NCBI GenBank assembly: GCA_010356995.1
Contig: ML996692.1
Location: 186,001-250,000, forward strand
Direction of reading: 5' to 3'
DNA: 64,000 nt
From: Trichodelitschia bisporula
Lineage: Eukaryota; Ascomycota; Dothideomycetes; Phaeotrichales; Phaeotrichaceae
The stretch's first letter is position 1; each line of letters opens with the position of its first letter. Below, piece after piece: positions 1 through 64,000 of the stretch. The notes under the pieces were generated by a model. It made no database searches. It was not told the DNA's origin and saw nothing but the letters and a program-made list of their open reading frames with translations. The translations under genes were made by a program, and so were the position numbers.

Positions 1-1154
1 TCGGCAAAGCAAGGTGGGGGAGAATAAGCCCGGGCAATACTCCGTATCAATATGCCAAATATGCAGCGATGGGGAGCGGTGGGATCGCGGTGGGCTGGCG
101 CGTATTTAGCGGACCACTTGGACGCGTGGGCGCGAGGAATCGCGGTCGCGGGATGGGTGAAAGTGGCTGGGATTGATGCAGCAATCAGGCTGAGCGAGTG
201 TTCCTTTCGGGCCAGCAAGCCGACCGGGAGGGAGAAGGAGGAGAAATAGAGATCGGGGCGAGATTATGCATCGCCTTGCTTTTGAAACGCAGGCTGAGTC
301 GAGTCTTGCAGTTGGAGTTGACTGGGGAGGGGGAGAGAATAATGGTTCGTTCGCGTCTTCTTCTTTGATCGGGTATCAGATCTCTGCTGTCTCTGATGGC
401 ATCACCACAGCTTTCCCAGAGGCAGCTTTCTCTCCGACGGTCGAAGAAGATAATATGCATTACGGATTAGAAGGCGGCGCCATGGATAAAACTATCAATC
501 TACCGTAGTCTTGTCACTCCTCCCCCGCGCCCGCCATGGACGGCGTAAATGGCGACTGGCTGGACCAGACAAATAAGGTGCGTGCACTCGCGGAGTCGCG
601 CGCGCTGCGGGTGTCCTTGATGTACCGCGTCCGCCGTGTCCGCACCGGCCGCCGCGCCCCACGGCCTGCCTACCGGCCCTTACACCCATTCCCATTATTC
701 CCACTTACCACAGACACGCCTACACGCTCAAACCACACGCCTCCAGGCAAAAAAGTCACGTCCCAAGTGTGCCTGTGCTTGCTACCAGTGCCCAGCAAAA
801 AGAGACGGCAGTGCCCACTCCCCAAACCCACCTCCCCCTCTCCACTTTGCTGGCCCACAACCCAACCCCAAAGTCAAACCTTGACTGACCCACCACCATT
901 CGCGCGTCTCTTCCTCTCTCAAAACCCTCACATTCTCTTTTCCTTTCCTCTGCTCCTTCTTCTCTTCTCAGCCTCGACTGCGTCTCTTTTCGTCTCTTAA
1001 CCCACTTGTGCTCTCAGCTGCATACGCGCGCCTGCCTCTGCTGCACTCGCGTAAGTTGATACCCGCCTCTCCTCCCAACGGCATCCGAACAGCTTCGAGT
1101 CTTGAACCTTCGATACCAACCTCAAGGCCGCCAAAACGCGTCCTGGCCCTCGAA
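1..1154. other. Intergenic region and 5' leader of the FHA gene
   Basis: No convincing gene is visible here; the short open frames lack family resemblance and splice support. From about 890 to 1000 the plus strand becomes strongly CT-rich, which is typical of fungal transcription start regions and fits a promoter for the FHA gene starting at 1155. Two ACGCGT hexamers lie at 122-127 and 1136-1141. Confidence 0.6.
1136..1141. promoter_or_regulatory. MCB-like ACGCGT hexamer just upstream of the FHA gene
   Basis: A perfect ACGCGT (MluI cell-cycle box) ends 13 nt before the ATG at 1155; a second copy is at 122-127. In yeasts MBF binds this hexamer, and TOS4/PLM2 are known G1/S targets, so the site suits the downstream gene. 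A six-base palindrome in GC-rich DNA can occur by chance, so this is only suggestive. Confidence 0.3.
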
Positions 1155-2667
1155 ATGGACAGTTCATCCCCCTCCAAGCCAAATTCGCTCGGTGGATTGC
1201 AATCGGCGCGTCGTGATGCCACGCGTCCGCGCGGTCTCCTCCCGCCTGTCGAGCTCTTCTCATCCCCCATCTCGGCTGGCAAGCGGAAACGTGATGTCCT
1301 CGAGCAGGACAACCTCTACCCCACTCCCGTCCCAACCTCATCACTCGGATTAGAGTGCACGTCACCAGCTCCTCACCTCCTGGATGGCGAAAGCTTCTCG
1401 CCTCTACGCATCGACCGTGAGCCCCTCTCCGATGTGCCTACCGTCGTGCTACCAGCCAATGGCCGCCCCGTCACCTTCGGTCGCTCATCCAAGTCCGCCG
1501 ACGTCAAAATGCACTCCAACACGCTCATCTCCCGCGTCCATTTGAGCGCGTGGTACGATCCCAACGACCGGATGATCTTGATCGAATGTCTTGGCTGGAA
1601 CGGAGCTCAAATTCACTGTCAGGGAAAGATATACGAGCTGCACAAGGAAGAGGCGTTTCATACGAGCGAAGTGGCGGCTACGGTTATGATCGATGCTCAT
1701 GGCTCGCGTGTGGTGGTCGGATGGCCGCAGGAAGCGTTGGTGGATGTGGAGCCCACTCCATCATCACGGAGCGGGACGGAGGAAGTGTCCCCCACACGCG
1801 CGTTTGGCCGTGCGGCTGCGAATCTCGCGTCAAGTCCGCCGCCAATGCCGATGGATCCGCCGTCACCTGCGTCATCACCTGCTCCCGCGATTGACATGTC
1901 AATCACAACCCAAATCGGTTTAGGCGACTCTCACGCCACTATCACCGTGTACGAAGACGACAAGGCCGAGCCTACCGCACCTTCGAGCAGCACTCCGCAG
2001 CCGACAATTTTCTACAACGAGAACGAGAATGAGAACGATGCCGAGTCGGACGCTGACGATGCCAATGATGACGAGAACGATCCCTTGATCCACTCGTTCG
2101 GTCCTGCTGGTTCTAGTATCCTCTCGAGTCTCGCCTCTTTCAATAAGTCTCCTCTTCGACCCCGCGGTCGCAGTAAAACGCGTAAAAGTGCTCCGAGCTC
2201 GAACTCAGCAGCATCGCGATCCTCCAGCACCATCGTGTCAACTGAACATTTCAAAACGAGCCCTATCAAGAACCATGTCATTAACCAGCTCGCCTTTTCT
2301 CGCGTACACTCGATTCCCCTTAGCACTATAATGAGCGCCCTGCCCAAGGATCTGAAGAAGAGTACATCGGCCGATGCGGCGGATCTTGGCGCGAAGGAGT
2401 TGGAAAGTATGCTGTTCGGGATTCCGTGCGTGGGCGAGATCAAGCGCGAGGGCAAGGATGCTGCGGGCAAGCCTTTGGAGGACGAGTTTTACTACCTGCC
2501 CGAGATGGACGACAACACCATGCGGCGGGAGGCGGTGACGGCCGGAATGGGACGGACGGGCCTGCGGGAAGTGCGAAAGAGTCATAAGGTGAGCACAACT
2601 TGGAGTTCAACAAGGAGCTTTGTACTGACCGCTACAGCAATACTACTGGAAGAAGCCGCGCAACTAG
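1155..2667 (+). CDS. TOS4: FHA-domain protein, Tos4/Plm2-like
   Basis: Predicted nuclear chromatin-associated protein of about 488 aa. Exons are 1155-2588 and 2638-2667, with a 49-nt intron (GTGAGC, CTGAC branch, ACAG). The FHA domain spans roughly residues 95-190 and keeps the phosphothreonine-binding set: Gly109-Arg110, Ser126 and His129 in SRVH, and Asn149 in GWNG. Near the C terminus is a conserved block (PLSTIMSALPKDLK) followed by a basic tail that only becomes QYYWKKPRN-stop after splicing; this tail supports the intron. The ATG at 1155 is chosen because the upstream in-frame extension looks like leader sequence. In yeast, Tos4 binds histone deacetylase complexes through its FHA domain and is induced at G1/S. 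Orthology to Tos4 rather than another FHA protein is an inference. Confidence 0.8.
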
Positions 2668-4090
2668 CTTGGAACTGGATTTTGGGTTTTGTGCACTGCA
2701 TAGCTTGCCTTGGGCGGACTCACGATTGGCATCCTGATTCTTGGTCGACCTATATACCTCTTCTCTTTATATCCCTCTTCAATCCCATGAGCCTCACGCT
2801 TGAGGTTTATGCCCTTCATGACTTCTCCGCCCCCGTTTTCTCCCTTCCATTCTACACACATTAGCATGGTGTTCGGCGTTAAGTGGGCAATACCCTCCTG
2901 GAATTGCAGTGTTCAGGGCATTGCTTTTGTTTATATCTTCCCTTTCATCCACCCTTTGCGTCTCCTCGACATCACAGCGAATCTTCCCTACCCTTCCCCC
3001 ATCCTCCCTTTCCGGCTCGAACTCCCATGTACCACTATCACCTCACTGGTCCCTTTCCCAACGTCTATATTGGCTTCGGCGTTTTCGCGCATTCGATACC
3101 ACGGGTCCCTAACGGCGGTATGGAACGGATTTATGGCTTCTTTTTGGCGAGTCGGTCGCGAGGGTCCGCACCGCATGTTTGTGTTTGTGGCCTGGTTGGC
3201 TGAAATGGCCTGCGCTGTGCTGTATGCTAGTTTACAGTAAAAGTCGGATGTGTTGCACTTGCTGAGGCTGTGTGTGATGTGTGGCCCGTGATTGTGTGCG
3301 AGGGGGCGTTTACGAATCCGGCGCGTCGCTTGAAGCCGACGGACGATGTCATCGCCCCTGAATTCCTAACTTGATGCCAGCGGCTTCACGACTGATATGC
3401 GGGCTCCGTTACATGGCATCCTGTCCACATTCCCAAATCTATTCGTGGACTTGCTCCCACCGCGTATACCTACCCATAACGACATAAGTAGAACCGCTGC
3501 AGCTTTACCTTATTCTCGTCCTCCGGCCCCGGAGTTAAGATTCTCGGTCGCAACTTCCATCACAACCCTCATTTCCGTACACGCAAAACCTACTCAACAC
3601 CCACCTCCCGCTACGCACCTCCTCAAAATCACTCAAAAACTCTCCCTCACTAGCACCATTCCATTCCATCCCTCTGTCTAGCAGAAAAGACGTCAATCCC
3701 TCAACCCGAATTTTCCACCCCGCAAATCCATTTTCAGCCTTGCAACCAAATCTAACAACAAAAACCCAAAAACCCAAAAACCAACCAACAACCAACAACT
3801 ACACACACCAGTCCCACTTCGTCATCCATCTTCAAAAGAAATACCGCCCTCCTACCTCTTACAATGCAGTTCACGTCCTCCCAAACTTTTAACCTCCCCC
3901 TCACCTCTCCCCTCACACGCGACTCAGCCTTGCCCTTCCACGCGTGACGTCAGCCATCGCGCTCTCACATGACGTTTTTTGAGTCCCGCTGCCCAAACCA
4001 GCCAATCAACGCCCCTGCCGAGCCGAACCTCGGCACACACGCCATAAAACTGTACATATTGATGTTTGGGATTTCGGTGCAGCAAGAAAT
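2668..4090. other. Intergenic region, FHA gene to tRNA-Lys
   Basis: Long gap with no supported gene. The open frames between 2800 and 3240 and at 3397-3681 show no recognisable domains and are pyrimidine-rich low-complexity sequence. It probably holds the 3' end of the FHA gene and the upstream region of the tRNA. A perfect CRE-type palindrome lies at 3945-3952. Confidence 0.5.
3945..3952. promoter_or_regulatory. CRE/ATF-type palindrome TGACGTCA
   Basis: Perfect 8-bp palindrome bound by fungal bZIP factors of the Atf1/CREB type. A half-site TGACGT follows about 20 bp later. The nearest downstream gene is the tRNA at 4091, so the target is unclear. Confidence 0.3.
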
Positions 4091-4180
4091 GCCCGGGTAG
4101 CTCAATCGGTAGAGCGTGTGGCTCTTATGCCTCAAAGCATTGAAACCTCAAGGTCGCGAGTTCGAGCCTCGCCTCGGGCT
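4091..4180 (+). tRNA. tRNA-Lys(CUU): tRNA-Lys, anticodon CUU, with 17-nt intron
   Basis: The cloverleaf is complete: acceptor 4091-4097 pairs with 4173-4179, the T arm contains GTTCGAGCC, and the anticodon CTT lies at 4124-4126. An intron of about 17 nt (4128-4144) follows position 37, the canonical place for eukaryotic nuclear tRNAs. The anticodon stem has one T-T mismatch at pairs 29-41. A T7 run at 4183-4189 is the Pol III terminator. A near twin with anticodon UUU lies inverted at 27950-28051. Confidence 0.93.
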
Positions 4181-4771
4181 TCTTTTTTTCCATCCTCGAG
4201 GCCTGGAGGGGTGTAAGACGGGCGGGGGTCGGCGGTGAGAAGTCATTTTGGTTCTCCGGAGTTGGGATGAAAGGTAGATGGTCGGATGTATGCTACTGCA
4301 GTGTAACGTGCAATAGGACGGAGTGGGTGCGGCCTCTTCTTTTGGAAAATTGCCTGTGGCTAGGCAGAGGCTTGGGCGCCTTCTTTGCGAGCGGAGTGAA
4401 TCGTAGCAAAGAAAGGACGCTGGAATGGCCCCTGATGAAGCAGTAGCCATGGAAAGAGGCCGTTGAAATAGCCGCTGGCAACACACTGCTGGAAGCTCGA
4501 GCACACGCGTAAGAAAGGTTAAGATAGCACACTGCAAGGATATATGGAGGAATTGGATCATTCTTGTTGGATACGCTACCCCAGCAAACCGATACTTCAT
4601 CAGGTAAACCCCACAGCATCCCCAGAATACCAGGACTCGACACCAGGAGCAGTCTTCGAGTTCATAATTGCATTCCTACCCGGCCATGTAAAATGAGTCC
4701 TAGTCTACACCGTCCGAGGCAAGAAAACACCCGCAACCCCAACAGCGCCAGCCAGGCCGAAGAGCCGTCGT
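4181..4771. other. Intergenic region between tRNA-Lys and the eL40 gene
   Basis: Apart from the Pol III terminator next to the tRNA, nothing recognisable is present. The minus-strand open frames here show no family resemblance. The part next to 4772 is presumably the 3' UTR of the ubiquitin-eL40 gene. Confidence 0.5.
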
Positions 4772-5725
<954 letters not shown>

Positions 5726-7489
5726 TCATGAAATGCTCATGCCGCTCATGCCGTCGTCCAAATCCTCCTCTTGGTCCGCCGTCCGTTTCACCTGTCGTAT
5801 CAACTCCACTTCCACCGCAAAGACCCTATCAACAACTGTCTTTAACGGAAAGCCTGCCAGTCTCGCCGCGACCTCGTAAAACCGCTTAACGTAGCCCTCC
5901 AACTCACTCTCCTTGCGGTACCGCCGATAATGATTCCCCGGCCGTGGGACTGATCTTCCGAGCTCAAGCTCTTCATCTTCAGTAATAGCCCTGCGCGGCT
6001 TCAGACTCGTCTGCACGGCGCGCAGTTTCTCAATCTTGAGCCTCTCGATCTCATATCTCGTCGGCTTCTGTGCTGGCACAGCACCACTCTCGCCGACTGG
6101 AAACATCTCGAAGATAGCGCGTCGGAAGTCTGCATCTCCGGTCACTCCTTCCTCCTCGCCTGCTAGCCACGATTTTGAATACCAGTCCAGATAGTCGTCC
6201 AGCTTCTCTTCTGACATGTCCAGCACATCCGCCTCCTTCACCTGCATTGCCTCGCTGTACCCTAACCGATCCGGGTTCTTGAAGGTATCTTCGTATGCCT
6301 TCGTAGCCATGTCCCAAGACTCCCAATCTATGATTGCGGCACTCGGCTCATCGTCTTTGGTGGGATAACGCTTGATGCCGTCCATAGGGTACAGCAACTT
6401 GACAGCCACTATCACCGTCGAAATGAGCTGCAACTCAGGACAATCAGCAGCCCGGCGTCGATGCGGCTTATCAGGATACTTGAAGTCGAACTTAGCCAAA
6501 GCCGCAAGCCGCCGGGCTGCCGGGTACACCTCGAGCGGCAAGGCTAGCTCTTTGATGTAGCGAAACAGGTGCAGCGGGAAATTGAGCGGTGGGAGGATGA
6601 ACCCGAAGTCGCGCTGGTGCGAGTGGAAGAGCTGGACCACCGCTTTATGCAACTTTCGCGTGTTGAGCGTGGTCCGTGGATCGAGAAGTTGCTGGTAGCT
6701 GCCCGGCATACGATTCCGCATTTCGTGGGGAATGGCATTGATGGCGCGGTAGTAGAGGAGCTCACCTTCTGTGACCCACGTAAAGAAGTCGCTGAAGAAC
6801 ACGGGCAGCCGGAGGAGGTAGGCGCCCATGTAGCAGAGAGCAAGCATGTGAACGAGTTTTGGTGTGGAGCGGGTTCTAACCACGCTCGTTGCGTCGCTTT
6901 CTGCGCCTGTGTCCTCGGATTGGGAGCTGTACATTGGTGTCTGGCTTTCGGTGTCGGAGAATGGGTCTGTATCCATGGATGTGGATAGACTTTGCAAACG
7001 AAGAGCCCATAGATCGTGGACTATCATCTATCACCCCATAAGTATATGTGATCCGCTTAGATCGCCCAAAGGTTTATTTGTATCAGATGGCGAAGGTGAT
7101 TCAACTTACCTCCAATTCCTCAGGAAATCCCTTTTCCTTGATCAGAGACCATACTTGCTTCCTCAGCACTAACTGAGAGGCCAGCAAATAGAGCTCAAAA
7201 GCTCTTCGGCCACGGAAATCTGCATGAGGGCGTTAGCCATCTCTACCCACGCCTCTGAGCAGCATCAAAGCGGAAAGAGTGCCCCACGTTTTCGAGTAGA
7301 CTCCGCCGCCTCCTTCTGTCGCCTTGTCGTCCGGCCCTGGCCGCCGGCCGTGAAAGCATCCTCATCTTCTGGTGGACGCACACGCGCGCCTTCTCTAAGA
7401 TGACCGTTTTGGCAGAAGAATTGGCCCGATTCATCAGCGCGATACCGTCGTGAGCGGCACCCGTCAATTCCACAGACTTCACCACGCAT
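5726..7489 (-). CDS. RRN7: RNA polymerase I initiation factor Rrn7 (TAF1B-like)
   Basis: Component of the Pol I core factor that binds the rDNA promoter and plays a TFIIB-like role. Exons on the minus strand: 7288-7489, 7110-7219, 5726-7027, giving about 537 aa. The N terminus carries the RRN7-type zinc ribbon: Cys6, Cys11, Cys26 and His30 (VCGIDGCRSRRY then FFCQNGHLREG). Exon 2 encodes FRGRRAFELYLLASQLVLRK, the start of the first cyclin-like region, and exon 3 the rest. The ATG at 7489 sits just before the first zinc ligand, as in yeast Rrn7. Intron 2 (82 nt) has GTAAGT. Intron 1 (68 nt) uses a weak donor, GTGGGG, but it is the only join that links zinc ribbon and cyclin fold before a stop, and it has a good GCTAAC branch. 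Confidence 0.85.
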
Positions 7490-7952
7490 AATGGGCGGTA
7501 CTTTCCGCCAGGCTGCGAAGGAGTAATCAAGTTTTAATCTTCTGAGGAGGCGCTACTCGAACTAATGATGGTTTGGTAATCACGGTTTGCATCGATGTTG
7601 GAGTTATGGAAGGCGAGCAATCTTGGCTGCAGCTGTCTGATGCTGAGGTCCGAGGTCACGAGTCCTTCGACCGCATGGTGTTGGCCATGTCGCCACAAGT
7701 TACAAGAGCATTAAGAAAATCGTCGTTTAAGTCAATTGCATAATCCTCGCCAGGTATCACGATCCGCCTGCACTGGCGCCCGGCTGTAGTGATCTAGCTT
7801 GAACCCATGCTCGTAAACATGGAAAACACACACCATAGCCCTTTCCACGTCCTTTTCAACACTTTGGAGAATATTTAAACGCTACCAACTGCCTGGCCGC
7901 GTGCGTTTGGACACGCAAAGCGACGTTAAATCTCTCCAACTGTACCGCCCAT
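7490..7952. other. Intergenic region, eIF5A 3' end to RRN7 5' end
   Basis: Both neighbours are on the minus strand, so this 463-bp gap should hold the eIF5A 3' UTR and the RRN7 promoter. No gene or repeat was seen. Confidence 0.45.
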
Positions 7953-8668
7953 TTACTTCGGGGCCTCCTTAGCGTCAATCGCAGCCTCCTCGCCCATGGC
8001 AGTCAGGACAATGACGTCTGCACTCGTTAGCATTTAAACTCTTGCAAATGATGTAGAGACGCACTAGTGTCCTTGCCTTCCTCATGGAAGAGCTTCTTGA
8101 TCTTGTCACCGACTTCGCCGTCCGGGACCTTAACATCGTCCTTGGTGGAGCCGTCGTCGGACATCAGGGACAGGAAACCGTCATCAGTCACGTCAAGCTT
8201 AAGTTGATAAGCAAATGCGCCCCATTCACAAATGTTGCGCCACTTACGAGCTGGTACTCCTGGCGGCGAACGTTGGGAACGTCCATGTTATGGGTGGACG
8301 GGCAGAGATCTTCAAGCTTCTTGCCAGTGAAGATGTCGATGGCAACGAGATGGACCTTCGCGTGGCCGTGCTTGCCGGTCTTCGAGGTCGACATCTCGAC
8401 AATCTTGCAGGGACGGTTCTTGATCACAACGAAACCGTTCTTGCGCAGAGCAGAGCACTGCATCGGGTAGGTGGTCGAGGCACCGGCATCGGCGCTCTCA
8501 AAGGTGTGCTCATGCTGTATCGCGGACAAGAGGTTAGCATCTCTCGTTGAGTGAAAAATGGCAGTGTCTTGACGGCACACGCGATGTGGCAACAGGCGAC
8601 AATCCATAAAAGCGGGGTACAGGACAGGCGCGGGGAGGGGCAGTAATTACCTGGGCATCGTCCGCCAT
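7953..8668 (-). CDS. HYP2: Translation factor eIF5A
   Basis: Hypusinated factor that helps ribosomes through stalling sequences and in termination. Minus-strand exons: 8651-8668 (MADDAQ), 8248-8514, 8065-8197, 7953-8017; introns of 136, 50 and 47 nt. The 160-aa product is full length for the family. The hypusine loop [12 protein letters not shown] is intact, with Lys54 the modified residue, followed by the [18 protein letters not shown] strand and the C-terminal OB fold ending in [13 protein letters not shown]. The splice joins restore the family sequence at every boundary (Q/HEHTF, QL/LDVTDDG, DT/NVIVL), so the structure is firm. It is divergent from VPS52 across 749 bp. Symbol follows yeast HYP2/TIF51A. 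Confidence 0.96.
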
Positions 8669-9417
8669 TTTGAGGATAGTAGTGAAGGAGGTAGGTGGTT
8701 CGGGTGTTGTTGGCGTAAATGATGTGCAATGTTCAAAAAGGAACGAAGAGGGCGGCGAGAGAGGAAGGGCTTTATGGGAGTTGAGCGACGATGGAGGGGT
8801 TTGGATGAAATCGGGGTGGAAGGCCGAGCCTCTCAAGAAAGTTGTGCGCCGCCAAGTGCTAAGAATTTTGCGGGGCTCTTTTTTCGCTGGCGTCAAGGCA
8901 CGGGCCAAGGCCAGGAAACCCTGCTGCCTGACATCCGCCTGACCCTCGGGTGGAGTGTAAATCCGGCAGCGTGCGAGTCTGTGGCGCATGGCTGATTGGC
9001 AATGAAGCTGTACTGTGGTAGACTTCGCGCGGTAAAGCTTCAGACAGATATCTTCTTGAGGGCAGGGGCAACTTGAGCTTTTGACCTCTTCAAATTTGTC
9101 CTTCAGTCACCGTCCTTCAACTGCTACCTGCTTCGTCCATATTACTCGTTGTCGCTGTCACTTCGTCGACTATTGACCCAGACTGATTGGAGATAGTGCT
9201 TTGGTGACGCGCATATGCGCATGTCGCGTTGGCAGTAGCACCTGTGGTGACTTACATCCCACTCGGCCTCTTTTACTGAATGAGTGGAACAAAGTTTTCA
9301 GATTTGCTCAGTTAGTCTATCACCGTGGTTCCCCGATTCCTGTGAATGTGCTAATTCCTCTAGGCCCCGACAAGCACACAGCCACCGCTATTGCGTGCCC
9401 AATTCTCTGCACGAACC
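8669..9417. other. Divergent promoter region, eIF5A and VPS52
   Basis: The 749-bp gap separates two genes pointing away from each other and should contain both promoters. No TATA box or named element was confidently recognised, and no RNA gene was seen. Confidence 0.45.
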
Positions 9418-11680
9418 ATGGTTCCTGACCGTGTAGCGACTCAATCGCCCGCGGGGACACCTCCCCGAAGTCAGACATACTCTCCGGCCCCTCGTCGCGG
9501 GCCATATCCCAGCCAACCTCAGTTTCCCCCTCGACCAAATGCCACCCCTCGCGTGTCATCCCTCTCCTTAGTATCCACTCCCGCTGCATCCACAACGAAT
9601 CTACCTACCTTAGGTGTCCCACATGTCGTGCCCGCAAGGACACGTATGCCTCCATCAGATGCTGCAGATCCGTTACAAGTGCTGCAAGCCATAATGGGCG
9701 GGCCGGTGCGTGAAGGGAAGAGGTCAAGAGACGCACAGCTTCCAGACTTGCTGGCCGACATTGATTTTGGAGGCCTCGGCCTAGAAGATTTCGCGAAGCA
9801 AGAGGCAAGCTCGCCGCCGCTCAATGTACATAGTTATACCGCACAATCGATCGAGGAATGTAAGTTTGGTGTCCTGAAGTGCAGCGTTTGCTTACATGCC
9901 AGACAACCGCGAGAAAGATAAGTTTGAAGATCTCCACCGCTCGATCTCAGTAGGTCTACCTTCCATCCCGTAAAAAAGTCATACCCAAGTCCCACATGTA
10001 AACCTCTAGCCGATGTATAAAAACCGACCGAGCTGTATACCATCCGTAGAAATGTGGGCACTCTCGTACTCTTATATATCCGTAGAAATTCGCTAACGCT
10101 CCAGGCGTGTGACAACATCCTTTCGTCTGTAGAAACATATTTGACCAATTTCCAATCTGATTTGGGTTCCGTTTCTTCGGAGATCGAAACACTCCAGTCG
10201 CGCTCGACTACCTTGAACCAAAGGCTGGAAAACCGGCGTGTTGTAGAAAAGCTTCTCGGTCCAACTGTGGAAGAGATCAGCCTCTCGCCCGCCATAGTAC
10301 GCAAGATCGCCGAAGGTCCCATCGATGAATCGTGGATTAAGGCGCTGCAGGAGCTGGATAAGCGGACGAAGGTCATCGAGGCGAAGCTGAAGGATGGGAG
10401 TAAACTGAAGGCGGTCGAGGATCTCAAGCCTCTGCTCGACGACTTGAACAACAAGGTATGCTACATCTTTTGAGGCTTGCGCTCGGCTGACATCCAAGGC
10501 CGTCGAACGGATCCGCGACTATCTCGTCAGCCAAATCAAAGCCCTGAGGTCCCCCAATATCAATGCTCAGATCATCCAGTCGCAGTCCTTTGCTGGCTAC
10601 CAGGACCTATACGCCTTTCTCGCCCGCCACCAGCAATCGCTCGCGGATGGGATATGCCAGGCCTACATCAATACTATGCGCTGGTATTACTTGAACCACT
10701 TTACACGCTATGAGGCAGCTCTTCGTCAGCTTAAACTTCACAGCATCGACAAGACTGAGCTGCTGGGGACCATTGACGACCCTGCAGCACGCCGTGGCAA
10801 GGGGCCGCAGACAGTTGACCCATTCTCCCTCGGGCGGCGTCTGGAAGTGCTCAAGAATCCGTCGCCTTCGGCACTGTCGGCATATTTGGCGGGTGAGAAC
10901 AAGGGGACACACTTCCTCGAACTCCCCTTCCGCGCCTTCAACCTTGCCCTCATCGACAATGCTAGCTATGAATACACATTCCTCTCCAACTTCTTCGCAG
11001 CAACTCACAGTTTCCACGCCATAACCCGCACTTTCGACGCCATCTTTGCCCCCACGGTCGCCCTAGGCCAAGCGTACACGAAATCGCTGGTAGAAAACAC
11101 CACAGACGCACTCGGGATCCTGCTCGCGGTGCGCATAAACCAAGCTCTAGCCTTTGACTTACAGCGCCGCAAAGTGCCTGCTGTGGAGAACTACACGAAT
11201 GCAACGAATATGCTCCTTTGGCCGCGCTTCCAGCAAGTCCTCGACCAACACGTTGATTCGCTGAAGCGCGCTGCAGCGGCGGTTCCATCCCGAAGTGCGC
11301 CGGCGGCTACGGCGTCCGCATTGCTGGCGGCTGCCACGGGACAGGGAGCATCGGTTTCGGGTCAGTCGACAGCGCCGCACCCGCTCACGCAGCGATTGGC
11401 CAGCTTCCTGGCTGGGTTGCTGGAGCTCAGTGCCGAGGCTGGGGATGAGGAACCGGTTGCGAGGAGCGTTGGCCGGTTGAGAGCAGAGTTCGACTTGCTG
11501 CTTGGTCGCTTGAGCCGCAATATTGGCGGGGTAGGCGCCGAGCAGAGGAAGAAGCGGTTCCTGTTCAACAACTACAGCTTGGTCGGCACAATACTCGAGG
11601 AGACGAAGGGGCGGCTCGCGGATGAAATCAAGGCGGATTACGCGAGACTGAAGCAGGAGAATGGTGATGCATTGAGCTAG
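9418..11680 (+). CDS. VPS52: GARP complex subunit Vps52
   Basis: Subunit of the GARP tethering complex (Vps51-54), which captures endosome-derived vesicles at the trans-Golgi. Exons: 9418-9859, 9903-9949, 10105-10455, 10499-11680; about 673 aa. The start at 9418 has a good context (AACCATGG). The first 140 residues are Pro/Ser-rich; the Vps52 domain starts in exon 3 with NFQSDLGSVSSEIETLQSRS and LNQRLENRRVVEKLLGP, and continues through IRDYLVSQIKALRSPNINAQ, QSQSFAGYQDLYAFLARHQQ and MRWYYLNHFTRYEAAL, all typical of this family. Intron 2 (155 nt) is the longest and contains two copies of TCCGTAGAAAT. The divergent neighbour is eIF5A. Confidence 0.92.
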
Positions 11681-13129
11681 GACTAGACATTGTTTACTCA
11701 GGAGCAAGCGATTTGACATGCACATTGATTCCATTCGTAGCCTTCATCATCACCCTCTCCGTGTCTCTGATCTTTGATGTGCCTAGCCTTCCTTTTTTAG
11801 CCTCCGCCCCGAAGCCCCCAGCGGAAGTCAAGAAGCCGACGACAAGCAAGTAAATTGGCACAAGCCAAGAACTTGTCCGTTTCTTGATCCCCCCAAGGAG
11901 GAGACCAGCGCTACAAAGCTTGACATCACGAAATGCCCCCCAGGAAACAAATAACCAAACCAGGCTATCTCCAGGGCCAGCCGCACCCCGCCAAGGGCGC
12001 AACCCGCCATCAGAAAACGCGCCCAAGCTGATCCCGCCCGTCAGAAAACGCACGCAAGATCGAGCCTGGCGGTCCCTCCTCGGCCTCGCCTCGTCTGCCA
12101 CAGGGATGCTGGGGACACTGCGCGTCGCGGATCGGAAACGCGGGCGTGCGCGCGGCAAGCGCCATTGGTGCGCGGGTGTTGCCGCGCTCGGCGGGATCGG
12201 GGCCAAGGCGGCCGGCTGGGCAGGGCGAGAGGAGGCGGCGGGTTGCCGCTGTGGGCGGGGCCGGGATGAGGGAGGGGGTCTTTTGGGGCCTATCATCGGG
12301 AGTGGAATGGGGTTGTGAAGTTGTTGTTGAGGGGTGAGCTGATGACCGCCGGGTTTGCTCACCGGGTTGCTCGGCGGCTTCTGAGGCGGGTGAGGGCAAG
12401 GGGCCGCGAATGGGGAATAGGGATGCGACGGGCTGGGCTTGCCTCTCGTCTCGAGACGACCGATTTGGGAGACACGCGGGTTTGATGACTTGTCGTGCTT
12501 TTGTCTCGCTCTTCTTTCCCCGCGAAATGCGGCTCAGAGACAGAGGCTAGTGGTGGTACGACGTCATGTTGACTTGGGCGCGCCTGGACCACCACGCGTC
12601 GAGCCCACAACGTTATCACCAACATCATCACCACCATCTCCCGCCGCAGCAAAGTCGCGATGTTCTCGCATCGCGCCCCAAAACTTTGTTCAGCTAAACA
12701 TACCCTTTGACAGCCAAAAACAATCTTCTTGTCGTTTGTTTCCCGTCTCCTTTTCCTCGTGCCTGCGCCGGAAACGCGCCCTTTGCAACTGTTTCCTCCC
12801 CTCCGACGCGACGGGTTTCAGGCACTCTTGTCGAGCAAAATCACCTTGGCATACCAAGAGTCCATCGAAACTTCAACCTCCTGCCATGGCCGAATGCTAA
12901 GAAATGCTAAAGGATATATTTTCACGGCCTTGCCGCCGAAATGCTCACCATCATCACGCACCACATCCAGCATCACAGCTTTTCAGCCGAGTACAGGTGA
13001 CTCGGTCCGTTCTTTGTCTTCTTCATACATTCTCTTCTACTTGCTGGGCAAGACCACTCTGTTATCCCAAACCATCTCCAGCGGAGACCAATCACACCAG
13101 TCCTTTCATCCTTTCATCTCGCTATCAAA
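11681..13129. other. Intergenic region, VPS52 to HsbA-like gene
   Basis: This 1.45-kb gap has no firmly supported gene. A 222-codon minus-strand frame (11694-12362) ends in a hydrophobic segment and a basic tail but matches no family I know and is mostly Pro/Arg low complexity, so it is not called. The last 500 bp before 13130 are CT-rich and likely hold the promoter and leader of the HsbA-like gene. Confidence 0.4.
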
Positions 13130-14437
13130 ATGCGGTACACCCTCCTCGCCGCCCTCCCAGTCGTCCTCGCGGTCGGCGGAAACCCCGACCCGACCTTCGA
13201 CCCCTCCACCAGCCCCGGCGATTTCGGCCCCTTCGTCCAGGCGACGCAGCCCGACCCCAGCGCCACCGGGGCGCCGAAATCCGTCTCCGCCGCCGTGGGC
13301 CGGCAACTCCAAGCCGCCTGCGACAACTGGGCCGCGGACACAGGCAAAGTATCCAACTTCCAGAACATCGGCAAGACGACGCCCGCGGGCCCTGCCTTCA
13401 ACGGCGCCGCGAACGTCGCCTTCCTCGCCGAGGTCGATGAGTTGACGCACAAGGGCATCTTGGACAATGTCATCGGCCTCGATCCCCGGGTCAGCGTTGC
13501 GAACCTCACCCTCACCAACGGCGTCTTCCAGTCTGTCGTCAACAATCTGCAGGTTATGTCCGTCCAGGGCAAGACCAAGCAGAACTTGATCGACCAGATC
13601 AATGCCGTCCGTTGCACGCAGATCCTGCCCAGTATTGATGCGTATATGGCCGTGGCAGCGCGAATCATTGGCCCGGGTGCGACGCGGAGGACGGCGATTC
13701 GCCCGGCTGCCTGCGCTGCCATCACCGGTGGCGGGGCTGGCGCGGGTGTTGGTGCGGGAGCCGGCGCGGGTACTGGAGCGGGTACTGGCGCAGGTACTGG
13801 AACTGCCCCCGCAACCGGAACCACCGGCGGCAAGGGCGGCAAGGGCGGAGCCGCTGGCGCCGGTACCGGTGCCGGGACAGCTGCCGGAGGTGCTGCTAGT
13901 GGTGCCGCCGGGGGTGCTATAGGCGGCGCAGCTGGTGCGGGTACCGGTACTGCCCCCGCAAAGGGCGGCAAGGGCGGAGCCGCTGGAGCTGGCGCTGGTA
14001 CTGGTGCCGGTACCGCTCCCAGTGGTGCTGCCGGAGGTGCGGCAGGCGGTGCAGCAGGTGGCGCAGGCGGTGCGGGTACCGGCACCGCTCCCGCAAAGGG
14101 CGGCAAGGGCGGTGCCGCCACTGGGGCTGGGACCGGAGCAGAAGCGGGCGCTGGTGCTGCCCCCGCAAAAGGTGGAAAGGGCGGTGCCGCGGCTGGAGCT
14201 GGCGCGGGTGCCGGTGCTGCTACCGGTGCTGGAGCAGCTCCCGGGACTGCGCCTGCGAAAGGCGGGAAAGGCGGCGCCGCTGCTGGCGCTGGAGCGGGCG
14301 CTGGGACCACCACCGATGCCGGTACTGATACTGGTGCTGACACCGGGACTGATGCTGACACCGGTGCTGATACCACGACAGCGCCGGCGGCAGGCGGCCA
14401 TACGCACAACCGGCGTGCTGTTGCCTTCCGTGCCTAG
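13130..14437 (+). CDS. Secreted HsbA-domain protein with Gly/Ala/Lys repeat tail
   Basis: Intronless, 435 aa. A signal peptide (MRYTLLAALPVVLAVGG) leads into an HsbA-like helical domain at about residues 45-190 (VNNLQVMSVQGKTKQNLIDQ, QILPSIDAYMAVAARI). HsbA proteins bind hydrophobic surfaces and can recruit secreted hydrolases; many HsbA-like proteins are also cell-wall antigens. Residues of about 200-420 form a Gly/Ala/Thr-rich tail with five KGGKGGAA motifs at irregular spacing, then TAPAAGGHTHNRRAVAFRA. The short hydrophobic C terminus is too weak to call a GPI signal. The GC-rich periodic DNA leaves two antisense frames open over almost the whole gene; these are composition shadows. The domain call is by pattern only. 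Confidence 0.8.
   Translation: MRYTLLAALPVVLAVGGNPDPTFDPSTSPGDFGPFVQATQPDPSATGAPKSVSAAVGRQLQAACDNWAADTGKVSNFQNIGKTTPAGPAFNGAANVAFLAEVDELTHKGILDNVIGLDPRVSVANLTLTNGVFQSVVNNLQVMSVQGKTKQNLIDQINAVRCTQILPSIDAYMAVAARIIGPGATRRTAIRPAACAAITGGGAGAGVGAGAGAGTGAGTGAGTGTAPATGTTGGKGGKGGAAGAGTGAGTAAGGAASGAAGGAIGGAAGAGTGTAPAKGGKGGAAGAGAGTGAGTAPSGAAGGAAGGAAGGAGGAGTGTAPAKGGKGGAATGAGTGAEAGAGAAPAKGGKGGAAAGAGAGAGAATGAGAAPGTAPAKGGKGGAAAGAGAGAGTTTDAGTDTGADTGTDADTGADTTTAPAAGGHTHNRRAVAFRA
13730..14390 (+). repeat. In-gene Gly/Ala codon repeat
   Basis: Degenerate GC-rich repeat with a 3- to 6-base rhythm (GGY-GCY/ACY), carrying five interspersed blocks coding AKGGKGGAA at uneven intervals. It likely changes length by replication slippage. 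Confidence 0.85.
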
Positions 14438-15064
14438 GCTTATGGGGGCAGAGAGCGTTGATCGCTGATTCTTTCACGGGGAGACAGGTTTGGTGACTTC
14501 TGAAAATATATGTATAGCATTGATGGGAACATGGACGGTCATTGCATTGCGGAGAACTGGGAAATATCACAAGGCTTTTTTGCTGCCGATTGCTTGATGT
14601 GCCATGCTTGTGAGATTCATTCAGCGCTGTTGTCCTCCAACTAGAACTAGTAGTGTAGCCTCGCTAGCCTGCTGGTAGAGTTGTATGTCACATCAATCTT
14701 GTACGCTGCGCCCCCGCCCACGACAGAAAACCGAACGCTCATCGTTTCTCCAGTTCATGCACATCTCCGTTTGCCACCGTCCACCATTAAATGCCCCAAA
14801 AAATGCCCTTTTGGCAGGCACGAAACGCCCCGGCGCCCTTCCCAGCGGAAATGCAACCCGCCATGCAGATGCCCGTAACTCGGAACCATAATCAATGAAA
14901 AGAATATGAGCACAGCTGCGGCAGTGTGCGACAAGAAAAAGCCCAAAATTAGGAATACGTACAGCCCGAAGGGAAGCATGTTATAAACAACGCCAGATGC
15001 AGCGGATGGAAAAGTTGTACCGTGGGCAGAATATGGGCGCTTGTGAAGAAGGCCTGCCCTAGGT
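14438..15064. other. Convergent intergenic region
   Basis: 3' regions of the HsbA-like gene (plus) and the chitin synthase gene (minus). No gene, repeat or RNA seen. Confidence 0.5.
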
Positions 15065-17967
15065 CTATTTCGTCCACTTGTCGCGCGTCAACTTCCGAGG
15101 CTTTCTGTCCGCGTGCGGCCGACCGCGCTCAGCCTCACCCTCCTCACGCTCCCATGTGTCACCGGCTCCAAAGTACGGGCTCTGAGCCGTTGGTTCAGGG
15201 GCTTGGACAGCAAGGAGCCGACTGCGCAACTCAATGGGTGCGGGACCTTGGGACCCCTGGGCGGTAGGGAGAGTGGGTGGCGGGGGCGGAGGAGCGCGGA
15301 AGTCTTCGCTACTGTGCGCGAAGCTGCGACGGGAGAGCGGACTGCGTGCTGTGGACCGCGATGGCGCAGCGGGGGGCATGTGGAGATAGGGCTGTGCCCC
15401 AGGGCCCGATGCTTGCAGCGTGGGCGAGAGGAAAGGAGGAGAGGATTCAATGGCGGCATCGCGGTGTGCATCGCGGAGTGGAGGTTGGATATGGAGAATG
15501 GGATGCGAGTTCGGATGCGGCAAGGGGTATGGTTGCGAGTGCGGTTGCGAATGGCTGGGATGCGGGTGTGAAAAGTTCGTAGGCGGGTGCGGCGTTTGGA
15601 GGTAAGAGGGCGCATCGGGACCTTCGCGAAAGCCAAAGAGTGCAGGGGCTTGATTGTCGTGGCTGTCTTGGTTGCGATGTGCTGCGGAACCCCCAGGAGG
15701 ACCAGAGACAGTGGCGGACCGGTTCTTGCCGTCCCTGTTGTAGATTTGAATGCCATGATCCCGCTCAAAGGCGGCGCCACCAGCTGGTCGCTGTTCTTCC
15801 TGATGCGAGTGGTAGGTAGCCTGGTCTTCGGGGGACAGGAAACTCTCAACGCGGCGCGGCAAGTAAATTGAGTTGTCGTAGCTGGTTCGTGTAGCAAAAG
15901 AGTCGAAGCTGGCACGCGGATGGAGTGGAATATGTGACCCATATGGGTGGCGTGCGAAATCGCCTGGAGCTGGAAGGGTGAGACCAGAATCGTTGCCAAG
16001 CCCGTACATGCCATCCGACGTGCGCTCGGAAGGCGCAAAACGACCCTCGACATTGGCTGGAGGCTGCAAATGCGCCATATCAGGACCCTTCCTACGACCG
16101 GATTTGCGTCTCCGAATCTCTGCTGCGGGTTTGAATGACTCTGGCTCCACGTTGAGGTCATCTCCAGCCTTCTCAGCCTCCTCAATAGCTTCTTGCGGCG
16201 AAATCTTTTCGGAAGCCTTTGAGGCATCAGCTCGGGGACCACCCCACGTGCGCTTCCCAGCAGTACAAATGCCGTACACCATGTAGAGCCAGTTAAAAGC
16301 GGGGTTGACGACGAACATGATCGGATAGAGCCAGATCTTGTAACGGCCGAGTTTTGCGCCAAAGTAGAACATCAGGAGCCAATTCAGGCCAAGGGAGACG
16401 GCGATGAATCCGACCGGCAACTGAGAGACGCGCTGAGAGGTGGTTATGAGGGAGATAACCATGATGAAGAACAGGAGAGCTGTGGTTCGAATGGTATTTT
16501 GAGCTAAGCGCAGCGTGCATAGTATCGGATAGCGGTACCAGAGGCGTGCATCTGTCAGCATACAAGCCTCGTTGGTGATGAAACCCAGGAACCACCGACG
16601 TCGTTGCTTGAGGAGGGCCCCGAAGTCCTGGACCGCTTCAGTTTTGCAGAAGGCGCCAGTGTTCATCTGAATCTGATAGCGTTCCTTTGCGGCGATCATG
16701 AACAGATGCGTCAACCAACGATCCTCCCCAAGATGACACTTTCCGTAGTCGAAGAGATCGTTGCACTGCTCAGCCTTATCGGCAAAATAGTACTTGGACA
16801 TCTTGCGGAAGGCCGAAAATCGCAGGATCGTGAGGGCACCGGGCAAACAGGTAACGGCCCCGCATCCTGATTCTACCGTTCGCTCAAAAAGCTGCCCGTG
16901 AATGTACTCCATATCTTGCAGAATGGTGAGCAAGCTGTTTTTCTCAGTGGTCGACGTGATGACACCTGTCATCGCTAACATATTGTGCTTGCTCCCTGGT
17001 TTCAGCTCCATTTCGTACATGAAGTTTTGAATGCACACTTTGTCCAGTATGCAGTCCGAGTCAATGAAGAGAATGAAGAGATTGTCGTTCCTCTTGAGAT
17101 ACTCCTGATAGACGCGATCAATCAATTTGAAAGTCTTCTTCTGACAGCTGCGCTTGCCGCCGTGCGGAAAACGGGACACGGTAATGCGTGTACGCCGGTA
17201 AACGACGTCAATGCTTTTCGGGTACCCGTTTACCGTTAAAGGGACGCCAAGCGCCTGGACAGTGTTGAGATAGAGTTCATCTTCATCGTCTCCGTCAAAA
17301 GACAGGAAAACGTGTAGGCAAGAGGGCGGGTATTCGCAGTCGACTATCGAATCCACAGTCCGCAAAAGGATTTCTGTTTTTTCTTTGTAGCAGGGCATAA
17401 CGATGACGACTTTGGGCGCTGATGCTTCGTCCAGCACGTGTTTGATACGCTTTTGCCTGCCGATATTGTGCGTGACCAGCTGGAAGACGCAAAAGAGCCA
17501 CGGGATTGTGAGAAGTCCAGCAAACGACCAAAACGCGAACCATTGTAAGATACTAACGGCCTTGATTGGGAAATACTGTGAGACGCGGGCGGGTAACGGA
17601 AGTGTGACGACCATGATAGGTAGGAAGATGGCCCTACAAGGTCAGCAAAGCCTTCCAGGATGAATGGATTGCCAACCGAAGGAGTGTAAAGATGGTCGCA
17701 ACGATAACCGCAAGAAACCGTGTGCTCATGTTCTCCGCCTTGATAAATGTCTGGAGGAGACAAAAGAGAAATGCACCGAGCCACATGAACCATTCGATGA
17801 AGGCCATGAGCATGAGAAAGCCCATAATGGAGACGTATATGATCTGTGTGCAATTTAGCAACAGACTGGAAGGCATGCGGCAGGTGTCTCACGTCTTTCT
17901 TGGGCCACGGATCTGTAATAGCAGGCTCTCCACCGGGCCCTATGGCCCTCTCCGTAATGTTCCACAT
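15065..17967 (-). CDS. Chitin synthase, Chitin_synth_2 type (class VI-like)
   Basis: Membrane processive beta-1,4-GlcNAc transferase that makes cell-wall chitin. Exons on the minus strand: 17893-17967, 17677-17843, 15065-17633 (about 936 aa); introns 49 and 43 nt. Membrane segments flank the catalytic domain. UDP-GlcNAc and catalytic motifs are present in order: FDGDD (about 193-197), IDSD (271-274), GEDRW (383-387) and QRRRW (424-428). A block ending KRTWGGPRADA follows the last membrane helix, then a 400-residue disordered Pro/His-rich tail. It has no myosin or cytochrome-b5 domain, so it is not class V/VII of the myosin type. Start is uncertain: homologous-looking residues (GSGFGQTPHIRLRT) continue in frame upstream to 18030, where a stop sits just before a possible acceptor, so a further 5' exon with the true ATG probably exists. 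Confidence 0.9.
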
Positions 17968-20304
17968 TGTCCGGAGGCGGATATGTGGAGTTTGGCCGAA
18001 GCCGGAGCCGCTTTGTAGCTCAAAGAGACGCTATCGTGGGATGTGAGGAGGCATGGAGAACCGCGAGATGGCAAGCCGGAGGAGCAAGTGTTGAGAGAAG
18101 TGGCGTTGTGCAATCGGCCAGCTTTCACCAGAGACTCGCTGAGTCGCCCTATGATTATGTCGCGGGTTGCAGGTTGCTATCGTCCAAACTTGTTAGTGAA
18201 GATCATCAAACATGGACGTTGCGCGTACCGTGTACTACAAGTTTTCCACACAGAATTACCGCGACGCGCCGCCAGAATAAGGCATCGGATGCAAAATGAT
18301 TACAACACGCAAAGCCAAACAAATTATAGACTAAAGCTTCTCATAACCAGAGGCAGAGAATGCAGACTGAACTGTTAGGAACGACAGGTTGGGGATGAGG
18401 TGGCAGTCAGCCAACAATGCCCACAAGAGAACTAAGACCGCAGGAAAGCAGAAATTATGAGTATCGGCCGGGATCTAGTATGGCGTAGCTGTCCACAGAT
18501 ATGGGGAGGACTGGGGAACTGGGGAACTGGGGAACAGCCGGGGTTTCGGGCCTAACTTTCGAGAGATGAGAACGAGGGGCGAGGCGGCGGGGGTTTGCGG
18601 GAGAAAGTATCCTGGAGAAGGCGGGATCCGGTTCAAATGGAGCAATTAAGGGAAACAAAGGCCAGCGTGATAAGAGGAGAGGCAAACACGAGATTGAGAG
18701 TGGCTAGGGGGTAAGGACCGGGACGAGTTAGGTAGTGGAGTGAGGTGGAGGACTTGGAAGAGAGATGGAGGCTCGAGGTGCATGGGAGGACGAGGAGCAT
18801 GGGAGATGGTCAATTCACCGAGAAAGAGAGGAAAAGAGACCCAATTGGATTCGCTTGACTCGCCTCGGCACCAATATAACATGATGGGAAGGGGCGACTA
18901 CCCACTGCTGAGCCATGACGTTTTGAGTCCTTTCCCAAACACCCTCGGGGAGGCTACTTTGGGCAGCTTCGACCCACGGACATGAGCGGCAGAAGGCAGG
19001 TACAGTTTACACTGCACATAGCCGGACAGGACCTGCGCACAAGTGGACAGTACCTGCGTCACCTCGCCTCATAGTGCTTCCTCCATCCGGAGAGCGAGCG
19101 GTGAAGATGTCCCACAGGGCCGTACTCCCGAGCAGTGGGAAACCGACACAGTGGCAAAAGACAGCTGGAAGACAGCTGGAAGGTAGGAAGCAGCCGGTAA
19201 AACTGGCGGGAAGGAACATGTGGAGGGGTCGTGCAGGTGTCCAAAGTGTCCCAAGTATTCATTGCACTTGTCCCATAGCGCACGACATGGGAATATCCAC
19301 AACCCGGTCTAATCCAATAACCATGGGCCAGTCGGGCAGTACAGAGCCTTGCAAATGGGGGCATGGGCCACGTCTTTGTCTTTCTGGAAGCGCGAAAAAA
19401 AAATATTGCGTCCTAAGTTCGCTTGAATGGTTGGCCGCCGTTGAGATAACGGTTACCCGCCGAACGTGAGACGCATTGTTGCATTTGGAGGTTGGAACGC
19501 AGAGACGACGTCGGCGGCTTATTTTTCCCATCGCCGAGATCATCCCAAGCTTTCCGCCAGTCAACGGTCGTCCGCCGCCTTGTCGTCCCCCACTCTTCCG
19601 CGAGGCGCTTCCCGCCCCGCTGTCTCTAGTTCTCTTGGCCTCCGCTGAGTGCCCCAATCGTGCCAAGTATTTCCGCCGCGTTTCCCTGTACGTGCTGCCA
19701 TCCGCCCCCATCGAGTTTGCTGGGGCGAGTGCAGCATGATGTAATCCTATATCGATGCCGCAAGAACCAGAAAGGTCATTAGGGGCGGCGTGCTTTGTAC
19801 GCGGGCTTCGAGTGGCTGGGGACTGACTGGAGCGGTTAAGTGCCAATCTACAGAATCAGATCCTAGGCGCGTACAGACATGACCATGTCCATGCAGTCGG
19901 AATTAATATCGAGACCTTGTTAGACGACTGGAGGGTCTTCCTCACCAAGCCATGCTACATATGCGCTTCCATAGTACACACGTATGGCGGATAGGCACGC
20001 GCGAGCTCCACTTGGAATACGAGTCCCTCTCCAAGCTCCTCCGAAATTTTTAGGAATGCCGACCTCCCTGACACCCTGCGTAATCTCGCTGTCTCTACAA
20101 TGCCATCTATACAGGGCGCAGAGAGACCGTGCAGCGGCTCTTGGTGCAAGCCACAAATAGAACCAAGAACACATGCGCGCACTGCTTGCGCCGCCCGCTC
20201 CGGCAACCGGACCGGTTGTCAAAGTCAGGTCCCGAACCGACGTCTTCGGGTGATCCAAAAAAGGATGTACGCCGGGACCGGGCCATTCGGCCGCAAGAAT
20301 GGAA
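17968..20304. other. Gene-poor gap upstream of the chitin synthase gene
   Basis: This 2.3-kb region should include a missing 5' exon and the promoter of the chitin synthase gene near 18000-18200. Beyond that no gene was recognised; the minus-strand frames at 19259-19846 and 19920-20369 have no family resemblance. Short tandem runs occur at 18508-18535 (unit GGGGAACTG) and near 19162-19187 (unit AAGACAGCTGG). Confidence 0.45.
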
Positions 20305-21295
20305 CTATTCCGGCCGCAGCTTCCCTCTCTTTTCCCGCATTTCTCGTACGCGTTTAGCATCCCGCTCAAAGTTCTCCTTCAGCTCCATCTCCTTTCTCTT
20401 TCGGCCTTCGCGCGTTTGAAACCGGTAGAAATCGCCACCTGCGCGCTTCTTCTCTCTCTCCTTGAGACGCTCCTGTGCCGCCTGCGCTTCCTCGAGGCGT
20501 GCAGGACCGGACCGGCCGCCACGGGTAACGGTGATGAAGCCGTCCTCATCCGGTACTTGACGTTGTTTGGCCAGCATTTTGGCACGCGCAGCCTCAAGTG
20601 TGGCGAAATGGGCTAGGTAATTATTGACACGGGACTGAAGGAGGGCGCGGGGTGGGTAAGTGAGGCGGTGGTGGGAGCGGTAGCCTTGTGATGTTAGCCA
20701 GCTGAACGATGATAAACGGCAGACAGATGTAATACGTACGGGTTTCGCCTAAGTCATCCCGACCTTTCCACTCAGCCTTTCCTCCTTGCTTGATAAGTCT
20801 TTTGACCGCCTTGATTACAGCGTCTGCACTGTCGCGGTCTACGCACACGACCACCGCCTGCCCACCGCTGCCCCGGATTTGCTCCCCCTCCCAGAGCCGC
20901 GGCAAGCTTGCTCCATCTCCTTTGACCTGGCCACTTTGACCCCGCTTTCGCTTCCGTCCACGTCCCGACAGCGGTACTTCTGTGCCCTGCACCACCACGA
21001 CGCCGGTATCCTCCTCTTCCACTTCGCCTTCGGCTAGAGGAAACTCGACTCTCTCGATAGTCACAGCAGCAAGCGATTTGAAGAGTCGCCGCAATGTGGA
21101 CTCGTCTGCGTCAATCGGCAGGTTGGCGAGGAAGAGACTACGTGCGGTGTCAGGTGTAGGCTCCGCATCAGGCGGTGGCGCATCGGGGCGCAAGTAAAGG
21201 TAATGTGTTGCCGCGTAAGGACAGGAAGGTACCGTCGGCAGCGAGAGAGGGAGGATGTGGAGGTTTTGGATTTTGGCGGGAATGTGAGACGGCAT
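20305..21295 (-). CDS. RRP7: Ribosomal RNA-processing protein Rrp7
   Basis: Nucleolar factor of the UTP-C/CURI complex, needed for 18S rRNA maturation and 40S assembly. Exons 20740-21295 and 20305-20684 with a 55-nt intron (GTACGT ... CACAAG), giving 311 aa. An RRM-like fold (SLFLANLPIDADESTLRRLF) lies at about residues 52-180 and is interrupted by an acidic and basic insert. The C-terminal Rrp7 domain reads YRSHHRLTYPPRALLQSRVN, DEDGFITVTRGGR and GGDFYRFQTREGRKRKEMEL, the family signature, ending in KLRPE. It is divergent from GWT1 over only 336 bp, so the two genes likely share a promoter region. Confidence 0.93.
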
Positions 21296-21631
21296 CGTGA
21301 AGATTTCTCGGCCGTGTCGAATCGATTGAGGGATGGGACTGGCACAAGGGCCGAGCGCACGAATTCCGAGTATGCGCGCTCAAAGAACTCGCCGCTGTTG
21401 AGAGTTTACTGTAGACGAGATTGAGAGCGATGAAGTTGTAGAACTGGGATGCGCGCAGCTGTGCGGAGGTCTGAACTTTTTCTGCCCGATCCTGGTTGAC
21501 GTCTCGATTGGCCCGTGCGCAGGGCGTTCGCGTTCTTGGTCGCCGGTCTTGATGCAGGGGTCGCGACATCAGACGCATTGAAATGTGGCCATTCCCTGAT
21601 ACTCTGATACTCTGTCATTCATTCATCCGCG
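21296..21631. promoter_or_regulatory. Bidirectional promoter region RRP7/GWT1
   Basis: 336 bp between the start codons of two divergent conserved genes; both promoters must lie here. No TATA box or named site was recognised. Confidence 0.5.
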
Positions 21632-23187
21632 ATGGAGCGCTTAAAATCTAATAACTACAAGGCGCTCAAGGAGGCCTTCGTGAGTAATCTCTCAGGAGGG
21701 CCGATATGGGAAATCTACGCCGTAACGCTGGTCATGCCCGTAAGTTTGCCGTCACGAAGCACAACGTGAAGCTCACAATCCCCAAGGCGGCTGTTCTTCT
21801 TTGGTCTGTCCTGCAGTCGCGAACACACTCTTTCACGCCATACACACCTGTAGCTTTTGCCGTCGATGTTCTCCTCAACTGCCTCGTCATCCTGTTCGCC
21901 ATCACCCTCTACTCCGGCTTCCCGATCTTGCTAAATGCGCTTTTGATTGCTCCGGCAATTCTTCTTCTCATCACTCCCAGGTCTGCTAGCCGGCAAAAGA
22001 GGCCTGGCAAGCCACCTAAGCATGCTGATGGCGCCGAAAAGAGTCACATGGACCCCTTTCCAATCAAGCCTTTTGTCACCATGTACCGGGGCAACATGAT
22101 GGTCATCACGTGCGCTGCTATCCTGGCCGTCGACTTCAAAATCTTCCCCCGACGGTTCGCCAAAGCAGAGACTTGGGGTACCTCACTTATGGACATGGGC
22201 GTCGGCTCATTCGTCTTTACTGCCGGTACAGTCTCTGCCAGGTCTGTTCTCAAAGCCCGGTTCTTGCAGCAGCAAACATCCCCCTTAGACCGCCTGAGAG
22301 ACTCCATTCGACATGCTACCCCGCTCTTGGTCTTGGGATTGATTCGTCTGTACACAGTGAAAGGCGTCGACTATGCAGAACATGTGACGGAATACGGCGT
22401 TCACTGGAACTTCTTCTTCACCCTCGGATTCCTGCCGCCGTTCGTTGCTTTAGCTCATTCCGCTATTGAGCGCATTCCATCGTACATTGGGTACTCCGGG
22501 CTGGCACTCCTTATCGGGGTAGTGTACGAATTGATGCTCGACAATACTAGCTTGACAGCTTTTATCCTTATAGCGCCCCGAAACAATCTGTTCTCTCAGA
22601 ACCGCGAGGGGATATTTTCCTTCTTCGGATATCTCGCAATTTTCCTCGCCGGTCTCGCTGCCGGGATGTTTGTTCTTCCCCGCGAATCACCACAGCCGAC
22701 AACAAGCGGCTCTAAGGGGCATTTTAATAAGCTTCGCAATTCCATTGGCGGCAAACTTCTTTTTTGGGCAGCAATCTGGAGCGCATTGTTTGGCCTTACA
22801 ACATGGTATCGTGGCTTCAATCTCCAAGTGTCTCGAAGGCTCGCAAATCTGCCATACATTCTCTGGGTCGCGGCGTTCAACTGTCTGCAGCTTGCTTTAT
22901 GCTACTTTGCGGAGCGTCTTTGCTTCCCCGAGGTACACAATACTGACAGTGGCGATGTGGAGAGGAAGAGAGCCCGGAACGCTACCAGTCCTTTGCTCCA
23001 TGCCTTCAACAGGAACGGCCTGGCGGTTTTCTTGCTCGCGAATCTTCTCACTGGGGCCGTGAACTTGACGGTTCGGACGCTTGACGCAAGCCAGCTGAAG
23101 GCGATGTCAATATTGGTGGGATACATGGTTGCGCTTAGCGGAGTGGCCCGCTTGTTGGATGCGTTCAACATCTCGATCAAACTCTAG
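21632..23187 (+). CDS. GWT1: GPI-anchor inositol acyltransferase Gwt1 (PIG-W)
   Basis: ER multi-pass enzyme that acylates the inositol of GlcN-PI in GPI-anchor synthesis. Exons 21632-21739 and 21787-23187 with a 47-nt intron; 502 aa. The N terminus LKEAFVSNLSGGPIWEIYAV and the block TMYRGNMMVITCAAILAVDF, KAETWGTSLMDMGVGSFVFT are characteristic, followed by about a dozen hydrophobic segments. The conserved YGVHWNFFFTLGFL lies mid-protein. Length is normal for fungi. The product serves the same cell-surface pathway as GPI-anchored wall proteins, but no functional link with the neighbours is implied. Confidence 0.95.
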
Positions 23188-24087
23188 TAGCGCATGGGAC
23201 GATTTCACTTGAGATCAATTGTACAGTACCCGTAGCATATCCCTTAAATGTACTAAGGGCGCAGTCCAGGATACGACATCATCAATGACCATGAAGGTAC
23301 CGAAAAATGTGTAGACTTCTTCGGGCTATGACGGTGAGCTAACAATGCTGTCTGTGATCACGGCTGTGTTCGGAGATGGTTGTTCCGTGCCGGCAGGGGT
23401 CGTATCTCAGACGTCACTCGATTCGCGCAGCCACGGCCACGACATTCCACTGCTTGTATGCTTCTTGAGTTACCATGCGACGGTAAATTTTGAACTACGC
23501 TCATACGAAACGACTGCGATGCTGAAGGAGAATATTCCACCATTTTACGTCTCAGACAGACCGCTGCTCCACCGCCCGGGTTGAAACGACTTCGAAGCTC
23601 GAAGTCCAGGCGCTGTTGGGCTGAGGCGATTTCCAGTTTTGAAACAGACTTACCAAAGGTAATCACTTCCTCGATATCAATCATTGAGCTATGTTTAGCC
23701 TGCCCTGATATGTTGCTGTCTATTGACACTTGATCCTTTCCCCTTGCGCCTTCGGTCGCTTGCTTCACGCTTTCCCCGGCCGTACATGGAAATGAGGTAC
23801 CTTGCGTGTTGCGCTGTGCGCGTCTGGCCAGCAACGCGGCCGGGACCTGTTTGCTTGTGCTGTCGGCAGTCCCAAACAACTACGAAGTCGGATGTCCTCC
23901 GAAGCCGCATGCGCGGATTTAGCTCAGAGTTCTGCCTCCCACTGATAGCCAAGGCGGCGCGGGCTCTTTGATTGCGCAGTACTGCGACACGATCTCCCAC
24001 TTGCAGACCATTTAGCTTCCCTACCTCAGATACATCCAATTCTCCCCGCTCCAACCTTTGCGAGAACATTGCGGCTAAGCCACCGCC
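23188..24087. other. Intergenic region GWT1 to SFR1
   Basis: 900 bp. Minus-strand frames at 23695-24069 and 23358-23879 overlap in two phases and include a possible donor (GTAAGT near 23676), so a small minus-strand gene is conceivable, but no product family was recognised and no complete exon chain could be built. Confidence 0.35.
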
Positions 24088-24992
24088 ATGGACAGATTGA
24101 ACGAGTTAAAGCCCTCGAGGACCATGAATCCGCCTACTTCAGCTCCGCCCGCAAAGCGTCGCCGGGTGAATGCTCTTCATAAGCCCTTTGTCTCGCCCCT
24201 CAAGCGGCCCAACAACGATGCTACACACCCATCGACGCCCCGGACAGAGCAAGGCACAGCTACCACGAGTGTTACGAACCCGAAGACCCCTCAATCGAAC
24301 GCAAAGGTGCCTTCGAGTTCTCGTTCATTCCACACACCTCTGGCCACGCACGCGGCATCTAGCCACCAGACGCCGCAGCGTCGCAACGCACCCACGACGC
24401 CGACAGACAAGCGTATCACCTCCACCAAAATTCGTAGCCTTGAAGCGAGTATCATCCGCCAACGGCAAGACATCGACATTTTGCGCCAGGCGGTCTCGAT
24501 AGCATCTTCGACGAAGGGCGCTGAGCTTGAGGAGCTTACCGTCAAATGGCGCGATGCGGCGAGACTGGCGGCTGAGGAAGTGTTTGCTGGCGCAAGGGAT
24601 AGGGTGAACCGCATGGGCGGCGTAGGTGCGTGGCGAGACCAGGAAAAAGAGCGCAAGGTTCGGCAGGTAGAATGGCAGCGGGAGGAGATGCTGGCTGAAG
24701 CTCAAAAGCGGGCCGAGGCGAATGGACAGGGAGAGGAAGCTGAGAACGGAGATGGATTTCGGAGGGACGAAGGGAACACGGAGGAGACATGGGACTATGA
24801 AGAAGAGGGCAAGGAAGACAAAGAGACGGACAACGCTGATTATGACGAGGTAAATCCAACATTGATCCCGCTTGATACCCGCGACGATGCTGATTCCGAC
24901 AGAGTTTCACAATGGACATGATGCTCAAGACGCTCAATATTGATCTTGACCTCATTGGTTACAACAAGCGCCGGCAGATGTGGGTCGGATGA
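24088..24992 (+). CDS. SFR1: Swi5-dependent recombination protein Sfr1/Mei5-like
   Basis: Predicted partner of Swi5; the Swi5-Sfr1 (Mei5-Sae3) complex stimulates Rad51/Dmc1 strand exchange. Exons 24088-24849 and 24903-24992, intron 53 nt; 283 aa. The first 110 residues are disordered and Ser/Thr/Pro-rich with basic patches. The family domain covers about 112-283: a coiled coil (KIRSLEASIIRQRQDIDILR), then LEELTVKWRDAARLAAEEVF and RDRVNRMGGVGAWRDQEKER. After an acidic spacer, the spliced last exon reads SFTMDMMLKTLNIDLDLIGY, a conserved C-terminal block that only appears in frame after intron removal. The start has a strong context (GCCACCGCCATGG). Confidence 0.82.
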
Positions 24993-25513
24993 TTTGATGC
25001 GAACACTACACTTGATACCTGATTTGAGTTTCTTTTGCCAAATCATATAAGTATTGAATGAGGCGCCTGTCCTGCTAGTCGTCGCTAATGACAATTTCAC
25101 CTCGCTGATGGATCTGGCCACTATGAAAGGTCCCTCCGACTGTATGCCGTACGCCGCTGGCAGGGCCGAGGACGAGCTGGCCGTTCTTCCGGTTCTTGAC
25201 AGCTTCCTTTCCCAGCCACAACCGTTGCCACGAATCCACATTTCACAGCAAACATCCAAAAATACACTGGTGTTTCCCAGTTCCATGCTTTAACCACAAA
25301 CGGCACGATACCGAAGATCGCCGAGAATCTCCACGGTTGCTCGGCACAAGGCTGCCAACGCCAAGACCAAGATGGTTGGGCTTGGGAACCATAAGGCTTT
25401 CTTGCGGTTTGCGGTGATTGCGCTCAGTATCGACTTCGTCTATGATTTTTTCTACGCTCGTTGGTCTAGAACACCATCATGCATCGTTACAAGTACAGTG
25501 ACGAAACCTTTGT
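24993..25513. other. Convergent intergenic region SFR1/MFS
   Basis: Both flanking genes end here. The minus-strand frame 24840-25286 runs back into SFR1 and is a shadow. No other feature seen. Confidence 0.5.
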
Positions 25514-27184
25514 CTACAAAGACCCCCTCGACCAGTAGCCTTTGGCTCGTATTCGCTTGCCGTACACGAAGAATAGGTATGGTATCGGAATCATTGCGAC
25601 GGCAAGGAACCCGAAGATGCTTATCCTGCAAAATAATTAGCCGAGGAAACGAAGAATGCCAGCACACGCACCCCCAGTTGATGCCCAGGTTGTGCAGCAT
25701 AGGCGCCATAACAATCGGGAGAGCTCCGCCAAGGGCACTGCGAAGGAACGTGTTCGCCGCAATCGCGCTAGCTCCGGTCTGCTGGAAGGTATCGATCAGA
25801 TAATTGAGCGAAGCCTGGAAGATGGTGAAGAAGCCGAGACCGATGAAGATGGCGCCTAGGCAGGTTAGCTCCCAGGGGGAATTCCGGCTCGATGTCCACG
25901 CGAAGAGGAAGAGGCCTGTGGGCAAGGAGAGTGAACCGATCATCATCGGTGGCAGACGTGCTTCGGGAACTGGCCTGCAGTTGTTCGCGTTGAATCGCTT
26001 CATGTAGTATTTCTGATTCGCTAGGTTGACCACGGCTCCGATGAGGATACCGATTAAGAGCGCGAGGAATGGCAGAGAACCTACCACGAGGTCCCATCCT
26101 CGTTCTTGCTGAAACTCGATTGGGAAGGCGGCGAGCTCTCCGTAGAGAATGGCGTAGACAAAGCTTGAGTATAGGGAGAGGAGGAAGCAGATCGGTGTAA
26201 AGAGCATCTCGAACGGGCGAATGAGGTACTTGTTCCCGAGTTCCCGGAGGGTGATGTCCCATTCTTCGTGCTTTGCGTGGAGCGCCCAGTTTCCGCTTTC
26301 CAGCCGGAGGCGGCGTGCCTTGTATACCAATAAGGTCGGTTTAGAGGTTTCGTCCAGTACTATGACATCGATAACCAAGATGGCCATCATGTATATACCC
26401 GTGACGATTTCCGTCCAACGCCACGAGAGTGAGCTTTGAACGATGGCGCCCCCAACGATGGGACCCACGGTTGGACTACATAGTTAGAAATGATATCTTT
26501 GTATGGCATATGTGGAGCCTACCCTCCCACGACAGAGAGAGCATAGCCGACGATCGCGGCGCCGCGATGCTTAGCATGCCAAATGTCACCCAGCACGCCA
26601 CCGGTATTGGTGATGGGCGCACTGCCGAAGAAGCCCGCGAAGAATCGAGTGATGAGCACAGACTGGATATCTTTGGAAGCTGCTGTGGCGAACGTGAAAC
26701 ACGCGCAGATGAAATATGGTATGAGAACGGCGGGCTTCCGGCCATAGACCTCGCTGAGCGGAGCCCAGAGCAGCGGCCCCAAGCCGAATCCGAAAAGCAT
26801 GAAGCTGATCCCGAGTATTGAAACCGTGCGACTGACATGGAACTCGTTCGCAACTACCCCGACTGCAGGAGAGTACACAGAAGATGCGAAGGTTACGCCC
26901 ATGGTCGTCAGCCCGTAGCAGAGCGTCGTGATGACTTTCTTGCTAAATCTCCAGTTGCGCGGGTTGTATTCATCGTCCGGACCGTCGAACGCGACGATGA
27001 CATCAGGCCCCGTCTTCTCCCTCGTGAGTTGATGCTGGAAAGGCGGAATCGGGCGTCGCGACCGGACAGTCGAGAGAGCAAGATCCGCGCGCTGAGGAAG
27101 GCTAGGCCTGCGTCCGGATTCCTGGAGTTTGGAGACATGGTCTTTTCGCGGTCCGGACTTGGGACCCGCTCGGTCTCGGAACAT
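25514..27184 (-). CDS. MFS transporter, DHA1 (drug:H+ antiporter) type
   Basis: Twelve-helix major facilitator protein, probably in the plasma membrane exporting drugs or polyamines; substrate cannot be read from sequence. Minus-strand exons: 26523-27184, 25672-26475, 25514-25625 (525 aa), introns 47 and 46 nt with CTAAC/CTAAT branches. After a 75-residue cytosolic tail come DDEYNPRNWRFSKKV, helix 1, the loop 2-3 signature region (APLSEVYGRKPAVLIPYF) and the family motif GGVLGDIWHAKHRGAAI followed by VVGGPTVGPIVGGAIVQSSL of the DHA1 motif C. The last exon codes helix 12 and a basic tail KRIRAKGYWSRGSL. Joins restore GG-P and NWG-I in helices. Confidence 0.9.
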
Positions 27185-27949
27185 GCGGTGCTAGAGATGG
27201 AGGTGTCCTGGCTATGGCGACCGGTGGAGCAAGGAGCGAATTGTCTATAGGGAAGATGAAGGCGTGAAGATGTCGCCATTGCCATTGCCACCCGGGAGTG
27301 TGAGTATTGTAGAAGTGGAGACAAAAGAAAAATGCTGTCAGGTCATTGAGGTGAGCTTTTGCCCCTTCAGCAATGACGTCGAGCTGTTAAGGCTGAAGGA
27401 ACGGCAGGGTTCCATAATGCGGGGATACAGCGGGAATACCGCCCAGGTACCGCCAGGGGCCTTTAGCGACTCTACCATATCAACTTTCTCCACGTGTGCG
27501 CTTCTCCACACTTCGCACCTCCAGACTCAGTCAACCGAATCCATTATCGGCTACATCTCATCACAATTGTCGGCATTGCGAAGACACCTTTTATGTTCCT
27601 GAATTTTACGAGCCAGCTGTAACCTTACTTAGTGTGGACGCCGAACGATACTCGTACAGACGCAGACACTCTTTTGAGATCGGACCATTAGCCTTCTGTA
27701 TTGTGGCCAACTCCATAACTTCAATGATGGTTCGTAATGTTGTATGTATTCTGATGCTGATGCAAAATAGGCCCACATTCTAGTTCTAGACTACCAAAAA
27801 CATTAAGTCGAGTTTCCAGGATAAAGTCCTGACGATATGTCCCTCGAGATTGCGTTCCAATTCGGTTCAGATGCGCTGATCATTTGAAGTCTCCTTCCTA
27901 CAACAATGCCAGCAAGTATGGATACAAAAAGTATCAAAAGAAGACAAAG
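27185..27949. other. Intergenic region upstream of MFS gene
   Basis: Contains the MFS promoter (its gene starts at 27184, minus strand) and the Pol III terminator of the neighbouring tRNA (T runs on the minus strand at about 27926-27940). No gene recognised. Confidence 0.45.
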
Positions 27950-28051
27950 AGCCCGAGGCGAGGTTCGAACTCGCGACCTTGAGGTTTCAGCAGCCAGCAT
28001 TCCATCAAGCTTAATAAAAGCCACACGCTCTTCCGATTGAGCTACCCGGGC
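27950..28051 (-). tRNA. tRNA-Lys(UUU): tRNA-Lys, anticodon UUU, with 29-nt intron
   Basis: Full cloverleaf on the minus strand from 28051. Acceptor GCCCGGG pairs with CTCGGGC; the anticodon TTT is followed by A37 and a 29-nt intron before the 3' anticodon stem. The T arm has GTTCGAACC. The mature sequence differs from the CUU gene at 4091 in three bases only, including the wobble base, whereas the introns are unrelated in length and sequence. T runs follow the gene. Confidence 0.93.
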
Positions 28052-28361
28052 AGTGTGTAGACAACTGTTTCGCAATCCGGGTTAGTGTCGAAAGTCATGA
28101 GCGTATCACGCCAGAAGCAGGAAAGGGGTTGAGCTGAGGGGTGCACGAATAACAGAGATCAGGTTTGAATTGTATGGTATCAAGTAAACTGGAACAAGCA
28201 CCACCCATTGAACCCGTATGTAAATCAGCCCTCGCAACAGACCATACTCCTGCATTTAACCAGACAACGCCTGGTTCATTGCCCCATGTCCGGCCCAGCT
28301 TTCAGAGAAAAACGCACTGAACGTGAAGCCTAAAATCGGGAGACCGCCGCGGATCCGATGT
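28052..28361. other. Short intergenic gap, tRNA to hypothetical gene
   Basis: 310 bp holding the upstream region of the tRNA and the 3' end of the next minus-strand gene. Nothing else seen. Confidence 0.5.
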
Positions 28362-29513
28362 TTAGAAGCCGCACCACTCCCAGTCCCTCATGGTATCCCT
28401 GGTGGGCCTGTTATCGTCTTCATCGAGGTCATCATGCTTCTTTTTGACAACCGTCTCCTTCTTGTTGAAGGGGTCGAATTGATTCCATTCCTCATGCCAG
28501 CCAGGGTCATACTGAACCTTCCAGGTCTTCGCCTTGGTTTCCTTGATGATCGCGTCGGCCACGCCGGGGTCCTGCAGAATCTCACTCATGAGCTCCGTCA
28601 CGCGGTCAGGCATGAAGACTCGAAGCATCGAAAGTCCACCCTGGTCCCAAAGAGCTTTGTAGATGTGGTCGACAATTTCTTTGCTCATTGGGATGAGCAC
28701 AGGCTTCATCTTGTCGTCCGAGTCCAGTAGGTCCATCTCGACAAGCTCCTCGTACTGATAGACATCATAGAAGAACGCCTCGGCGAGCCAGTCCTTTAGC
28801 TGGAGCTCGTCGCCTTCTTGAGGGCACTCAGGCGCCTCAACTCCGGACCGAAGGGACTCTTCATCGTCGTCAAAGTCGCAAATCTTTACTGGTCCGATGT
28901 GTAGGCGAGCGTTGATCAAGTCCTTGTACTTGTTCAGAGGAATGTGCTGCTGGACCTTTGGAAGGTGCTCTTCGTCATCCCAAAGGATGAATCTCACGGC
29001 CGGGCGGGGACCCCGAGAGCTGAGACGTTCGTCGTCGAGGTCGTACGGCTCGCTGTTGTTGGCATCCCAGGGATATATGCCGTCGTCCTTAGGGAGGCCG
29101 AAAGGAGAGAACCACGGGATCTTGAGCAAGTGAGGCTGATACTCATAGTCCCCACCCTGGTCATCAAGCCAGTTGTTGAGGTGGCGCCAAACACTGGAGG
29201 TCGCGCTGTTCGAAGAAAAGACATTAGTCTTGCAAAAACATTTGACGAGCAAGGACGCAACTTACTAGCTGTCGCCGCAAGCACCCGGATTCACTTCCAG
29301 GTACCGGACGCTTTCCTCTGAGAGCGGGAGATGGATGAAACCAGGAATTTTCTTCTCAAAGACTTCATAGGCGGAAGTGTGCTCTGGGACTGAGACGTCA
29401 TCGTCAGAGGAGAGGTTCTCCCCAAGCATTTCAAGATAGTGGATCACAGCTACTTCTCCAGTGTATGACATGTCGTCGCGACCAGCCATGTCGATGCTGC
29501 AGACGCTCGCCAT
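28362..29513 (-). CDS. Hypothetical acidic protein
   Basis: Unrecognised. Exons 29266-29513 and 28362-29205, intron 60 nt (GTAAGT, CTAAT branch, ACAG), giving 363 aa. The join turns CGDS-stop into CGDSYATSSVWRHLNNWLDD, so the intron is well supported. The protein is acidic (DDDEESLRSG, DSDDKMKP, DDLDEDDN) and rich in Trp/Asp, with no signal peptide or membrane helix, so probably soluble and intracellular. It ends DTMRDWEWCGF. Short Trp-containing stretches recall phosphorylation-independent protein interaction surfaces, but no domain can be named. Its 5' flank (29520-29890) is purine-rich low complexity. Confidence 0.7.
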
Positions 29514-31224
29514 CGTGAGAGCCGTTGAGCGCGCTGAGAGAGGGGGAGAGAAGATGGGGGTGTGACCATTCGGACGGTCAGTGGATGTTTGTGTGGCGCT
29601 TTGGGTGCGAAGTAACAGGAAATGTGAGCGCGCAGGTACTCGAAGCGTGACAGAGTGTCTGTGGGGTGGATGTGTGAGGGGGAAGTTGAAGAATTGATGA
29701 AGTGGGGAATTGAGGATGTAGAGAATTGGGGAGGCAGAGAAATGGTGAAAGGAAACCGAGATCTGTGGAGTTGCAGAGTGGAGGAACAGGAAAGCCAGTG
29801 AGCACAGACTTGGTGGATGTTTGTGTTGATAGAATTGTAGAGCGGAGCACAGACCATGTGGTGTTGACAGCGGAGCAGAGTATACAGCACAGACCGTATA
29901 AAGTCATTGATAGAAGTGAAAAGTATAGTAATGGAGGCCTGTGCTTGGGGACAATGGTTGGCTCAAGAATGGGAGCGCTGTGCTTCACTTGCCGGTAGAA
30001 TAAAATGGAATTCCCTGGCCAGATTAATCCCGAGATCTTTGTGCTGTAGTCTGATGGGGAGCGGGAGGATATGAAAGCTTTGCTTACCGTTTGAATCCCA
30101 GATTCATCATCCCAAGTAACAACTGAGACTTTCAGAGCAAGATGTTTGCTCATACGCGAACTCATTGGGTGGTAACACTCCGTGAAGGGGATGAGCCTAA
30201 ATAGGAAGGGGAAGATCTGACGACGAATCTCCCATAGCCAAAAGCACTTCATATTTTCCGCTATCTCAGTGTCCATGATTATACAGAGTGGCTTGTAGAG
30301 GACAACAAGTTTCATTTTAACAACCTTATCGGTGGTGAATCGGTGGTGAATGCAACATGATTAGTGGCTGCAAGGCTGAAGCCGCGTCTGGTCAACACCG
30401 CCACTATGTGGCGCACTGTACAACGCAACCAAGCATTTGAGGACGAGGAAGCCCACAAGAGTGGCTTCGTAATGCGAGAAGGAGCAAAGAGACACCTCAG
30501 CACTTTAAACTGGAAGCAGGACCACGAGCTGTGCCCGACGTTAGGCGAACGGCCCAAAACTGGCCACCACTGTAGAAGATTGAGAAACTTACCAACCTCA
30601 ATCAAAATACATAGTACTTTGAACGTACTCCAGATTCTCCAAAAGAGCCCCACTCAGCTGGCCGCACTCCGTCTGGGTGCTGAGGTGGAACCTGTGGTCT
30701 GTGCGCTGACCCGCAAGTAAACGACGTCAAGCTGTCGTGCAGCGATCGCCAACGTCGCGATCGTTAATTCTGTCGTGCAAATAAAGACCGTAATCGCCAG
30801 GTTTCCGATTAGCACCCGCTAGAGATGGACCATCTCGTCGCCGACTCTCCGCTCCACCGCGACTACATGTGGCCAGGATGGATAGGGCGTAATACGCGTA
30901 TAGGGTCTGGGCGGCATAAATTGGACGGGCAATGTGAAAAAACGGCATTACATACCTAATTGAGGCATCTTGCCTAATTCTTCCTACACAGTTTTGACGA
31001 GCCTTCAAATGCACCATCTACAATTCTATCCCCCTCGACGAATCGCCCCAGCGGAATAGACAAAAGTACTCACCCACTGCCCTATTCAGCAATTGCACCC
31101 AAGCGTCATCGTCTATAGCTCGTTTGCGCGCCGGTAAACCGACGACCGACCGCGATGAACGCCTACAAAAGGTCCCATGCCGGACTGTTGGTCGTGAAGC
31201 AAGTCCGTCGTCAACTTCGAAAAC
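29514..31224. other. Intergenic region before the esterase
   Basis: 1.7 kb between divergent genes. 29520-29760 is purine-rich (repeating GGAATTGAGG-like words). Open frames at 29578-30315 (minus) and 30364-30720 (plus) show no domains and no usable splice pattern. This begins the gene-poor accessory section. Confidence 0.4.
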
Positions 31225-32998
31225 ATGCGTCACTCGTTTATTGCAGTCGCTCTTTCCGCCAGCTTGGCGCAGGCGCAGAGCTGGAATGTCGGCCAGCTGG
31301 TCAAGACATCCAGCGGGAGCATCGTCGGCCATGGCTCAAGCTGGAAGCCCCAGGTATCGGAGTATCTCGGTGTGCCGTTTGCGCAGCCGCCTGTGGGCAA
31401 CTTGCGCTGGGCGGCCCCGCAGCATATCAAGGATGCGAGCAAGACCCTGAATGCGACGAAATATGTAAGTGACTATAATATTGGGTGAATTTGGCTGACG
31501 AGATCGCAGGGCTAGTGAGAGGATTCCGTGTAGTTGCTCAGAAAGGCGACCGTGCTAACACCCCAGCTCGTGCTCCGAGTCCGCCTCCCGCATCAGCCGC
31601 AACAACCCCAACGCTCCGAAGAATATCGGGGCCGCGGAGAACGAAGAGCGCGAGGATTGCCTGACCCTGAACATCTGGTCTAAGCCTCAGACAGGCGAAA
31701 AGAAGAAGGCCGTTTTGATCTGGATCTACGGCGGCGGTCCGTCCAACCCCATTCGTATTTCCAACGCTGACCCGCCCAGGCTTCGTCGTCGGCAGTGCTG
31801 CCAACCAGGCGTACAACGGTGCTCGCCTCGCAGATGAGCACGACGTCGTCGTCGTCAGCGTCAAGTGCGTCCACTCCTCATTGAAAACGTCCACTAACGC
31901 ATAAAAGCTACCGCCTGGGCGTCCTCGGCTTCCCCGGCGTCGGCCTGCCCGACACCAACCTGGGTCTCCTGGACCAGCGCGTCGCAGTCGAGTGGCTGCG
32001 CGACAACATCGCGTCCTTCGGCGGCGACCCCTCGCGCATGGTCCTTTTCGGGCAGTCCGCAGGCGGCATGTCCGTCGACTTCTACGCCTACGCCTACACC
32101 CAAGACCCCATCGTCCACGGCTTCATCCCGCAGTCGGGCAACCTGGCGCTGGCAGCGCGCATGGGTTCCGGCGCTGGCAACGCGAGTGTCGTGAATTGGT
32201 CGAACCTGTCGGAGAAGTTGGGCTGCGGGGCTGTGACGGCGGCGAAGGTGGACGCGACGCTTGTGTGCATGCGTGCAAAGCCTGTGGATGCGATTCTTGA
32301 TGCGACGGTGCCCAAGAACTCGGCGTCGGCGGTTGGGTCGTGGGGGCCGAAGCCGGATGGGAAGACTGTGTTTAGCGGGAGTGGAGCGAGGGCCGCGGCT
32401 GGGAACATTATCAAGGCGGTATGTCGCTCTCCCGCGCCCAAAGGACAGACAGTGCTGACAACCTAGCCCGTCCTTGTCGGAAACGTGGACAACGAAGGCG
32501 CTACCTCCGGCCAGCAGCCCGGCAGCCTGTCGAACCGGATCTCCGGATGCGGGTCCGGCGCCGCGGCCGATGTGCGCCGCAAGCTCGGCGTGCCGGCCTG
32601 GCGGTACTTGTACTCGGGGTCGTTCCCGAACAACGGGCTAGGACCGTGCTGCACGGCGGCGAAGGGCGCGTGGCATGGTGCCGAAATTGCGCTGATTTTC
32701 GGCACCACGGAGTTGAAGAACAAGGGCCAGGACACGCCGAATGAGGCGAAGCTATCGAAGACGCTACGTGATGCGTGGACGGGATTTGCTAAGGATCCCG
32801 TTAACGGGTTGTCGAAGCTCGGCTGGCCGCGCTACGACCCTGAGAGTGAGTTTTCTGGTACCAGGTGAAGATGATGACTGACAAAAGGCAGAGCCGACGG
32901 TCATTGTTCTGGGCGGGGATGACTCCGCTGATGTCAAGTTTGAGCTGCCATCGAAGACTGATGGGAGCTGTGCTGCTCTTAAGATGATCACGGGTTAA
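31225..32998 (+). CDS. Secreted type-B carboxylesterase/lipase
   Basis: Alpha/beta-hydrolase of the cholinesterase family, exported by a signal peptide (MRHSFIAVALSASLAQAQ). Seven exons: 31225-31464, 31510-31514, 31567-31736, 31780-31864, 31908-32418, 32467-32845, 32892-32998; 498 aa. Family marks in order: SEYLGVPFAQPPVGNLRWAA, EDCLTLNIWS, oxyanion loop YGGGFVVGS, nucleophile GQSAGG (Ser217), Glu347 in NEG, and His407 in WHGAE. Exon 2 is only five bases (GGCTA); without it the frame is lost, with it the chain reads TKYGYSCSES. The stretch between Glu347 and WRYLYSGSFPN is about 35 residues, far shorter than the roughly 100 usual in the family, so the lid-side subdomain is reduced. Intron 3 has a weak donor (GTCCGT). 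Substrate unknown. Confidence 0.88.
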
Positions 32999-33110
32999 AA
33001 TAGCCACGAGGGTGCAGCAGTGGTGGCTCGAGGTAAAGCCTGGCGCGAAGTGATCAGTAGACGGAACAGTCTAGTTTAAAATGAGCATTACCATCTCGCA
33101 AAAAGAACTT

Positions 33111-33753
33111 CTACTTCTTCTGCTTTCTCCACTTCTTTATCCCCTCATCCAGCTCATGCAGCGTCGTCCCATCGCGCACAAGCCACATCGTCACCCCAAG
33201 CTTCTCGACCTCGAAATTTCGGCTCTCGTCGTCAAAGAAGAGCATATCCTCATATGCCACCCCCGATGCCTTCTCCAACTTCTTGAAGTGCGTAATCTTG
33301 CTCCCTGGATATATCTCCAAGAAGTCAAACAGCTCTATGGGCTTACACATTCCCACTCGCTCCCCACCATCCACGCGGAGCAGGGAGAGCGCCTGCCTGG
33401 CCAGCGCCGGCGCACATGTCCGCGACGCCGCGCCAACTCTCACCCCGCGTTCGCGCAACTACCAATCACTATCAGCCTCTAGCGACTGCTGCAAGCGCCT
33501 CAGTATCACTCACAGATGTCAAGATCCTGGGTACGTCCGCATAGAACGAATACTGCTCGCCATATTTATCGACAACATGCGCACCGCCTTCGACGGCCTT
33601 CAAGGGTGGAGTGGGGTGCGTGTCGACCCAGAAGGGCCAGAGCGTGTAGTCGAGGTCGAAGACTACGAGGGCGGGGAGTGGGGCGTCGTCTGTGAGGGTT
33701 GAAGGGAGAGCGGAAGTGGTTGCCGGTGGGGCGCGCGCTGGGCGGTTACGCAT
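33111..33753 (-). CDS. HAD-family phosphatase, MDP-1-like
   Basis: Small magnesium-dependent acid phosphatase of the haloacid dehalogenase superfamily, 195 aa, close in pattern to MDP-1, which acts on protein tyrosine phosphate or glycated lysine in vitro. Exons 33514-33753 and 33111-33458, intron 55 nt. The nucleophile motif is VVFDLDYTLWPFWVDTH with Asp33 and acid/base Asp35; motif II follows the join in VRVGAASRT; motif III Lys is in HFKKLEKASG; motif IV is MLFFDDESRNFEVEKLGV. It converges with the esterase, 112 bp apart. Confidence 0.9.
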
Positions 33754-35149
33754 TTTGGGCTGGTAAAAGAGGCTGAACTAATCAGTAGTTGGATGAGGTG
33801 ATAGTCGTGCGATACTACGTACGGAGCACTTTTTCGCTGGAACCCGACGCGCGGCCGTTCGACGTCATCATCGATCACGTAAGTCACGTGCGGATGCCTC
33901 AGGTATTGAGATGCCTGAGGCCCCTTTTCAGCCTTACCATCCTGAGAGGAAACACAGGTGTCACTGCGGTACAGCCGATCACGCAACATTCTGATAGTGC
34001 CTTGCGTTCGCCAATGGGTTCTATACCTAGATAAAAGCTCACCTGTGCTCTCCCGTCGGACTTAACTCGGACCTCTGCTTTCTTCGGACTGAGCACGATA
34101 CACCAGCCGCTTCTCAAGCAGCGGATGTGGGCCGAACTGTGATTGATTGTGGCGCGGCAATGGGAGTTTAGGAGCCTCTTCCGCTCATACCTGTTAAAAA
34201 TGGTCCCGCATTTGGCACCGAGAGATCTTGCTCAACGAGTTCGAGCGACATGACACCGAAAACGGACACTTGTAGGGATTAGGGCACTTAATCCAAAACC
34301 AAACGCGACGGGCAGCACCTAAATGTAGCATCCTCCCGCAATATGTTGAACCATTTTTAGGGCTCTCTAATGGTTGCCGAGAGTTAAGCCGCCGGATACC
34401 GGATGATGCAGCTTGGTGCGAGCCCAGAGCCGAGCCACGTATAGTATCCCAAATACGACCTGAGAGTAGACATTTCCACTACGCTGGATCCTGAGATTGA
34501 AATTCCCTATGTCACTTATCCTAGGGGATAAATTTCGCTCATTTTCTAGCTATGTTAGTCTAGTCGGTGAGTTATTTGAGGCGTGGGAATGCAATGTGCG
34601 AAGTAGACTTACCGTCGGTTCGGCGCGAGCCAGTTCTAACCTTAGTACCAGACTGGTCAATGTCTGTCTAGCAACCCTTGCGGGTGACACATGGACCAAG
34701 GACGTGGTATGTACTCTAAAAGCCTACAAGCGTTGTACTGCAGAATGGGGCCCGTGTGATTGTACGCTTAACCTCACCTTCTAGACTCTTGAAGGACTCA
34801 GATCGCCAGGGAGGATGAATACCAGATTCTGGGGTCGAATCCTTCGAAGGATTCGACCGATCAGGTCATTTAATCTGCTAAGTGCTAGTCAGGTACATTT
34901 CGGGCACCTCGTACACGCGGCGCGCTCTCTTTAGACAATTAACACCCTTTCGTATTTGCAAATAGCTTCATCTGTCACTAGAATCCGGTTATTGGGGGCG
35001 GTCTTTGGGGTCTGAACTTCAGATGGCATACGACGCAAATCATATAAGTTTACCGGTCTGGCTGCTTGATCCAACTCATTCCACTTCAGCACCACCGCCA
35101 CAACAACAACTTCCATCTGTCACTCGCTTCAGCCGACTGAACCGCCACG
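33754..35149. other. Gene-poor gap with perfect palindrome
   Basis: 1.4 kb, lower GC than the flanks, without a recognisable gene. The 95-codon frame at 34497 has no family match. A 26-bp perfect palindrome lies at 34833-34858. The last 70 bp before 35150 probably hold the leader of the secreted-protein gene. Confidence 0.45.
34833..34858. repeat. 26-bp perfect palindrome
   Basis: Each half, GGTCGAATCCTTC, is the exact reverse complement of the other; there is no spacer. It lies 291 bp upstream of the Pro-rich secreted-protein gene. Purpose unknown; possible factor site or remnant of inverted repeats. Confidence 0.95.
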
Positions 35150-36067
35150 ATGCATATCACCACCTACCTCCTGGTCGCTGCCCTCTCGACCATGGCCTCC
35201 ACTGCCGCACTCGACATGGACGTCTTGGGGGCCGCCGCCCTCGACGCCGGCCCGCCGAAAAGCTCTTCGCCCCCTCCGAAGAGCACTCCCACTCCGAAAA
35301 GCGCTCCGCCTCCAAAGAGCGCTCCACCTCCTCCGAAGGCCAACCCTCCCCCTCCGAAGGCCAACCCCCCTCCTCCAAAGGCCAACCCTGCCCCTCCGAA
35401 GGGTAATCCTGCCCCTCCAAAAGGCAACCCGGCCCCTCCGAAGGGGAAGAGCTTCGCCGACATCAAGAGCTCTTCTGGAGCATGGAGCAAGCGGGGTTCG
35501 CTGTGTTCACAAGGCCGCAACAAAAAGCGTGACCTCAGCTCCGTCAGCGCTGTCCTCGCACCGAGGCCTCCGGGGAACGAATGGACGGTCCAGCAGGGCG
35601 AGTCCAAGCCTGCGCAGGAACCCATGGGCCTGTGGACATACGGGCTCGTAACATGCTTCGGTGTTGCCGTGACAGGTACGCCAGTGAGGGCGGGCGCGGT
35701 CGCGCGTGTCATGCTGCATTTCCAGGCTTCCGGCGGGTTCACTTCAGACCAACAGTGGAATGATTTCGAGACGAAGGTCCGCAGCGCCCAGATGACCAAT
35801 ATGCGCGGCTGGATGAGCGTTCCCGATTTGAATGATGGGGCGAACCTTCCTGCGAACTGGAATGCTGAGGATGCGACTTTGTCAAATGACTTGTTGGCGC
35901 TCATGACGCAGCGCATGACCACTCTTGTTGGCCGTGCGCCGAAGGTCGTTGCTCGTCCTATGCGTCCGGCTATTGTTGGTTCTCCGGGCTATTCGCAAAT
36001 AGTTGGTGAGATGCTGGTCGATAGTAGCAACAACGTTAAGATTGCGGGGAGAGCGGTTACCCAGTGA
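35150..36067 (+). CDS. Secreted proline-rich protein of unknown function
   Basis: Intronless, 305 aa. Signal peptide MHITTYLLVAALSTMASTAA, then at about residues 34-100 a Pro/Lys repeat: PPPKS units, three PPPPKANP-type units and three PAPPKGNP units, a likely extended, O-glycosylated spacer. A dibasic KR and a KKR site near residues 113 and 125 could be Kex2 cuts releasing the C-terminal domain. The C-terminal 160 residues (EWTVQQGESKPAQEPMGLWT, YGLVTCFGVAVTGTP, LHFQASGGFTSDQQWNDFET) look like a compact folded domain with Cys and Trp, but I cannot name it. Repeat DNA at 35265-35440 is likely to vary in length. Confidence 0.75.
   Translation: MHITTYLLVAALSTMASTAALDMDVLGAAALDAGPPKSSSPPPKSTPTPKSAPPPKSAPPPPKANPPPPKANPPPPKANPAPPKGNPAPPKGNPAPPKGKSFADIKSSSGAWSKRGSLCSQGRNKKRDLSSVSAVLAPRPPGNEWTVQQGESKPAQEPMGLWTYGLVTCFGVAVTGTPVRAGAVARVMLHFQASGGFTSDQQWNDFETKVRSAQMTNMRGWMSVPDLNDGANLPANWNAEDATLSNDLLALMTQRMTTLVGRAPKVVARPMRPAIVGSPGYSQIVGEMLVDSSNNVKIAGRAVTQ
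35265..35445 (+). repeat. In-gene PPKANP/PPKGNP codon repeat
   Basis: Six to seven 24- to 27-base units coding (P)PPPKANP or PAPPKGNP, preceded by shorter PPPKSAP units, in the secreted protein at 35150. Neighbouring units are nearly identical, which suggests recent duplication. Confidence 0.85.
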
Positions 36068-36820
36068 GAGTGAGAGAAGAAAGGCAAGCGCTATACGACA
36101 TGGGAAGGCGGGGTTTTAGCATCGGGTGGAAGAAGTTTGAAATTTTAGATAAGCACTGTACATATTTCTTCTTCAGCTTCTCAGCTTAAACATTGAAAGC
36201 GCAACGCGTACTTGCACAACTTCTGCATTACTAGTGAACTTTGTCGTAAATGCCGCTGGGAGTGAGGCATAGCAGCTGCTTCCTGTGAGCTCAGGTGGAA
36301 AGAATGAGGTTATTAAAGTGGTAAGACGTTAGTTCTGAGTCGACTAGGAGGCGTCGGAAATCAAATGTCGCGAACGGATTTTGAGGTCGTCGAAACCAAT
36401 CGTCCGAAGGGAGACGTGAGAAAAGGGCTTGGCAAGTCAACCTTGTCCAGCCAAGCCGAAAAAGGACAAGGGGGACTGGACGACAACTCATCGTGCTCAT
36501 GTCCCAACACTGATCAATAATGCCAGAATTCATACATCGGGATCATGCTCACCAAAATATTCAGCATGTTTCACTATCAAGATTCGCAAATTGCTCATGT
36601 CTTCATTTTTCTTCAAGATGCCAGAGTCCCAACCCGACCATGCCCACGGGGTATCCATCCGCAAAGAACTCCAGACGCCGCTCTCATCGCTAGCCGTATC
36701 CAACCCGGGTTTCCAATGATCGTGAATTGGAGTAAAGCTCATCAGGAACTCATCCTCACCCTGGTCCACATCGGAATCTGGCTCGGGGCCGTACTCTTAG
36801 TCGGACTCGGCCGGGTCGTT
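36068..36820. other. Convergent intergenic region
   Basis: 3' ends of the Pro-rich protein gene (plus) and the orphan gene (minus). The plus-strand frame 36545-37090 is antisense to the orphan gene and not supported. Confidence 0.45.
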
Positions 36821-37624
36821 CTAGCACCAATTGGTGCCACCGGAACGAAAGCCCTTGAACCTGGACTCTCCTTCGATGTCCTCACGAGCGTCGTCGAAGG
36901 CGGCCCGATTCCCGATCTCCCCAATGACGGGCTCTTCCTTGGCGGCGAGAGTATTTTTGGGCCCGTCATCCCGAGAGCCGCAGGTGCCGAAAGTGGCGGG
37001 CGCCTCGTCGGCCTCCCCCTCATCGTCGGAAGCTGTGTCCTTGTAAGAATTGCAATCAGAGCACTGACAGGAGCTTCACTTACATTCTGACCCATCGTCA
37101 TCAACGGGAGGCTTGAACATGTTGCGATATGTGAAAGGAACGGAGCTTGGCTCGCGCTCGGCAGAACCGCCTGAAGCAGCCGTCTCGTAGCTGGCGCCTT
37201 CTCTGTCGGTGGTGGGCTCCGTGATTGTGGTGTTTGACGCCTTGGGCAATTCGCCCTGGATGGGGTCGGGAGTCGGCGTGCCGCTGTTCTCGGACCCAGT
37301 CGAACAGTTCGGGTCAAGGTTCTCCCAGTCGGAGAGTGAGGTGCGACTCATCGCAGCCTCCATGGACTCGCCCATGGCATTCGAAGAGCTGACGATTCCC
37401 GTAGTGTTGGTGATGCCCGAGCTGCACAGGTTGATGGCGCTGCCGACGAGCTTTGAGGCGCCGCGGACGGGAGCAAGTCCTGCGAGTTTTACGCCGTGAA
37501 CGGCATTCGCTATTTGTTGATAAGTAACTGTTTTGCAGAGGTGTAGGCGATGAAGATTGAGGCGCTTACAAGCTTTGGCTTTTGTCCTGAGGGAAAGGCC
37601 CATCAGGTTGGACCAAGAAGGCAT
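36821..37624 (-). CDS. Orphan acidic Ser/Thr-rich protein
   Basis: Unrecognised. Minus-strand exons 37570-37624, 37084-37509, 36821-37032 give 230 aa; introns 60 nt (GTAAGC ... AATAG) and 51 nt (GTAAGT ... ACACAG). The second acceptor must be the AG after GACAC; the earlier AG gives a stop at once. The spliced chain begins MPSWSNLMGLSLRTKAKAS, followed by VKLAGLAPVRGASKLVGSAI, which is slightly hydrophobic, then disordered Ser/Thr/Glu-rich sequence, and ends FKGFRSGGTNWC. No signal peptide or domain. A six-unit 15-bp minisatellite starts 33 bp upstream of the ATG. Confidence 0.55.
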
Positions 37625-37657
37625 TGTCGCAGCTGGTGTGCTTGTGCGGTGAAGCAG

Positions 37658-37747
37658 CAGTGATGAAGCTCACAGTGATGTGGCTAGCAGTGATGAAGCT
37701 CACAGTGATGGAGCAGACAGTGATATGGCTGACAGTGATGGAGCTGG
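37658..37747. repeat. 15-bp minisatellite, six units
   Basis: Six head-to-tail 15-bp units of the form CAGTGATGRAGCTSA, at 37658, 37673, 37688, 37703, 37718 and 37733. It lies in the 5' flank of the minus-strand orphan gene starting at 37624. Confidence 0.95.
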
Positions 37748-39510
37748 CGGCGATAATGACTGACTGAAGGAGATGTGGATGTTGTGATGAGGAAGTAAAG
37801 AAGTCAAAGTGTTTCTTAAATAGTCCTGGAAGACACGAACGCGTGAGCACTGTTATAGTTTGTGTGTATAAGTCGCGTACGCAGCGCGAGTAACAGAATC
37901 CGACGGAAAGCATCGTGTGAGGCCATCAAGGCGAGAGCCTTCTGGAAGCACTGCGGATGTTTTTTCTTGGATGACCAGGGAAATATATTACGCTGTCGAG
38001 AAGTTGGAAATCGTCTACTGGACAGGGATAGTGTGGAACATCCAGAGGTTTGACATAGTTCAGATATTCGGTGGGCGAAGGCTGAACTTGACCTACCCCT
38101 CTTTAGTGTTCGACCTTGCATCTGAACCATTACTGACTTATCCAAGTCACTCCCCTAAACGCAAGGGAAAAGAGCATTCTGCAGCTCTACAAGCATGGTA
38201 TATCCGGCGGCTCGGACGGGGTTAGTATTTTGAATGAGGTGCCATGACAGTGCGGCAGAACAATTGTACTGTCCCTCGTGCGACTGACAATCCGTCAGCA
38301 TGGCAACACGTACCATGAAGACTGTGACTATAGGAGCCCCACCTAGAGTTGTGTTGCCGTGAGCAGCTGGCCAGGGTACGGTACATGACCTTTCGCTACT
38401 GGGGCAGAGTATATGATGTCAAAATTCTAAGTACCTGGAGATGGTGACTCTTGCATTATGAAATGTTTGATCAACAAGCTAGAAAGCTACCGCGATTGTC
38501 TCATTACTTGGACAGCGGCAGTTACAGGAGAGTTTTGAACTGCCAAAGAGATAAGGTTCCCATGATTTTTAGGACAACCCCATTTGATTCATCGTCCACC
38601 TCTTCAGATGAATATATGGCGCCTGCGCACAAAATCTCTACCACAAAGTCAAAAACAGAGAGTGAAAGCTAAGAACCTTGAGCAAATGAACCATCAAAGA
38701 AACGGGAAACGGACTTGTAGTTAGCAGGAAACCGCTTTCAAAAATGAAGGCGAATTTTGTTGGTGTTCTTGTCGCGGGTCGCCGGAATCCGTGGTCACTG
38801 CTGATGCCGAAAGGCCATCATCACCTTTGCCGCTGGATTATACAACTGCATGGTTCCGGTGGGTTTATCAAAGCTTTGTTCCTGAAGAAATATATAGCGG
38901 GACTGTGCTTCTTTCATTGTGCTTGAACGGCCCATTCACGGGCTTTGCTTGTGAAGTGGCTTCTGTGATGTGAATTTCTGGGTTGCAGTTTATACGTGAG
39001 ATTTTCTACTCAGAGTTCCAAATGACAACCATGGCTTCTTCCCTGGGGCTTTGCTCTGCTTTGAAAATTGTTTTCAGAGTGCCCTTGGCAACATCGTTCT
39101 GCTTGGTAGAGTATGCGCTCGGTCCGCATGCTCACCGCTGGTTCGAACATCTGAAGACATATATTGAACGACAGTCAAGTACGAAGTTATAAGAGACGAG
39201 GTCAATATACCCAAGCGGCACTATATCAACATCGCTAGAGCATACGAGGCCCTTTGCTATGCGGACCAGACGTACGAGCCTTATAAATATACAGGTCAGT
39301 AGGTACACCGAAATGTTGGGACTTCGCTTAACAAGCTTTAGATTCATCTGCGTTGTTGCAACTTATACCCTTTCCGAAACGACCATGTGGGCGACGTGGC
39401 ATTTCCCCGGTGGGTATGGATCTGGCAAGACTAGGGCGTCGTCAACCATGGTCGACCTCAGCCTTGCCCAGCCTCGTGGGGTGAGCCCGTGGTAAGATCG
39501 CTATTGCGCA

Positions 39511-39524
39511 CCCCCCCCCCCCCC
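39511..39524. repeat. C14 homopolymer
   Basis: Fourteen consecutive C in intergenic DNA; a likely site of length error or slippage. Confidence 0.95.
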
Positions 39525-39945
39525 GCAAACATGGAGACGGAGCTTACCCACGCATGCTAGGGTAGGTTGAGATGATATGTGTCGTCCGACATGCACCGGT
39601 TCCACGTTTTCTCCAGGGACAAACCTGAGGCCGCGACACGCAACACGCGTTGCCAAGATATCAACAAGTCGTCCAGGTGACGAAGCAGTCTGGGTCCTTC
39701 TATACTGGTGCCGAGCTTCCACAGTTGTTGCTAGGACCCAAGGGTTCGTTGTGGACGTGTTTATATTTTATATTTCCTGCGGCCACTTCACAACCGTCTC
39801 CTCCACAACACATCTCACCACGACATTCTCAGATCCCCTCATCTTCACCCACGCAGCTTCACAACTTGACCAAAGCACATCACAAGCTGCCACTTGCACC
39901 ATCACAGTCACCAACACCTTTTCCCTTTAAAACCCCACTTCCGAG

Positions 39946-40053
39946 TTCATCTCCGATATCCTTCGCCAAAACGCCACATCCGATTTCATCCCCGACATCC
40001 TTCACCAAAACCCCACATCCACCTTCATCTCCGACATCCTCAACCATCACCTC
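39946..40053 (+). repeat. 39-bp tandem repeat, about 2.7 units
   Basis: Units start with TTCATCYCCGAYATCCTT at 39946, 39985 and 40024. It ends 13 bp before the ATG at 40067, so it likely lies in the leader; the in-frame translation has no ATG before 40067. Confidence 0.85.
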
Positions 40054-40066
40054 GACCATCGATACG

Positions 40067-42148
40067 ATGCATTCTTACGTTTGGCTTGTCACCATGAGCG
40101 AGGCTCGGCAAGAGTGGATGCGGGAATTTTATTCCAACATCGACCTCTGGCTGATGAGGAGCATCCCCGACCACCTCCTTGCCATGAAGCTTCCCGACGA
40201 GCGTCCCCGAGTGCTCCGCGAGAAAGCCCCTCCGAATGAGGAGCTCCTCCCTGGGGATTTCGAAGCCCTGGGTCTATACCACGAGTGCGTCCATGAGCAC
40301 TCAAATGAGTGCCCATACCTCTGCTCAGAGATATGCTCGGCTGACTGCCCGGATGTGTGCTGGCCCGGTTATGCCGAGCACCTGAAGGCGATTGTCTTCG
40401 ATCTCCCCGAGCGGCTTGAAGAGTTCCCAGAGGAGCTCCAGGACCTCGTCTTTCGGTACTGGAGCGACGATGACTGGTCCGATTACGAGTACCCGAACAA
40501 GTTTATCACAGACAGCGACGGGGAGTACGGGACCTACCGTTTGGACATGCTCGACCTTGAGCCATGGCGGAGGCTGATACCGACCCGCCCGTGGAGCATC
40601 GAAGAGGACGAGTGGTGGCGCCTTGAACCTACGGAGCACAAACCTAGGGTGGACCATGTCGCGGAATACGCGAAGGAATTCGACCCGTGGGGTCGTCCCG
40701 TCAAGGACCTGCCGGCCGATCAGAACCCAGAGGGCTCTGAAGAAGCGGAATGGGACGGTGAAGAAGCCGAGTGGGATGGCGAAAAAGTCCCTGCGGACGC
40801 TGAAGAAGCTCCTGTGGACGCGCAAGAAGCCCATGTGGACGCGCAAACCCCTGAGGACGCGCAAGAAGCCCCGTTGAACACCGAAGAGGCCGAGTTGGAC
40901 GCTGAAGAGGCCGATTTGGACACTGAAGAAGACCACTCGGACTCTCAGCCTATGAGCGACGATCTTGCCGGTATCTACGACGAGTGGGGCCTTCCCATGG
41001 AGACGCTCCCAGACAATATTGACCCCGGGAGCTCCCAAAAATCCTTCTCGGACCCTGAGCCCCACCACGAGGAGTACGGCCCAAACGGCAATTACTTCGA
41101 ATTTGGTTTTGACGACGACCAAGACTTCATCGCCAGCGGGGACACCGACTGCATCGTGGATACCGACGCCGAGGGCTCCAACATTGCCACAGACGAAGAT
41201 TTCCGTCCCCTTGGCGCACGTGGCCAGTACGAGAGCGGCTGGGTTGAGGAGAGCGAGGTCGAAGATGACGTGGCCGAAGGCAGTTCCAAGGATCAGGTCC
41301 TGGAGTCCTTCAAGGGCCGGATGATCACTTGGCCTGAGTCCAAGGGCCTCGATGAGGACGAAGATGGGGGTTACGACGCCGACACGGAAGGGGAGGAGGA
41401 CGACGCTCCCGAGGCCAGCGTGCCCTGCGGCCAGAGCATCAACGGCAAGACCGAACCAAAGGGCCAGAGCACCAAGGACGAGCCCGAACCCAGCGCCCAG
41501 AACCACAACGACGAGTCCGAGCCCCAGGAGAAGGTGGTAGACCTTGCCAGGGCCAAGGAGTTCAGAAAGTTCCTCGCAGAGCTGATCGACGAGGAGGAGA
41601 GGACCAAGTGCATCGCGTCCGATACCGATGTCGACAACACTCCCGGAGAATGCACCACTTCAGAAGCGGAAATAATGCCTGAGGGCCACGGCGAGGATAT
41701 CGTCCAGCCTCGATACTTTGTCTCCAACAACGTCGAAGGCCTGCTCGAAGCCGAACAGGACTTGTGGGAGTACGGCGATGACGGCTACGACGGCTGTGAC
41801 GGGTACTTCGAGGAAGAGTACGACGATGAGGATGACCAGTGGGAGGCTCCAGAGCCGGCGCCCGTTCTTCCGTACGACGGGGACTTCTATGGCTTGAAGT
41901 GGCGCGACCTGGACTGGGAGGGTGAGACTCCCGAGGACGTCGGATACTATGGCTGGTGGACGGATGACTTCGAGCCGGACCTGGACTCCAGAGACCCAGA
42001 AATCGTTGTCATGGCTAGGTTCCTGGTTTGGATGGATGGATTCGGACCGGAGGACGGAATCGGTGAGGCATATGAGGAGGACCCGGAATGCAATGTGGAG
42101 CCGTTTCCAGAGGACGGGGGGATGTATGATCCCGGGGCGGTGGGGTGA
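40067..42148 (+). CDS. Large acidic orphan protein with internal repeats
   Basis: Unrecognised, intronless, 693 aa from the first ATG in frame. A Cys-rich cluster (residues about 83-110: YHECVHEHSNECPYLCSEI, then CSADCPDVCWPG) could bind metal. Residues about 225-290 are a tandem acidic repeat with units like EEAEWDGE, EAPVDAQ and EEADLDTE. Most of the rest is Asp/Glu-rich and disordered with recurring Trp-containing turns (FDPWGRPVKDLP, YDEWGLPMETLP are internal duplicates). There is no signal peptide, nuclear signal or membrane helix. The antisense strand keeps a 393-codon frame open (40325-41506), which is a codon-bias shadow. Long frame, intact codon rhythm and GC3 bias argue that it is a real gene. 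Confidence 0.7.
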   Translation: MHSYVWLVTMSEARQEWMREFYSNIDLWLMRSIPDHLLAMKLPDERPRVLREKAPPNEELLPGDFEALGLYHECVHEHSNECPYLCSEICSADCPDVCWPGYAEHLKAIVFDLPERLEEFPEELQDLVFRYWSDDDWSDYEYPNKFITDSDGEYGTYRLDMLDLEPWRRLIPTRPWSIEEDEWWRLEPTEHKPRVDHVAEYAKEFDPWGRPVKDLPADQNPEGSEEAEWDGEEAEWDGEKVPADAEEAPVDAQEAHVDAQTPEDAQEAPLNTEEAELDAEEADLDTEEDHSDSQPMSDDLAGIYDEWGLPMETLPDNIDPGSSQKSFSDPEPHHEEYGPNGNYFEFGFDDDQDFIASGDTDCIVDTDAEGSNIATDEDFRPLGARGQYESGWVEESEVEDDVAEGSSKDQVLESFKGRMITWPESKGLDEDEDGGYDADTEGEEDDAPEASVPCGQSINGKTEPKGQSTKDEPEPSAQNHNDESEPQEKVVDLARAKEFRKFLAELIDEEERTKCIASDTDVDNTPGECTTSEAEIMPEGHGEDIVQPRYFVSNNVEGLLEAEQDLWEYGDDGYDGCDGYFEEEYDDEDDQWEAPEPAPVLPYDGDFYGLKWRDLDWEGETPEDVGYYGWWTDDFEPDLDSRDPEIVVMARFLVWMDGFGPEDGIGEAYEEDPECNVEPFPEDGGMYDPGAVG

Positions 42149-42603
42149 CTTTGCTGAGAAGGTGTGAAATTTCGGAGTCAGGAAATGGACAGGTCGCTTG
42201 ATACCCCTAAGCCAGAGTTTACCTTTGGCGCTCACCCTACGCTGAAAAATAAAATAAGATTTCAAACTTGTTGATGGTGACATTACGTGAATAAAAGGCC
42301 ATATGAGGTGAGCGGGGCCAGTAGCAGTCCTTACATTGATGATATCACTAAGCATAATGATCCAAAAGTAAGCTGTTCAGCAATTTTATTCACGATGTAG
42401 ATACAAGAGGCCCACCTGATAACGCCCAATAGCAAGTAACAGTTACACAAGACTCCGATAATGCCTTGACGTGCCACAAATCCCCAGAGAGCATCCAAGC
42501 ATAGGCTCAACACCGAACCATTCCAGAGCACGAGGGCTAAAAGGGAACGGTTATGAACGAAGCAGAATTTAGACAGTGTAGCTAAGGTAAGCATAGCTGA
42601 TGT
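42149..42603. other. Convergent intergenic region
   Basis: 3' ends of the acidic orphan (plus) and the DUF155 gene (minus). Nothing recognised. Confidence 0.5.
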
Positions 42604-44487
42604 TCACCAAATAAACGACGCAAGAGTCAATGCCCATGCCGTAACGAGACTTAACCGGGTAAACCCGCGAGCAGGAGCGGAAATGACCTTGGTATTCCAG
42701 GGAGCAGACTGGTTGAAGGTCAAGACACCGGGCTCATTAGGAGGCTTCTGCTTAGAGAGAAGGCCAAAGCGGAGGAAGACTTCAGAGCAGGTGACAAAAA
42801 TAGAGAGGAGAATGAGGATGATGATGATCCAGGTAATATCTGGGACAATTAGCTTCGGTATGGAATGCCAGAGGACGGCATACGAGTCATCTTCTTGTCC
42901 GCAATGGAGTCGCTCAGGATTTCGGCAAGATCCAGGAATACACGGCATCGTTCGTTCAAGGACTTGATCCGAGGGTTGATTTCAAGATATTCGCGAACTG
43001 CCGAGTACAAGGGATGGAGGGTGGGTTCGCTGTCCCAGAAGAAATTCGGGACGTCGAGCACGTTGGACGCTAATCAGTCAGCAGGAGAAGAGTTGCAAGG
43101 GTAGGACGTACACAAATTTACATCCACACGACTCGTGAACAGCCGCCCAAGCATCTTGACTACTTCTTCGCGGTTCATCCCCAGACTCCCGGTGGAGGCG
43201 AGCCTCCGTGGTACAGGCTGTGCTTGCTGCATTGTAATGTCCATGCGCTCTTCAAAGGATGACAGTTTTGTGCTCTGAGCAATCGCATGTGACATTGCAA
43301 GCTTGACCATGTGATCGCCATAGCGAAGTGTGATCATGTCGTTGTAGATTCGGGGCCGGGAGATGTGCTTGTTGTACTCAAAATGAAACTCTTCGGTCTC
43401 AAAGTCTTCGGCTGATGCCGGCCGCGTGACGAGTGAGATACCCGTCTCGTGCGCCGAGAATCCCAAGTCGGCCAGAATATCTTTCTCCTGCCGCTCGGTA
43501 AAGTTCCAGAAAACTGCAACTCCGTAGCTGTAGACGAACATTTCGGCAAAGGGGAGCGAGCTGGGGGCGATTCCACCAGGGGACGGAGCGCGGATCGTGT
43601 TGTCTCGGATGCGGTAGTCTTCCGGGCTTGTAGGCAGGACGAGTTCTCCCTCGCCATCTTCATGCCGAACACCGTATTGCACTCGGTCCCCAAAGTAACC
43701 CTCATGATACTCTCGTCGCTCGTTGCGCTCAATTTCTTCGTCGAGAACAGACTTGCCTCCCGGGCTCTTGAGAGCCGGACTGCTCCGCAAGCGGTATCCG
43801 TCATTTCCAGGGAGGAGCGGGAGATGGTAGACCGTATACAAGCAATCGTCGTACAGCTTCGTTCTCGCGCCATGTTTTGCCTTTACAAACTCGGCCGTTG
43901 CTTTTAGCTTGTACGCCTCCGCCGTGCAGTACGCCGTCACCCGGGAGAGCTTCTCCGCGCGGCGCGCCTTTGGCAGTCTCTCTGCATACGACTTGTCGTA
44001 CGGTCCAGGTCTCCGCAAACCAGCCAGCTCCTCATCTTTCGGGGGTGCACTGTCCTCGTCGCGGTCAAATGCAGCCTTTTCCTCGTCTACTGCGTCTGTC
44101 TCTGGTATGAGTACCAGTTTCTCCGACACCTTGGATGTGCGAGTGGGAATGTGCTGAGGCACGAGTCTGCCAGTGAGCTTCGGATCCAGCGGATGGCGAC
44201 CACTTGGAGTGCGATGGGATTGAGGTCGTTCCGGCGGATTGCGGCGTTGGGCTGAGGGTATGTCACTGGAGTACTGCAGGACGTTGTCGACGCTGATGCC
44301 AGTACGGGGCCGGGGGCCCGGAGCACGCGGCGGCCCCCGGGCATGGCCGCCAAAGGAATTAGTAGGCTGCGACATTGTTAGCTGACTAAAATGATACGGT
44401 GCAGCAATGGCCCGTGGATGATTGAGGGAATGGACTCACCAGCGACGCGTGAGAGCGCCGTGGCGCCTGCACACTACCGGAAGCCAT
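42604..44487 (-). CDS. RMD1/RMD8-family membrane protein (DUF155)
   Basis: Member of the DUF155 family (yeast RMD1, RMD8; fission yeast Sif2/Sif3; human RMND1), whose fungal members are vacuolar, cortical or mitochondrial membrane proteins. Minus-strand exons: 44440-44487, 43112-44366, 42884-43069, 42604-42839 (574 aa); introns 73, 42 and 44 nt. The N-terminal 150 residues are disordered and basic. The DUF155 domain runs from about LSRVTAYCTAEAYKLKATAE through EMFVYSYGVAVFWNFTERQE and SYVR-like RPRIYNDMITLRYGDHMVKL to VNLSSNVLDVPNFFWDSEPT and RVFLDLAEILSDSIADKKMT. A single C-terminal membrane helix ITWIIIILILLSIFVTCSEV follows. An ATG at 44375 opens a long frame but lies inside intron 1 (TAACAATGTCGCAG); the true start is at 44487. 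Confidence 0.9.
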
Positions 44488-45246
44488 TGGATCAGAGGAT
44501 AACAAAAGGATCGGCTATGACTCAATGAGCAGCATGCTTTTAGCGGGCAAAGAAGAAGTCGAAGTGGTGTAGAGCGGGGTAGAGTTGTGAAGCGCAGAAG
44601 CTGGTTGTCTCCTCTCGTCGAATTTTGGGCCGAGCGCTGGACGTCATCCGCGCGTGGGGTTGGTGAGATGAGATGAGATAAGATCAGATTAAGGCCTTGC
44701 TGCCTGAATTTGATGTTTCAACCTCCGCGACTTCACTCCTTCTCCACACTCTTGAACTAACTTTAGCCTACAAGGATTCAAGAGCTCCATTCAGGCCCTC
44801 TGGATTTCTTTGATCAAAAATACCTTAAGGGGAAGCAGAGCATCGGTGTCGTCATTTTCCAAGCCGATTCACTCTGGAGCTACGCTCCGCAAAGTGCCTC
44901 TCAATAGTCCAAGCGACGACTCTGGCACAAAGGCTACACGAGAACAAAGGACTCCCGGCTTGCATCCTCATGGCTTTGTCTTCCAGGTGCTACAAATGCG
45001 GACTAATACCAAAGCGGAAGTCACGACGAGAGCGCTCCATTTCTATGACAGTCACGGCCGCATGGCCCCTGATCCTCCCTTCCCTTAGACTCTAGACACC
45101 TGAACAGCCGAGGACACCCCTTCGAGCCATCTATTTCCGGATCTGCAACGGGATGGACCGCATGCCCCGCAAAATCCTTCGCAGGCAGATCTTGGGCGGC
45201 CAGATACTAGGCCGCGGAGACTGAGCCGAATCGTAGGCTGAGCGCC

Positions 45247-45300
45247 GACCGAACAGGCTACGTAGACCGAACAGACTAGGCCGACCGAAGAGACTACGTT
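45247..45300. repeat. 18-bp tandem repeat, three units
   Basis: Three units of GACCGAASAGRCTAYGTA type at 45247, 45265 and 45283. Function unknown. Confidence 0.9.
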
Positions 45301-45863
45301 GAGTGATTAAAATATGCTAACGTACTATACACGGACTTCAGTTTCTTCTATTAGCAAGTAGTACACGAAACTGCAGCTTTCATCTCAGTCCACCCCGCAT
45401 TTCCCATCCATAAACAGCCTCATGATCGCCCCCAGGATACCCGTTGACACAACTCGTTTTCCAATTCTTCGAAACACACGAGTCGCTCTCTCCCCGGTTC
45501 CAGGGGCAGAGTCTTCAGCATACCCAGTGGCGATCTCCGTGTGGATGCCTGTTATTTCCCTCACAACTCCTTTCCGAGCTCACCTCGCCGGCATCCGGGC
45601 TCGTCGTGATCCACCTTCCGCATCGGGACGGAAACGTTCAGATGATTCTACCCGAAGGCAGGAGGTCTAAAACTTACCAACATCTAGAATACGCCGACCG
45701 GAGAAGCCTACGACGTGACAGTGAAATACTAGCGGTCAGCATGACTAGTGAACCTTACCATGGCCCAGGACGAGCCGAGTCGCGGCGGACGCAGGCCATT
45801 TCCGCGGGCCATCGGACGGCCATCCACATCTGCGTAGGGTATATCTGATCCTGTCAATGGGAA

Positions 45864-45870
45864 TATAAAA
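45864..45870 (+). promoter_or_regulatory. TATA box of the secreted orphan gene
   Basis: TATAAAA, 83 bp before the ATG at 45953 and followed by a CT-rich leader; spacing and context are right for a fungal promoter. Confidence 0.6.
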
Positions 45871-45952
45871 TCGCCCGAGCCTCGTCTCCCATATCAGCTT
45901 CCCCAAATCATACCTCAACTCCTTCACCTAACCAATCCGCACCGACTCCGAA

Positions 45953-46668
45953 ATGACCAAACTCACCTTCTTCCTCAGCCTCCTGGCCCTCACCTCCGCC
46001 GCCACCCTCCCCTCCCGCTCCCCTCGCGGCACACGTACCGAATCTCAGCGCGCGGGCCCTGTAGCTGCCGGCCCCGTAACCGTCATCCCAGGGCCCGGCA
46101 TGCCGAGCCTGGCCTCGCTCGGCGTGACATCGGAGCAGCTATTCAGTGCCGACTTTACCGGTCCGCGCCCTCTCCACCTCCCACAATACCACGCTAACAC
46201 CCAACCAGACCCCCACGCCACGTCCCCCTCCTCCGTCCTGCACAAGCGCCAGTCCTACTGCTCGCTGACCTACCCCGCCTCGCGCGCCAACGCCATCGCC
46301 TGCCGCAACTATCTGATCCAGACGGGGACGTTTACGTGCAGCAGCGGACCGGATTTCAGCGTCCTCTGCACAGCCGGGGATAGCGAGATCTTGGGGTGGA
46401 ATTATTATAACCTGAATGGTGGGGTGAATACCCAATGCAGTGATGCGGCGGTGGCGGCGAGCTGGGTTATTGACAATTGCTCAAGCTGTCCCGGGGATAG
46501 CTGCGATGTTGAGGGTAAGTGGAAGGCCAATGTGGTGGGATGTGCTGATCGTGTGCAGGTTCGCATCCGGCGACGTATAATTCCAACTTTGTGGTTTATG
46601 TGGATGAGTCGGTCGCACTGCGGGGTGTATCTGGGGGGCCGAGCACGCCGACGGGTGCTCAGCAATGA
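45953..46668 (+). CDS. Secreted cysteine-containing orphan protein
   Basis: Unrecognised secreted protein, 223 aa. Exons 45953-46514 and 46559-46668, intron 44 nt (GTAAGT ... TGCAG). The signal peptide is MTKLTFFLSLLALTSA. A propeptide-like segment ends at a KR site (SSVLHKRQSYC, about residue 100), a likely Kex2 cut. The mature part has eight Cys in about 90 residues (YCSLTYPASRANAIACRNYL, TFTCSSGPDFSVLCTAGDSE, NTQCSDAA, NCSSCPGDSCD), suggesting four disulfides. The spliced tail ATYNSNFVVYVDESVAL is beta-like. It has its own TATA box and sits in the accessory region, as many secreted proteins of filamentous fungi do. Function cannot be assigned. Confidence 0.72.
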
Positions 46669-47858
46669 CCGAGAAGCTCGCGATCGTCTGCTGCAGATTC
46701 TACACACTGTGGCATCAGTTCCCAGAACTCGGCATGTTGTGTATGAACTTACTAGCTCGAAGTACGTGTAACCAAAATGTGCGCTGTCACGGTACTTGAC
46801 ATCATGGAAACGAGTCGTGATAATTATCAGTAAAACGCAATACCGAATGCGTTAAAGCTCGTCCTTTGCAACGATAACGCTAAGCAACTTGGTGGACTAC
46901 GGGTTCCCAACTCGATCACCTGCACTTCCAGATCCGGGCCGCTTTATATTTGTCATGACGTATTTCTCTTTGTCTTTGAATGGGAGCAAGGCTCGTAAGC
47001 AGGCAACGGCAACTGTGTAAACTGAAGATTGAAGTAAAGATGATGTGGACATGGAACGAGCAGTGTTATGTCAGGAAGGTATGTACTAGAACTAGGGTTC
47101 ATGATGTAATGAGCGCATGACAGAAGGAAGGAGCAAAGGAGGATACTTGGCATCGCATATTTAAGTCGCGAGAGTTCTCTTCTTCTCTTTCTCTCTGTCT
47201 TTACTTTCAATCTTCAGTATCACGATTGCCTTCGCACGTAAATAAGCCTTGACTTTCATTCACGGTCCTCATAGAATTGCGAGCTGTACTCGACCGTAGA
47301 GCGCGGCTCGAACGAAATACAACCTCGGTGCTGCAGGTGACACTGCTTCATATGGGGCTCACAAGGCCCTGAAGAGGTGCCATGGCATTTTTCCTCCTCG
47401 CTCTTGAGTCCAAGGGCTATGCCAAAACGTCATGGCGCTCCCCTCGTCGCGTATGAATACCATTTCGCTGCGTGGGAAGAGAACCGGCTGGACTAAACGT
47501 AAGATAGGGGGAAGGGGGGAAGATGAGGGGGTTACAGTTATACCTAATGACTCGATTCTCACAGAACGCAAGCCGTAGTCGATTTAAAGCAGCTCGACGA
47601 AAGACTTGGTTGGTGTTGCTGATGACACTCTTCTCAGCGATGCACGCGCATAGGCCTGGGGAGATGTCACAACTTCTTCGCCCTCAGTCTACCGGGTATC
47701 CTCTTCAAAGAACCAGCACCGCCTTGCTCTCATAATCCACCGGCGTTTCCACAGCATCTATTTTCATCCATCCAGCCCAATGTTCCCAAGTCCAACGCCT
47801 TAAATGCCCGCTAATCAACTCACAGCCCGATAGGTATCACGCTCTCGCCTCCCTCTCG
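46669..47858. other. Convergent intergenic region
   Basis: 1.2 kb between the secreted orphan and PAH1, both ending here. Only short unsupported frames. No RNA gene or repeat recognised. Confidence 0.45.
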
Positions 47859-50307
47859 CTATGCCACCATTTCCTTGATCTTTTTCATCGAGCGCCTCCG
47901 ACCACGAGCTTGCTGCTCCTCCCGCTGCGCAAGATCCAATGCCTCGACTGATCCCCCCAGGTATGCCTCCTCGAGCGGGTCAGCTTCGAGAGCATTCTCC
48001 CGTTCATCAGCCAGCGGCTCGTCAGCCAGCGGCTCCTCCTCCTCGTCCCCGCCCTCATCGTCCCCATCCTCATCCCCCTCCTGATCGTCCCCTTCCTCGA
48101 CATCTTCACCCTCATCCTCCTCCACCCCATCCAACACATCCCCCAGCATCCCAGACCGATCCAAATCATCAACACTCTGCCTCAGTCCAGGTGTCTCGCC
48201 CTCCATATAACTCGCATCAAGATCCTCCCCCCCCTCATCCTCACTCCTCACACTCCCTTCCCCCCCCTCACTCCCACTCTCACTCTCACTCTCACTCCAC
48301 CCAAAATCGCCCACATCCAACGGCCGTTCCCTCCAATAATTAAAATCCGTATACTCCTCCCCCCCCTCCCCAACCAAAAGCCCAACCGGCGGAAAATAAT
48401 GATCCACAATCTCGCGCATGGACACATAACTCGTCCTATACTTATTCAGCGTCAGTAAATGCAGGCTGACCTCCGCATTACTATTGATCGTGAAAATGCG
48501 CGTCGGAGGAATGGCCACGCTGCGGTAGCTCAGCGCATCCGTAAGTCGATTCCCGAATCCCGCGTAGAAGGGCGTGCGATTCGCCCCCCCCGCCCCGCCC
48601 TGGAACAACCCCATAATGTCGCGCAAACACGCCATCTTGAACACCTCCGGCTTCCTCAGGTAAACCTCCCTCCTGAGCGCCGCGATCGTGCGATCCGGAC
48701 TCATGATCACCGGTCCCTTCGGCAATCTGTACCCATCCTGCACCACCCCATTCAAGTACCCGCGCGTCGTATCCGCCTGCCCCACGGACCGACTCGTAAG
48801 GTACAAGATATTATACCCATTACTCGCAATATCAACGTACAACTTCGCAACCCCCGCATGCGTCCAATCGCGCCCAATCATCGTGAGCACATGCCCCAGC
48901 GCATCGCTCTTCGTGATCGTCCCATCGATATCTGAAATCACAATAGGCACATCGTGCCGCCAGAGATACATAAACGCAGGACACGTGCTCTTCCCCACGC
49001 TGAAACTGCATGCATTAGCCCCGGGCTTCAAATCTAGCAACTTGAGCTGGTCGCTCGTGAGCCGGAGGGTCTTCGCGTAGTTCCGGGCGGGGCGCTTGCC
49101 GTCTGCGCTTGCAGGGGGGGTGGCGAGCCCAACCGCGCTATCCGAGTCCCGACGCATGTGTCCCTGCGGGGCGGTGTCGGACCCGGAGTCGCTGCGGCCG
49201 TCGTCGGAGTGGTACCCGGGGTCGGAAATCGCGTCGGAGGAGCGCATAGCGGACGCATGCAGCGCATGCAGGCCCGCCTTGCGGTCCGCGGCCTCCTTAG
49301 CTTCTTCGCTGCCGTAGATCCACACGTTGCCGTGCTCGTCCGCACCGATCAGCGCGCCGATGTCGTAGTGTCCCTCCAGCTCCTCGCTCAGAATGCGGCG
49401 GGCGATGACTTCGGCCCTCAGCGCGTCTTCTTCGTTGCTTTTGTAGCCGTTCATGTCGAGCATTAGGTCGCCGGTGTCTGTGATTTGGGAGGGGATGTTG
49501 GAGGACCAGAGTTTTTTGGAGAGTTTGATTGCGCGTTCTTTGGCTTCGTGCGGCGGCAGGGGTGGGGGGCTCTGGGACCGGCCCATTGCGGGGGGACTTT
49601 GGTCGCGGGGTTGGGTGGGTGGGGCGTTGAATTCGGGATGGGCTATTGAGGTTGAGAGGACGTCTTCGGTGACTGCGCGCTCGTAGGGGGAGGGTTGGGG
49701 GGGTGTCGGGGTCTTGGTGGTCCAGTCGACGGAGATGGAGCGGAAGCCATCGGAGTCTGCTACAAATCAGCCGAGTTCTCACCACTGCCTCATATCATCC
49801 ATTCACGCACCTCCCCGTTTTACGAGTGATACCGGCTCTAGTGTCGTACTGCGCGTGCGCGCACCGTCTGCAAGATCCAGCGGCTCCGGCTCAGCCAGCT
49901 CCACACTCGTCGCAACGCCCGTCGGCGGGTTTGTAGGACTGTTGGCAGGCGAGGCGAGCGGCGAAGTCTGCATAGCAGCAGGGACATCCTCATTCGTCTC
50001 AAACACGAAGAACGCCTCGCCGCCCTCGCCGAGCTTCATCGGAAACGGGCGGAGGACATCGTTGACGCGGAACTCGACTTTCTTCTCGCTCGGCCGGAGG
50101 AGCTGGAACTTGCCGAAGCGAACGTGGAAGGGTGAGCAAGCGAGGGTTCCTGTTGCGCGTTAGGAGGAGGGTGTGGAGAGGAGGAGATTCGCGCGCACCA
50201 TCTTCCTGCTCAACGACAATGACGTCAATCGCCCCGCTCAGCGTAGCTGGGTTGATACTGTTCCACGTCTTGGACACAGAGCCGAAGGTCGAGCGCACGT
50301 ACTGCAT
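47859..50307 (-). CDS. PAH1: Lipin-type phosphatidate phosphatase
   Basis: Mg-dependent phosphatidate phosphatase making diacylglycerol, linking phospholipid and triacylglycerol synthesis at the ER/nuclear membrane. Minus-strand exons: 50199-50307, 49811-50149, 47859-49759 (782 aa); introns 49 and 51 nt. The N-LIP domain (residues 1 to about 105) reads MQYVRSTFGSVSKTWNSINP, IDVIVVEQEDGTLACSPFHV and RFGKFQLLRPSEKKVEF. The catalytic HAD domain has VISDIDGTITKSDALGHVL (DIDGT at about 426-430), YLTSRSVGQADTTRGYL, GPVIMSPDRTIAALRREVYL and FYAGFGNRLTDALSYRSV. The C-terminal 130 residues are very acidic with a PLADE duplication. The intron-2 acceptor is a TAGCAG tandem, so one residue may be optional. 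Confidence 0.95.
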
Positions 50308-51580
50308 GGCAGCGGAGGAGGGTGGAAGTTGTCGTAGGTGTACTCAAGCTCAGGCGCAGCAGGCAGGTATCGGCAGGCCCTGCGGCGTGGAGCGTCGGAG
50401 ATTTGGGACGCTCGTCGGTCGCTGGTGTGAGGCTGGGTGTGAGGCGGGAGACCGGTACTTTAAACAAAACAGCGCGATGGGTTGAGGGCTGAGGGTTGAG
50501 GCGGGGGGGTAGTTGAGGATCTTCGGCAGGGGTGTTGGGGTGGTGATCCGAGACTGCACTGGTGGGCTGGTGAGACAGCTGGGTGCGGAGGAGTGGAATG
50601 GAGGAGGGATTGGGGGGTGTTTGATGATATGGACAGTACAAGTTGGAGAGAATGAGAGAGCGACAGGCAGAGAGGGGGAGAAATGGGCGCAAGCAAGCAA
50701 AGCAAAGCAAAGAGCGATTATCTCTACCGATGTTCACATGGTCAAGTCAGCGACATCACAAGCGGCTGACGTCGGCCTCGGCGGATCGAGGGATCGGGGC
50801 CTTAAGAAACAGTGGCCGCCTTACCCGAGCATTTTGCGGAAGAAAGCGGATACGACTTTTTTTTGGAGAGCCCTCATACGGTGTAGTGACCATAGCACTG
50901 CTGACATAATGTGTCACAGGTGAACAGGTGATGGCGAACACCAGCCGGGTCGTTGGTTCATTGAGCCGCTCGTGAGAGCCTGGCTCGTGGACACCGTTGA
51001 AGGGGAGGGGGGGAGCCTAGACTTTAGCGGGGTACACGCTAAATAGCAGCGTGTCCCCCTCTACAACGTTTTCTTGTGATGCTGTAGCAACTCTCCCTCT
51101 CTCCAAAGTACAATAGCTGTGTTTGACTGCATTGCTTGCATTGCATCCTCCTTCGTTGCTCTTCTCTATTTTGTGCTTGCACACCGCCTGGCTCTCTTTA
51201 TCTGCATCGTTCTATCCGTAATCCCAAGCTATATATCGTCTCATGCCCTCCAGACTACCGTAACAGTTGCTATAGCCCTACTGCAGCTCAAGCCCGGTAA
51301 TAAAGGCTGATCGGGCTCGGCCAAAGGCGCACCAAACCCTCGGCTTGGCGCCCGTTTCGCTCTCCTCGTCCTTTGGTTGCAGACAAGACGACAACACAAC
51401 CCACCTCCATCCACAACCACCAAGCGCGCACACGTCAATTACATCGTCACGGAGAGTTACGGTATCGCCAGCTCTTGCATTCTCTGCCTGGTGTCCTTCC
51501 GCGCGAGATGCGTCGAAGTTCCTTCCTCTCTACACCGTATCCATCTTCTCCGCAGGGCGCGCACCCCTCCCCGCGCGCTG
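50308..51580. promoter_or_regulatory. Divergent promoter region PAH1 / FN3 protein gene
   Basis: 1.27 kb between two divergent start codons. It holds purine-rich sequence near PAH1, a strong hairpin at 51029-51058 and a CT-rich leader towards 51581. The open frames inside are not supported. Confidence 0.45.
51029..51058. repeat. Near-perfect inverted repeat (hairpin)
   Basis: Arms GGGGTACACGCT and AGCGTGTCCCC pair with one bulged base around a 7-nt loop (AAATAGC). It lies in the PAH1/FN3 intergenic region; role unknown. Confidence 0.85.
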
Positions 51581-54500
51581 ATGGCGCAAATCCTGTCGTC
51601 TGAGCATCCCTTCTTCTTCTCCACGCCGCTGCTGCACCACAACCACCACTTCGCTGCCTCGTCTGCCGACATGTGGGTTGCGGCTTTTGCGTTCAGCTGG
51701 TTCAGCACCGCCGTGGTCATAGCCGCCCTGTCATGGTAAGTCGGGCTTCTGCCGTTTGCGTTACACCACCAAACCCATACTCATTGTGACCCCCCCCCGC
51801 AGGCTGTCCGTCCGCGCATACCAGGTGCTCTCCAAGCCGAGCGAAGAACTCATAAACCTCCTCGGACTCGATGTACCTCTTGCGCCGACCCTCTCACTCG
51901 CTGCCATCAAGGCCGACGGCGTGCTGCTCAACTGGAAGGCGCCGGACCAAAAGGCCTCGGGCATCCGTCATCATGTCCAGGTCAACGGTGTGACGTGTGA
52001 GTTTTCCTTTTTCGGCACCAACCTCGCTCGTTCTAACACCTCTGCAGTAGATGGCGAGCTACCCACCCATGAAACTTCGTTCGCTATTGTCAAGTTGCGT
52101 CCGGACAGCGGCTTCAGCATCCGCCTGCTGGCCATCAACTCCGCCGGCTTCCATGCCGAGAGCGAAGTGCTCCGCGTACGCACGAAACCCACCGCCTCCC
52201 ACGACTACTTCTACCCGCAAGATGAAGTCGAAGAAGAAGACTTTATTCCTATGATCCAGTCATACCGCGCGCTGGTCGACACCAACCCCGCTTCCGTCAT
52301 CCCGCAGGGCATGCACCGCGAGCACAGTAATACTGCCCAGCCGAAACAACCACGCCAAGGTCGCCGCAGTCTGCCGCCAACGCAGCCCTCGGAACCGCAG
52401 GACACGCAGGAGAGCGCGCAAGAGGAAAGCCTCAAGGAACTGACGGAGAAGCTGGACAAACTGCGTGCCGAGGTCGACTCGTGTGACCAGACGATTGAGC
52501 GCGAAGACGACGAGTTCCAGATCAACCACTCGACGCTGCTCGAGCAGTTCAACGAGCTCAAGCAGGCCGTCGCCGACAAGGAGAACACGTCCAAGGCGCT
52601 GAAGAAGCAGGTTGTCGATCTTTCGAATCAGAACACCACGGCACAGAACCGCCGCGTCGCCGCCGAAAAGAAACTCGAGCAGAAGCTGGCCGAACAGCAG
52701 AAGCTACGCGACGATGCCGAACGCTGGAACCGCGAAATGTCCGAGATCCACGCCGAATGCAAGCGACTTGAATTCGAGCAGGCCAAGGCCACTCAGGAAG
52801 CCGAGGAGGAGATTGCGCGGCTACGTGAGGAACACTGCGCCGAGACAACGGCCCACAGGTCCCTCGAGGAGTCACTTAAGCAGTCACGAACCACGATTGA
52901 GGACCTGAAGCACGAGACCGAGCGTCTGCAGGGCGACGACGTACCATACACCGGCTACTTCACCACCGCCGAAGAAGAAGAGTGGAGCGTCAAATTCTCG
53001 CACCTGCAGCACTGCTACAACGCCGCCTTCCAGGAACTCACCCAAGCCAAAGCCATCCAGCAGCAAGCCTCCATGAAACTAGAAGAGTGGCAGCAACGCC
53101 GCGCTACAAACCCGCACCTCTTCGCGACCACACCACCCGTCTATGACGCCGCCCCCACCCGCCGCCAGTCCCAGCGCCGCTCTCGCACTCTGAGCCTCCG
53201 CGGCGAAGCCTCTGCGCAACCGAACTACGACAACGCGTCCGTGCCCACTTACCCCAACACCACTCTGTCGCCGCCTTTCGCCTCCGCGTCCCCCTTCTTT
53301 AATATCAACAACGGCATGACCATCCCCGCCACCATCAACGCCTCCGCTCATGATATGGACTTCGCAGGCGCCGCCCCACCCACCTCGCCCTCCGTCACCG
53401 GCGTACTCCTCCCATCCGGTCTCCTCGGCGACGACACCGACACGCGCTTCGGTCCCCCCAACCCCTCCGCCCGCTCCTCCCCCCTCAACGAGCCCCTCCT
53501 CCCCGGCCTCGGCGCCCCAGGCCTAGAAACCTACGGCCCTTCCTCCCCCATTTCCAACCCCTCCCGCAGTCCCTCCACCTTCGCTTCGCCACGCGCCTCC
53601 ACCACGCACCTCCCCTTCTCAAACCCGGACTCGCTCATCGACGCCGATAGGCGGAGCGTGCGCAGCGCGGCGAGCAGCATGCAGACCCGCGGCGGGAGCA
53701 CCACCGGGACGCGCTTTGCTGGTTTATTCGGCTTCAGTCGGCAGCGCGGAAAGACGTTCAGCGATGAAGGCCCGACGTTGGGCAGTTTGCGCCCGCAGGA
53801 GAGCCAGTCCTTCCCTCGCGAGGCGGGCGATTTAGATCCGATTGGCACGCGCAGGAGGGGGAGTCATGCCGGTACTTGGCGCGAGCAGATGCACATCGTG
53901 CTCCGCGGCTCCCAGCCCGGCACTCAATCGGGTGCGCAACCTACCGCGCAGCCTACCTCGCAGACTGAGCACGCTCTCGAGGCCCCCGCGCAGCAGCCGA
54001 AGAGGAAGTGGACTGTCTTCGGGTCTAAGAACGACCCCTGGCCCCCCGCCAGCATGCTCGAGCGCCCCTCCTCCCCGCGTCCTGCAAGCATGCAGTCTGG
54101 TGAGCCGGCGTTTGGGCGCGCGTTCGCCGATTCAAGATACGGTTGGGCCACACCGGGGGAGATACGCGGGCCGCTGGGCGTCGGCGCGCCGGACTGGGGC
54201 TCAGGCCGCGGCGGCGGCGCATGGAGTAGACTCCCCAGTCGGAGGCCGAGTGTGCAATATGGCTCTGGGTCTGGACAGCACGGACTCGATGGAGCTCATG
54301 AGATGGAGTACGAGGACGAGCCTAGGGCGCTGCAGGCACCGATTGGTACCCGACCGGTGTCGAGTAGTCAGAGCAGTTTGAGGGGGGGTGCAGGGGGTAG
54401 TGTGACGGGGATGGGCAGGTTGAATCCTGCGGCGCCGAGTTTTAAGATGTTGTTTGGGGCGAAGGGGCGCGGGAAGGGGAGGGGTGGGGAAGAGGAGGAG

Positions 54501-54869
54501 GTTGAAGGGGAGGAGGAGGAGGGGCTGGAGAGGACGGCGACGGCGGAAGGTAAGGAGAGTTTCATGCAGAAGTTGACGCGCAAGAGTAGTGCGAGTATGT
54601 TTGCGTTTCCGGGGTTTGGGAAGGAGAAGGCGCGCAGGGTTGAAGAGGGGGGTGAAGAGGGGAGTGGGGAGAAGGGGAGCTTTGAGAGTGAGAAGGGGGC
54701 GCCGAGTCCGTTGTTGGGTGGTCCGGAGGGGAAAGGTGAGGGGAAGGAGGGAAAGGAGGGGAAGGGGAAGAATGTGTTCAGTTTGAGGGGGTTGAAGGGG
54801 AGGAAGAAGGGTGCGGTGGTGGAGAGTGTGGCTAGTGATACGGGGGAGGAGGATGGATATCGATCGTGA
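51581..54869 (+). CDS. FN3-domain, membrane-anchored coiled-coil protein
   Basis: Fungal protein of about 1056 aa, role not known to me. Exons: 51581-51735, 51803-51996, 52048-54869. An N-terminal hydrophobic anchor (WVAAFAFSWFSTAVVIAALS) leads into SVRAYQVLSKPSEELINLLG, then one fibronectin type III domain at about 65-150 (LKAD-like ADGVLLNWKAPDQ, FAIVKLRPDSGFSIRLLAIN). A long coiled coil covers about 215-395 (EESLKELTEKLDKLRAEVDS, KKLEQKLAEQQKLRDDAERW), followed by 600 disordered residues rich in Ser/Pro and then Gly/Glu/Lys. ATG 51671 (MWVAAF) is an alternative start. Intron 2 (51 nt) has no stop and is a multiple of three, so retention would only add 17 residues; the branch and acceptor (CTAACACCTCTGCAG) favour splicing. 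Intron 1 has a C9 tract. Confidence 0.82.
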
Positions 54870-55137
54870 TGAGGAGGATTGATATCAATCGTCATGAGAG
54901 ACGGCATTTGTGGTGTTTGGGTAGATTGGGCAAATGCATTAGTAGACTTGTTCGCTCTTCATGATACGCTGCAAGGTGTGTGCTTTTTCACGGTGCTACT
55001 ACGACTACCATCGCTGCGCAGGTTTACAGGGCCATCGCACATCTCATCGGCACAGTATCTCACAGAAATCGATTAGGCTAATAATTACTCCCATCGCGCC
55101 TCAGCACCATCTCCCCATCAACACCTCCCCCCTACGC

Positions 55138-57122
55138 CTACCCATAAACCGAAAACCCAGGCACAGCCCCCACCAGCCTCTCCCCATTACTCGGCCTGAA
55201 CTTCTTCTCCTTATACCACTCCTGCGCCGTCTTGCTCAACTCCTCCACCTCGCCGAACTCGAACTTCTTCTCGGGGAGCAGGTCGTACACGCCGCGGCTG
55301 TACTCTGGCGCAATATTAAATATCTGCGCCAGGTACTTCTTCTGCGGGGGGGGGGGGTTAGCGCACGGTCAGAGAAGAGACTTCACGCTGTGAGACTTGC
55401 CTGGATCTGCGGGTACTTGACCAGTTTGAGAAGGCGCGCGGTGTTAATGCACGTGTTGTCGCGCTGTTGTTGGGACATGACTTTCGACCAGAGCGCAGTG
55501 GCCTGCGCATAATCGCTCTTCTTCCCCTCGTGCCAGTAGTGGCTCTTACGGGACACGATATTATCCCCCACTGCGTACGGCGCCTCCGCCGTATCCGGCC
55601 TGAACTTATGCGCGAAAGAATTCGGCGCGTACTGTTTATTCCCCGCATGGTTCGCATCGGTCCTCAACGGGCCGTCGAAGTTAAGCGAACTGAAGGAATT
55701 TGCCATGAACGGGCAGTTGACAGGCACCTGGTGGAGATTGACGCCGATGCGGTGGTACTGCGCGTCCCTATAGAAGAACATGCGGAACTGGAGCAGCGGA
55801 TCGGGGGAATCTTCGACGCCGGGCACCATGCTCCCGGGCGAGAAGGCCGCTTGCTCGACGTCGCGGTGGAAGTTCTCCGGGTTCTTATTCAGGACCAGAC
55901 GGCCGAATTCATGCATCGGGAACTGCTCCCTCGGCCACACCTTCGTGACATCAAACGGATCGAAGCCTAGCTTCTCCGGGTCCGCGTCTTCGGGATTCAT
56001 GACCTGGACCTTGGCCGTCCATTCGGGTGTCTCGCCCTTCTCAAGCGTCTCCCAGAGGTCGCGTTTTGAGTAGTCTGGGTCCTCGCCGCACATCATCAGG
56101 GCTTCTTTGTCGGTGAATTGTTTCTGCCCGTGCTTGGCGATGAAGTGGTACTTGATGTACACGAACTTGCCCTCGGCGTTGACCCACTTGAAGGTATGGC
56201 AGCCGTACCCGTGGTTGAACCGCCACCCGACGGGCGTGCCGTGGTCGGAGAAGAACATCAAGCCCGCGTGATTCCCCTCGGGCGTATTGGCGAGTAAATC
56301 AAACAGCGCATCCGTATCCAGCAAAAAGTTTGCCGGATTGCGGCTCTGGCTGCGAATAACATCAGGTCCCTGAATCGGGTCGCGGCAGAAAAACACGGGA
56401 AAGTTGAGCCCCACGATGTCGTAATTCCCCTCGCGCGTGTAGAACTTGATCGCGAAGCCGCGCGGGTTGCGCGCTTCGTCGGGGAATTCGCGGCCTAGGG
56501 TTACGGTGCTGAAGCGCACGAAGACGGGGGTTTTTTCGCCGACGCGGCTGAGGAAGTTGGCTTTTGTGAGGGGAGTGACGTCCTGCGTGCACTCGAAGTA
56601 GCCGAAGGCGCCGCTGCCGCAGGGGTGGACCATTCCTGTTGTCGAGTTAGTTAGGGGGCATTTGGGGAGGTGGGGACACGAACGCTCTAAAGGCTTTGAG
56701 CGGTTGAAGTGCTGCTGCTTCTGGAAGAGGAAGGTGTCGCTGGCGACCGGGATGCCGCCGACGGTCTTGCTGTGGGCACTGCTCGGAGTCAGCTTGAGAT
56801 TCCTAACTAGACCGATGCGGGAGGCTTACGGGTCGGGAAACGGGATGCCCTCATTGTTCGTAAAGTACGGCCCGTCATCCACGCGCTTCCCGCCAGTCAC
56901 AGTGCCGGATACCTTGCCGATGATATCGGCCGGGCCCTCATTCGCACTATTCATGTGGCTGGCGCGGGTACCGCGGTGCTCCCCCATGAGCGCACCCTGG
57001 ATGCCCGTAGCGATCGCCTCAAGCGGGTGCTTGTTCAGATCCATCTGGTTGCTGTTGGAAGACGACATGGCTCCGAGACGCGATTTGATATCCTCTGTGA
57101 TTTTGGCGCCAGGAATCTCCAT
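55138..57122 (-). CDS. Catalase (heme, small-subunit type)
   Basis: Splits hydrogen peroxide into water and oxygen. Minus-strand exons: 56830-57122, 56684-56778, 55401-56635, 55138-55341 (608 aa). Catalase marks: TNNEGIPFPDPAHSKTVGGI, the distal His in MVHPCGSGAFGYFECTQDVT, Asn in YDIVGLNFPVFFCRDPIQGP, and the proximal heme Tyr region RMFFYRDAQYHRIGVNLHQV. The C terminus ends GFSVYG, with no SKL-type peroxisome signal. Intron 3 starts with GC (CAG/GCAAGT) and ends CCCCCGCAG; splicing restores KYPQIQKKYLAQIFNIAPEY. The ATG at 57122 is the outermost; a second at MSSSNSN (57071) is possible. A pair of CRE-like sites lies about 270-290 bp upstream. Confidence 0.94.
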
Positions 57123-57391
57123 TGACGGGGGAAATGGGAAAGGAGAGGTGGTGCAAGGAAGGGTTTTAAGCTTGCTTGCCAGTGGGGGAATTGCTGGCGG
57201 TTTGCCTTCTTGCTTTCGCTGGAGCGGGGTCGCGCTTCCTGGACCCGTCGCCCCTTCCTCCCCATCGCTGCCGTTGCATCATCGTGACGAGTACAGCTGC
57301 TCGCCTAGACCTCGACTCAGGCAACGACCTTGTTTCCGCTCGGCCTCCATTATGGAAGCAGCGCATTGCACGGGGAATAGAGTCTGTATCG

Positions 57392-57410
57392 TGACGTCGA
57401 CCTGACGTCA
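57392..57410. promoter_or_regulatory. Paired CRE/ATF sites upstream of catalase
   Basis: TGACGTCG at 57392-57399 and the perfect palindrome TGACGTCA at 57403-57410, centres 11 bp apart, 270-290 bp upstream of the catalase ATG. Atf1-type bZIP factors bind TGACGT and drive stress-induced catalase genes in other fungi (for example ctt1 in fission yeast). Confidence 0.5.
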
Positions 57411-58674
57411 ATAACTCAAGCTCGGCGCGGCGCGGTGGGGAGCTTTAAGCTTTGCCCCACCGCGGGACGGCCTGCTTGATTCTTTAGCCGCGACGGGACG
57501 GCATATGTTGGCGTAATGGGCGATGCTTGATTGGACCATGGTATGCGGCTTCCAGCATCGAGCCCGAGCGGGTGGGTGGAAGTGCGGCAGCCATCCCGCT
57601 TGCTGGGGGGAGGTGGGGCGTGAGGCTCGGCGGCGTGGGCCGAGGAGTCTTATTTCGGCAAGGTAGGCGGCGATCGACGATGGTTGGGCATGGTGGGGCA
57701 AGGATCGTGGTTCATTTGGGGATTTTTGAGACGGCGATTGGATGGAGGAAGAGCTGCAGATCGGCAGGGCGGCTCGGTTTCATGTGAGCTGCGTGGGCTG
57801 GAGAACAGGAAAGTCTTCAGGATGGGATTTCCTGGCTTGAGATGGGAAAGTTGGTGGGCCTGCGAGGGCCCCTTAGGTGCTAAAGTTGTCGTGGATGTCT
57901 TCGTGATGGGATTCCTGGCGAGATACGAGCATGACGAAAGGAGGAAGTGATCGGCTAGTGCGCTAGAGCTACCCGGATCTGGAAGTGCAGTTGACCGTGT
58001 TGGGAAATCTGAAGTCTACCGTACTAGGCGACGTAAGTTGCTTAGCGATATCGCCGCAATGGATGAGGTTTAGCATATCCGGTATTGCCTTCACCGACAA
58101 CTATCAGGACTCGTACCATGATGTCAAGTACCGTGACAGCGCACCTTTGGGTAGCGCCATGACTCTTTCACATACAGTAGCTCCGATGCCCCTTCTACAG
58201 AACCAAAGCCATACTCAAGCGTACGGGATGTGTGGCGTCTTTTTTTTCCCTCGCCCTTGGAGTATGATGCGTAAGATTATGATGCTGGCTGATGGGGTGA
58301 ATAATGTGGATGTTGGTGTGTGAGGCTGGTGAAGCCACATGCGGGCGGGCTACCAGTACCTCAAAAAGTCATGGCCGCCCCGTCAGGGTACTTTTGCGGA
58401 CGTGCCAGCCACAAACTTTTCACATGGCCTCGGAGGCTGTCGCTATCCATCGGAGAAAGGTTCTCCGACGGACCGTAGGAAAAAGTTGAGCTCCAGACTT
58501 CCGCGATCTTTTGTCCCCGACTTCATGCAAACCGTTTTACGTGTTGTTGCACCCTTTTCATCTCACAACATCCGAGCACTGCAAGGACGGTCTGATCACC
58601 TGTTGCTGCTCACTTGCTCTCCACCATCACTCAGCTTCGGCCGCACTCCGCGCGAACTCTTCTCTCCGAACCCG

Positions 58675-58694
58675 CTCTCTCTCTCTCTCTCTCG
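58675..58694 (+). repeat. CT dinucleotide microsatellite
   Basis: About nine CT units in the pyrimidine-rich leader before the TMA23-like gene. Confidence 0.9.
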
Positions 58695-58811
58695 AAGCCA
58701 GCAAATTCTCCTCCCCAAACCAGCTAACTCCCCTCACTGAACGAACAAGCCGCTCCTGAATCAACAAATCTTTCCCGAACCAACGCGTTCTCCCCCGCAA
58801 ACCCCACCACC

Positions 58812-60083
58812 ATGGACGCCCGCGCCCACCTCACCCGCCATGGCTGGCGCGGCGACGGCCACTCCCTCGACCCTTCAAACAGAGGCCTCAAGAAACCCCT
58901 CCTCATCACGCACAAAACCGACCAGAAGGGGCTGGGGACTAAAAAGGCGGCCGAGAATCTGAGCGACCAGTGGTGGCTCCGCGCCTTCGATGATGCGCTG
59001 CAGCAGGTTGGCGCCGAGGATAGGAAGGTTACGGCATTGGATGGGGTTAGGGAACATGGGGCCAAGGTTGGGGGGTTGTATGGGTTTTTTGTGCGCGGCG
59101 GGGTGCTGGGGGGGACTATTGGGGAGGATGATGAGGTTAGGCCTGGGGATAAGGATGGCCGGGGGGAAGGGGAGAAGCGGTCCGATAATGCCGATGCCGA
59201 CGCTCCTGCGGCTGTTGATGTCCTTGCAAAGAAAATCTTGAAGCGCAAGCGCCGTGAGGCTGCCATCGCTGATGACGCGAGCAGCAAAAGGGCCGCCCGC
59301 TTGACGCTCGAGCAGTGGGTGGAGATCGGAGTCGCGTGCCAGCCGGAGTTGGACAAGATTGACGAGAGGATTAGGAGGAAGGTGCTGAACGAGCGAAGCG
59401 CGCCGGAGTTGGGGATTACGGTCGACCGGGCTAGGGACAAGCTCGAGAGGCTGGTGAAGCTACGAGACAGGGTGAGGAGGAGGGCGGACAAGGAGAAACA
59501 CAGAGCGATGAAGGAGGAACGTAGGGCGGATAGGGAGGAAGCTAGGGCGGATAGGGAGGAAGCGAGGGCGATGAGAGCAGCGGAGGAGGGGAATGAGGGT
59601 AAGACGGTTGAGGAGAGGAGAAAGGAGGAGGGAAAGAGGCGAAGGAGGGCAGAGAGGGCGGAGAGGAGGGAGGAGAGGGCGGCGGAGAGGGAGGCGAGGG
59701 AGGAACGGAGGGCGATGAAGGACGAACGTGTTGCGGCGAAGGCGGAACGTATTGCCGCGAAGGTGGAACGGGGGGAGGAGAGAGCTGAGGCGAATTCGAG
59801 ACGTTGGGAGGAGAGGTTGCTGGCGAAGGAGGAACGCGAGGCGAGGGCGGCGCAGGAGCCGAAGAAGAAAAAGAAGAAGGGAGTTGAGGCTGGTTCTGCT
59901 GATGCGGATGACGACGCGGCAGCGTCACCTGGGTTTGAACCGATGCTGCCAGCTATTGGCGGCACGATCAACTCGGCGGAGGAGGAGGAGGCGGAATTTA
60001 CGCGGAAGGGGGAGAAGGATGCGAGGAAGAAGGGGGAGAAGAAGAAGAAGAAGTCGAAGAAGGGTCGTAATGGAGAGGTTTAG
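58812..60083 (+). CDS. TMA23: G-patch nucleolar protein, Tma23-like
   Basis: Intronless, 423 aa, predicted nucleolar ribosome-biogenesis protein. The first 60 residues form the Tma23-type G-patch: MDARAHLTRHGWRGDGHSLD, then RGLKKPLLITHKTDQKGLGT and DQWWLRAFDDALQQV. Next come VGGLYGFFVRGG and a basic stretch LAKKILKRKRREAAIADDAS; residues about 205-365 are a long charged helix rich in Arg, Glu and Ala (repeated ERRADREEARADREEARA), and the tail is poly-Lys (KKKKKSKKGRNGEV), a probable nucleolar signal. The start has a CACCACCATGG context. The middle repeat lengthens it relative to yeast Tma23 (211 aa). Confidence 0.78.
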   Translation: MDARAHLTRHGWRGDGHSLDPSNRGLKKPLLITHKTDQKGLGTKKAAENLSDQWWLRAFDDALQQVGAEDRKVTALDGVREHGAKVGGLYGFFVRGGVLGGTIGEDDEVRPGDKDGRGEGEKRSDNADADAPAAVDVLAKKILKRKRREAAIADDASSKRAARLTLEQWVEIGVACQPELDKIDERIRRKVLNERSAPELGITVDRARDKLERLVKLRDRVRRRADKEKHRAMKEERRADREEARADREEARAMRAAEEGNEGKTVEERRKEEGKRRRRAERAERREERAAEREAREERRAMKDERVAAKAERIAAKVERGEERAEANSRRWEERLLAKEEREARAAQEPKKKKKKGVEAGSADADDDAAASPGFEPMLPAIGGTINSAEEEEAEFTRKGEKDARKKGEKKKKKSKKGRNGEV

Positions 60084-60733
60084 GGCAGGATTGGGGAGGT
60101 GGTATCGCGTTTCTCTTGTAGGCTCCTTCGGCGCTGCTGCGTGTAGCTAATTGTGGTGGTACGAATGGACGGGCTTGAGTATGCGATTGCGGTATCTGGC
60201 GATGTGCTTTCTTCATTTTTGGATGCTTCTTGCGAATTGGATGGCTGAGATGGCAAGCGGATTGTGAGTTGAAGCTCCTTGCCCTTCTCAATGGCGGCTG
60301 ACGAAGGCCCATTCCCCAGACAGACCACCTCACCTGCCAGCCACAGCACGACAGCTTCCCAGCCCCTTTCAACTCTCCTACCCATATCCACCGGGTGTTC
60401 ATCCCCTCCTCCCCTCCCCGGCCGGACATACCCACGTCCCCATCCCCAGCCTGAGGGTTATATAACCCCCCCTCCCTCCCACCCATCAACTCATCATCAT
60501 CAGTCAACACAATCCACTCCGACGTCCACTCCTCTCCACTCACCTCGACTCCACTTTGTGTTTCGCTCATCTTCACTTTACTTACGCACACTTTCATTCG
60601 AATTTGCTTTCCGCTCATCTCACACCACTTCCCCTTCCACTCCTCTTCCCATCATTCCCCATCATTCATTCTGTTCGCACTACGCATATCCTCGTACTGT
60701 GCGCACCGTTCCCGGCCTGCCTTCAGACCACGA
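60084..60733 (+). promoter_or_regulatory. Promoter-like region with TATA box and ATG-free CT-rich leader
   Basis: After the TMA23-like 3' end, a TATATAA box at 60459-60465 (inside the palindrome GGGTTATATAACCC) is followed by about 270 nt of CT-rich sequence with no ATG. The first ATG is at 60735, at the start of the repeat field. This is the layout of a fungal Pol II promoter and leader. Confidence 0.4.
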
Positions 60734-60960
60734 GATGCCCAGTCGGGCCTCATTCTTGCCCGTTACATTTCCGGTCCGCCCCCCCCCTGGCCTATATCCA
60801 GACCAGGCGATGCCCGGTCGGGCCTCTTTTCTACCTCTCTCATTTCCGGCCCGCCCCGCCCCTCGACCTGCCTTCACGGCGTGCGATGCCCGGTCGGGCA
60901 TCCATCCTTCGCCTCCCATCTTCGGCCCGGCCTGCCCCTCGGCATCCGTCCCCTCTCCCC
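60734..60960 (+). repeat. 75-bp tandem repeat, three units
   Basis: Units start at 60734, 60809 and 60885 with GATGCCCRGTCGGGC and share a centre near CATTTCCGGYCCGCCCC. They are clearly diverged. In one frame (60735-61103) they code a 122-residue Pro/Arg-rich orphan (MPSRASFLPV, MPGRASFLPL), which is not called as a gene because it is just repeat sequence. Confidence 0.8.
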
Positions 60961-63900
60961 TATGTCCGGTTCCAGCCTCCGTCCCCGGCGTGCACGGCAT
61001 CGATCCCATTCTCGGTCCCGCCGCTGTTTCGGCGCCAACATTCCCCCGCCCCGGCGACTTCCCAGCCAGCCTCGAGGCAGCCAGGGCGTCTTTGAATGGT
61101 TAGGATCTTTTGCCGCGCCGCCGGTCTCCCCCGATCGTCCCTCAACGAGCATTTCTACGTTTCCATTCACGCTCCGGCCCGTCCTCGCCATCCCACAGCA
61201 GCTTGGGATGTCCGGTCCGGATAGCCCACGCTCGTAATGATTCCCTCGCCCCGGCAGCGTCACAGCCCGCCCAGGGCTAGCCAGGATCCTCATCCACAAA
61301 AGGCATCTTTTGCTGCGGTGACGGTCAGGTGACAATCTCCCCCACTTAATTCCGCTGCCGCGCGGGCGGTTCCTCGGCATTTGGTGAGGCAGGGCTAATC
61401 TCTGGTCTGGGGCTCGACTCTGGACTGCTATTTCCCCGGCGAGCCGGCGGGGGCGGCTCATCGTAGGCCAGTCAGGGGTCCAAAACCGTCCGCATAATCT
61501 TTTGCTGCGGCGGCGGTCGGGCCATCCTTACCACCATTCAATTCCGCTGCCGCGGCGGCGCTTCCCACCGCGCGTTGCTCGGCATTCCGTCAGGCAGCGC
61601 TCTCTGTGGTCTGGGGCCCGACCTTCAACTGCTATTCCCCCGCCCCGGCCGCGGTCCCGGCTCATCTCGGGCCAATCAGGCCCCCCATACACATACAGTA
61701 TCTTTTGTCGCGGTTCGCGGTTCCCAGCCCGCCACTTAGCATCGATAAGATAATGAAGCACACCATGTGCGGTGCGGCGTCCGTCCCTCCGTATTTTGCC
61801 GATAGTTTGGATTCCCGGCCCGGCCGGCAACGCCGGCATACTATTCCTCCGCCACGCCCGCGGCTCTAGGTTATCTCGGACCAGTCAGGGGCGGAACCCA
61901 CCCCTGAAATCTTTTGCCGCGGCGGCGGTCTCCACCAGTCGTCCCTCGGCATTTTGCCGAGACTTTAGATACCCGGCCTGGCGGGCGACTCAAGCATACT
62001 ATTCCTCCACCGCGCCCGCGGCTCTAGGTCATCGCGAGCTAGTCAGGCGCGCAACCCATCATTCACATTTTTTGTCGCGGGAGTCGGTTCCCAGTCCGCC
62101 CCTTTACATCGACAAGATTATGAAGCATACATGCCCCGGTCCGACCGCCGTCACCGGCACACAGCGCGTGCATTCTCTTCTCGGTGACGCTGCCTTCGCG
62201 CTCATTCCCCTGCCGCCGCGCCGGTGGTCCCAGCCCACCTACGGCTCGGCCTGGCGTCACTTCGACCGCCTCGATTCCGCTGCCACGGGACGGTTCCTAC
62301 CGACCGTTCCTCGGGCCGCTTCATGAGCGTTGCATTCTCCGTCCTGCCCGTCCTCGGCATCCCACAGCAGCGTTGGATGCCCAGTCCGGCCTGCCTCCCA
62401 AGCACCCCGGCGGCCCAGGCTCCTCAGCCGGTCGGGCGTCCATTCCATCAGCATCATTCCGCCGCCGCGGCGGCCGTTTCAGTCCGTCTCGGGTTAGTCA
62501 GGGCCAGAAGCATCATCACCCATTGTCTTGCTGTGGCTGCGTTCCTAGCCGGTCTCTGGCCTATCCGGTCTCCGTCTCCCACGTCGAATTCTGCTGCCGG
62601 AGTGGCGGTTCCCACGGCCCGTTCTCGGTAAAATTCAAAACTCTGCTATGTCTGGTCGGGCAGTGTACACTTCGCCCTCATTCTCTCGCCGCGGCGGCGT
62701 TTCTGACCCGTCTCAGGGCAGTCGGGCAAGGCTCTAACAAATTCTCCTCCAGCCGCGGCGGCGTTCCAAGTCCGTCTTCGAGCTAGTTAGGGCGGGCAAT
62801 CACTAATCCAGAGTAATTCGCCGGCGGCGGCGGCGGCTTCCACGCCGACCTCGGTATCACCGACACGACATCGGCATACCCTGTCCGGCCCTCTTCGCCT
62901 GAACGTGATTCTCCGGCCCCGGCGGGGCTTGCAGCCCGTTTCTGGACCTGTTTAGTTTTTTTCAACTTTCACTCCATTCCGCCGCCGCCGCCGCGTTCTG
63001 GCCCGTCTTTAGGCTAGTCGGCGGCAATCCAATTGTCCACAATTCTGCTGCCGCAGCGGGGGTCCCCACCGCCTGTCCGTCGGCGGCCCGTTGAACATTG
63101 GCACGCCCGGTCCGGTGCTCCACCTTCTACCGCCATGTCCGGTCCGGCCTAGAAGCGGTTATAGGTATTCTCCTATCTCGTAGGCGCTTCTAGCCCGTTC
63201 CCCGGCTAGTTACGCTCCGATACGCCATCCCCCATTTTCCTGCCGCGCCGGCGGTCCCGACCCGTCTCAGGCCAGCCAGGCGTTGCTACCTGCAGCCAAA
63301 TTCCGCTGCTGCGAGGTAGTTTCCACCGGCCATCCCTCGGCGCCCCATCCGACCTCACCATGCTTGGTTCGGCACCCTATCTCCACCCATAATGTCTGGC
63401 CTGGGTCCTGTGCCGGCAGCTCAATCGCCTTGCTGCAGCAGAGTTGTCATTCCCCTCGGCCAGGTCAGGGGCGTTTGACCAAAGAAGTTGTCTTTGGCAA
63501 TGAGGGCTCCCACTACGCACCCCTCGGAGCTCTATGCTCCAGATCCATGGCCGTCCGGCACTCTACAAACCTGCTTCATGACCGGTCCGGCGCCCCGCCT
63601 TTTCTTGCTACGTCTGGTTCGGCCTTGGACGGGTTGAAAACACTCTCCTACCGCTACGGCGTTCCCACCCCATTCGTAGGCCAGTCAGGGACTATATCCG
63701 AGTCTGAACATTCTCCGTAGGCGGCGGCGCTCCCACTGCTGATCCCTTGGTACCCCGTACAACATCGGCATGCCCGGTCCGGCGTGTTCTTACGAGCTAT
63801 CAGGCCCCGTTCGGCCTTCCAACCTATTGCCAGTATTCTCCTGCCTCGGCAGAGTCCCCATCCTCCCCACGCCCAGTCAGGATCGTCGAAGTCATCAAAC

Positions 63901-64000
63901 ATTCTCTGCCGGCGGTCGCGTTTCCTACCGCCCGTTCTCGGCATATGCTACAGCCATGCCCTGTCTGGTCCGGGTCCCTCGGTAGGAGCGCCATTTCCCT
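60961..64000. repeat. GC-rich modular degenerate repeat field (to window end)
   Basis: No gene was found. The DNA is built from recurring short modules: A, ATTCY followed by a core such as GCCGCGGCGGC; B, CCCGTCTCGG; C, CCAGTCAGGGG; D, CATGCCCGGTCCGGC. A, B and C usually follow within about 50 bp, and I count over 20 A modules between 61240 and 63930. In 61105-62070 a further word, ATCTTTTGCYGCGG, recurs about every 200 bp (61105, 61305, 61497, 61700, 61909, 62066). Copies are diverged; none of the familiar transposon proteins or terminal repeats was seen. The field runs off the window. Confidence 0.8.

What the first reader, a model, noticed from the sequence alone, without database searches (positions are those of the whole stretch)
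60734..64000. Undescribed modular GC-rich repeat field
More than 3.2 kb with no gene is built from a small vocabulary: an ATTCY + GCCGCGGCGGC core, CCCGTCTCGG, CCAGTCAGGG and CATGCCCGGTCCGGC, in a mostly constant order but variable spacing. A 200-bp rhythm (61105, 61305, 61497, 61700, 61909, 62066) is close to nucleosome spacing. Copies are so diverged that only the short words persist, which suggests old duplication with selection or gene conversion on the words. The DNA is rich in CpG, unlike repeats hit by RIP. No terminal repeats or transposon proteins were seen.
Basis: partly seen in the sequence, partly recalled or inferred. Interest (0 to 1): 0.75.

Follow-up and report, generated by a model that had tools for sequence, protein, structure and literature searches.

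The report
Fungal array of fixed-gap DNA modules
A stretch of a fungal chromosome without evident genes repeats, a few dozen times on the same strand, a pair of short DNA words held 19 letters apart while the letters between them have no sequence in common, which looks like an array of binding sites of unknown use.

Summary
The field starts near 60734, runs past the window end to about window-equivalent 67155 (C6:253155), and is strand-specific. Underneath the words is a bipartite module: E (CC[A/G]GTC[A/C]GG), 19 bp, then S (ATTCTCCTGCCGCGGCGGCGTTCCC). Of 46 E-to-S pairs 11-60 bp apart, 31 are exactly 29 bp start to start; jittered controls never exceeded 9. E and S keep mean pairwise identity 0.68 and 0.59; the spacer is at background (0.275 against 0.274). 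Units are mostly 65-70 bp (A) or 92-98 bp (B). The "200-bp rhythm" is a local higher-order repeat. In the genome searches run, listed word matches cluster only at this locus of the 25.65-Mb genome, very probably Trichodelitschia bisporula (Dothideomycetes). Tests for coding, conserved RNA structure, CpG loss and guide-like spacers found no sign of them. Best reading: an old GC-rich minisatellite whose two-part module is, or was, bound as DNA by one protein or complex, so words and distance are kept but spacer letters are not. No binding, transcription or cross-species data could be obtained; function is inferred. Main rival: neutral decay with an unusually low indel rate.

The parts
60459..60465 (+). 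TATATAA, possible Pol II TATA box, followed by a CT-rich leader with no ATG until 60735
   Evidence: promoter reading is inference
60724..60924 (+). 5' edge: three 75-76 bp repeats carrying E-like words (60738, 60813, 60889) without S
61011..64000 (+). module array inside the window (20 of 37 modules start here); continues to about 67155 (C6:253155)
61105..62080 (+). higher-order repeat of about 200 bp (S1-S2-S3), incl. two copies of 158 bp at 61782-62080, 80% alike
61011..61064 (+). E-N19-S module
61076..61128 (+). E-N18-S module
61211..61264 (+). E-N19-S module
61320..61373 (+). E-N19-S module
61467..61520 (+). E-N19-S module
61512..61565 (+). E-N19-S module (its E overlaps the preceding S)
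61814..61867 (+). E-N19-S module
61880..61932 (+). E-N18-S module
62038..62091 (+). E-N19-S module
62427..62480 (+). E-N19-S module
62493..62546 (+). E-N19-S module
62651..62704 (+). E-N19-S module
63013..63066 (+). E-N19-S module
63138..63191 (+). E-N19-S module (B type, another E 32 bp upstream at 63106)
63205..63258 (+). E-N19-S module
63271..63324 (+). E-N19-S module
63613..63666 (+). E-N19-S module (another E 32 bp upstream at 63581)
63680..63734 (+). E-N20-S module
63872..63925 (+). E-N19-S module
63964..64000 (+). E-N19-S module, S runs past the window end

Best explanation
A single-locus (as far as searched), apparently noncoding, GC-rich minisatellite that grew long ago by tandem duplication of ~66-bp (A) and ~92-bp (B) units and of multi-unit blocks. 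Its units carry one two-part DNA element: E (10 bp), 19 bp, S (25 bp). Shown: the words, the nearly fixed distance, the randomised spacer, one orientation, and no coding or RNA-structure signal in the tests run. Inferred: E and S are, or were, contacted together as double-stranded DNA by one protein or complex, for example a multi-zinc-finger protein or an oligomer, across about two helical turns. Mutations in the words and indels in the spacer were then removed, while spacer substitutions were free. The array would act as a multi-site platform (silencing, boundary, replication or recombination control); which of these is not determined.
For: 31 of 46 E-S pairs 11-60 bp apart are exactly 29 bp start to start, jitter-control maximum 9 in 2000 trials; identity E 0.677, N19 0.275, S 0.592, background 0.274. 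The word models were started from S..E cores, not across the spacer. Model-free check: GTCNGG to ATT[CT] with gap 19 occurs 14 and 10 times in 60734-64000 and 64001-67200, mean per gap 0.48 and 0.35, no gap above 2 in window 1-60000. In eight hand-picked duplicate blocks, partly overlapping, E+S are less diverged (161/197 identical) than N19 (42/66), Fisher p 0.004. Spacer length varies less (31 of 42 at the mode within +/-6) than the better-conserved S-to-E middle (10 of 27), p 0.005. Best covariation is within the range of 20 column-shuffle maxima; mean folding z about -0.3 on both strands.
Against: No second locus with the array was found. Exact GGTCMGG-N19-ATTCNC occurs 10 times genome-wide, 4 in the array; the 6 outside equal the 6 of the reversed control, so there is no sign of a dispersed regulon. 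No relative's genome could be read. In the longest duplicate (61782-62080) spacers are 26/37 alike, not far from the linkers (35/44). Linker (268/364) against N19 in the blocks is not significant (p 0.10). At an indel/substitution ratio of about 0.02 neutral decay could keep the length. No transcription or binding data.
Confidence: 0.5

Rival explanations
1. Dead minisatellite: an old GC-rich tandem array decaying neutrally, with the apparent words being the slowest-changing part and few indels.
For: S scores fall off at both edges; gene and transposon fragments lie in it and beside it; spacers of the longest duplicate still resemble each other; in a simple simulation indel/substitution 0.02 keeps 31 of 42 lengths with P 0.16 at 1.2 substitutions/site.
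Against: Neutral decay from one ancestral unit should erode E, S and N19 alike, yet N19 is at background while E and S are at 0.68 and 0.59. At 1.2 or more substitutions/site per lineage, P(>=31/42) is 0.004 or less for indel/substitution 0.03 and about 1e-6 or less for 0.05-0.1.
Confidence: 0.25
2. Array of small-RNA or guide units: conserved repeats about 47-50 bp and 19-bp unique spacers transcribed from the upstream TATA box and processed, CRISPR- or piRNA-cluster-like in layout.
For: Nearly fixed 19-bp unique spacers between conserved words; TATATAA and an ATG-free leader just upstream; C-over-G strand skew even in the unconserved spacers, 246 C to 154 G.
Against: 37 spacers match 159 kb of the same genome no more than reversed spacers, and about as often as shuffled ones (13-mers: 2, 4, mean 1.4). 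Two spacers searched genome-wide with up to 2 mismatches found only themselves and one 2-mismatch place. No covariation beyond shuffles. Repeats are strongly diverged. 35 of 37 spacers were not searched genome-wide.
Confidence: 0.07
3. Recombinase or transposase sites: E-N19-S is a recombination-signal-like two-part site and the array is a store of such sites left by a mobile element.
For: Two words at fixed distance with a less conserved spacer is the layout of RSS (PMC212687, abstract) and of many transposon ends (recalled); captured gene fragments lie in or beside the array.
Against: Modules found on one strand only; no long inverted repeats in 60500-64000 (ends of the whole field were not compared); no Pfam transposase in six frames of the field; no second locus seen.
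Confidence: 0.08
4. Centromere or other chromosome-level element of this one contig.
For: Centromeres of the dothideomycete Zymoseptoria tritici can hold unique DNA and expressed genes (PMC4589918, abstract); a word-distance-word layout recalls yeast CDEI-CDEII-CDEIII (recalled).
Against: Strong sequence constraint is not expected of regional centromeres (the outline of PMC4589918 has a heading that Z. tritici centromeres are not defined by a consensus motif), and word clusters were not seen on other contigs.
Confidence: 0.05
5. Protein-coding repeat gene or structured long RNA.
For: Possible promoter at 60459; a 122-aa ORF from the first ATG at 60735; 11% of 64 windows fold with z below -2 on the - strand, control 6%.
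Against: Unit lengths are not multiples of three (43 S-S steps: 16, 9 and 18 with remainder 0, 1 and 2) and stops fall evenly in the + frames (34, 35, 39 of 2155); no Pfam match at E<=1 in six frames of 60450-64000, and one weak sub-cutoff KN_motif match (E 0.028) in the L002 part; no relative for residues 150-274 of the 5' ORF among proteins of comparable length; covariation within shuffle range.
Confidence: 0.05

Closest known systems
GC-rich strand-asymmetric minisatellites (VNTRs; features recalled)
   Same: Head-to-tail units of tens of bp, GC-rich, C/G strand skew, higher-order blocks
   Different: Units so diverged that Tandem Repeats Finder reports only two unit-length pieces, periods 75 and 158, in 60000-64000; two words kept at a nearly fixed distance with a randomised spacer; single locus as far as searched
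V(D)J recombination signal sequences / Transib ends
   Same: Short word, fixed-length less conserved spacer, second word (abstracts)
   Different: 19 not 12/23 bp, different words, dozens on one strand, no transposase seen
CRISPR arrays (features recalled)
   Same: Conserved repeat, near-constant unique spacer, one orientation
   Different: Eukaryote, repeats strongly diverged, no spacer source found where looked for
Yeast point centromere CDEI-CDEII-CDEIII (recalled)
   Same: Word, length-held free-sequence middle, 25-bp word
   Different: 19 bp instead of about 80 bp AT-rich; repeated; found on one contig only

Membership tests
Minisatellite | Tandem head-to-tail units of 10-100 bp | tested here: met
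   36 of 43 S-S steps of 55-100 bp are 65-70 or 92-98 bp
Minisatellite | Units alike along their whole length | tested here: not met
   N19 at background identity, E and S at 0.68 and 0.59
CRISPR array | Near-identical repeats with unique near-constant spacers | tested here: not met
   spacers unique and near-constant in length, but repeats only 0.59-0.68 alike
CRISPR array | Spacers match foreign or mobile DNA | tested here: inconclusive
   none above control in 159 kb; only 2 of 37 searched genome-wide
Structured ncRNA repeat | Compensatory changes in stems | tested here: not met
   no pairs from RNAalifold on 24 cores; best covariation 0.69 on 31 modules, shuffle maxima 0.56-0.89 in 20 shuffles
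Known RNA family (Rfam) | Match at gathering score | tested here: not met
   3 matches in window and L002-L004, all tRNA, none within the array
Transposon with RIP | CpG loss, multicopy | tested here: not met
   CpG o/e 0.89-1.22 at 61001-67500; DNA search finds no second copy
RSS-like recombination site | Cleavage or rearrangement at the sites | not testable with these tools
   no strain data
Centromere | CENP-A enrichment | not testable with these tools
   no ChIP data
Protein-coding tandem repeat | Frame kept across units | tested here: not met
   S-S steps spread over all remainders by 3

The most novel reading that the evidence does not exclude
The locus is the cis part of an undescribed fungal system: a few dozen copies of a two-part site, E-19-S, recognised in register by a dedicated DNA-binding complex (silencer/boundary, recombination or segregation platform). 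Spacing is under selection and spacer sequence is free, comparable in logic to RSS or point-centromere elements.
Probability: 0.2. Interest if true: 0.85.

Novelty: new variant of a known kind. Interest (0 to 1): 0.58.

Why it matters
Diverged repeat fields are usually dismissed as junk. Here the divergence itself exposes what was kept: two words and the 19-bp distance between them. That gives a concrete, testable probe (E-N19-S against spacing mutants) for an unknown DNA-binding activity in a little-studied fungal order, and a general way of reading function out of old minisatellites.

Tried and rejected
RNA structure: consensus folding, covariation against column shuffles and folding z-scores gave no clear signal. 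Coding: six-frame Pfam scans, a protein search of the 5' ORF, stop counts and unit lengths gave nothing for the array, bar one sub-cutoff KN_motif match. Guide-array idea: spacer matches are like the controls. Dispersed copies: listed word matches cluster only here (the list is cut); no profile hit in 48 other loci of the same genome, 207 kb of letters with some overlap (the 9 loci on or next to the array were left out). A two-part match near the C5 end lies in what looks by eye like a transporter gene, and the one-mismatch word near the C2 end has no array around it. The LRR-like locus on C14 holds no array; one sub-threshold profile hit of 4.3 bits. Nucleosome rhythm rejected. Autocorrelation as sole evidence rejected, since other windows give similar z. 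Literature: listings of eight searches (searches list only the top of more papers) and the abstracts and outlines of PMC4589918 and PMC212687. No title or abstract start listed describes such an array. That is weak evidence of absence: the six papers listed for this species are not about its genome by title, and most subscription papers are not held.

Full report
Where it is. The window is G000:C6:186001-250000 of a 25,654,952-base genome in 30 contigs. The ORF at 58812-60083 is 97% identical over its whole length to EJ06DRAFT_528830 of Trichodelitschia bisporula (named a G-patch protein; other hits are named TMA23), on a contig of 1,403,583 bases (C6 here: 1,401,020), so the organism is very probably that species. 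The field lies to the right of this ORF. The next 50 kb of the contig were fetched. After the array come a tRNA (L002:3495-3566, minus), a gag_pre-integrase relic and multicopy repeats, a run of N, and then what look by eye like a HET-domain gene, RAD50 and a white-collar-2-like gene in L003 (read by eye, not searched).

Is it more than chance? Yes. The middle word CCCGTCTCGG alone is not in clear excess: 15 against a shuffle mean of 6.6 and maximum of 15 in the first part, 5 against 5.3 in the second. A profile made from 13 copies finds 15 places at >=15 bits, seeds included, on the + strand of 60001-72300, none on its - strand, none on either strand of window 1-60000, none in 50 shuffles. 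Iterated, the profile reports 60 places between 61040 and 67155, many of them partial or weak. Simple autocorrelation is not decisive: best-lag z per 3 kb is 2.9-3.3 in the field and 2.5-3.3 elsewhere.

The module. Columns anchored on the profile showed information in the 25 bp from ATTC on and in GGTC.GG some 20-26 bp before it, with little between. Two weight matrices, E (10 bp) and S (25 bp), were started from the cores and scanned separately. They gave 74 E and 62 S places in 60734-67200. E is short and has 78 and 93 hits on the two strands of window 1-60000, so about 8 to 10 of the 74 are expected by chance; S has 5 and 4. Of 46 E-S pairs with starts 11-60 bp apart, 31 are at exactly 29, 3 at 28, 3 at 30. 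Jittering E by up to 15 bp gave a mean maximum of 4.2 and never more than 9 in 2000 trials. Without any trained model, GTCNGG followed by ATT[CT] shows gap 19 fourteen times in 60734-64000 and ten times in 64001-67200; the next commonest gap is 24 (4 times) in the first part, and 83 and 24 (3 each) in the second. Mean pairwise identity over the 31 exact modules: E 0.677, the 19 bp 0.275, S 0.592, 12 bp upstream of E 0.31; background 0.274. Spacer identity does not rise with E+S identity (correlation -0.05).

Units and higher order. From S to the next E is 36-42 bp in A units (27 cases, modal 37 with 10) and mostly 63-74 bp in B units, which carry CTCGGCAT and CATGCC before CGGTCCGG (by eye); some places have two E 32 bp apart. 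Of 43 S-S steps of 55-100 bp, 26 are 65-70 and 10 are 92-98. Autocorrelation peaks at 158, 66, 92 and 191 in 60701-64000 and at 67, 68 and 338 in 64001-67200, where 200 appears too. At the 5' edge are three 75-76-bp repeats with E-like words only. Modules per kb fall from 8 in each of 63.5-64.5 and 64.5-65.5 kb to 3, then 2 at 66.5-67.5 kb and 0 beyond, up to 71.5 kb.

Why DNA-level constraint is favoured. If units simply decayed from a common ancestor, the spacer should be as alike as the words; it is not. Gene conversion that keeps both words would carry the 19 bp with it (inference). In eight hand-chosen duplicate blocks, some overlapping and so not independent, E+S is 161/197 identical and N19 42/66 (p 0.004), linker 268/364 (linker against N19 p 0.10). 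In the longest pair (158 bp apart) spacers are 26/37 alike, against 35/44 for linker and 52/60 for E+S: spacers are inherited in duplication and then drift. Length is better kept in the spacer (31 of 42 at the mode within +/-6) than in the partly conserved S-to-E middle (10 of 27; p 0.005). A simple simulation says that neutral retention of length is plausible at indel/substitution of about 0.02, and at 0.03 only if divergence is lower than the spacer identity suggests. This is why the dead-array rival keeps 0.25. Against an RNA role: no consensus pairs on 24 cores, best covariation 0.69 with 4 of 20 column shuffles as high or higher to two decimals, mean folding z -0.31/-0.33 (control stretch 0.06/-0.04; windows below -2 on the - strand 11% against 6%). 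Against coding.

Genome-wide. The B word with up to 2 mismatches occurs 116 times on both strands against 70 for the reversed control. The listed places, a cut list, show a cluster only in C6:246.8-249.8 kb (8 places). The A tail with up to 3 mismatches: 5 places, 4 in the array, control 1. The S word with up to 2 mismatches: 24 places, 11 in the array, control 7. The exact two-part pattern: 10 places, 4 in the array, control 6. DNA searches of the array find only itself, apart from an LRR-like fragment matching C14. The profile finds nothing in 48 other loci, 207 kb of letters.

Captured fragments. L002:1654-1749 and 2458-2554 match an LRR-like ORF on C14 in the reverse of its order (the LRR name is by eye, and Pfam reported no LRR). 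L002:5328-5411 matches the start of a HIS7-like frame whose other copy is C5:1286070-1286150 at 93% (the HIS7 name is recalled). These suggest that the interval tolerates insertions, at least towards its 3' side.

How it most likely works. Shown: words, register, free spacer, orientation, single locus as far as searched, no coding signal. Inferred: joint recognition of E and S by a protein or complex in DNA form. Unknown: which protein and to what end. The upstream TATATAA (60459) and ATG-free leader to 60735, and the C-over-G skew even inside spacers (246 to 154), hint at transcription through the array, but this is not tested. Works-like comparisons (RSS, point centromere) are analogies of layout only; membership is not claimed.

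Noticed in passing
L002:1654-1749 and 2458-2554 (window-equivalent 65654-65749, 66458-66554): Two LRR-like gene fragments (name by eye) inside the array, matching an ORF region at C14:683892-684058 but in the opposite order
   Followed up: partly
L002:5328-5411: HIS7-like (name recalled) first-exon fragment, 93% identical in protein to C5:1286070-1286150, near 33-bp repeats (ATTCGGGTGCCCGGC...) that read in frame as 11-residue repeats beginning IR.PG
   Followed up: partly
L002:6056-8350: Patch of repeats with 66 matches in the genome search, several at contig ends (C14:1-875, C21:41-434, C2:2301, C6:1914)
   Followed up: no
window 60440-60735: TATATAA and CT-rich, ATG-free leader resembling a promoter pointing into the array
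   Followed up: partly
window 27950-28051 (-) and 4091-4180 (+): tRNA genes by Rfam (51 and 52 bits); the first is missed by ARAGORN, the second has an odd 4-base anticodon call
   Followed up: no
array, e.g. E at 62782 to S at 62816 and E at 65012 to S at 65046 (window-equivalent): A gap of 24 bp, about half a helical turn more than 19, is among the next commonest E-S gaps (4 and 3 times in the two parts)
   Followed up: no
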